Source of the DNA: a candidate division WWE3 bacterium
GTDB taxonomy: Bacteria; Patescibacteriota; WWE3; UBA101185; UBA10185
Length of the DNA stretch: 40,069 nucleotides
Assembly: GCA_012798115.1 (NCBI GenBank)
Contig: JAAZNV010000009.1
Coordinates: 74,156-114,224 of the forward strand
Reading direction: 5' to 3'
Shown here: positions 1 through 40,069 of the stretch, one piece after another
Layout: each line of letters starts with the position of its first letter
How positions within the stretch are numbered: the stretch's first letter is position 1
Notes under the pieces: generated by a model
What the model saw: the letters and a program-made list of their open reading frames with translations, nothing else
What the model was told of the DNA's origin: nothing
The model's database searches: none
Program-made: the position numbers and the translations under genes

Positions 1-1
1 T

Positions 2-292
2 TACAATGACATATTGAGACAAGAATTGACTCAAACACTTGATTTATTTAGAGTTGATAATGCCCTTGAAATCATATGGAAGAGATTGTCTAATTTAGAT
101 AAGCATATAAATGAAAACGAACCTTGGTCCATAAAGGATGAATCTAAGTTGAAAGGAGTTTTGGGATATGAAGTAGGAGAACTTTTGGAAGTTTCCATTC
201 TTCTTTCTCCTTTTATTCCAGATATATCTCAGAATATATTGGATATGTTTAGTAAAAAGGTAAGTGCTTATCCTTTATTTCCAAGAATTTAA
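2..292 (+). CDS. metG: Methionyl-tRNA synthetase, C-terminal fragment (5' end outside window)
   Basis: Frame is open to the window edge; anticodon-binding-domain-like sequence ALEIIWKRLSNLDKHINENEPWSIKD. Confidence 0.75.
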   Translation, partial: YNDILRQELTQTLDLFRVDNALEIIWKRLSNLDKHINENEPWSIKDESKLKGVLGYEVGELLEVSILLSPFIPDISQNILDMFSKKVSAYPLFPRI

Positions 293-749
293 ATGTCAAA
301 AACTCCTCAAAATTTCAAGAATGTAATTAAGTTATTGTCAGATAAACTTAGTGGGTATAAGTATGCTATTAGGGGGACTTCAAGTTTGGTAATGCAAGGG
401 GTAGATATGAACGTAGATGATATAGATATCGTCTGTGATGAGAAATGTTCTAAAGTAGTAAATGATATTCTTAAGGAATACCTTGTTAATGAAGTAAAAT
501 ATAGTGAATCCCCAAAGTTTAAATCTTACTTTGGTAAGTTTGTTATAGATGGTATAAGCGATGAAATAATGGGAAATTGGCAGATTCTCGATACAAAAGG
601 GGATTGGGGTTTATGATGGATCTGGAAGGATTGAAGTAGAATATGAAGGTAAGAAGGTGTATGTTACTCCAATAGATCTAGAACTGGAGTTTTTTGCTAA
701 GATGGGAAGGTGGAACGCCTTTCAGAAGATTAAAAAACAAATAAAACCT
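293..749 (+). pseudogene. Nucleotidyltransferase-like protein disrupted by an apparent +1 frameshift near 595-612
   Basis: ORF 293-616 has a GTSSLVMQG...DDIDIV NTase-like core; the reading continues in another frame as VYDGSGRIEVEYEGKKVYVTPIDLELEFFAKMGRWNAFQKIKKQIK up to the exonuclease start. Confidence 0.6.
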
Positions 750-1667
750 ATGAAAAAAATGCTAATAATTGACACTTACAATTTTCTCCATCGTGCTTAT
801 CATGCTATTCCTAGCACGTTTAGAAGTGCAGATGGTCAGCCAACAAACGCTATTTATGGGTTTACTTCCATGGTTATAAATGTTCTTGATCAAATTAAAC
901 CTGACTATATGGTAGCTGCTTTAGATGGAAGAGAACCAACATTTAGATCTGTAGATTTTACTGCTTATAAAGCACATAGAAAGCCAATGGAAGCTAATCT
1001 TGAATCTCAAATCCCTGCTGTATTTGAAATAATTGACTCTTTTGGGATAAGGAAGATTTTAGTTGAAGGATATGAGGCTGATGATGTGATTGGTACTGTA
1101 GCAACAAAATTCAAAGGTAAGGTTGACATCATTATTGTTTCAAATGATAGGGATTTATGGCAGTTAACTGGAAATGGAGTAATAATTATGGTTCCTGGTA
1201 AAAAAGGGTCTATTGAATGGATGGGCGAAAAGGAAGTAGATGCAAAACTTGGATTTGAAGCTGAAAAGATTGCCGATTATAAGGGTTTAAGAGGAGATCC
1301 AAGTGATAATATTCCCGGTGTATACGGGATTGGGGAAGTTACAGCAACTAACTTGATCAAGAAATTTGGATCAATTGAAAATATATACAAAAATATTAAC
1401 GAGGTTAAACCAGATTCTTTAAAAGAGAAGCTTTTAGATAATTATGAGCAGGCTTTAACATGTAAAAAGTTAGCTAAGATTATTCTTGACGTTCCATTTG
1501 AATTGAGCTTAGAAGATTGTAGATTTAATGCTTTTAACAAAGGTAATGTTGGTGAAGTGCTAAAGAAATACAACTTTAAATCATTGATTAGAAGGCTTGG
1601 ACTGGAAGATGGTTCTGGAAATAATAGAGAAAGTAGTATACCAGACAATCAACTTACTTTATTGTAA
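750..1667 (+). CDS. 5'-3' exonuclease (Pol I N-terminal / FEN-like domain), stand-alone
   Basis: MKKMLIIDTYNFLHRAYHAIPS..., YEADDVIGTVA, SNDRDLWQL, GLRGDPSDNIPGVYGIGEVTA motifs; the provided ORF start at 657 reads into remnants of the upstream gene, so the start is set at ATG 750. Confidence 0.85.
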   Translation: MKKMLIIDTYNFLHRAYHAIPSTFRSADGQPTNAIYGFTSMVINVLDQIKPDYMVAALDGREPTFRSVDFTAYKAHRKPMEANLESQIPAVFEIIDSFGIRKILVEGYEADDVIGTVATKFKGKVDIIIVSNDRDLWQLTGNGVIIMVPGKKGSIEWMGEKEVDAKLGFEAEKIADYKGLRGDPSDNIPGVYGIGEVTATNLIKKFGSIENIYKNINEVKPDSLKEKLLDNYEQALTCKKLAKIILDVPFELSLEDCRFNAFNKGNVGEVLKKYNFKSLIRRLGLEDGSGNNRESSIPDNQLTLL

Positions 1668-1686
1668 GAAGTGCAAGAGAGGTTAG

Positions 1687-2343
1687 ATGATAATGGATAA
1701 TATAAACACTGATGTTAGAACTAAAGCTAAAAAGATTGCCGTTATCCTTAGAAAGGGTAATCCTAATCCTAAAACTGAGCTTATTTATAAGAATGAGTAT
1801 GAATTAGCAGTTTCTGTAATATTATCTGCTCAAACAACAGACAAAAAAGTTAATCAAGTAACTCCTAAATTGTTTAAGAGATACCCAACTTGGGAGAAAC
1901 TGTCTAAAGCTGATATTTTAGATGTTCAACAGCTGATAGGGCAGGTGAACTTTTATAAAGGAAAGTCTGAAAGATTGGTGAAAGCGGGGCAGTTGGTAGT
2001 TTCCAAATTTAAAGGCACCCTCCCTAGATCTTTTGGTGGTCTTATGGAAATACCTGGAGTAGCAAGAAAAAGCGCTAATGTAATAATGCAAGAAGCATGG
2101 GGAGTTGCCGAGGGAATAGTTGTAGATACACATATAGCAAGGGTGTCCAATAGGCTGGGTTTAACTAGTAAGAAAACCCCTGAAAAAATAGAAGAAGATT
2201 TGATGAATGTTATTCCTAAAAAATATTGGAGGAACTTTTCTGGTAGTGCTGTCTTTCATGGAAGATATACGTGTACGGCTAGAAATCCTAAGTGTGGGGA
2301 ATGTACCTTGAATGAGATTTGTCCAAGTGCTTTTAAATTTTAG
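1687..2343 (+). CDS. nth: Endonuclease III
   Basis: HhH motif MEIPGVARKSANVI, VDTHIARVSNRLGL, C-terminal Fe-S cysteines CTARNPKCGECTLNEICP. Confidence 0.9.
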   Translation: MIMDNINTDVRTKAKKIAVILRKGNPNPKTELIYKNEYELAVSVILSAQTTDKKVNQVTPKLFKRYPTWEKLSKADILDVQQLIGQVNFYKGKSERLVKAGQLVVSKFKGTLPRSFGGLMEIPGVARKSANVIMQEAWGVAEGIVVDTHIARVSNRLGLTSKKTPEKIEEDLMNVIPKKYWRNFSGSAVFHGRYTCTARNPKCGECTLNEICPSAFKF

Positions 2344-2891
2344 TTCACCACCTTATAGACATTAATAGTTCCAAAATGCTTTGAGAGATCTTCTTCATAG
2401 TGCCACGTCCCATATTGAGTAAGTCTATAGCTAAAGCTTTGCTCAGGATCTATTTTTATTGATTCTTTTAATTCTTCGTATGTGGAAGTTTTTTGTTTTA
2501 AGAAAATAGCCTTATCTGTTTTATTTGTCCATCTTACAGCTTGGCCTTGAACTGCTCTTGTAGTTTTAGGGGTAAAACCGTTTGAAGTGAACTCAATCTC
2601 TAAAATGCCAACTTCTTCATCTATACTTTGTGTAACTGATTTAAATGGTTCATTTTCTGCTGCTTGATCAGTACTAAAACTTGTGTTGCTTGAATCTTCC
2701 AGTCCGTTTTCTTCTTCTGAAGTTACGTTGAAACTACTTTCGTTTCCAATTCTTGTTAAACTTGTTTCTTTATGTGGCTTTACTCTATAAAAAATTATTA
2801 TTCCAATAAATAAGATTAAAGTAGCTAAACCTATGGTAAATATTGGTTTGTTTCTCTCAGCTAGGTTTTTAATAAATGCCTTAATTGACAT
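2340..2891 (-). CDS. Membrane-anchored cupredoxin-like domain protein
   Basis: N-terminal TM; C-terminal EIEFTSNGFTPKTTRAVQGQAVRWTNKT...GTWHYEEDLSKHFGTINV resembles cupredoxin folds. Confidence 0.6.
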   Translation of the reverse strand: MSIKAFIKNLAERNKPIFTIGLATLILFIGIIIFYRVKPHKETSLTRIGNESSFNVTSEEENGLEDSSNTSFSTDQAAENEPFKSVTQSIDEEVGILEIEFTSNGFTPKTTRAVQGQAVRWTNKTDKAIFLKQKTSTYEELKESIKIDPEQSFSYRLTQYGTWHYEEDLSKHFGTINVYKVVN

Positions 2892-2933
2892 GTTGTTTAC
2901 GATTCGCTGCTTGTTTGGTAATCAGACAACTTG

Positions 2934-3929
2934 CTACACTATTGAGCTAACTATATCTTTTATCAGCTCCTTGTTTACTATATATCTTGGTGGTTTTTTA
3001 TCAACCAGAACGTCTATTACATTTTCTACAGCCATTCTAGCCATTTGAATTCGTGCTTCCCATGTTGCACTAGCAATATGTGGAGTAAGAACAACATTTT
3101 TAAGTTTTAGCAAATCTGGGTGTATATGTGGTTCATTTTCAAACACATCCAAAGCAGCACCTGCTATAATTCCTTCCTTGAGTGCTGTGACTAATGCATT
3201 TTCATCAATAATCGGACCTCTTGATGTGTTTATGAGGATTGAAAGGGGCTTCATAAGCTTGAGTTGATCATGATCAATCATATGTTTTGTTTCTTCAGTT
3301 AGATTTACATGGATCGAGACTACATCACTATTAGTTAGGAGGTAGTCAAGGCTAACTTTTTCTGCATCCAATAAGTTCTCTCCTTCTGGATGAGATATCA
3401 CATCAGTATACAAAATCCTCATATTGAGTCCATTTTTGGCCATTCTAGCAAAGAATTGTCCTATCCTACCAAATCCAATAATACCTAGTGTTTTATTCAT
3501 AAATTTAGGACCAATAAATGCCATTGGGTCCCAATACTCATACCTTTTTGCCCTGCAAAACCTGTCTGCTTCTGCAACTCTTCTACCTAAGGACATCATA
3601 AGAGCAAAAGAATGCTCAGCAACAGCTTCTGTTAAATCTCCAGGAGTATTTCCTACATAAATGTTCTTTCTTGTAGCTGCATCTAAGTCAATATGATCGT
3701 ATCCCACTGAATACGCAGCAATAACCTTTAGATTATCTGCATGTTCTATTATCTCTTTGCTTATTTGATCTGGAATAACTGGAATAATTGCATCTACATC
3801 TTTTACTGCTCTCTTTAATTCCTCTCTTGATAGGGGAGGGCCTTTTCTATAATCTATCTCAATTTCCTTGTGTTCTTTTAATAAGTTTATTCCAACTTGT
3901 GGTATTTCTCTTGTTATTAATACTTTCAT
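2934..3929 (-). CDS. D-isomer specific 2-hydroxyacid dehydrogenase (glyoxylate reductase-like)
   Basis: LGIIGFGRIGQFFARMAK, NTSRGPIIDENAL, AALDVFENEP, LTPHIASAT motifs. Confidence 0.9.
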   Translation of the reverse strand: MKVLITREIPQVGINLLKEHKEIEIDYRKGPPLSREELKRAVKDVDAIIPVIPDQISKEIIEHADNLKVIAAYSVGYDHIDLDAATRKNIYVGNTPGDLTEAVAEHSFALMMSLGRRVAEADRFCRAKRYEYWDPMAFIGPKFMNKTLGIIGFGRIGQFFARMAKNGLNMRILYTDVISHPEGENLLDAEKVSLDYLLTNSDVVSIHVNLTEETKHMIDHDQLKLMKPLSILINTSRGPIIDENALVTALKEGIIAGAALDVFENEPHIHPDLLKLKNVVLTPHIASATWEARIQMARMAVENVIDVLVDKKPPRYIVNKELIKDIVSSIV

Positions 3930-3961
3930 AGGCAGTTTAACTATTTGTTTCTAATCTTAAC

Positions 3962-4921
3962 TTAAATTAGTTTAGAAACAACTTCTTCCATCTTTTCCTT
4001 TGTGTAAAGACCTGTTCCTACACTTTCTTTTGTTATCTCCCCACTGGCATTGACAACACCCCATGCTAAAGCCTCCTTTAAAGCTTTTTTATGGAAAATT
4101 GCAGATACAAAACCAGATGAAAAAGCATCTCCAGCACCAGTTTTGTCAACAACTTGGTTTCCATCAGTGTAAGAATTAACGCTAACTAAATTTTCTCCAT
4201 CAAACGCACTAACTCCTTTATCCCCATCTGTTATCACTGACATTTTTACACCCATTTTGTGTAAGTTAATGTGCATTTGAGCTAATGGTTTTTCGCCCGT
4301 TATTTTTAAGGTTTCTTCCATGTTTAAAATAAGTATATCTGTTACTTCTAGAAATTGCTTTAGAGTCTCAATCCCGGATTTCATTTGATATGTTCCAGGA
4401 TTAAATACAACCCCAATTCCAATATTAGATTTTATATATTTAATTAACTCTTTCTGAAATGGTTCAAAACCTTTTCCAATAGATGTGTAGTAGAGAAGTT
4501 TAGGTTTAGGCCAGTTTCTTATTTGATATATTCTTTTTCCATGGTAAGAAAATATAGTTCTTTCTCCGTTGTATACGATTATAGAGTGAACATCTGTTGG
4601 AGTCCCAGGATTTCTTACGCAATAACTTGTATCTATGTTTTGTATATTTAACTCGTTGATTATTCTTTGAGAATTAGGATCGTCCCCAATTTCAGAATAC
4701 ATTGATGCTTGCAAGCCTAGATAGTTACACCCTACAGCAACGTTTAAAGCATTTCCTGCTATTGAAGTTTCAAATTGCTCTACTGGGATTTTACTTCCAT
4801 GAATGAAGCATATCTCAGGTTTTTCTGTGTCACTAATCTTTACCTCATCAGCTTTTGATATATACATTGTTAAATCTATTCCACAGTCTCCAATTGTTAA
4901 TATATCTATACTTTTTATCAT
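3962..4921 (-). CDS. PfkB-family carbohydrate kinase
   Basis: GGN-type start region (AGNALNVAVGCNYLG), DKTGAGDAFSSGF signature. Confidence 0.88.
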   Translation of the reverse strand: MIKSIDILTIGDCGIDLTMYISKADEVKISDTEKPEICFIHGSKIPVEQFETSIAGNALNVAVGCNYLGLQASMYSEIGDDPNSQRIINELNIQNIDTSYCVRNPGTPTDVHSIIVYNGERTIFSYHGKRIYQIRNWPKPKLLYYTSIGKGFEPFQKELIKYIKSNIGIGVVFNPGTYQMKSGIETLKQFLEVTDILILNMEETLKITGEKPLAQMHINLHKMGVKMSVITDGDKGVSAFDGENLVSVNSYTDGNQVVDKTGAGDAFSSGFVSAIFHKKALKEALAWGVVNASGEITKESVGTGLYTKEKMEEVVSKLI

Positions 4922-5925
4922 TTTTTGTTCTCCTTAAGTGATCTCAAAACCTGTTCTTCTATATGATGAGAACTTATTCCATATTTGTCTTTTAGCTCCT
5001 CATAGCCTCCAGACTCTCCAAATGTATCATTAACTCCAATTCTTAATACTTTAGTGGGTAGACTCTCACTTAAAAGTTCTGATACTGCTCCTCCCAACCC
5101 TCCTATTACTTGATGCTCTTCTACAGTTACGATAAGTCTTGTTTTTTTGGCTGATTTTAATATTGTATTTGCATCTAATGGTTTTATCGTGGGTGAAGAA
5201 ATAACTTCTGCTTCTATATTATATTTCGCTCTTAAATTTCTTGCTGCTATCAAAGTGTCATAAACCATTGAGCCACATGAAATTATTGAAACATCCTTTC
5301 CTTCTATAAGAACTTCTGCCCTCCCAATTTTAAAAGGGGTATCTTTAGTTGTTATTATTGGAGTCTCAGCCTTTGAAAACCTTAAGTAAACTGGACCTTT
5401 ATGCTGTGTTATCTCTTTTACAGCTTTTTTAGTTTGTTCATAATCTATTGTGTTTATTACTGTTATGTTTGGAAGAACTCTTGTAATTGCAATGTCCTCA
5501 AGAGATTCTGCAGATAATCCATCAGGGCCATTAGAAAATCCTGCATGTGATCCTATTATCTTTACATTTGAATTTGTAGAACAAATTGATAGTTTGATTT
5601 GATCCCATGCTCTTGATGTTAAAAACACTGCATGGGAGACGATAAATGGTATTTTTCCGTTTATAGACAATCCAAAAGCAATGGAACACATATTTTGTTC
5701 TGCAATTCCTACTTGAATAAATCTTTGCGGATACTTCTTAGCAAACTCACTCAATTTTACAGAATTTGCTAGATCAGCTGCTAAGACAACAACATTTTCG
5801 TTTGACTGTGCTATCTCAACTATTCCTTCCCCAAAACCTTCTCTAGGAGATTTAACATCCACATTCTTTGAAAAAAGGTTTTGGTTTAACTTAAGCTTTG
5901 GGTTGAGCATGGGCAGTTTTAACAA
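4918..5925 (-). CDS. Transketolase, C-terminal subunit
   Basis: VVLAADLANSVKLSEFAKKYPQRFIQVGIAEQNMCSIAFGLSINGKIPF..., EEHQVIGGLGGAVSELL. Confidence 0.88.
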   Translation of the reverse strand: MLKLPMLNPKLKLNQNLFSKNVDVKSPREGFGEGIVEIAQSNENVVVLAADLANSVKLSEFAKKYPQRFIQVGIAEQNMCSIAFGLSINGKIPFIVSHAVFLTSRAWDQIKLSICSTNSNVKIIGSHAGFSNGPDGLSAESLEDIAITRVLPNITVINTIDYEQTKKAVKEITQHKGPVYLRFSKAETPIITTKDTPFKIGRAEVLIEGKDVSIISCGSMVYDTLIAARNLRAKYNIEAEVISSPTIKPLDANTILKSAKKTRLIVTVEEHQVIGGLGGAVSELLSESLPTKVLRIGVNDTFGESGGYEELKDKYGISSHHIEEQVLRSLKENKK

Positions 5926-5926
5926 A

Positions 5927-6463
5927 TTATTCGCTACATTCTTCGTTTTTTATTATCTTATCAAATTTAATTTGCCAGTCGGTTCTAGATATCGAAACCA
6001 TATCAACAGCAACGTTTTTTAATGGCTCTTTACTGCATGAATCTCCTTGCTCTGTTTCTTCAACTTGTACAACTATCTTTTTAGATTTGCTGTCTCCGTA
6101 GACCTTTCTAATTTTTATCTTATGACCAGTTTCTTCATTAGTTCCAGAAGACACTGCTAAAATAAATTCTTTTTCAAAGTTTACTTTATCTTTTAGTTCA
6201 AGAAGACCACTACTATCCACTAAATTTAAGAATTGACTAAGCTCTTCTTCACTCTTTATTACCCACCTTTGTTTTTCTAATATTTTATCTGTGTCTACGA
6301 CTGTTGGAAATCCTCCTAACCTTCTTATAGTAGGTCCTTTATTAAACTTAGGTAGTTTTATTTCTCCTTGAAGTAGGAAATATCCTGCTCCAAGTATCAA
6401 GCCAACTATTATTACAAGCGGTATTAAACTTACCTTTAACTCTGCTCTTTGTTTGTCTTGCAT
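5927..6463 (-). CDS. Membrane-anchored hypothetical protein (possibly PrcB-C-like)
   Basis: Single N-terminal TM; soluble domain WVIKSEEELSQFLNLV...; family assignment weak. Confidence 0.5.
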   Translation of the reverse strand: MQDKQRAELKVSLIPLVIIVGLILGAGYFLLQGEIKLPKFNKGPTIRRLGGFPTVVDTDKILEKQRWVIKSEEELSQFLNLVDSSGLLELKDKVNFEKEFILAVSSGTNEETGHKIKIRKVYGDSKSKKIVVQVEETEQGDSCSKEPLKNVAVDMVSISRTDWQIKFDKIIKNEECSE

Positions 6464-6479
6464 ATTTATATTTCCTCCT

Positions 6480-7328
6480 CTAAATAATTGAACTTAACTC
6501 TTCCTTTGCTTGCCTTGCCTGAGACCTTGTTGGAATCTTACCATGCCATTCGTATTTGTTCTCCATAAATTTTACACCCTCTCCAGGTATTGTATGTGCA
6601 ATTATAGCAGTTGGGCGTTGATTTACACTTTTTGCCATCCTACAGGCACTGATTATCTCTTGTATATTATGACCATCTATTTCTATTACAAACCAGTTAA
6701 AACTTTCTAACTTATCTTTTAAGTCTTCTAGTGGCATTACATCTTCTGTATTTCCATCGCTTTGAATATTGTTTCTGTCAATTATCCATGTGATGTTATT
6801 TAGTTTTTTACTGGGGGCAAACATTGCTGCCTCCCAAATTTGCCCTTCGTTTAGCTCTCCATCTCCGGTCATACAATAAATTCTGTATCCTTTCTTATCC
6901 ATTTTTTCTGATATAGCAATTCCTATTGCTTGAGATAATCCTTGCCCTAGCGATCCACTAGAGTTTTCTATTCCAGGTAAGGATTTATACTTTGGATGTC
7001 CTTGGAGTCTAGAATTCATCTTTCTTAATGTCCAGAGCTCTTTTGATGGAAAAAAACCTCTTTCGGATAAAGTTGCATACCAAATAGGGCATATATGACC
7101 ATTGGATAGTATAAATCTATCTCTGTCTTTCTTTTCTGGATGCTTTGGGTCTAAGTTTAAAACATTGAAATACAAAGCTGTAAAAATTTCTGCTGTTCCT
7201 AAAGATCCTGCTGTATGTCCGGATTTGGCTTCTACAAGCATATCTATTACTGTTTGTTTTAGATTTTTGGATATTTTGTATAAGTCTTCTATGCTTAAAT
7301 TACGTATGTTTTTCTTTAATTTGGGCAT
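6480..7328 (-). CDS. Transketolase, N-terminal subunit
   Basis: GHTAGSLGTAEIFTALYFNVL, SSGSLGQGLSQAIG, TPP-binding GDGELNEGQIWEAAMFA. Confidence 0.9.
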   Translation of the reverse strand: MPKLKKNIRNLSIEDLYKISKNLKQTVIDMLVEAKSGHTAGSLGTAEIFTALYFNVLNLDPKHPEKKDRDRFILSNGHICPIWYATLSERGFFPSKELWTLRKMNSRLQGHPKYKSLPGIENSSGSLGQGLSQAIGIAISEKMDKKGYRIYCMTGDGELNEGQIWEAAMFAPSKKLNNITWIIDRNNIQSDGNTEDVMPLEDLKDKLESFNWFVIEIDGHNIQEIISACRMAKSVNQRPTAIIAHTIPGEGVKFMENKYEWHGKIPTRSQARQAKEELSSII

Positions 7329-7448
7329 TAGGATGAGTATAAAAGTTTTAGATTTTAATTACAAGATAAGTTGGGGGATTTGACTAATTATCTTTTTTAC
7401 TGTAGCGTATCCTATGCGAAATGCAGACCAACTTAAGTCTGGTGGAGG

Positions 7449-7597
7449 AGAGAGACTCTCCCTCTCTTGTCTCTTTATTGGTAATAGGTAAAGTAAATTA
7501 GTGTTGGTGCAGGCTTGAGGTTGGAGCGTTTCGGAGGGTGATGGGGGGAGATTCACAGCAAACTTTACATGTAGACCTTGTACTGTGAGTCTCTCCC
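7449..7597. ncRNA. Candidate structured RNA or leader between the LOG gene and tkt-N (strand unresolved)
   Basis: 15-bp stem (with G-U pairs) GGGGGAGATTCACAG 7544-7558 / CTGTGAGTCTCTCCC 7583-7597; an alternative partner GAGAGACTC lies near 7451-7461; no credible ORF. Confidence 0.35.
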
Positions 7598-7626
7598 TAA
7601 GTTTTGTTTATTCCTTTAAGCTTTAC

Positions 7627-8223
7627 CTATTTTCTGCCTTGTTCTATCTCCTTTACGATTTTTAGAACTTCTTGAGGTGTGTTGCATATACTTAAGAGTT
7701 CTCTTTCTCCAAGTTTTAATATCATATTTCTTTCTATGGTGTCTAAAATATCGTTCCAAAAGCTGCCAAATAATATTATTGGTTTGTTATTTGGCTCATG
7801 TATCCAAGAACTTATCCAAGTCATCCCAAACTCACTTAGCGTTCCAATACTTCCTTTAAATATAATATGAACGTCTGTAGTTTGGAGCATTACTTTTGTT
7901 CTATCAAAGTAATCTAATGTTTTGACCTCTAAATCGTAATTATTTTCCTTATCAGCACCTTCATAATGCCTTTTTGGTTTATTGGGGTAGTAAGTTACAG
8001 CTAATACTTTCCCCCCTCCTGCATGAGCTCCTTTTGTGGATGCTCTCATAACGCCAGGACCTCCACCATTTACTACAGTATAGCCATTTTCAGCAAGAAT
8101 TTTGGCTGTTTCAAAAGCTTGAATATATGGTTCTTCATTCTCAATCCATGCAGAACCACCAAGAAAACATATGGTTAAGGGTTTTTTATTTTTTATATCG
8201 CTAATTGTTAATAGTTGATCCAT
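7627..8223 (-). CDS. LOG-family (lysine decarboxylase-like) protein
   Basis: ICFLGGSAW, VVNGGGPGVMRASTKGAHAGGGKVLAV, GSIGTLSEFGMTW. Confidence 0.85.
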   Translation of the reverse strand: MDQLLTISDIKNKKPLTICFLGGSAWIENEEPYIQAFETAKILAENGYTVVNGGGPGVMRASTKGAHAGGGKVLAVTYYPNKPKRHYEGADKENNYDLEVKTLDYFDRTKVMLQTTDVHIIFKGSIGTLSEFGMTWISSWIHEPNNKPIILFGSFWNDILDTIERNMILKLGERELLSICNTPQEVLKIVKEIEQGRK

Positions 8224-8875
8224 GGGCAGCTTTTATGAACTCAAGAACTTTATTTCTTGGATTTTCTGAATTAAATATTGCAGAACCAATAATAACATTA
8301 TCAACCCCTGTCTTTAAAACTTGAGTAAGATTAGTGGTATTTACACCCCCATCTATTTGAGTTTTTATTGTAGGGTAGGTGAGCTTGAATCTTTTAATCT
8401 TCTCCAAAACTTCTGGTATAAAGTCATTTCCTTGTTTGCCAGGAACCACACTCATGAATTGAACCAAATCAATTTTGTTTATTAAGGGACCGATTATATT
8501 AGGTTCCTGATTGTAGTTTAATGAAACTCCAACTTTATACCCAATATTTTTTGCAGTTTTTATAAAACACTTTAGTTGTCTTATGCTTACTACTTGAGTA
8601 ATTACTGTGTTCACATTAGGTATTATTCTCGTGACAAAGGGACTAAGCATTAAAGAAGATATCAGGTATTTTGAGGGGTTTTTAACCATAAAGTGTAAAC
8701 TAAGTGTAGACTTTGTGTTTAATGATTTAAGTTTTTCTATATTTAAAAATGTTTTTCCTTCTACTAGTTTTCCATCAGCAATATCAATTTGTATTTCTGA
8801 AGAAGCACCGTCTACACTTACTATCCTTTCTACGGCTTTTTCAAATTTTTCTTCTAGAATTCCTGGAATTATCAT
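8201..8875 (-). CDS. rpe: Ribulose-phosphate 3-epimerase
   Basis: QIDIADGKLVEG, LHFMVKNPSKY, VVPGKQGNDFIPEVLEKI, QIDGGVN. Confidence 0.8.
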   Translation of the reverse strand: MIIPGILEEKFEKAVERIVSVDGASSEIQIDIADGKLVEGKTFLNIEKLKSLNTKSTLSLHFMVKNPSKYLISSLMLSPFVTRIIPNVNTVITQVVSIRQLKCFIKTAKNIGYKVGVSLNYNQEPNIIGPLINKIDLVQFMSVVPGKQGNDFIPEVLEKIKRFKLTYPTIKTQIDGGVNTTNLTQVLKTGVDNVIIGSAIFNSENPRNKVLEFIKAAHGSTINN

Positions 8876-9322
8876 TTACGCATTACTTTCTATGTCTTTT
8901 ATCTTTTGTAATCTTCTTAAATGTCTTTCCTCGCTGCTAAATGGGGTATTCAACCATGTTATTGTTGCTTTTAGCGCTTGTTTCTTACTTATATAATCAG
9001 AAGGTAGGGCTAGTATGTTTGAGTTATCATCGTTTCTTGAAGATTTTGCATGATTTGCAGTCCAAGATAATGTTGTTCTTATACCTTTAAATTTGTTGGT
9101 TGTTATGCTTACTCCCACACCATTTCCACATATTATTATTCCCTTGTTTTGGTCATTTTCCTGAACTTTTTCGGCTATAATATGAGCAAAATCAGGGTAA
9201 TCATCATTTAAATTCAGCTCTTTTGGCCCTAAGTCTTTTACCTCATAACCTTTCTTAGTCAAATTGTTTAGAATGTATTTTTTTAAATTAAAACCCCTGT
9301 GGTCTGAAGATATATATATCAT
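8876..9322 (-). CDS. rpiB: Ribose 5-phosphate isomerase B
   Basis: MIYISSDHRGFNLKKYI, DLGP, DYPDFAHIIAEKV, GIIICGNGVGVSITTNKFKGIR. Confidence 0.88.
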   Translation of the reverse strand: MIYISSDHRGFNLKKYILNNLTKKGYEVKDLGPKELNLNDDYPDFAHIIAEKVQENDQNKGIIICGNGVGVSITTNKFKGIRTTLSWTANHAKSSRNDDNSNILALPSDYISKKQALKATITWLNTPFSSEERHLRRLQKIKDIESNA

Positions 9323-10089
9323 TTTGTATTTTCTCCTTCTTGCTTAATTTTCGTTGATAAGTGTTTGGTAAATATAATACTAAGTGATAAAACAAGTATA
9401 GATACACATTGAGAAACGTTCAAGGAGTCAATCTTCCACGAGTAAACTCTCAGATACTCCAAGAAGAATCTGATTGTTGAGTAACACCCAAGGTATATGA
9501 AAAGAAATACTCCTAAAGGGATGATGTGCCTGTATTTTCTATAGAGTGTATAAAGCAGAAAAAACAAAATTATGCTGAGTATTGATTCATATAAAAATAG
9601 GGGATGAAATTTGGTGAAAGAAGCGTATTCTCTTGGTCTGTTGTAAATAGGTACATACAGTCCCCAAGGTAATGTAGTAGGAGTACCAAGTATCTCACTA
9701 TTAAAGTAGTTTCCCCACCTTCCAATAGCTTGTCCTAAAGGAAAGACCACGCTCATTAAATCTAGCCAATACAATGTACTTTCCTTGTTTTTTCTTAGGT
9801 AGACGACAGCACTTATGATTCCTCCAGCTATTGCTCCCCAAATTCCTAGACCTCCATGCCATATGGCCAGCACTTGTATAGGGTTTTGTGTGTAGTATGG
9901 AAGCATACTCAAAACATGATATACCCTTGCACCCGCTACGCCTCCGATTATTGTCCAAAATGATAATCCCCATAAAGTATCTTCATTTCCTTTGTATTTA
10001 GCTGAAGTTTCATTCTTTAGAAGGGTTTTGGCAATTGAAATACATAAGAGGATGGAAAATGATATTAATATTCCATAGGGTTTAATCAC
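9319..10089 (-). CDS. lgt: Prolipoprotein diacylglyceryl transferase
   Basis: Polytopic; VAGARVYHVL, HGGLGIWGAIAGG, GQAIGRWGNYFNSEILGTPTTLPWGLYV. Confidence 0.9.
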   Translation of the reverse strand: MIKPYGILISFSILLCISIAKTLLKNETSAKYKGNEDTLWGLSFWTIIGGVAGARVYHVLSMLPYYTQNPIQVLAIWHGGLGIWGAIAGGIISAVVYLRKNKESTLYWLDLMSVVFPLGQAIGRWGNYFNSEILGTPTTLPWGLYVPIYNRPREYASFTKFHPLFLYESILSIILFFLLYTLYRKYRHIIPLGVFLFIYLGCYSTIRFFLEYLRVYSWKIDSLNVSQCVSILVLSLSIIFTKHLSTKIKQEGENTK

Positions 10090-10634
10090 TATAAAATGCT
10101 TAAGTAAAGAATGAGTATAAGAACTAATACTACGATATATACAATTACTCCTTCTTTTTTAGGCCTACTTTTCATAGCCCAAAACCATTCATCAGTTTTA
10201 CCTTCAAAGTAGCACTCAATTAGCTTGTATATTGAACTAGCTAATATTGATAGTACAAAGGATTTAATAAAGAATGATGTGGAGGCGTAAATTGCAAATA
10301 TTGCTACAGCAACCATTATTATTTGGAATAAGGCACTATTTAAGGCTTTATCTTTTACTTCGTCTTTGTGTTGATTTATAAATTCCAAAAGATTTTTGTA
10401 ATCTTTGTATTTGATATATCCAAATACTGTTTTAGCAAACTCACTTTTTGGTTCGAGAATATATGCGTACATTAAATATTCACTATCAAGAATAAACGTC
10501 CCAAGAAGGCACCCTACTACAACTTCTATTATGTTAAAAGGCTGCCTGACCACTGCTGAAGCTAATATAGTTATTGCTAGAGTTGCTGATATTAAAAGAG
10601 GAATTTTGTAGTAAGTAAATGATTTCTTTATCAT
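10089..10634 (-). CDS. Hypothetical integral membrane protein
   Basis: Several hydrophobic segments; overlaps the lgt start by 1 nt in an operon-like run. Confidence 0.6.
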   Translation of the reverse strand: MIKKSFTYYKIPLLISATLAITILASAVVRQPFNIIEVVVGCLLGTFILDSEYLMYAYILEPKSEFAKTVFGYIKYKDYKNLLEFINQHKDEVKDKALNSALFQIIMVAVAIFAIYASTSFFIKSFVLSILASSIYKLIECYFEGKTDEWFWAMKSRPKKEGVIVYIVVLVLILILYLSIL

Positions 10635-10700
10635 TAGTTAAATAATACTATTCCAAAGAAAAAGTTCCAACATATTTACAGATTAATTTAAATGTTTAAT

Positions 10701-10988
10701 TTATCTAGATGGTTTCCTTGACTTTTCTCTTCGTTCTTTCTTAATTTGTCCTATTTTCCACATGAAGAGTCTTCCTTTCGTTTTGGCATTTCTAGACTCA
10801 AGAACTGATGCTCTGGCTTCCTCTAATATGCTCCTATCCTCATTTTTTGCTAATTTAATGTACAAGGATCTGTGCTTCTTATCACCAAGTTCTTCTGCAA
10901 GTCTATTCCCATAGGCTTGAAACTCATGAGAACATCTGTAGTCTCTGCTTAGCTTTTTTGATCTCAATATGTTTCCAATGTTTTCCAT
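10701..10988 (-). CDS. Small basic hypothetical protein
   Basis: 95-aa ORF in operon context, charged composition. Confidence 0.55.
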   Translation of the reverse strand: MENIGNILRSKKLSRDYRCSHEFQAYGNRLAEELGDKKHRSLYIKLAKNEDRSILEEARASVLESRNAKTKGRLFMWKIGQIKKERREKSRKPSR

Positions 10989-11009
10989 GTTAGTTAATTA
11001 TTTAACAAA

Positions 11010-12806
11010 TTACTTTTTTCTATCTACATACATCTTTTCTACTTCTTTTAATGTTGTAGCCTGAGTTGCCTTTTTATCTTCTCTAAATTTTAAAAGCCTT
11101 GGAAATCTTAGTGCGTATCCTGCTGTATGAGTAGGGGATATACTTATTTCATCTGCTCCTATCTCAACTACAAGAGATGGTTTGACAAACACGTTAGGTT
11201 TAAATGCTTTGTTCATTTCAACATTTGAAGGTTTATCTTTTATTTTTATGTTATCGCACATATTTTTCATCTTCACCCAATCTTCTTCTGTTAGTCCTGT
11301 TCCTATCTTTGATATTGTTTTAAAGGTTTCTTTCTTGTCATCGTAAATGCCAACTAAGAACCCTCCTATTCCAAATTTTGATCTAGCACCTTTGCCGTTG
11401 TAGTAACCAAGAACAACGCAATCTATGGAATCAGAAAGGAGATTTCTGTCAGCGGTTTTATACTTTACCCACGAATATGATCTAGCCCCAGCTTCGTAAG
11501 CTTTTTCTGCTGACTTTACAACAATGCCTTCAAGACCTAGTGATTTTGCCTTTTGGAAATATTCTTCCAACTCCTCAAATGTTTCTGTTTCAAGGTATTC
11601 ATCCACCTTTATCACTTCTCCAGGCAGAATGATTTTTGTTAATATTTGTCTTCTTTCTTTTAATGGTTTCTCAACTAAGGATTTTCCATTTAAGTAAAGT
11701 ATGTCAAAAACAAAGTATTTGAATGGTATATTTTTAGCTGCTTCAGCAATGTTGTACTTCCTCTTTCTTTGTATGGTTTCTTGAAAGGGAAGAAAGTTTC
11801 CTGTTTCTTTATTGTATCCAATTCCTTCTCCGTCAAGTATGACTGATCTTGCATTTATTTGCTTCTTAGCTGCTGCTATTATTTCAGGATATTGATGTGT
11901 GGTTTCCTCCAAGTTTCTTGTGTAACTTCTAATGAGGAAATCTTCCTTATTTCCTTTTTCTAGTTCAAAAAGATTTGATTGAGAGTCTTTGTTTTTTATC
12001 TTTTTATCTTTATCGAAATGAAGCTGTATCCTAGTTCCATCAAACTTAAACTCTGCCCACATATGTTTTATTCTTTCTGGTATTTCTTCCATTCCAGAGA
12101 CTCTTTGGCATTTCTGTGATAGTACTGGAACTCCAGTTTCCATGCTAATGTCTCTTATTCCTTCTATCCCTTTCCCCTTTATTTTCTTTGCTATGAAGCC
12201 AATATCTGGATGAATGTTGTACTTAGCCTCTATATTCTTTGCTAGTGATTTGTTTTTTAAGTAATTAGCAAGAGCTGCTATTATTGTTAATTCCGTGAAT
12301 CCCAGTCGCATTGTTCCAAGTATTATTCTAGTTACATGTTTTGCAGAAAGAGGTTCCATATCATTGAGTAGAGAAGATACTTTACTAGTTTTTAAGTCTT
12401 GAGATCCTGTTCCTTCTATTTGTGTGATTTCTAATAGTTTTGAATATACTTCCGATATAGTTAAGTCTTTTGCCTTTTTATTATTTCCTTTTAATTCATA
12501 AACTACAGTTCCTAAATCTCCTGATTTTTTATATAAAGTTTGTATCTTATTTTTTAGATTATTTTGTTTTATATTCTCTGGAGTAGAGAAGGTTTGCTCT
12601 AGTATTTTTATCATTAGTTTATCTGCTGTGTTGAATTTTATTCCTTCAAATGAAGCTTCTAAGTATCCAGATGCTAGATATATTGCTTTGTCTGTTTCTT
12701 CTGTAGATAAGTTAGATATCAAGTCAGTGAGGATATTAGTCATTTCTAATCTTTTGGTGGTTTCTTCTAATTTTTGAAGGTATTTGGCGAATAAAGAGAA
12801 CTTCAT
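11010..12806 (-). CDS. ATP-dependent DNA ligase (archaeal/LigB-type)
   Basis: Adenylation motif EFKFDGTRIQLH plus VILDGEGIGYN, FKYFVFDILYLNG, LEGIVVKSAEK, SYSWVKYKT; N-terminal DNA-binding-like domain. Confidence 0.92.
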   Translation of the reverse strand: MKFSLFAKYLQKLEETTKRLEMTNILTDLISNLSTEETDKAIYLASGYLEASFEGIKFNTADKLMIKILEQTFSTPENIKQNNLKNKIQTLYKKSGDLGTVVYELKGNNKKAKDLTISEVYSKLLEITQIEGTGSQDLKTSKVSSLLNDMEPLSAKHVTRIILGTMRLGFTELTIIAALANYLKNKSLAKNIEAKYNIHPDIGFIAKKIKGKGIEGIRDISMETGVPVLSQKCQRVSGMEEIPERIKHMWAEFKFDGTRIQLHFDKDKKIKNKDSQSNLFELEKGNKEDFLIRSYTRNLEETTHQYPEIIAAAKKQINARSVILDGEGIGYNKETGNFLPFQETIQRKRKYNIAEAAKNIPFKYFVFDILYLNGKSLVEKPLKERRQILTKIILPGEVIKVDEYLETETFEELEEYFQKAKSLGLEGIVVKSAEKAYEAGARSYSWVKYKTADRNLLSDSIDCVVLGYYNGKGARSKFGIGGFLVGIYDDKKETFKTISKIGTGLTEEDWVKMKNMCDNIKIKDKPSNVEMNKAFKPNVFVKPSLVVEIGADEISISPTHTAGYALRFPRLLKFREDKKATQATTLKEVEKMYVDRKK

Positions 12807-12855
12807 ATATTTGTATTATAGCTTATTTTAAAGGCGTTTTAAGTGTTTCTATAGG

Positions 12856-12884
12856 TTGGGCTAACATTTATATTCTGTTATAAT
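12856..12884 (+). promoter_or_regulatory. Predicted promoter: TTGGGC, 17 nt, TGT-TATAAT (extended -10)
   Basis: Near-consensus boxes upstream of the 12913 ORF, which has AAGGAGG before ATG. Confidence 0.6.
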
Positions 12885-12912
12885 ATCTCCAAATCCAGAG
12901 AAGGAGGAAGTA

Positions 12913-13266
12913 ATGTCCGAAAATGTTTTTGTTTATACACTTGTCTGTCCAACCGATCTTAAAGGTGGAAATCGTTGCCACAAGGTGGAGAGTTTTCCAG
13001 TTCCGCTTGAGCTGGGTCATGAAGTAAGCTTGGAAGTGGACTCGTCCTGTACCGGAAAGACGACCCTCTGTGTAGCTGATTATGTTGTTAAACGAATCGT
13101 ACATAGAGATAAGAATCTGGGGGTACCTTCTGATGAAGCTTCAGAAACGCTTGTGTTTATGAAAATGAAGAAAGATATGGTCAAAAAGCTTATAGCCACT
13201 GGTGCTAAAGATGACGCTAGAGTAACCCCCAAAGGATTTAAATTCAACATAGAGCCAAATGGCTAA
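12913..13266 (+). CDS. Hypothetical protein (no recognised family)
   Basis: ORF with strong promoter and Shine-Dalgarno; divergent from the neighbouring minus-strand run. Confidence 0.65.
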   Translation: MSENVFVYTLVCPTDLKGGNRCHKVESFPVPLELGHEVSLEVDSSCTGKTTLCVADYVVKRIVHRDKNLGVPSDEASETLVFMKMKKDMVKKLIATGAKDDARVTPKGFKFNIEPNG

Positions 13267-13326
13267 GGTACTGAACGAAAGTTAAAAGAATTAGGTTCTT
13301 GGTTAGATTATTGATCAGGAACCTAT

Positions 13327-14334
13327 TCATTTCATTTGATATCTAGAGGATTTAGTACTCCCTGTCTTTTGAATTATATCCATATCAAGGAGTGTCTTAA
13401 GATCCCTTAAAACTGTATCTTCGGATATGTCTGGGAACAACCTTGGAAAGTCTTTGTTCTGCATTATTCCATAGTCCTGAAGATACTCTACTATTCTTTC
13501 TTGTCTTGGAGTTAGTCTTATTCTTCCAGTAGCCTTTGCAATTTTTGTATCTTTTGCTAGTAGCTTTACATTGTGTGATGTTGTAGATACTTCTGATGCT
13601 AGTCCTTCAGAGAAATATTCTATAAATCTAGTAAAATCTAGTTCCTCTAAATCTAAGTGATTTATTTGTTCTTCATATTCTGCTTTTGTATTTTTAAAGT
13701 AGCCCTCTAAAGATATAAAATTTTTAAATCCATAACCTGATGTTTTTAAAACTATGTATGTGAGTAGATTAGAGGATATGTCGTTTAGTTCTTCAAATGG
13801 TTTAACTACTTCAAGATAACCTTTTATTATTGCTGATGTAACAATAGGATGAGTATCCTTTGCATCTAGGCTGTTATTCCAATCAAAAAGCTGTACTACA
13901 TGAGCTAATATTTCTTCTGGATTTGTTTTTCCAAGCATCTTGTTTATTCTGTATGATCCTTGCTTTATCCTTGGAATTATTCCTTCCGTTAGAGTTTTAT
14001 GAATATATTTTAGATCTACTTCTTCTATCTCATTATTCTTCGATATTTCATCTATTAAGAATACTGCTTTAGTAGTGTTAGATATCTCTTGATTCACTGG
14101 TTTAGTTATATTTTCTACTGATTCTTTAATCTTTTGCGTTTCAATATTTATTCCCATTATTTGAAGTGAACCATGAATTCTTCTTATTGAAGCTTCTTTC
14201 TTAAGTTGTGATTCCCAAGAGGGAAGTATTGTCGTATTTTCAATTATTGCTTTTCCATACTCTATAATTGCTATGTTTTTAAGTGTTTTTGATGTAATTG
14301 AGTACTCCGGTAAGAACATGATTAATTCTTGCAT
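13327..14334 (-). CDS. Fic-like domain protein with degenerate Fic motif plus C-terminal winged helix
   Basis: SIRRIHGSLQIMGI, then HPIVTSAIIKGYLEVVKPFEELNDISSNLLTYIVLKTSGYGF at the Fic core position; C-terminal LTPRQERIVEYLQDYG...SEDTVLRDLKTLLDMDIIQKTGS wHTH. Confidence 0.7.
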   Translation of the reverse strand: MQELIMFLPEYSITSKTLKNIAIIEYGKAIIENTTILPSWESQLKKEASIRRIHGSLQIMGINIETQKIKESVENITKPVNQEISNTTKAVFLIDEISKNNEIEEVDLKYIHKTLTEGIIPRIKQGSYRINKMLGKTNPEEILAHVVQLFDWNNSLDAKDTHPIVTSAIIKGYLEVVKPFEELNDISSNLLTYIVLKTSGYGFKNFISLEGYFKNTKAEYEEQINHLDLEELDFTRFIEYFSEGLASEVSTTSHNVKLLAKDTKIAKATGRIRLTPRQERIVEYLQDYGIMQNKDFPRLFPDISEDTVLRDLKTLLDMDIIQKTGSTKSSRYQMK

Positions 14335-14409
14335 ATTTACCGCAGAAAAGTAAATAAGAAACTTAGATTTGTTATAATGCTTTAAAATTAAGTAAAAGGA
14401 GAGTAAATA

Positions 14410-14718
14410 ATGTCTACTAGTAATGGATTTGTTTTACATGGTTTTCGGAATAAGGGAAGCAGTCTTGTGATATGGCTTGTCGATTTTTCTGAGAGGGCAT
14501 TGAAGAACGCAAAAGTTCAATTAGTGTGTCATGGTAGAGTTTTAGAAACAAAGTCTGTAACTGTAAACTATGCTGAAGTAGGAGAACTTTATGAGCCTCC
14601 AGAAGTCTTTAATATTGGATCTGTGAAATTTCTCCTTTCTAAGGAAATAAAAGATAATCCTGATGCTAGTATAGTTGTCCTAATTGGAGAAAAGAAACTA
14701 GATCCAGTAAAAATCTAA
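14410..14718 (+). CDS. Hypothetical protein (no recognised family)
   Basis: ORF preceded by extended -10 (TGTTATAAT, 14370-14378) and AAAGGAGA before ATG; followed by a terminator. Confidence 0.6.
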   Translation: MSTSNGFVLHGFRNKGSSLVIWLVDFSERALKNAKVQLVCHGRVLETKSVTVNYAEVGELYEPPEVFNIGSVKFLLSKEIKDNPDASIVVLIGEKKLDPVKI

Positions 14719-14730
14719 GTCTGTGCTTTT

Positions 14731-14768
14731 AAATAACCTTTGAATTACTATCCGTTCAAAGGTTATTT
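14731..14768. terminator. Bidirectional intrinsic terminator between convergent genes
   Basis: Perfect 14-bp inverted repeat AAATAACCTTTGAA / TTCAAAGGTTATTT with a 10-nt loop; T-rich on both flanks. Confidence 0.8.
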
Positions 14769-15838
14769 TATTTCCCTATGGGTAGAAGAATAACCCTTAA
14801 TGCTTTATCCTTAATAAATTCCGGACTAGCTGTACTTGTAATTGTAGTTTGTTGATCTTCTATAGTGCTCATTACTGCTTCCTGATGTTTGGCGTCCAGC
14901 TCCGAAAATATATCATCTAGTAAAAGAACAGGTCTTTCTTTTTTTATCTTTTCTATATATTCAATCTCAGAAAGTTTAAGAGCTAAAACACATGTTCTTT
15001 GTTCTCCTCTTGATCCAAATTCCGAAACATTATGATCGTTAAAATAAATATCAAAGTCATCTCTATGAGGGCCTACTAATGTTGTCATAGCAGCAACTTC
15101 TTGCTTTTTGTATTCTTCTAACCTTTCTTCGCTTACCTCATTTTTCTTATATATTACTTCGGTTTTTGTACCTTCGTTGCTTAATCTTTTACCATTTTCA
15201 CTAATGTGTGGCTTTATACTTTTAAACATTTTCTCTCTTTTCTCTTGAATGGTAATTCCATTAACTAAAATCTGCTTCGTGTAAAAATCTATTTGATCGT
15301 ATCCCCCTTGACCGGAGTTAATAAGTTCTAATATTTTATTTCTTTGCTTAACAGCTCTTGTGTAATTTGTTAAAGCTCTTTCATATTCAATATCAACTTG
15401 TGAAATAACATCGTCCATATATTTTCTTCTTTCAGATGGAGATCCAGTAATAAGTTGAATGTCTTCTGGAGAAAAGAGAACTGAATTAAATATCCCTGTA
15501 AAGTATTGAATACTCTTTGCAACTTTATTTATTTTTACCTTTTTTGTAGATATGTTCTCAAACTTTTCATTTCTTATTACTTGTAGTTCCATGTCAAACT
15601 TTTCTTCTTTGGTTTCTATTTTGGCATTAATAATACAGAATAGCTTGTTATATTGTATTAGATCCTTGTCATACCTTGACCTATCTGATCTACCTGTTGA
15701 AAGTATGTGAATTGCTTCCAATATGTTTGATTTACCCGATCCATTAGGCCCAGATATTAAAGTTAGTTTTTCATCAAAATCTATTTCTATATTTGAATGA
15801 TTTCTATAGTTTGTAAGCTTAAGATTATTTATTTTCAT
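14768..15838 (-). CDS. recF: DNA replication and repair protein RecF
   Basis: MKINNLKLTNYRNHSNIEIDF, Walker A GPNGSGKSNILEAIHILSTGRS, C-terminal RPVLLLDDIFSELD. Confidence 0.9.
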   Translation of the reverse strand: MKINNLKLTNYRNHSNIEIDFDEKLTLISGPNGSGKSNILEAIHILSTGRSDRSRYDKDLIQYNKLFCIINAKIETKEEKFDMELQVIRNEKFENISTKKVKINKVAKSIQYFTGIFNSVLFSPEDIQLITGSPSERRKYMDDVISQVDIEYERALTNYTRAVKQRNKILELINSGQGGYDQIDFYTKQILVNGITIQEKREKMFKSIKPHISENGKRLSNEGTKTEVIYKKNEVSEERLEEYKKQEVAAMTTLVGPHRDDFDIYFNDHNVSEFGSRGEQRTCVLALKLSEIEYIEKIKKERPVLLLDDIFSELDAKHQEAVMSTIEDQQTTITSTASPEFIKDKALRVILLPIGK

Positions 15839-15910
15839 TCTTATTTTTGTTAGTTTTACTTAATTGACTTTCTAGTACTTAAAATTAATTCAAGATTCTA
15901 ATTAACTAGG

Positions 15911-16798
15911 TTAAAATAATTTCTTTTGATTTTTATTTTCTTCCTTAGTTAATTTTTTGTCTTTAAAGTTTTTATATAATTGGCAAGTAGGGCAGTAATA
16001 TGTTCCTCTTCCATTTATTTTTATAAATTCAACCTTGGAATTACACATAGGACATTTCTGCTTGAGATAAATTTTAAAATGATTTTGTTGATGACCTTCT
16101 TTCCCAAAGATATCTACATACATTTTATCCGGGAGAGTAGATCCTCTATTTTTAATTCCTTCTCTTAAAACTTGTCTAATAGATTTAAGAAGTTTGGTTG
16201 CATATTCCAGTGTTATGTCTTGAGTGGAAGTTTTTGGATGTATTCTTGAAAGGAATAGGGAATCAGTTGCGTAAATATTTCCAACTCCAGATATAATTTT
16301 TTGATCCAGAAGAACATTTTTAATATTTGTTTTCTTGGATTTGATTTGCTCTAAGAATTTTTCTGGGGTTATTTTTTCTTCCAATGGATCTAACCCATAT
16401 TTATTAGCTAAAGTAGATACCCCTTGCTTGTTTAGCACTAATACTTTTCCAAATTGTCTCATATCTGCAAATTTTAAGTGTAAGATTTTATCGTTTCTTT
16501 CCAGTTCAAGTACAATTTTTACCCAGTTATCGTCTTTATGGCTTGATTCCCGTAGGAGAATTCTTCCTGTCATTGCTAAATGAAATACAATATATGTATC
16601 TTTTGAGAGTTTTATTACTATGTTTTTAGCAATATTTTCTACATCTAATATTTTTAATCCTATGGTATTCTTAAGTTTTGTGTTTATTGGAGATGGAAGC
16701 TTGTAGTACTTGAATACTTGGATATTTTTTATCTTATATCCTATGATATTTTTCTTTAAGTCTTGTGAAATTGTATATACTTCAGGAAACTCAGGCAT
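15911..16798 (-). CDS. mutM: Formamidopyrimidine-DNA glycosylase
   Basis: MPEFPEV N-terminus, ISGVGNIYATDSLFLSRIHP, zinc finger CPMC...YYCPTC. Confidence 0.92.
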   Translation of the reverse strand: MPEFPEVYTISQDLKKNIIGYKIKNIQVFKYYKLPSPINTKLKNTIGLKILDVENIAKNIVIKLSKDTYIVFHLAMTGRILLRESSHKDDNWVKIVLELERNDKILHLKFADMRQFGKVLVLNKQGVSTLANKYGLDPLEEKITPEKFLEQIKSKKTNIKNVLLDQKIISGVGNIYATDSLFLSRIHPKTSTQDITLEYATKLLKSIRQVLREGIKNRGSTLPDKMYVDIFGKEGHQQNHFKIYLKQKCPMCNSKVEFIKINGRGTYYCPTCQLYKNFKDKKLTKEENKNQKKLF

Positions 16799-17915
16799 TC
16801 TTTTGATGTTCTTCCCATTTTTCTCTTACAAAATTTTCAAATTCATTTGAGAATCTTTCTCTGGAAAATCTTTGAGCATGTTCTTTTATTTTTTCATGAT
16901 TAAATTGCCTGTTTTTTATAGCCTTATCAAACTCTATTAGTTTTTGAGATAAGCATTCCACTGTTTCTTCTTCAAAGAACATCCCATCCTCACCTTCAAC
17001 TATTGTTTCTAAATGGCCCCCGGATCTATGAGCAAGCACTGGTTTTCCATGAGCCATTGCTTCTACTGGTACTATTCCAAAATCTTCTTCCACAACTGGG
17101 TTTATTAATCCTACCGAGTTCTCAAGTATCTGATGCTTTTCTTCATCGGATGCTCTACCTTTAAATATGATATTTTCTTTTGCCTTTGCTTTTAACTTGG
17201 ATTCTTCTTTTCCAGTACCTACAATAACGAGAGGAAACCTTATCTCATTGAATGTGTCTATTAGCAAATCAAAATTTTTGTATCTTGATAATCTTCCTAC
17301 AGCCACAAAGTATGGTGTTACAGCTTTTTTAAGATCACTTCCGCTTTTAACATTAACATCTACTGGAGGGTAGATTATCTTTGAGTCTCTTCCGTAGAAC
17401 TTTTTTATTCTTTTCCTTGTGTTTTCTGAATTAGTTAAAATATAGTCTGGCCTTTGAGCTGCTACGTAATCCCAAATTCTTAGAGCGTTTGACAAGTAGC
17501 TATACATTGGTTTAAGAGTAGGCTTCTCCCATTTTGTAGTTTCTTGAGAATATTTATATAAAAATCGGGGCGGAGTATGAATATATGTAATGTGAAGTTG
17601 TTCTGGTTTTGTGATTATTCCTTTGTTCCATGTATTACCATCTGATACTACTATGTCATACTTTCTATAATCAAAACTTTCAAATATTGTTGGCATTTTG
17701 AATAAGAAAAACAGTTTAGACGATAAACCATTAAACAGCCCTTTTGGATAGATTATTTCTCTTGATTTTATGAACTCTGTCATGTACTTGGGGTTATATT
17801 TAGCTGTATAAACAGGGGAATTAGGAAATATTTTTGCTATTTCCTCAAATGTCTTTTCTGCTCCTCCATATTGTTCTAAAAACTCATGTGCAAGAGCTAC
17901 TTTTGGTTGTTTCAT
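16791..17915 (-). CDS. Glycosyltransferase family 1-like (GT4)
   Basis: LAHEFLEQYGGAEKTFEEI, YFVAVGRLSRYKNFDLLIDTF, VEEDFGIVPVEAMAHGKPVLAHRSGGHLETI. Confidence 0.9.
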   Translation of the reverse strand: MKQPKVALAHEFLEQYGGAEKTFEEIAKIFPNSPVYTAKYNPKYMTEFIKSREIIYPKGLFNGLSSKLFFLFKMPTIFESFDYRKYDIVVSDGNTWNKGIITKPEQLHITYIHTPPRFLYKYSQETTKWEKPTLKPMYSYLSNALRIWDYVAAQRPDYILTNSENTRKRIKKFYGRDSKIIYPPVDVNVKSGSDLKKAVTPYFVAVGRLSRYKNFDLLIDTFNEIRFPLVIVGTGKEESKLKAKAKENIIFKGRASDEEKHQILENSVGLINPVVEEDFGIVPVEAMAHGKPVLAHRSGGHLETIVEGEDGMFFEEETVECLSQKLIEFDKAIKNRQFNHEKIKEHAQRFSRERFSNEFENFVREKWEEHQKNA

Positions 17916-18033
17916 AAATGTATTATACCGTATCTACAAGCACTTTTTCTTCTCTTTAGCATCTTCCTATTACCTTCGGTATATTTATATGTAAACCATT
18001 GACACGTAAACCAAATTATGAGTTCATTTACGT

Positions 18034-18543
18034 ATGAGGAAGAGTTCTTTTCTACCTTTAGCTTTAATAGTTTGCACCTTTTTAATGCTTCCTGTAGCAT
18101 TTTGGTTTTTTAATTCTAAAACTAATGAGGGTATTGTTAGAGGAGTTGAAACTAAGTCCAATTTAAATGGTGTGGTAGTAAAGATAAGTTCTAGGTATGG
18201 AACTTGGGAAATGTCTAAATACCTGTGTAAGTCAAAAGAAGAGTGTTTATTTTCTGTTTCATCTGGGAAAAGTTTGGATAAAGTTGGTGGCGGGGTAGTG
18301 GAAAACCAAGATATAGAAATTTCATATGATCAAGCTTGGAAAGATTATTCATTTTTGAAGGTGTTTGTTAAGCCTGCATGGGGATCTCAAGCAGGACAAT
18401 TTAATGCTTCTATAATTAAAAACTCTTCTCAAATGAGTATTGAAAGTGTTTCTGTTGATAATTATGAGTACAATATTGTAATTATTCCTTTGGAAGATTT
18501 AAAGAATCATCTTGAAGGTGTAATTAGATTTTCTAGTTTTTAA
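18034..18543 (+). CDS. Hypothetical exported/membrane-anchored protein
   Basis: N-terminal hydrophobic segment PLALIVCTFLMLPVAFWFF. Confidence 0.6.
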   Translation: MRKSSFLPLALIVCTFLMLPVAFWFFNSKTNEGIVRGVETKSNLNGVVVKISSRYGTWEMSKYLCKSKEECLFSVSSGKSLDKVGGGVVENQDIEISYDQAWKDYSFLKVFVKPAWGSQAGQFNASIIKNSSQMSIESVSVDNYEYNIVIIPLEDLKNHLEGVIRFSSF

Positions 18544-18590
18544 TTTTCCTTCCTCTTTTATTTTTTCCTTCAGTGATCTAGTATTTGCAT

Positions 18591-19073
18591 ATGCAGGTTA
18601 TTGCTAGAGATTCTAGATTATGGAACTATATCACACCTGAGATAAGGGATCTTATTGAAGATGGAGAAATAATTCTTAATTTTGTGCACGACAATAAACA
18701 CAGAGCAGAGATTTCTGATTTTTCTTTTATTGTGTTTCCCTTTGCAAAGGCTTATGAAGGATTTTTGAAAAGATTCTTTTTAGACTCTGGACTAATCACT
18801 GAAGATGAATACTTTGGGGATGAAATACGAATAGGGAGGTTATTAAATCCCAACTATGAAGATAACTCTAGTGTATATAAAAGGATTTGTAATAAACCAG
18901 GTGCAGGTAGAAATGTACCAGAAAGGTTATGGGGTGCATGGAAAAAAGGGAGAAACTTAGTGTTTCACTACTTTCCTAACAACTTTAGAAAGTTAAGTTA
19001 CGATGAGTCTTTAGATATCATAAATGATCTTATTAACGCTATGGCAGAAGTAGTGTCTGGTTGTATAAGTTAA
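18591..19073 (+). CDS. Small HEPN-like protein (possible RNase toxin fold)
   Basis: C-terminal helix with Rx4H motif (KKGRNLVFHYFP); all-helical composition; ATG at 18585 or 18591. Confidence 0.45.
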   Translation: MQVIARDSRLWNYITPEIRDLIEDGEIILNFVHDNKHRAEISDFSFIVFPFAKAYEGFLKRFFLDSGLITEDEYFGDEIRIGRLLNPNYEDNSSVYKRICNKPGAGRNVPERLWGAWKKGRNLVFHYFPNNFRKLSYDESLDIINDLINAMAEVVSGCIS

Positions 19074-21436
19074 TTTATGTTTGATACTTCAAATATAGAA
19101 TTAATTATGCGTCTTTTTAAAATACTTTTTTCTAGTGTATTGACTTTGATTGCATAACTTTGAGTATCTTCTATGTTGCCATTTACGTCCTGGGACTTGA
19201 AAAGTAAGTTAGTTACTCCTTCTTTTTGTACTAAAAATGGTTGTGAGTAAGTATCCCATGTTACTCCATTGTTTGTTGAATAAAATATATTCTCAATTTG
19301 GCTATTTTCTGCATCTGTAGAGGATAAATTTATAGTAGGGAATTCAATAAACCATCCATTATTGTTACTTCCTAACATATAAATTTCAGTTTTTGGAGGT
19401 TTGTTATCTATCATCTCTCCAAATACTGCAAACCAGCTTAAGTGATTAACCGTTGAAGTTAATACGTTTGTTTCTGCGTTAAATGAAGAAGGAATAATTT
19501 CCCAAACTTTTTGAAATTCATTCCAAAAGTAAAGTTGAATAGTATCTAAAAATAAATTTGAAAGTTGATCTTGACTAATTGAAATTTCCACTTGAATGAC
19601 ATCATTTAATAATTCTTGTTTATAACCTAACTGATCAAAAACTTCTAATAAAAAGGATGTTAGTTCTACATACTTGAATAAGTTTCGGGAAGAATAAATA
19701 GGAGAGATAGTTGGTCTAATATAGGGAGTGATTATTGCTGTTATATTTTCACTTGCATTTGCAAAGGTAATCTTTTTGTTTTTTGTGTTTAATTTACTTT
19801 CATCATTCGTTATAAATTTTGAAACATTTTCGTTTTCATTTTTCCATAAGTATATACTTTCAGTCCCTTGATGACTTCCAAGTAAATCATTCCATAAATA
19901 ATTTTTCCATGGATCCGCAATTTTATTATTTTGCCATCCAAATGGATCCACTCTTCCATCTGGATAATCATTAAGAAAATTGTCGTCTGTATTTACATCC
20001 TTCAAAACTTCAAAGTGAAGATGAGGGCCAGTCGTATTTCCTGTTATACCAACCTTTCCTATTATGTCATTATTATTCACCCAGATTTGACTGCTTTTTG
20101 TTATCAATCCTTCATTTTGAAGATGCATGTAGGTTGTTTGATAACCATTTAAATGATTAATTTTTATAGTATTTCCACAAGAATTGCAATAATAGTAACT
20201 AGCATAGCCAGATAGCGGTGCTCTTATTTCTGTTCCATATTTAAGTGCAAAATCTATTCCGCTGTGTGAACTGTAATAAACATATGGTTCTGTATTTCTT
20301 ATTCCAAGGAAATTTAATGTAGTTTCTTTTTCATTTTCAGATTCTGTGTGATACGTGTATCCTAAGAGTGGGTAGCTGTGATCAAAATATGAGGTAATGT
20401 TATCTAATAATTCGTCTGTGCTTTCATAATCCCACGGTATGTCAAAAATTGGTAGCTTTGAAAAACCTTCTTTTGGAATTTTATACTTGTAAATCCCATT
20501 GAGGTATACAGCAGAAAATATATAAAAAGAATCTGAGTATAACCATGTTAACTCATACGTTTTATCCATTTGCGGTGTGTCCAAATGTGTGTCTATCCAT
20601 GTATTTCCAAGGTCTGATGTGTAGTACACGGAATAATTTTGTTCTAAAGGATTTTCTCTTCCAACATAGTACTTGTTATTAAGATATGTGATGTTACCTA
20701 CAGCATAGTTTCCAAGGCTTTGTGATTTTTCCCATGTTTCTCCTTTATCCTTTGATATATAAAGACCATCAATCCCAGAAGACCCTGCAAAAATCACACT
20801 TCCGTTTATACAAAAAAACATTATTCCTTTGTTACTTAACTCTGTTACTTCTTCCCAAGTGTTTCCCTTATCTATACTCTTAAACACCTTATTTGAAGTA
20901 GAGGTGAATACAATATCTTCTGAACCTTCAATAGAATATATTTTTGTTCCGTCAATTCCATTCCCAATCTTTTGAATCCATGTTTGACCTTCATCCTGAG
21001 ATATATAAAGGCCAGCGTTTTCCTTTCCAAGGTATATTGTTTGTGAATCTCTTGTTACTTTAGTTGATGTTCCAAGAGGGCCTATTTGTTCCCATGTTTC
21101 TCCTTTATCGTTTGATACAAAAAGACCAGATTTATGATTTACTGAGTAGTATGTTGCTGCATATATTTTCCCTTGATAATATTTAATATCCTTCACACCC
21201 ATACCTGTTAAACCAAGCAAGACCCATGTGTTACCTAGATCTTTTGATAAGTAAATGCCGTTTGATTGTGTGGAACTAGAAAATTCTCCAGCTAATATTC
21301 CCCAAGGTGTTTGCTCTATGGATATCATCATTGGTGTTGGCGTGAAAGTTCTTGTCCATAATGATTCAGCATGTATTCTATTTATAGCTATTATAGATAA
21401 AAGTATAAATACAAAAAACTTTCCAATTTTCTTCAC
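19070..21436 (-). CDS. Secreted multidomain protein: BNR/Ycf48-like propeller repeats, M23 (LytM) peptidase domain, C-terminal Ig-like domain
   Basis: Signal peptide; repeated SKDKGETWE/SNDKGETWEQI motifs; HSGIDFALKYGTEIRAPLSG and GNTTGPHLHFEV; C-terminal NGVTWDTYSQPF...DVNGNIE. Confidence 0.8.
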   Translation of the reverse strand: MKKIGKFFVFILLSIIAINRIHAESLWTRTFTPTPMMISIEQTPWGILAGEFSSSTQSNGIYLSKDLGNTWVLLGLTGMGVKDIKYYQGKIYAATYYSVNHKSGLFVSNDKGETWEQIGPLGTSTKVTRDSQTIYLGKENAGLYISQDEGQTWIQKIGNGIDGTKIYSIEGSEDIVFTSTSNKVFKSIDKGNTWEEVTELSNKGIMFFCINGSVIFAGSSGIDGLYISKDKGETWEKSQSLGNYAVGNITYLNNKYYVGRENPLEQNYSVYYTSDLGNTWIDTHLDTPQMDKTYELTWLYSDSFYIFSAVYLNGIYKYKIPKEGFSKLPIFDIPWDYESTDELLDNITSYFDHSYPLLGYTYHTESENEKETTLNFLGIRNTEPYVYYSSHSGIDFALKYGTEIRAPLSGYASYYYCNSCGNTIKINHLNGYQTTYMHLQNEGLITKSSQIWVNNNDIIGKVGITGNTTGPHLHFEVLKDVNTDDNFLNDYPDGRVDPFGWQNNKIADPWKNYLWNDLLGSHQGTESIYLWKNENENVSKFITNDESKLNTKNKKITFANASENITAIITPYIRPTISPIYSSRNLFKYVELTSFLLEVFDQLGYKQELLNDVIQVEISISQDQLSNLFLDTIQLYFWNEFQKVWEIIPSSFNAETNVLTSTVNHLSWFAVFGEMIDNKPPKTEIYMLGSNNNGWFIEFPTINLSSTDAENSQIENIFYSTNNGVTWDTYSQPFLVQKEGVTNLLFKSQDVNGNIEDTQSYAIKVNTLEKSILKRRIINSIFEVSNIN

Positions 21437-21514
21437 ATTTATTTACTAATCTATAGATATTAAAGGATCAATGTACAAACCTCTTGTTTTAATAGAATGT
21501 AGTAGAATACGTTT

Positions 21515-22864
21515 GTGGATAATTTGATTAATAGAATTAAAAATAAAAATCCTGATCTTAGAAAAGCAGAGATAGAAGGACTGTTGTTTTTATTGAAAAA
21601 TAAATGCTCATTTACTAATCAAGATTTTATATCCTTAACTGGAATTCCTAAAGAAACTTTGAAGCAATTTAAAAAATCTATCTCCAGTTTACTAGAGGAA
21701 CCTAATGATAATTTAGTTTCATTAAGTATGGAGGGCAAAGAAGAATTAAGAAATGTTAAACTTAAACCATATAAGTGGTCTCTTTTATCAGTGAAATCCG
21801 GTCATAGTAAGTCACTAGAAAAGATATGTGAAATAAGGGACAAGTATGACATAAGACCTAGGAGGGAATATGATCAGTTTTTAGCTACTCCAGAGACCTC
21901 TTATGCAAAAGCACAAATACTTTTTGATAAAGGAGTAATAGATGGGAAGTCTATTGCATTTATTGGAGATGATGATTTGAACTCCTTAATGTTAGCTGCT
22001 TTATCTTTGGAAAGTGAAAACAGTGGTGATTATAAAAATATTACTGTGTTTGATATTGATCCTCAGGTATTAAATTCCATTGAAAGATCTTCAAAGGAGC
22101 TAGGACTAAAAAATATTGAAACAGTTCTTTATGATGTGAGAAATAAACTTGATAAAAAGTATTTAGGAAGGTTTGATGTTGTAGTTTTTGATCCTCCGTA
22201 TACAAGGAGTGGAGTGGTTTTGTTTCTTCAAAGGTCCATAGAACTTTTAGGAAATAGGTTAGAAAGCAATGGTAACTTTGAAGGCAAATATATTTTTATG
22301 TACTATGGAAATAGTTTCAAATCTCCAGAGAAGGTACTGAAGATTCAAGAAGTACTAAATAGATTTAATTTAGTGATAGAAGATAAGATTGAAAAGTTTG
22401 CAAGATATTCAGGAGCAGAATCCATTGGAAATGCTAGTTCTCTTTATGTGTTAAGGACCAATAGGTTTACTCACCTGGCAGATTTTAGCTCAATTAAAAT
22501 TTATACATATGAGGAACAGAAAGAAGAAAGGTTTCCTTTCGTGGATCATTTAGTTTTTAAGGTTTTTGGGGTTAAAAATGATCTATTAAAGTCAAAGGGT
22601 AAGATTTTAGGTGTGCTGGGAGAGCTTTGTATGATGCATAATCTTAAGGTTATGGATAAGAAAATTACTAGTTTTAAAGGTGGTGGCCTAACAATTACAT
22701 TTGTCTTAGCAAATTCTAATCTTGTTGTTCACACTTGGCCTGAATTTGGATCTGTTCATATTGATCTTATTACATGCTCTCCTATTTATAAAAAAGATCT
22801 TTTACCATCTACTATTGGAAGCTTGTTTGGAACAAGCAAGATAGAAACTACTTGTGTAGAATAG
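21515..22864 (+). CDS. Fusion: BpsA-like branched polyamine synthase (PF01861-like) plus SpeD-like pyruvoyl decarboxylase
   Basis: N-terminal wHTH, PRREYDQFLATPETSYAKA, GDDDL motif, FDIDPQVL, VVFDPPYT; C-terminal LANSNLVVHTWPEFGSVHIDLITCS resembles the SpeD self-processing region. Confidence 0.8.
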   Translation: MDNLINRIKNKNPDLRKAEIEGLLFLLKNKCSFTNQDFISLTGIPKETLKQFKKSISSLLEEPNDNLVSLSMEGKEELRNVKLKPYKWSLLSVKSGHSKSLEKICEIRDKYDIRPRREYDQFLATPETSYAKAQILFDKGVIDGKSIAFIGDDDLNSLMLAALSLESENSGDYKNITVFDIDPQVLNSIERSSKELGLKNIETVLYDVRNKLDKKYLGRFDVVVFDPPYTRSGVVLFLQRSIELLGNRLESNGNFEGKYIFMYYGNSFKSPEKVLKIQEVLNRFNLVIEDKIEKFARYSGAESIGNASSLYVLRTNRFTHLADFSSIKIYTYEEQKEERFPFVDHLVFKVFGVKNDLLKSKGKILGVLGELCMMHNLKVMDKKITSFKGGGLTITFVLANSNLVVHTWPEFGSVHIDLITCSPIYKKDLLPSTIGSLFGTSKIETTCVE

Positions 22865-22874
22865 GATCTTGTTG

Positions 22875-22903
22875 TTGACATTGCAGAAAGTTGTTGCTAT
22901 TTA
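22875..22903 (+). promoter_or_regulatory. Predicted 16S rRNA promoter (TTGACA, 17 nt, TATTTA)
   Basis: Consensus -35 with optimal spacing about 150-180 nt upstream of 16S; -10 is imperfect. Confidence 0.5.
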
Positions 22904-23052
22904 TTTAACACTGAAGTAATATTCAGATCTTGAACTTTGAAAATATCCTTTGAAGTTTTGTTTATTCAAGATTTATAAGGCGAAAAGAACGGGTGCTTTT
23001 GATGGACGTTCACTAACGCATTTGTGAATGTCTCTCATTAGCTTTGCTAGCT

Positions 23053-24480
<1,428 letters not shown>

Positions 24481-24755
24481 TAGGGAGAAACTTCGTTTCT
24501 TACCTTGCGATTAAGTTTAAAATGCTTGCATTTTGAAGGAAATCGAGGGGGAGGACAGTAACTTGAATGAAAGAATTTTACCGTGTTAAACGGAAAGTCT
24601 TTCAAGATAAAGTTACACTTTCTGTTTAATAACTCTATAAAGCAGAAGGTTAATATAGATACTAATTCTCACGAAAGTATCTAGAGTAGGTTAGAAGATG
24701 AGCCTAAATCTTCAAATGAAGCTGGACGTTCTTTTTGCCTTATAGATCTTGATAA

Positions 24756-24785
24756 AAAAAGCTCGCATGTTATTGCGAGCTTTTT
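24756..24785 (+). terminator. Intrinsic terminator downstream of 16S
   Basis: AAAAAGCTCGCA TGTTAT TGCGAGCTTTTT. Confidence 0.8.
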
Positions 24786-24861
24786 GTGTTTGTGTGCTAG
24801 AATAAGCCTTAGAAAACTCGTTTTATTTTCTATGGTACTGTAGTACACCACATATACAAGT

Positions 24862-25287
24862 ATGAAAGAAGACAAGAAAAAGATATCACAAGAAATAGTT
24901 CTTGGAGTAATCAAAACTAAGATTGGAAAGGTTGTTATTATAAATCGTTTATGGCCTGAAAAAAGCATCGATGGGTCAGTAAAACTTACTTATGCTTTCC
25001 CTGGTGGAAACATTGATGAAGGTGAGACTCCTGAAGAGGCTTTGGTTAGAGAGGTTAGATGTGAGACTGGTTTAAAAATTAAAGTACTTAAAAAAATATC
25101 CGAAAGAACCCATCCTCAATTCCCAGTGAAAGTAAATTATTACGAGTGTGAATTTGTTCCCAGGAGCATAAAGCCAATTCTTGATGTGCATGAAGTAGCG
25201 ACTGTAAAGTGGGTAAGTCCTTCTGAGTTGAGGAATTACTTTACAACAGACTTAGATCCAGAAGTTGCGAAGTTTTTAGGAATTTAA
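24862..25287 (+). CDS. NUDIX hydrolase
   Basis: Nudix box GGNIDEGETPEEALVREVRCETGL. Confidence 0.88.
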   Translation: MKEDKKKISQEIVLGVIKTKIGKVVIINRLWPEKSIDGSVKLTYAFPGGNIDEGETPEEALVREVRCETGLKIKVLKKISERTHPQFPVKVNYYECEFVPRSIKPILDVHEVATVKWVSPSELRNYFTTDLDPEVAKFLGI

Positions 25288-25296
25288 AAAAGAATC

Positions 25297-25545
25297 TTAA
25301 AGAAGAAAAACTTCATCTCCTTCTCTTACTTCTTCATTTACTTTTATTCCAACTTCTTGTCCTTTTTTAGCTTCTTCAATCTTTTCATGTTCTATTTGCA
25401 TTTCTGTTATTTCTTGTTCAAAGTTTGTTTTTGACCCTTGAAATTTTACTTTATCTCCAATTTTTAATACACCATCTAACTTGATGATTCCAACACTTAT
25501 TTTATCGAAGAAGTGAGTTATAGTTCCCATTTTCTTTTCTGACAT
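25297..25545 (-). CDS. Small EF-Tu domain II-like translation-factor-like protein
   Basis: MGTITHFFDKISVGIIKLDGVLKIGDKVKFQG...VGIKVNEEVREGDEVFL; strong SD AAGGAGGTGA upstream. Confidence 0.75.
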   Translation of the reverse strand: MSEKKMGTITHFFDKISVGIIKLDGVLKIGDKVKFQGSKTNFEQEITEMQIEHEKIEEAKKGQEVGIKVNEEVREGDEVFLL

Positions 25546-25670
25546 TTTACTTATTCACCTCCTTAAGAAGGTTAATGTATTACTGAAAACATTATAACAG
25601 GAAATTCTAGTTAGATGGTTTTCCATACAGAATTTTATACAAAGTGTGGTAGTGGTGTTGGGGGAATAAA

Positions 25671-25705
25671 AAAGAGGACCTGTGTCTCTATCGAACAAGT
25701 CCTCT
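25671..25705 (-). terminator. Intrinsic terminator overlapping the 3' end of the hydrolase gene
   Basis: Minus strand AGAGGACTTGT ... ACAGGTCCTCTTTTTT. Confidence 0.65.
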
Positions 25706-26470
25706 ATTGTTTGCCAAGAATTTATCTACTAGATAATTGAATTCTTCAGCTGATTCTTGATGTGCGTTATGTCCTCCCTTAATCTGTTTTAGTATTGAGC
25801 CCTTTATTTTATGGTTGAGCTCTTTTCCTACTTTTAAAGGTAGAATCACATCATTTGTTCCCCATACTATCAAAGTAGGGACAGGTATTTTTTCTGCAGC
25901 TTCTGTTAAGTTAGTGTTTGTTACTAGCTTTTTAACTTCCCATTTATAGTTATTAGAATCTCGGTTCACCCCAATAACCTTGTAGAAATGCTCACGTAGC
26001 AATTCAAAGTTTTTGAAACCGAGTAGAGATAGGGGGAGTTTGCCGATTTTTGCTAGTGCTACCTTAATTTTGTCTAACAAACTTCTTCTCTCTAGGCCTG
26101 CGGCGGCAACCAAGATCAAATGAGTTAGGGTTTCAGACCATTTGCTAGCGTACAAAATTCCAATTCTTCCCCCAAAACTTTTTCCTACCAAAACGAACCT
26201 ATTGAGATTTAAGGATACTGCAAAGTCTTTTATGAACTTCGAATATTCTTCAACCCCCCATATTTCATCCGGTTGCGCACTTACACTGAACCCAGGCATG
26301 TCAATGGCTATACAGTCATAGTTTTGTTTCAACTCGGAGATGTTGGGTTTCCACGATTGACTTGAGCCTCCCCAACCATGCAAAAAAACTAAAGTCCCTT
26401 TTGGGGTTTTGGAACTACAGGTTCTAGAATAACTGACCTTGACACCCTTAATATCCACTATCATATCCAT
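25688..26470 (-). CDS. Alpha/beta hydrolase
   Basis: LVFLHGWGGSSQSW, LVGKSFGGRIG, VPTLIVWGTND, GGHNAHQE. Confidence 0.9.
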   Translation of the reverse strand: MDMIVDIKGVKVSYSRTCSSKTPKGTLVFLHGWGGSSQSWKPNISELKQNYDCIAIDMPGFSVSAQPDEIWGVEEYSKFIKDFAVSLNLNRFVLVGKSFGGRIGILYASKWSETLTHLILVAAAGLERRSLLDKIKVALAKIGKLPLSLLGFKNFELLREHFYKVIGVNRDSNNYKWEVKKLVTNTNLTEAAEKIPVPTLIVWGTNDVILPLKVGKELNHKIKGSILKQIKGGHNAHQESAEEFNYLVDKFLANNRGLVR

Positions 26471-26509
26471 TTTCTCCTTTATAATATTTTGCTATAGATC
26501 TGATGTATT

Positions 26510-27853
26510 TTACCATACTTTGTTTAAATATTCTTCAGGATTAAAGTCTGGTTGTCGAGTAGCTAAAGCCTTGTGAAAAACAATATACCCATTAGCTTTA
26601 TCACGTAGAGTTTGTCCAAACTCTTCCTTGTATACAAATTGAGCTTTTACAGGTAGCTTTTCTCTGTTGATAGGGGTATCTAGAACAAAGGTTTTGTCAG
26701 AACTAAATATTTTTTCTAATAAATTACTAAAGCCATGCGGATCTTCATCTGCAAAATTGATTTCCTCAACCAGTAGCCATGGAAGGTCACCATTTAAAGT
26801 TTCAAACCAACTCCACAACCTACTACCTCCAGAAGTCTCACCGTGAAAAAATACACTCTTTCCATGGCAATTACACTTAACTATTCTATTCTCAACTGGT
26901 TTAAAAGTTTCAAAAGCCTGTCGTAATACTTGAGGGGTTAGATTTAGTTCTTTTGCCAGCAACTTTCCAACTGTGTACATTTCGGCGGTTCTTAAGGTAG
27001 GGGGTAATAATTCATTTGAAAGTTCCTTTGGTGTTTCTACGTTAAAACCTTTCCAATCTTTCGGCATTTGTAATCCTAACTCTTTTAGAACACGATTATT
27101 TACGTAACCTTCACTTTCCTTAGGTTTAATTCTGACTTTTGACTCAAAAATTTCTTGTTTATTTTTAAACATACCTGGATTTATATGTGTATCGTAAATG
27201 TTAGTTAAAAATGAGATGTTAGGTGGAAGCAATTCTGATAATTGTGCGACGTGGTCTTTTAGATAGGTACTATATTCCATAACAATAAAAGGAGTTTCCT
27301 TTTCAACTCTGTTAATATAGTGACACATAACTGAAAGCGGAGTTAGCCTTTTTGAGTAAAATCTTGTAACATCATATCCAGAAGTTCTAATTAAGTGTTC
27401 AAGAAATGCTACGGTGGTAGTTTTACCTACAGAACCTGTTACACCAACAATATATGGATTACTTTCATTTCTAGCATGTTCATAAAGTTTTTCAGCTAGT
27501 GTATCTAGGTTTCTAACCATTAGATACTCACTTTCTCCAGTTTCAGTACCTTTCTCAATTCCTAAATGCCAACCTTTATCATAAGCTACTTTTGCAGCAG
27601 TTGGTCGCCTGTCAAAGCCGCTGTCCCAACCACCTTCTCCTTGAGAATGTGTTGCTAGGTATAAATTGGATTTAAGATCGTCAGGTCTCTCTGAAATCTT
27701 TACAATATCCACCCATTCATATTTTGGGTTATCTTTTACGTTATCTTTTTCTATTTCATTTCCTGCAATTTGTGTAATTTCTTCTTTGGAGAAGTCCATT
27801 AGAAAAATTATATAGTAATAACAAGTTAATGTCTTAAAAGGGAAATTCCACAA
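26510..27853 (-). CDS. Mur ligase family protein (MurF/MurE-like)
   Basis: P-loop VTGSVGKTTTVAFLEHL, TNIYDTHINPGMFKNKQEIFESK; start may be internal (ATG near 27799). Confidence 0.75.
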   Translation of the reverse strand: MWNFPFKTLTCYYYIIFLMDFSKEEITQIAGNEIEKDNVKDNPKYEWVDIVKISERPDDLKSNLYLATHSQGEGGWDSGFDRRPTAAKVAYDKGWHLGIEKGTETGESEYLMVRNLDTLAEKLYEHARNESNPYIVGVTGSVGKTTTVAFLEHLIRTSGYDVTRFYSKRLTPLSVMCHYINRVEKETPFIVMEYSTYLKDHVAQLSELLPPNISFLTNIYDTHINPGMFKNKQEIFESKVRIKPKESEGYVNNRVLKELGLQMPKDWKGFNVETPKELSNELLPPTLRTAEMYTVGKLLAKELNLTPQVLRQAFETFKPVENRIVKCNCHGKSVFFHGETSGGSRLWSWFETLNGDLPWLLVEEINFADEDPHGFSNLLEKIFSSDKTFVLDTPINREKLPVKAQFVYKEEFGQTLRDKANGYIVFHKALATRQPDFNPEEYLNKVW

Positions 27854-27896
27854 GTACTACAGGGTGTCAACCCTCACATTGGACTTGAATCTACCT

Positions 27897-27973
<77 letters not shown>

Positions 27974-28040
27974 ATGAAGATGAGCAAATTCTATCATGAT
28001 GTGAAATTTGAGTCTATCAAGTTTGAGATATAATCAGAAC

Positions 28041-29030
28041 ATGAAAAGCAAACCCAATATAGTTACCATTGGTGGAGGAACAGGAAGCTTTGTTGTGCTT
28101 TCAGGCCTTAAAAGTTATCCAATAGATATAAGTGCAATAGTAACAATGATGGACTCTGGAGGATCAACGGGTAAATTACGTGATCAACTTGGTGTGCTTC
28201 CTCCTGGAGATTTAAGACAAGCATTAGTTGCACTATCAGAAGCTCCAGATATTTGGAGAGAATTGTTCACATATAGATTTGAAAATGGGGATTTAAAAGG
28301 TCATAGCTTTGGCAACATATTTTTATCTGCCATTGAAAAGATAACAAATTCTAATCAAGAAGCTGTAGATAGAGCATCTGATATTCTTCAAACAAGTGGA
28401 AGAGTAATTCCAATAACATTTGATAAGTCTTGTCTTTGTGCTAAATATGAAGATGGGTCTGTTGTTGAGGGTGAATCTAATATTGAAAAGATAGTTAAAA
28501 GAAAAACAAGAATAACTAAAGTTTATTTAAAACCAAGTGCTTTAATGAACTTAGAAGCAAAGAGATGTTTAGAAAGAGCTAACTATATAATCTTTGGACC
28601 AGGAGATTTATACACAAGTATAATTCCAAATCTACTGGTTGAGGGTATAAGAGAAACAATGAAATATTTAAAGGTGAAAAAGATTTTCATTACTAATTTG
28701 GTAACAAAACCAGGGCAAACGGAAGGTTTTAAAGTTAGTACTTTCGTAGATGAATTAGAAAAATACTTAGGAGAAGGTTCCTTGGACTATATAATCGTTA
28801 ATTCTTCAAAACCTAAAGAAGAATTAATTTCTTTGTATAGGAAGATAGATAGAGCTACACCTGTAGAAGATGATATAGGGCATAGATATAGAAATGCCAA
28901 GGTTATCAAAGCAAATGTACTTAGTAATGTTAGATATGTTAAATCTTCATCTGATAAACTAAAGAGAAGTTTAATAAGGCATGATTCTGATAAATTAGCT
29001 AGAGTTCTTTATGAAATTATTAGGCCTTGA
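28041..29030 (+). CDS. YvcK/CofD-like protein (gluconeogenesis factor family)
   Basis: IVTIGGGTGSFVVLSGLK, TMMDSGGSTGKLRDQLGVLPPGDLRQALVALS, FGPGDLYTSIIPNLLVEGI. Confidence 0.92.
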   Translation: MKSKPNIVTIGGGTGSFVVLSGLKSYPIDISAIVTMMDSGGSTGKLRDQLGVLPPGDLRQALVALSEAPDIWRELFTYRFENGDLKGHSFGNIFLSAIEKITNSNQEAVDRASDILQTSGRVIPITFDKSCLCAKYEDGSVVEGESNIEKIVKRKTRITKVYLKPSALMNLEAKRCLERANYIIFGPGDLYTSIIPNLLVEGIRETMKYLKVKKIFITNLVTKPGQTEGFKVSTFVDELEKYLGEGSLDYIIVNSSKPKEELISLYRKIDRATPVEDDIGHRYRNAKVIKANVLSNVRYVKSSSDKLKRSLIRHDSDKLARVLYEIIRP

Positions 29031-29056
29031 CTTGTTTTTATAATATGTAGTAGTAT
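29027..29056 (+). promoter_or_regulatory. Candidate promoter for tRNA-Ala-23S-5S (TTGACT, 18 nt, TAGTAT)
   Basis: Boxes overlap the yvcK-like stop; imperfect -10. Confidence 0.35.
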
Positions 29057-29173
29057 CTTCCATACGGAATGGAAATGCTATCTTACCCCTCGAGGAAGCT
29101 CTAGATTTCAATATAAAAGGTTAATAGAATTTATTAAACATGAGTGTGATGTTGTGGTGGGATTGAACATTAG

Positions 29174-29249
29174 GGGCCGTTGGCTCAGTTGGTAGAGCGC
29201 TACATTTGCAATGTAGAGGTCACCAGTTCGATTCTGGTACGGTCCACCA
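29174..29249 (+). tRNA. tRNA-Ala (TGC), CCA encoded
   Basis: GGGCCGTTGGCTCAGTTGGTAGAGCGCTACATTTGCAATGTAGAGGTCACCAGTTCGATTCTGGTACGGTCCACCA. Confidence 0.97.
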
Positions 29250-29975
29250 GATTTGGTTTAAGACCCTGCCTGGTAAAGTTTGCCAGTCAAAGTTTTAAAC
29301 AAAAGTTTAAAAGGTTCTTTGAAATCTGAACAGAAAGTCTTTCATCCATCGTTTATATGAGCGATGGAGACAATTTAGTTCAATTTCTCGGATGAATTAA
29401 AGTTATTAATGCATGTGGTGGATGCCTTGGGTATTCGTGACGATGAAGGAGGTGCAAGACTGCCTTAAGCTTCGAGGAGCTGTCAAGAAGCGTTATTACT
29501 CGGAGATTTCCGAATGGGGTAACCTGGTCTATCGCAAGATAAGATCACTTGTCACTAAAGCTTTTGCTTTGCAGAAGGATAGGTGACATAGAGCAAACTC
29601 AGCGAACTGAAACAACTTAGTAGCTGAAGGAAAAAAGACAATTTGTTATTCCCTTAGTAGCGGCGAGCGAAAGGGGAGGAGCCCAAACCCAGATTGTTTA
29701 TTGATGTGACGGTTTGATTTATCAGACTGTCTAATCTTTAAGCAAATAAATGGGGGTATGGAAAATCCATGTCTGCCTTGAGCAGAGAAGAGTTACAAAT
29801 TACTTTTGTAGAAGAAGACGCCTGGAAAGGCGCGTCATAGAGAGTAACAACCTCGTATTCAAAACAAAAGTAACTCTTTGGGTTTATCCTGAGTAGCACG
29901 GGACACGCGAAACCCTGTGTGAATGAGCGACGCCCACGTCGTAAGGCTAAATACACGAATACACCGATAGCGCAT

Positions 29976-30006
<31 letters not shown>

Positions 30007-31122
30007 TGTTAGGGGAGTGAAATAGATTCTGAAACCGCATGCAGACAAGCTTGTAAAGCTCGACTTGTTCGAGTGATACAGTGCTTATTGAAGAATGATC
30101 CAGCGAGTTAATACTGTAGGCAAGCTTAATCTGTGAAAGCAGAGGAGGCGTAGGGAAACCAAGTCTTAAAAGGGCGAATAGTTTACAGTATTAGACCCGA
30201 AGCCAAGTGAGCTAACCATGACCAGGGTGAAGTCTATCGAAAGATAGATGGAGGCCCGAACCGGTGTACGAGGAAAAGTGCTCGGATGAGTTGTGGTTAG
30301 TGGTGAAACGCCTATCAAACTTGGCGATAGCTGGTTCTCCCCGAAACATATCTAGGTATGACCTTTACGTTAAAGTCATTGAGGTAGAGATACTGGAAGG
30401 GGATGGGGGGCGCAAGCCTACCCACTCCTACCAAACTCCGAATGCGATGATGGTGCGTATGGAGTCAGTGTCATGGGGAAATCTCGTGGCACAAAAGGGT
30501 GACAACCCAGACCATCGGTTAAGGTCCCTAATTTTTGCTAAGTGGGCAAGGAAGTGAAATCGTTAAGACAGCTAGGAGGTTGGCTCAGAAGCAGCAATCC
30601 TTTAAAGAAAGCGTAACAGCTCACTAGTTAAACGATTTTGCGCCGACGATTTAACGGGGCTCAAGCAAAAAACCGACACCATGGCTTTGCACTTTGTGCA
30701 AGGGGTAGGGGAGCTTTGATGCAGCTGTGAAGGTTCACTGTGAGGTGGGCTGGAGCAACATCAAGTGAGTATGCTGGAATGAGTAACGAGATTCGCGTGA
30801 AAACCGCGAACGCCGTATGTCTAAGGTTTCCTCCGCCATGCCAGTCAGCGGAGGGTTAGTCGATCCTAAGGAAAGGCCGAAGGGCGTATCTGATGGATAG
30901 CAGGTTAATATTCCTGCACTATTGTATGATCGTTTTACCAATGGGGGGACGAAGTGTGACTGATCAAGCCTGATAAGGATTTAGGTTCCAAAAACAAGTT
31001 AGTTTGTGTAGGAAAATCCGCACAAGCGTTTTAACATGAGTTTAGGAAAAGTTCATCGCAAGGTGAACAATTTGGTTGGTTTATGTTTCCAGGAAAATCC
31101 TCTAGGGAGATTGTGCAATATT

Positions 31123-31153
<31 letters not shown>

Positions 31154-31427
31154 AAGTATACCTAGGCGTGCGAGAGAATGGTGGTTGAGGAACTAAGCAA
31201 ATTACATCCGTAACTTAGGGAAAAGGATGCCCTGTGAGCGCGAGCTTGCAGGGGGCACAGAAATGGCTCGGGCGGCTGTTTAACAAAAACACAGGTCTCT
31301 GCTAAACCAGTAATGGGAGGTATAGGGGCCGACGCGTGCCCAGTGTCCGTAGGTCAAGATCGGGGGTGACTAACCGCAAGGTTAGAGGCTTCTGATTCAA
31401 GCCCGGATGAACGGCAGCAGTAACTAT

Positions 31428-32151
31428 GAAACAAGTCGTAGTTCTAAAACTTGGCTATATGCTGGAAACTCTGGTCAGAATTTGTAGCTAGTTATTGAAA
31501 TATCACAATGTAAATTGTAGATTAATTTTAATGACTGAAAATGCTAACAATGCAGACAATCAGCAGGAAAGACTTTCGCAATTAGGTAATTACATAGCTG
31601 GTTTTGTAGATGGAGAAGGGAGCTTTAATGTTTCCTTGAGGAAGAAATCTGACTACAAAATAGGTTGGCAGGTAGTATTAAGTTTTAATGTTTCACAAAA
31701 AGATCCTACAGTTCTATATATAATAAAAGATCTTTTTAAGTGTGGAATTATTAAACAAAGGAAATGTGATAATCTTTTCTCCTACGATGTAACAAAACCA
31801 AGCGATATTATTACTAATATTTTACCTTTCTTTGATGAGTTTTCTTTTCTTTCTGAATCGAAGAAGAAAAATTATTTACTATTTAAAGAGATAGTGGGTA
31901 TTTCTTCTTTAAGACCTTTATGTCATTCAAACTTTCTAAAGATTTTAGATCTAAGAGAGAGAATAAATGAGGGGAAGGGAAGAAAGAGAAAATATACAAA
32001 GGAAAATATTATTGCGAAAGAATCCTCAGAGACTATACGCCAGGCTTCAATTAAAAATTGAAGATGATATAGTCCGACCTATGCAGCGATGCATAGAATC
32101 CGATAGAAATATTCGGATCAGCTTATTTATTTAAGCTTAGCAACAAATGTG
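31428..32151 (+). mobile_element. Group I intron 1, insertion site about L1917, with LAGLIDADG ORF
   Basis: 5' exon AACTAT pairs with IGS GTAGTT (31438-31443) ending in U-G; ends in G; P7-like GACTAT/ATAGTC; exon junction TAACTAT^AACTG matches the H69 sequence. Confidence 0.85.
31531..32061 (+). CDS. LAGLIDADG homing endonuclease (single motif) in intron 1
   Basis: LGNYIAGFVDGEGSFNVSLRKKSDYKIGWQVVLSFNVSQKD; ATG 31531 preferred over upstream TTG 31495. Confidence 0.88.
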   Translation: MTENANNADNQQERLSQLGNYIAGFVDGEGSFNVSLRKKSDYKIGWQVVLSFNVSQKDPTVLYIIKDLFKCGIIKQRKCDNLFSYDVTKPSDIITNILPFFDEFSFLSESKKKNYLLFKEIVGISSLRPLCHSNFLKILDLRERINEGKGRKRKYTKENIIAKESSETIRQASIKN

Positions 32152-32165
32152 AACTGTTCTATGGT

Positions 32166-32435
32166 AATTCGCGCCGCCATAGTAAAATTCGACTATATGC
32201 TGGGATCTCTGTAGTATCTGTAGCTAGTTATTTATATAACTGAAAATGCTTACAGTGCAGACAATCAGCAGGAAAGACCAATAATTTATTATTGGAATCC
32301 TCACTGACTATACGTCGAACATCTTAAAATTGTATTTAAGATGAAGAGATAGTCGCGTCTGCATGGCGACATGCAGGGAAAAGGTTATTAAAGGGAAATC
32401 TTTTTCAGAACCTTTATTAAAAGGCGAAGATAGCA
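32166..32435 (+). mobile_element. Group I intron 2, insertion site about L1931, ORF-less (3' boundary uncertain by a few nt)
   Basis: 5' exon CTATGGT (32159-32165) pairs with IGS GCCATAG (32176-32182) ending in U-G; core blocks shared with intron 1 (GACTATATGCTGG, GCAGACAATCAGCAGGAAAGAC, GACTATACG). Confidence 0.8.
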
Positions 32436-32920
32436 AGCGTAATCCCTTGCCGGGTAAGTTCCGGCCCGCACGAAACGCGTAACGATCTGAGCGCTCTCTT
32501 AACCACTAACTCGGTGAAATTGAACTACCGGTGAAGATGCCGGTTACTCATTGTTGGACAGAGAGACCCCGTGGAGCTTTACTGTAGCTTGGTATTGATG
32601 ATCGGTTTTAGTTGTGTAGTGTAGGAGGGAGTTTTGGACCCAACGGTTTGAAACGTCGATGAAACACCTCTCTGCTAATATCGAGAGTCTCACCATTTCG
32701 CATAACCTGCGAAAGGGACAATGCCTGGCGGGCAGTTTATCTGGGGCGGATTCCTGCTAAAAGGTAACGCAGGAGCTCAAAGGTTCCCTTAATGCCGATG
32801 GAAATGGCATTATAAGCGTAAAGGTATATGGGAGCTTGACTGCAAGACTTACAAGTCGAGCAGACACGAAAGTGGGACTTAGTGATCTTCCGAGTGCTTA
32901 GTGGTAGGCCCGGAACTTAT

Positions 32921-32951
<31 letters not shown>

Positions 32952-32994
32952 TATCTTACCCGAGCGTCCATAGCGGCGGTAAGGTTTGGCACCT

Positions 32995-33829
32995 TAGACA
33001 TAAATTAGGGGTGCTACGAAAGTAATTTCGTACCAAAAATTCGGCTAATAACGGTGAACTCCCTATTGATTTCGTATAATCTTCGGGTTACTATGAATTC
33101 AAGGAGAATACCGTGGGAAGCCTCACTGAAGAACAAAAATCTATACTAATAGGTAGTCTATTAGGTGATGGTACTCTTAGAAAAAAGAAGAACACACTTC
33201 TTGAGATAAACCACTCTTCTAAACAAAGAGAATATGTTTTTTGGCTCTGTTCTAAGTTTAGAGAATACGTTAGTACTCCTCCAAAGCTTAGAATAAATGG
33301 TTTGGGAAGAACTTCTTATAGATTCACAACTCAAAGTATATCTCATTTAAATGAATTCTATGAAAGTTTTTACCTTCTAAACGGCCAGAAAAAGTTACCA
33401 AATACTTTAGAGCTTGATAATCTAAGTTTAGCTGTTTGGTTTATGGATGATGGTTCAAGATCTCGAAACTCTGTGTACTTTAATACACAACAGTTTAACA
33501 AAAAAGATCAAGAAGTTCTTATTCAATTATTAAGAGAGATATTTAATCTAAAAGCTACTTTAAATAGAGATAAATGTTATTACAGGATACGTATCGCATG
33601 TGATTCAATGGATCATTTTAGTGATTTGGTATCACCATTTATTATAAAAAGTATGAGATACAAACTTCCGTGATGGCCCCGTATCGACTGATCCTGAGAG
33701 CGTAACTTACGCTCAATAACGGTGAGATAGAATTCTTCTATCAAACGCCGACTCCTACTCTTTAAATAAAGTGTTAAAGACAAGAGGAAGAAGATATAGT
33801 CAGTGCAACTAGAAATAGTTGGTTGTACG
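32995..33829 (+). mobile_element. Group I intron 3, insertion site about L2500, with LAGLIDADG ORF
   Basis: 5' exon GGCACCT pairs with IGS GGGTGCT (33009-33015); ends in G; exon junction GGCACCT^CGATGTCG is PTC sequence; GATATAGTC 3' core. Confidence 0.85.
33113..33673 (+). CDS. LAGLIDADG homing endonuclease (two motifs) in intron 3
   Basis: ILIGSLLGDGTLRKK and LAVWFMDDGSRSRN; GTG start with AAGGAG upstream. Confidence 0.88.
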   Translation: MGSLTEEQKSILIGSLLGDGTLRKKKNTLLEINHSSKQREYVFWLCSKFREYVSTPPKLRINGLGRTSYRFTTQSISHLNEFYESFYLLNGQKKLPNTLELDNLSLAVWFMDDGSRSRNSVYFNTQQFNKKDQEVLIQLLREIFNLKATLNRDKCYYRIRIACDSMDHFSDLVSPFIIKSMRYKLP

Positions 33830-34308
33830 CGATGTCGTCTCGTCATATCCTGGAGCTGGAGCAGGTTCCAAGGGTCCGGCTGTTCGCCGGTTAAAATGGC
33901 GCGTTAGATGGGTTCAGAACGTCGCAAGACAGTTCGGTCCATTTCCACAATGAGTGTAGAACTCTGATAGGGCTCATTCCTAGTACGAGAGGACCGGAAT
34001 GACATAACCTCTGGTGTGCCAGTTGTTTCGCCAGAAGCATCGCTGGGTAGCTATGTTGTGATTTGATAAGTGCTGAAAGCATATAAGCACGAAGCATACC
34101 TAAAAATTAGGGTTCATCCAATTTAATTGGACGCGACTCCTGGGAGAATACCAGGTCGATAGGCTGCGAGTGTAAGCACAGTAATGTGTTCAGCTGAGCA
34201 GTACTAATGTTAAGCGCACTTTAATTTATCTATATGGGTAAATTGAACTAGATAGACTTTCTGGTCAGGTTTTAGAGAATCACTTCTTTGAAAATTTATT
34301 GTGAGTAA

Positions 34309-34427
34309 CATCCCGGTGATGATGGCAGTGGGGTAACACCTCTTTCCATTCCGAACAGAGAAGTTAAGACCACTTACGCCGAAAATACTTAGAGAAATTC
34401 TTGGGAAGATAGGGCGTCGCCGGGGTT
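34309..34427 (+). rRNA. 5S ribosomal RNA
   Basis: Terminal stem CCCGGTG/CGCCGGG; CCATTCCGAACAGAGAAGTTAAG. Confidence 0.92.
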
Positions 34428-34603
34428 TTGCTCATAATATTTATTATTCCATAATCAAAAGTTTACGTGGATTTGAACAAGGCGCATTTCTACGATTTAG
34501 AGATATTAACAAGCTGAATTAGTCTCAATGGGATTGATAAATTTAAAAGATCAATCCCTGATGTTTCTAACCTCTAGCTTAGGTATAATATTTTGTACAA
34601 AAT

Positions 34604-34631
34604 AAAAGCGACACTTTTTAGTATCGCTTTA
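34604..34631 (+). terminator. Probable terminator of the 23S-5S unit
   Basis: Inverted repeat AAAGCGACAC TTTTTA GTATCGCTTT with one mismatch; the T tract is weak. Confidence 0.45.
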
Positions 34632-34782
34632 AGCTAGTCTTGATAACATTTTAAATAAAACGTCTGTACGGTCTCATTCACAAAAGTTATCGTTAACTCT
34701 TTATTCTCTCTCCCGTTGCTTTTTCTGTCTTGGCATCTCTACGACTCCCGAAACAGTTTAATACTCTCCTGCGATTTATTTT

Positions 34783-35274
34783 CTATAGAGAGCAGAACAT
34801 GATTCTCACTAGTTTAAGCACTAGTTGTTTCTCTTCGTCTGTTACCCCCTCCGTCTTCCCGGTGATTAATGCATTTACAGCTTTGATGGCAGATCTAATG
34901 TCTTCCTTTGGATGGTGCTCTTTGTTGATTCTGCTCTTTAGAAATAAATCATAGGCTTCTGTTGCTTCGGAGTCGAATATAAGTTTTCCTTTGCTAAAAA
35001 GTAAGTCGGTTATACATTTTCCCCTTAAAGCCATTTTCAGAAGCTTTAATATATCTTTGCAGACGTTCACGCCCATGTTGTGTGCATCCTCCAGAGCGGG
35101 TTCACCAAATGCCCACGACGCATTAAATTGTAGTGCCTCATCGGGTATTTTCCATTTATCACTTTTTTCGATGGATTCAAACATGACACGCATATTAACT
35201 GTAGGTATTCTGCGCAATGTACTACTGTAGTTATTTGGTAGTTCAATGGGGGTGATGCATTGATGAGCAAACAT
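34783..35274 (-). CDS. Hypothetical protein
   Basis: 163-aa ORF with plausible SD (AAGGAG) upstream. Confidence 0.55.
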   Translation of the reverse strand: MFAHQCITPIELPNNYSSTLRRIPTVNMRVMFESIEKSDKWKIPDEALQFNASWAFGEPALEDAHNMGVNVCKDILKLLKMALRGKCITDLLFSKGKLIFDSEATEAYDLFLKSRINKEHHPKEDIRSAIKAVNALITGKTEGVTDEEKQLVLKLVRIMFCSL

Positions 35275-35392
35275 TTCATTCTCCTTTCCTTCTTTTTGAT
35301 AATTATAGGAGATTTCAGAATGTAGTCAAATGTATATAAATACACGTTATTCCTTGTTTTGTACTTTACTTCAGATTCAAGATTATAAACTT

Positions 35393-36286
35393 TTATCGTG
35401 CATCAATTTTCTGCTTTTCACCTTTGAACTTTCCCGCGTGACCAACTCCAAAATATATGGTTATTGGTATCTCGTATTTCTTTGATGCTTTCCTTAATCT
35501 AGCCTCCGCCTTGGTGTAGAAGTCATAAAATAAATCTCTGTCAAAAAAAGTTTCTTTCATCCCATTTAATTTATCTGGATAATATTTCTTTAATACCTCT
35601 TCCACTCCTAAAAAGTTAGATCCTGTTGTATTAAAACTTTCAGAAAACACATAGCTTACTTCTGCTTTTTTTAACTCTTTAAATATCTTGTCAGGATCAG
35701 TAAAAAATGGCCAGTAAGGTCCAATCATTGCTATTACTTTTACACCTTCGCTAGATAATTTCTTCATTGCATTTAATCGTTCTTCTACAGTGGAAGAATT
35801 TGGTTCAACGTGTTTTCTAAAATTTTCATTCAAAGTATTGAATGTAAAATTAACATCTATATTTTTAAATTTTTTAATTAAATCTAAGTCTCTAAGTACC
35901 AAGTCTGACTTAGTCAGAATGCTTATCTTGGTGGAATAGTCAATTAACTTTTCTAATATTTTTCTAGTTAATTTGTATTTTTCTTCTGATTGTTGATAAG
36001 GATCTGTAACCGTTCCTATGTATATGTTCGAGTTCTTGTACTTATTTGATTTAAGTTCTTTTTCTAAAACTTCAGCAATGTTTACTCTAATATCTACAAA
36101 TTCTCCCCAGGGTTCTTCATGATTAGTAAATCTTTTCATAAATCTTGCATAGCAATACTCACAAGCATGTTCACATCCGACGTATGGATTTATTGACCAG
36201 CCTCCGCCAGGAAAGCCACAGTTTCCTATAGATGTTTTACATTGTATTTCTCTTATTGTCATATAAGAATTAAATTTCTTATGCAT
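35393..36286 (-). CDS. Radical SAM protein (SPL-like family)
   Basis: NPYVGCEHACEYCYARFMKRF CxxxCxxC motif, GTVTDPYQQSEEKYKLTR. Confidence 0.9.
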   Translation of the reverse strand: MHKKFNSYMTIREIQCKTSIGNCGFPGGGWSINPYVGCEHACEYCYARFMKRFTNHEEPWGEFVDIRVNIAEVLEKELKSNKYKNSNIYIGTVTDPYQQSEEKYKLTRKILEKLIDYSTKISILTKSDLVLRDLDLIKKFKNIDVNFTFNTLNENFRKHVEPNSSTVEERLNAMKKLSSEGVKVIAMIGPYWPFFTDPDKIFKELKKAEVSYVFSESFNTTGSNFLGVEEVLKKYYPDKLNGMKETFFDRDLFYDFYTKAEARLRKASKKYEIPITIYFGVGHAGKFKGEKQKIDAR

Positions 36287-36434
36287 TCATTCCTATTGTA
36301 GCAACTTTTCTATTGTTTTTACATCGTTGTTTATATATAATCCCTTTGTCCTTTGAAGGGCAGAAAGGGGGTTTAAGGTTGCTTAAGGAATAACAGTTTA
36401 TCTGTCTCATTTTTTCGAGTAGCCTGAACCTAAA

Positions 36435-37547
36435 ATGACGAAAGCAAAAAAAGTTAGTAATAAAGAATCTGCAATGTCCAAATATTTGTCTGATAAAGAT
36501 TTGCAGATGAAATCTCTCCATTCTGGAGACATGATAGAAGGAGTAGTGGTAAGTGCAAACCACAGAGAGGTGTTAGTAGATGTTGGAGCAAAATCGGAAG
36601 GAATAATTACTGGATCAGAATTGTCTGATGCAGATAAGTCCTATAAAACATTGAAACCAGGTGATGTGATTATGGCTAAAGTTGTCCAAGCTGAGAATGC
36701 ACAAGGGTATGTTGTTTTATCTCTTAAAAAAGCAGAAAAGGATAAAAAGTGGAAAGACGCTGAAGAAGCATTTGAAACAGGATCTGTTCTTGATGCAGTG
36801 GTTATTGAATACAATAAAGGAGGCCTTTTATGTGATTGCCTAGGTTTGAGGGGCTTTATTCCACTTTCTCATTTAGATAGGGTTCACTTTGCTAACGATG
36901 TTGCAAAGTTTGCAGCTGGGAGCGAAACAGAACTTAAGGAGTCATTGAAAGTATTATCTGGAAAAACTTTAAGGGTGAAAGTTATTGAACTAGATAAAGA
37001 CAAAAATAGATTTGTTTTATCTGAAAAAGATGCTTTAACCTCGTATAGTGAAGAATCAAGAAAAAAAAGATTATCAGAGATTGCAATTGGAAGTACTATT
37101 GAAGGAATTGTTACAGGAATTATGCCCTTTGGAGTGTTTGTGGATTTAGATGGAGTAGAAGGTTTGGTTCATATTAGTGAAATTGCATGGGAAAAGGTGA
37201 ATCATCCTTCTCATTACTTTAAAGTTGGTCAAAAAATTCAAGTAATGGTACTTGGTGTGGATGAAGTGTCAAATAAACTTGCACTTAGTGTTAAAAGACT
37301 AACACCAAATCCATGGGAGACAGTGGAAGAAAAGTATCCAGTTGGGACAAAGGTTAAAGGGATTGTTAATAAAATAGTTCCTTTTGGTGCCTTTGTAACA
37401 ATAGAAAAAGGACTTGATGGCTTAATTCATGTATCGGAAGCCGAGTCTCCATTAAAAGAAGGAGATAAAGTTGAAGCTATTGTTATTCAAGTCGATGGTG
37501 AAAATCAAAAGCTTGCTTTAAGTACAAGAGGAAAAAAGGAAGAATAA
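36435..37547 (+). CDS. rpsA: 30S ribosomal protein S1 (four S1 domains)
   Basis: Repeated S1 units, e.g. GSTIEGIVTGIMPFGVFVDLDGVEGLVHISEIAWEKVNHP. Confidence 0.92.
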   Translation: MTKAKKVSNKESAMSKYLSDKDLQMKSLHSGDMIEGVVVSANHREVLVDVGAKSEGIITGSELSDADKSYKTLKPGDVIMAKVVQAENAQGYVVLSLKKAEKDKKWKDAEEAFETGSVLDAVVIEYNKGGLLCDCLGLRGFIPLSHLDRVHFANDVAKFAAGSETELKESLKVLSGKTLRVKVIELDKDKNRFVLSEKDALTSYSEESRKKRLSEIAIGSTIEGIVTGIMPFGVFVDLDGVEGLVHISEIAWEKVNHPSHYFKVGQKIQVMVLGVDEVSNKLALSVKRLTPNPWETVEEKYPVGTKVKGIVNKIVPFGAFVTIEKGLDGLIHVSEAESPLKEGDKVEAIVIQVDGENQKLALSTRGKKEE

Positions 37548-37586
37548 TTTAATCTGCTCTTAAGGTTCTTTTGGTAGGATTTGCTT

Positions 37587-38906
37587 ATGTCTAAATTTAA
37601 GACGGTTTATACCTGTAAAAACTGTGGGTATACATCTTATCAGTGGGTTGGCCAGTGTCCAGGTTGTAATGAATGGAATTCTTTTGTTGAAGATGTTATA
37701 AGTGCAAAAGAATCTAAACCTGGAACAACACCTTTAAAATCTCCATGTAAACTGGTTAAGCTCTCTGAGGTATCTTCTGACCCTTTAAGGAGAATTTCAT
37801 CTGGAATTGAAGAATTTGATAGAGTTTTAGGTGGTGGTTTTGTACCTGGACAAGTGGTTCTTCTAGCTGGAGAGCCAGGTATTGGCAAGAGTACTATTCT
37901 CACTGAAATATCAAAGAATTTGAAATGTCTTAATATCCTATATGTGTGTGGAGAAGAGAGTATTGACCAAGTAAAAGTTAGAGCTGTTAGGATGAATTAT
38001 GCAGCTGAAAACATGTTGATGCTCTCAGAAACAAACGTTGATGCTATTGTCTTGGCCATTGAGCAGAATAAGAATATTGGTTTAGTAATTATTGATTCTG
38101 TGCAAACATTAAGCTCAGATGAGTTGCTTGGTTCTCCTGGTTCTTTGGTTCAAGTTAGAGGCTGTACTCAAATGTTAACAAATGTTGCAAAAGAGAATGG
38201 AATTCCAATGGTTCTTGTTGGTCATGTTACTAAGGAAGGAGTTGTAGCTGGTCCTAAAGTTCTTGAACATATTGTTGACACAGTTTTGTATTTAGAAGGA
38301 GATTCCCAACATTTATTTAGAATTTTAAGAACGAACAAAAATAGATTTGGACCAGTTTCTGAAGTTGGGATATTTGAAATGGAAGAAGGTGGCATTAAAG
38401 AAGTTAAGAACCCTTCTGATATGTTTTTAAAGCAACGAATGGCTAATTCTGCAGGTTCTTGCGTTACTGTTGTTATGGAAGGTTATAGACCCCTTCTTTT
38501 TGAGATTCAAGCATTAACGGTTAAAACATCTTTTGGCTATCCAAGAAGAACTGCCAGTGGTTTCAGCAACACTCGACTTCAAGTGTTAGTAGCTATTTTA
38601 GAGAGAAGAGCAGGTTTAAATTTAGGTAGTCTTGATGTTTATTTGAGTGTAGCTGGTGGGTTTAAAATTAATGAGTATGCTGCAGATCTTGCTGTTTGTC
38701 TGGCTATAACATCTTCTGTGAAAGATTGCCCAGTTAAGGAAGGAGTTGCTGCTTTTGGGGAATGTGGCTTAAATGGAGAAATAAGAAGAGTAACTCAACA
38801 AGATAAAAGATCAAAGGAAGCTGTAAAACTTGGGTATGGGGAGGTTATTAGCTCGGATAATACAAAAAATATACTTGAAGCAGTTTCCAAATCTATTTCT
38901 AGATAA
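37587..38906 (+). CDS. radA: DNA repair protein RadA (Sms)
   Basis: N-terminal zinc finger CKNCGY...CPGCNEWNSF, Walker A GEPGIGKST, KNRFG motif, C-terminal Lon-like domain. Confidence 0.95.
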   Translation: MSKFKTVYTCKNCGYTSYQWVGQCPGCNEWNSFVEDVISAKESKPGTTPLKSPCKLVKLSEVSSDPLRRISSGIEEFDRVLGGGFVPGQVVLLAGEPGIGKSTILTEISKNLKCLNILYVCGEESIDQVKVRAVRMNYAAENMLMLSETNVDAIVLAIEQNKNIGLVIIDSVQTLSSDELLGSPGSLVQVRGCTQMLTNVAKENGIPMVLVGHVTKEGVVAGPKVLEHIVDTVLYLEGDSQHLFRILRTNKNRFGPVSEVGIFEMEEGGIKEVKNPSDMFLKQRMANSAGSCVTVVMEGYRPLLFEIQALTVKTSFGYPRRTASGFSNTRLQVLVAILERRAGLNLGSLDVYLSVAGGFKINEYAADLAVCLAITSSVKDCPVKEGVAAFGECGLNGEIRRVTQQDKRSKEAVKLGYGEVISSDNTKNILEAVSKSISR

Positions 38907-39007
38907 TTTAAGTAATTAGTATTAATAAAATTATTGCTTGGATTCATCTCTATCCTTGTTATTGCTACCTGTAGTTTTTTGCTTTGGCGTGGTCTAAAAT
39001 TAAGTAA

Positions 39008-40012
39008 ATGGTAAAGAAAGGTATAAATTCAGTTGAACAAAAGAAGCCATCTGCAGGTGAATTTGGAATTATATCTAGAGTAGTATATACAGTTGTATTT
39101 TTGGTCTTGGGATTTAGTATCTGTAGAAGCTTGTTTTTTATAGATCTTCCATTTCTTGGTTATCACTTAATTATTGAGATTATAGTTGCTTTAATAATGG
39201 GTACGTTTGGTTTCTTCTTGTTTCCTCTTCTTCTTAGTAAGTTAAAATACTGGGTAGAAGGACTTGTTATCACTGCTGTATCTAAGGTAGTTTCTGATTT
39301 TTGGGACCAACAGTCTAAAAGGATTCAACAAGCAAGAAGAGAAAAACAAAGAATGAAAGCTGAAGAAAAGAGTATAAAAGAGAAACAAGAAATAGAAAAC
39401 GCTATTTTGCTTGATACGTCAGTGCTAATAGATGGGAGGATCTTAGATGTTGTTAAGATTGGTTTTATTGATAGACCTTTGATTATTACTCAGAATGTTA
39501 TTAACGAACTTCAGAAGTTGTCTGATAACAAGAGTAATATAAAGAGGAATAGAGGGAGAATGGGGCTTGATGTAGTAAAAGAGTTGAAGAAGAGAACTAG
39601 TGTAATTATTCCTGATATTAAAACCAAAGAAAAAGATGTTGATAAGATTCTTGTTGATTACGCTAAAGAAAAGAAAATTAAACTTATGACTTTAGATTTC
39701 AACTTGAATAAAGTAGCTAAAGTATCTGGGATCAAAGTTTTAAATATTAATGATTTGATTAATTCTTTAAAAACGCTTCTTCTACCTGGTGAAGATTTTA
39801 GTGTGAAGATACTTCAGCAAGGGAAGGAAAAGAAGCAAGGTATTGGTTATTTGCCGGATGGAACTATGGTTATTGTTGAGGATAGTGTTGATAAAGTTGG
39901 TCAAGATGTTCATGTTAAAGTATTGAAAGTTATTCAATCGTCTGCTGGAAAGATAATATTTGGTGGTATAAATGGTAATGGTAAAAGTAGCAGTGATGAG
40001 AAAAAGGACTGA
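39008..40012 (+). CDS. PIN/TRAM domain membrane protein (YacL-like)
   Basis: N-terminal TM segments, PIN core LLDTSVLIDGRILDVVKIGF...NELQKLSD, C-terminal TRAM-like GIGYLPDGTMVIVED. Confidence 0.9.
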   Translation: MVKKGINSVEQKKPSAGEFGIISRVVYTVVFLVLGFSICRSLFFIDLPFLGYHLIIEIIVALIMGTFGFFLFPLLLSKLKYWVEGLVITAVSKVVSDFWDQQSKRIQQARREKQRMKAEEKSIKEKQEIENAILLDTSVLIDGRILDVVKIGFIDRPLIITQNVINELQKLSDNKSNIKRNRGRMGLDVVKELKKRTSVIIPDIKTKEKDVDKILVDYAKEKKIKLMTLDFNLNKVAKVSGIKVLNINDLINSLKTLLLPGEDFSVKILQQGKEKKQGIGYLPDGTMVIVEDSVDKVGQDVHVKVLKVIQSSAGKIIFGGINGNGKSSSDEKKD

Positions 40013-40069
40013 TAATACCTTAGGTTTTTCCTCTAGATACAATTAAAAAAACATTCCACAAGAAGCGAC

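What the first reader, a model, noticed from the sequence alone, without database searches (positions are those of the whole stretch)
21515..22864. Single-chain BpsA-SpeD polyamine enzyme with an altered pyruvoyl-site motif
The N-terminal two thirds matches the branched-chain polyamine synthase family (GDDD and DPPY motifs). The C-terminal approximately 110 aa matches the prokaryotic SpeD fold. Against the usual ISESH(L/I)xIHTWPE...FTC, this protein has LANSNLVVHTWPE...ITC: the presumptive pyruvoyl Ser, catalytic His and Cys are retained, but the Glu before and the His after the Ser are both Asn. Either dcSAM production is coupled to aminopropyl transfer in one chain, or the SpeD part has changed substrate, as reported for SpeD-derived arginine/ornithine decarboxylases.
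Basis: partly seen in the sequence, partly recalled or inferred. Interest (0 to 1): 0.68.

Follow-up and report, generated by a model that had tools for sequence, protein, structure and literature searches.

The report
Fused branched-polyamine synthase and SAM decarboxylase
A tiny bacterium of candidate division WWE3 makes one protein that joins two polyamine enzymes, one that prepares the building block and one that attaches it; the same fusion runs through most of the lineage and seems to be its only polyamine-making tool.

Summary
The ORF at 21515-22864 (449 aa, GTG start) is one open frame: BpsA_C (aa 114-318, E 2.4e-35) followed by AdoMet_dc/SpeD (aa 345-446, E 7e-16). The motif is N400-S401-N402...H406-TWPE...C421. 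It is not a frameshift or assembly artefact. Full-length fused homologues occur in 26 of 45 genomes of its class and in 24 species loci, mostly named candidate division WWE3. The fused SpeD domains form one clade (99/95). Related Patescibacteria (Shapirobacteria and others) keep bpsA and speD as overlapping separate genes, so the fusion joined an existing pair. N-S-N is the lineage's usual form. Ser401, Trp408, Phe387 and His415 are invariant in 25 sequences; His406, Pro409, Glu410 and Cys421 nearly so; the SpeD part is under purifying selection. Published diagnostics point away from ornithine or arginine decarboxylase. WWE3 genomes lack canonical SpeE and PLP ODC/ADC; this is the only SpeD in its genome. 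Best reading: a self-processing bifunctional enzyme that makes dcSAM and transfers its aminopropyl group to an imported polyamine. Activity and acceptor are untested. AdoMetDC-SpeE fusions are known; a BpsA-SpeD fusion was not found in the papers searched. The gene lies 189 bp upstream of the 16S rRNA gene, a conserved arrangement.

The parts
21515..22864 (+). bpsA-speD fusion gene, 449 aa, GTG start
21515..21853 (+). N-terminal helical region of the BpsA half (aa 1-113); aligns with the N-terminal domain of Thermococcus/Pyrococcus BpsA chains
   Evidence: profile alignment from position 1; secondary structure
21854..22468 (+). BpsA catalytic domain (Pfam BpsA_C, aa 114-318)
21965..21976 (+). 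GDDD motif (aa 151-154); D153/D154 correspond to Tk-BpsA Asp159/Asp160
22190..22204 (+). DPPYT motif (aa 226-230); D226 corresponds to Tk-BpsA Asp225; invariant in 27 of 27 aligned fused proteins
22499..22534 (+). junction/linker (aa 329-340, IYTYEEQKEERF): BpsA C-terminal IYT motif running into SpeD; the site of the bpsA stop/speD start overlap in unfused relatives
22547..22852 (+). SpeD (class 1b AdoMetDC-like) domain, Pfam AdoMet_dc, aa 345-446
22712..22720 (+). Asn400-Ser401-Asn402: inferred self-cleavage/pyruvoyl site; Ser401 invariant
22730..22744 (+). His406-Thr-Trp-Pro-Glu410 (equivalent of T. maritima His68 and the following TWPE)
22775..22777 (+). Cys421 (equivalent of T. maritima Cys83)
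19070..21436 (-). divergent neighbour: M23 peptidase / BNR-sortilin-repeat protein; homologue found near the fused gene in most WWE3 loci (context, not part of the enzyme)
23054..24479 (+). 16S rRNA gene 189 bp downstream of the stop, same strand; conserved neighbour (context)

Best explanation
It is a bifunctional polyamine enzyme of candidate division WWE3 (Patescibacteria). The C-terminal SpeD domain is a class 1b S-adenosylmethionine decarboxylase that cuts itself between Asn400 and Ser401. This leaves a 400-aa chain carrying the BpsA domain plus the SpeD beta part, and a 49-aa alpha chain with an N-terminal pyruvoyl group (inferred). It decarboxylates SAM to dcSAM (inferred). The N-terminal BpsA domain takes the aminopropyl group from dcSAM and transfers it to a polyamine acceptor (inferred). 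The acceptor is most likely spermidine or another polyamine taken from the host or environment, because WWE3 genomes lack the tested diamine and spermidine synthesis families; the product is then a branched or elongated polyamine. The fusion arose once in this lineage by in-frame joining of an overlapping bpsA-speD gene pair still seen in relatives (supported by comparison). The Glu/Gln-to-Asn and His-to-Asn changes next to the pyruvoyl Ser came in steps in the fused clade and are probably tolerated variants of an AdoMetDC rather than a substrate switch (inferred).
For: Domains and folds. Lineage-wide intact fusion: 26 of 45 class genomes, 24 loci. One clade for fused SpeD domains, 99/95, inside a clade of BpsA-adjacent SpeDs. 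Residues in 25 fused WWE3-type sequences: S401 25, T407 25, W408 25, F387 25, H415 25, H406 24, C421 24, E410 24, P409 23; BpsA G151, D153, D154, D226-PPYT, Y298 all 25; these map to Tk-BpsA Asp159, Asp160, Asp225 and Tyr290. SpeD part dN 0.05-0.08 against dS 0.7-1.8 between close species. Only SpeD in the genome. Family-wide absence of Spermine_synt_N (0/27), PLP ODC/ADC folds (0/27 each) and arginase/agmatinase (1/27). Unfused relatives with overlapping bpsA-speD pairs. Known functional AdoMetDC-aminopropyltransferase fusions (PMC11107197; PMC12803844).
Against: No experimentally validated AdoMetDC with Asn-Ser-Asn was found; the validated enzymes read here (T. maritima, phages S-PM2 and phiYS40) all have Glu-Ser-His. 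One fused member has Arg for His406 (L009/L048), one has Phe for Cys421 (L027/L060) and one has HTWYK (L015/L052), so a few may have lost activity. The flexible acidic C-terminal tail that carries the aminopropyl group in Tk-BpsA (PMC12979288) has no clear counterpart: the WWE3 linker is often acidic but its acidic positions are not kept in every member. Tk-BpsA Glu259, an acceptor-side residue, falls on Phe268 in a weak stretch of the alignment, so the acceptor may differ. Most WWE3 genomes lack a SAM synthetase, so SAM must be imported. Homospermidine synthase and polyamine transporters were not searched.
Confidence: 0.72

Rival explanations
1. The SpeD domain keeps its fold but is no longer a decarboxylase. 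It serves as a dimerisation or regulatory module for the BpsA domain, as the SpeD-derived domain of animal spermine synthase does.
For: Animal spermine synthase is a precedent (PMC12803844). The residues next to the pyruvoyl Ser are changed, and three members lack His406, Cys421 or the PE of HTWPE.
Against: Ser401 is invariant, His406 and Cys421 are each kept in 24 of 25, and the SpeD part is under at least as strong purifying selection as the BpsA part in the close pairs. Loss would leave the genome without dcSAM, since no other SpeD exists.
Confidence: 0.12
2. The SpeD domain was neofunctionalised into a pyruvoyl-dependent ornithine or arginine decarboxylase, feeding putrescine or agmatine to the pathway.
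For: SpeD-derived ODC/ADC are common, including in the candidate phyla radiation (PMC10407285). WWE3 lacks PLP ODC/ADC. Both flanking residues have changed.
Against: The Pro characteristic of AdoMetDC against ADC is kept in 23 of 25. None of Gln/Thr/Phe/Tyr is present at the positions where I locate the ODC diagnostics on solo phylum members L133 and L134 (here Phe396, Asn400, Trp408, His415). The domain does not group with those sequences. No agmatinase in 26 of 27 genomes. The BpsA half would then have no dcSAM source.
Confidence: 0.07
3. Both domains are active, but the product is an ordinary linear polyamine: the BpsA half has become the sole aminopropyltransferase and makes spermidine or thermospermine from an imported diamine or triamine. 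(A sub-case of the best explanation as to mechanism; it differs in acceptor and product.)
For: No canonical SpeE in the family. Record titles of relatives suggest groundwater, sediment and sludge rather than hot springs, whereas branched polyamines are known mainly from thermophiles (PMC12979288). Acceptor-side Glu259 and the acidic tail of Tk-BpsA are not evident.
Against: The overall best match is BpsA, with Asp225 and Tyr290 equivalents invariant.
Confidence: 0.2
4. A frameshift, mis-assembly or chance fusion in this one genome.
For: None found.
Against: Intact fused frames in 26 of 45 class genomes, including complete or near-complete single contigs (L046 CP006914, L041 MEWB01000001).
Confidence: 0.01

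Closest known systems
BpsA, N4-bis(aminopropyl)spermidine synthase (Thermococcus kodakarensis, Thermus thermophilus; PDB 5xnc, 6j27)
   Same: N-terminal two thirds: best sequence and fold match; GDDD, DPP and the Tyr290 equivalent conserved
   Different: Fused to SpeD at its C-terminus; DPPYT instead of DPPET; no clear acidic C-terminal carrier tail; lineage not thermophilic as far as known
Class 1b S-adenosylmethionine decarboxylase, SpeD (Thermotoga maritima TM0655, PDB 1tlu/1vr7)
   Same: Fold (2.0 A over 105 columns); Ser, His, Cys and TWPE at the same spacing
   Different: Asn-Ser-Asn instead of Glu-Ser-His; His at position 415 where T. maritima has Ala; carried as the C-terminal domain of an aminopropyltransferase
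AdoMetDC-aminopropyltransferase fusions (Ca. Pelagibacter; a delta-proteobacterium and a Ca. Krumholzibacteria bacterium; ancestor of animal spermine synthase)
   Same: dcSAM maker and aminopropyl transferer in one chain; shown to be functional (PMC11107197, PMC12803844)
   Different: There the SpeD domain is N-terminal and the partner is of the SpeE family; here SpeD is C-terminal and the partner is BpsA
SpeD-SpeDC fusions and SpeDA/SpeDC (pyruvoyl ADC/ODC; PMC10407285)
   Same: SpeD fold and pyruvoyl chemistry; present in candidate phyla radiation bacteria
   Different: ODC diagnostic residues absent, AdoMetDC Pro kept, different partner domain
Erysipelothrix BpsA-SpeD fusions (L067, L071)
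   Same: Same domain order in one open frame
   Different: 23-25% identity; SpeD with canonical Glu-Ser-His; separate branch of the SpeD tree, so an independent fusion

Membership tests
BpsA (branched-chain polyamine synthase) | Pfam BpsA_C above the curated cut-off | tested here: met
   122.4 bits against a cut-off of 27
BpsA (branched-chain polyamine synthase) | GDDD with Asp159/Asp160, plus Asp225 and Tyr290 equivalents | tested here: met
   D153, D154, D226 and Y298 invariant (residue roles from PMC12979288)
BpsA (branched-chain polyamine synthase) | Flexible acidic C-terminal aminopropyl-carrier cluster (Tk-BpsA Glu339-Glu345) | tested here: inconclusive
   No alignable tail. The linker to SpeD is acidic in most members but its acidic positions are not conserved in all; several unfused CPR BpsAs end at the IYT motif
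BpsA (branched-chain polyamine synthase) | Aminopropyl transfer from dcSAM to spermidine to give N4-branched product | not testable with these tools
   Needs enzyme assay and LC-MS
Class 1b AdoMetDC (SpeD) | Pfam AdoMet_dc above the curated cut-off | tested here: met
   58.9 bits against 25. The NCBIfam equivalog TIGR03330 scores 49.7 against 75.65, so it is not an equivalog by that rule
Class 1b AdoMetDC (SpeD) | Pyruvoyl Ser63, His68 and Cys83 equivalents | tested here: met
   S401, H406, C421
Class 1b AdoMetDC (SpeD) | Glu-Ser-His around the pyruvoyl serine | tested here: not met
   Asn-Ser-Asn here; Asn/Ser/Thr/Gln/Ala before and Asn/Ser/His after in the fused clade. Common but not listed among the essential residues in PMC10407285, so I do not treat it as defining
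Class 1b AdoMetDC (SpeD) | Self-cleavage and SAM decarboxylation | not testable with these tools
   Needs expression
SpeDC (pyruvoyl ODC) | Four diagnostic residues Gln, Thr, Phe, Tyr | tested here: not met
   Phe396, Asn400, Trp408, His415 at the positions where solo homologues L133/L134 carry Q, T, F, Y. I assigned the positions from those sequences because the paper's Figure 8 is not held
SpeDA (pyruvoyl ADC) | Loss of the Pro conserved in AdoMetDC | tested here: not met
   Pro409 present here and in 23 of 25. The exact position is inferred from HTWPE; phiYS40, reported as a bona fide AdoMetDC, reads HYWID, so the rule has an exception
AdoMetDC-aminopropyltransferase (SpeE) fusions | Partner domain of the Spermine_synth family | tested here: not met
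   No Spermine_synth match in the protein; the partner is BpsA_C

The most novel reading that the evidence does not exclude
In WWE3 the fused enzyme is the cell's only polyamine synthase. It converts scavenged SAM and scavenged host polyamine into a branched polyamine made for the ribosome, with its gene kept next to the rRNA operon so that both are expressed together. In the most extreme form the acceptor is not a free polyamine at all but rRNA or a ribosomal component.
Probability: 0.07. Interest if true: 0.8.

Novelty: new variant of a known kind. Interest (0 to 1): 0.5.

Why it matters
If both halves work, this adds a second kind of aminopropyltransferase, of a different family from SpeE, to the known AdoMetDC fusions, with the domains in the opposite order. 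It would tie a branched-polyamine-type enzyme to an ultra-small, probably host-dependent bacterial lineage, where it appears to be the only polyamine-synthesising enzyme kept. It also gives a natural test of whether the Glu and His flanking the pyruvoyl serine are needed, and it marks WWE3 as a group in which to look for branched polyamines outside thermophiles.

Tried and rejected
Frameshift or artefact: rejected, intact fused frames across the class. Second SpeD elsewhere in the genome that would free this one for another role: none. SpeE in the WWE3 genomes: Spermine_synth gives only weak hits (best 19-53 bits), the one in this genome being a 230-aa ORF far below the SpeE equivalog cut-off (25 against 250 bits) and lacking the N-terminal domain, so I do not count it as SpeE. 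Phage search for the validated SpeDA/SpeDC proteins: the rows listed were AdoMetDC-type records, so ODC-like controls were taken from solo Patescibacteria genes by motif. Literature for T. maritima AdoMetDC substrate residues: nothing held. Search for papers on a BpsA-SpeD fusion or WWE3 polyamines: none found. Promoter and terminator scan: no more promoter-like sites than shuffles. Plasmid search: no fused homologue. In the tree, L143 was labelled 'fused' by my script in error; it is a 125-aa solo SpeD, and without it the fused group is one clade.

Full report
WHAT IS THERE. The window lies in a 0.76-Mb genome (14 contigs, 95% complete). The closest named relatives of the gene are Patescibacteria records, most of them called candidate division WWE3. 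ORF 21515-22864 (+) is a single open frame of 449 codons from a GTG. Pfam finds BpsA_C at aa 114-318 and AdoMet_dc at aa 345-446. An AlphaFold model built with 27 fused homologues (mean pLDDT 84, pTM 0.62) matches BpsA crystal structures best over its length and, at the C-terminus, T. maritima AdoMetDC (TM 0.79 of target, 2.0 A). The orientation of the two domains is not reliable: the linker, aa 337-341, has pLDDT below 50.

NOT AN ARTEFACT. Searching 57 related genomes with the protein gave fused matches at 37-61% identity in the same family and in two further families of the class, all but one over the full length. A class-wide profile search finds the fused frame in 26 of 45 genomes: 23 of 27 in the window's own family plus three others. 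Public contigs give 24 species-level loci, including a complete chromosome (CP006914, WWE3 RAAC2). In close pairs both halves evolve under purifying selection; the SpeD half has dN 0.05-0.08 against dS 0.7-1.8, the synonymous values being near saturation.

ORIGIN OF THE FUSION. Shapirobacteria and several other Patescibacteria have bpsA and speD as two genes. In four Shapirobacteria the bpsA stop and speD start overlap in the string ATGACTAA, reading ...Y-T-N-D-stop in one frame and M-T-N-F-P-F-F-Q-H in another. The WWE3 junction reads IYTYEEQKEERFPFVDH: the BpsA end and the SpeD start in one frame with a short linker between them. On a tree of 81 SpeD domains (103 columns; many forks unresolved) the fused domains form one clade (99/95), inside a wider clade of BpsA-adjacent Patescibacteria SpeDs (97/92). 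Solo SpeDs with ODC-like residues lie elsewhere. One WWE3 genome, G022, has both a fused copy and an overlapping separate pair (L031). Erysipelothrix carries an independent fusion with an ordinary Glu-Ser-His site (L067, L071).

THE ALTERED MOTIF. In 25 fused WWE3-type proteins the residue before the pyruvoyl Ser is Asn 18, Ser 3, Thr 2, Gln 1, Ala 1; the residue after it is Asn 23, Ser 1, His 1. The earliest-branching fused member (L026/L059) reads Asn-Ser-His, and the unfused relatives mostly Gln/Glu-Ser-His. This suggests that the first position changed before the second, within or at the base of the fused clade. The residues named as essential for processing and catalysis in T. maritima, Ser63, His68 and Cys83 (PMC10407285), correspond to Ser401 (25 of 25), His406 (24) and Cys421 (24). 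From my own knowledge, not tested here: E. coli class 1a AdoMetDC has Lys before the Ser and human AdoMetDC has Ser after it, so neither flanking residue is universal. The validated enzymes read here all have Glu-Ser-His, so the effect of Asn-Ser-Asn remains open.

SUBSTRATE. The 2023 study of SpeD-derived decarboxylases gives four diagnostic residues for ODCs (Gln, Thr, Phe, Tyr) and says that a Pro conserved in AdoMetDCs is not kept in ADCs. Its figure is not held, so I placed the four positions on solo Patescibacteria proteins that carry all four (L133, L134). The WWE3 protein has Phe396, Asn400, Trp408 and His415 there, and keeps HTWPE. The Pro rule is not perfect: phage phiYS40, reported as a bona fide AdoMetDC (PMC9992855), reads HYWID. 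The metabolic argument is stronger. BpsA needs dcSAM and this is the only SpeD in the genome.

BpsA HALF. Residues assigned to dcSAM positioning and acceptor activation in T. kodakarensis BpsA (Asp159, Asp160, Asp225, Tyr290; PMC12979288) correspond to Asp153, Asp154, Asp226 and Tyr298, all invariant. Glu259 falls on Phe268 in a weak stretch of the alignment. The flexible acidic tail said to carry the aminopropyl group has no clear counterpart. The WWE3 stretch aa 314-343 is acidic in most members, but acidic residues just after the IYT motif are reduced or missing in L055-L060, so a carrier role for the linker is only an idea.

METABOLIC SETTING. In 27 genomes of the family there is no PF02784 or PF01276 decarboxylase, no Spermine_synt_N, one arginase/agmatinase, no bacterial SAM synthetase, and an archaeal-type SAM synthetase only in the window's own genome. 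The fused enzyme therefore probably works on imported polyamine, and in most relatives on imported SAM. Homospermidine synthase and transporters were not searched.

GENOMIC SETTING. The gene is followed on the same strand by the 16S rRNA gene (189 bp here). The same holds in 18 of 21 fused relatives tested, at distances of 165 bp to 2.4 kb, with a median of 299 bp over 19 loci including the window. Of the three without it (L043, L058, L060), the L043 contig ends about 0.5 kb past the gene. A divergent M23-peptidase gene upstream is also conserved. Whether the rRNA linkage is functional is unknown.

VERDICT. A real, lineage-wide, single-origin BpsA-SpeD fusion, most likely a bifunctional AdoMetDC and aminopropyltransferase. 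Fusions of AdoMetDC to SpeE-type enzymes are known and functional (PMC11107197, PMC12803844). A fusion to BpsA was not mentioned in any paper found in the open-access library searched, which does not cover most subscription journals. Shown: architecture, conservation, distribution, relation to an overlapping gene pair, absence of the listed pathway genes. Inferred: self-cleavage, both activities, acceptor, product and physiological role.

Noticed in passing
window 22864-24479; L038-L042, L045-L048, L050, L052-L057, L059, L084: bpsA-speD sits directly upstream of the 16S rRNA gene on the same strand in the window and in 18 of 21 fused relatives tested; no explanation for the linkage.
   Followed up: partly
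window 29396-34227: The 23S rRNA gene spans 4.8 kb and contains a group I intron (32122-32376) and two LAGLIDADG ORFs (31495-32061, 33113-33673); some relatives have group I introns in or near the 16S gene (L038, L055, L056).
   Followed up: partly
L155 1477-2700 (G000:C4): The window's genome carries an archaeal-type SAM synthetase (PF01941, E 1.8e-107), alone among 27 genomes of its family, next to a reverse transcriptase gene; horizontal transfer or a contaminating contig not tested.
   Followed up: partly
L125 1408-2757 (G015): A WWE3 genome with the fused gene also has a solo SpeD reading ESHISIHTFTRRK, convergent with an agmatinase gene: a likely SpeD-derived arginine decarboxylase with its partner. 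The fused copy in the same genome has lost the PE of HTWPE (HTWYK).
   Followed up: partly
L074, L076-L078, L080-L082, L085-L088, L094, L099, L101: Streptomyces and relatives have a BpsA-like ORF divergent from a SpeD-like gene that reads ASH and lacks the catalytic Cys (LLAYG); possibly another SpeD variant.
   Followed up: no
L030, L033, L035: Unfused Patescibacteria SpeDs in genomes with bpsA lack the Cys at the position of T. maritima Cys83.
   Followed up: no
L122 1809-2501 (G000:C13): A 230-aa SpeE-like protein without the SpeE N-terminal domain, with similar weak hits in most family genomes; function unknown.
   Followed up: partly
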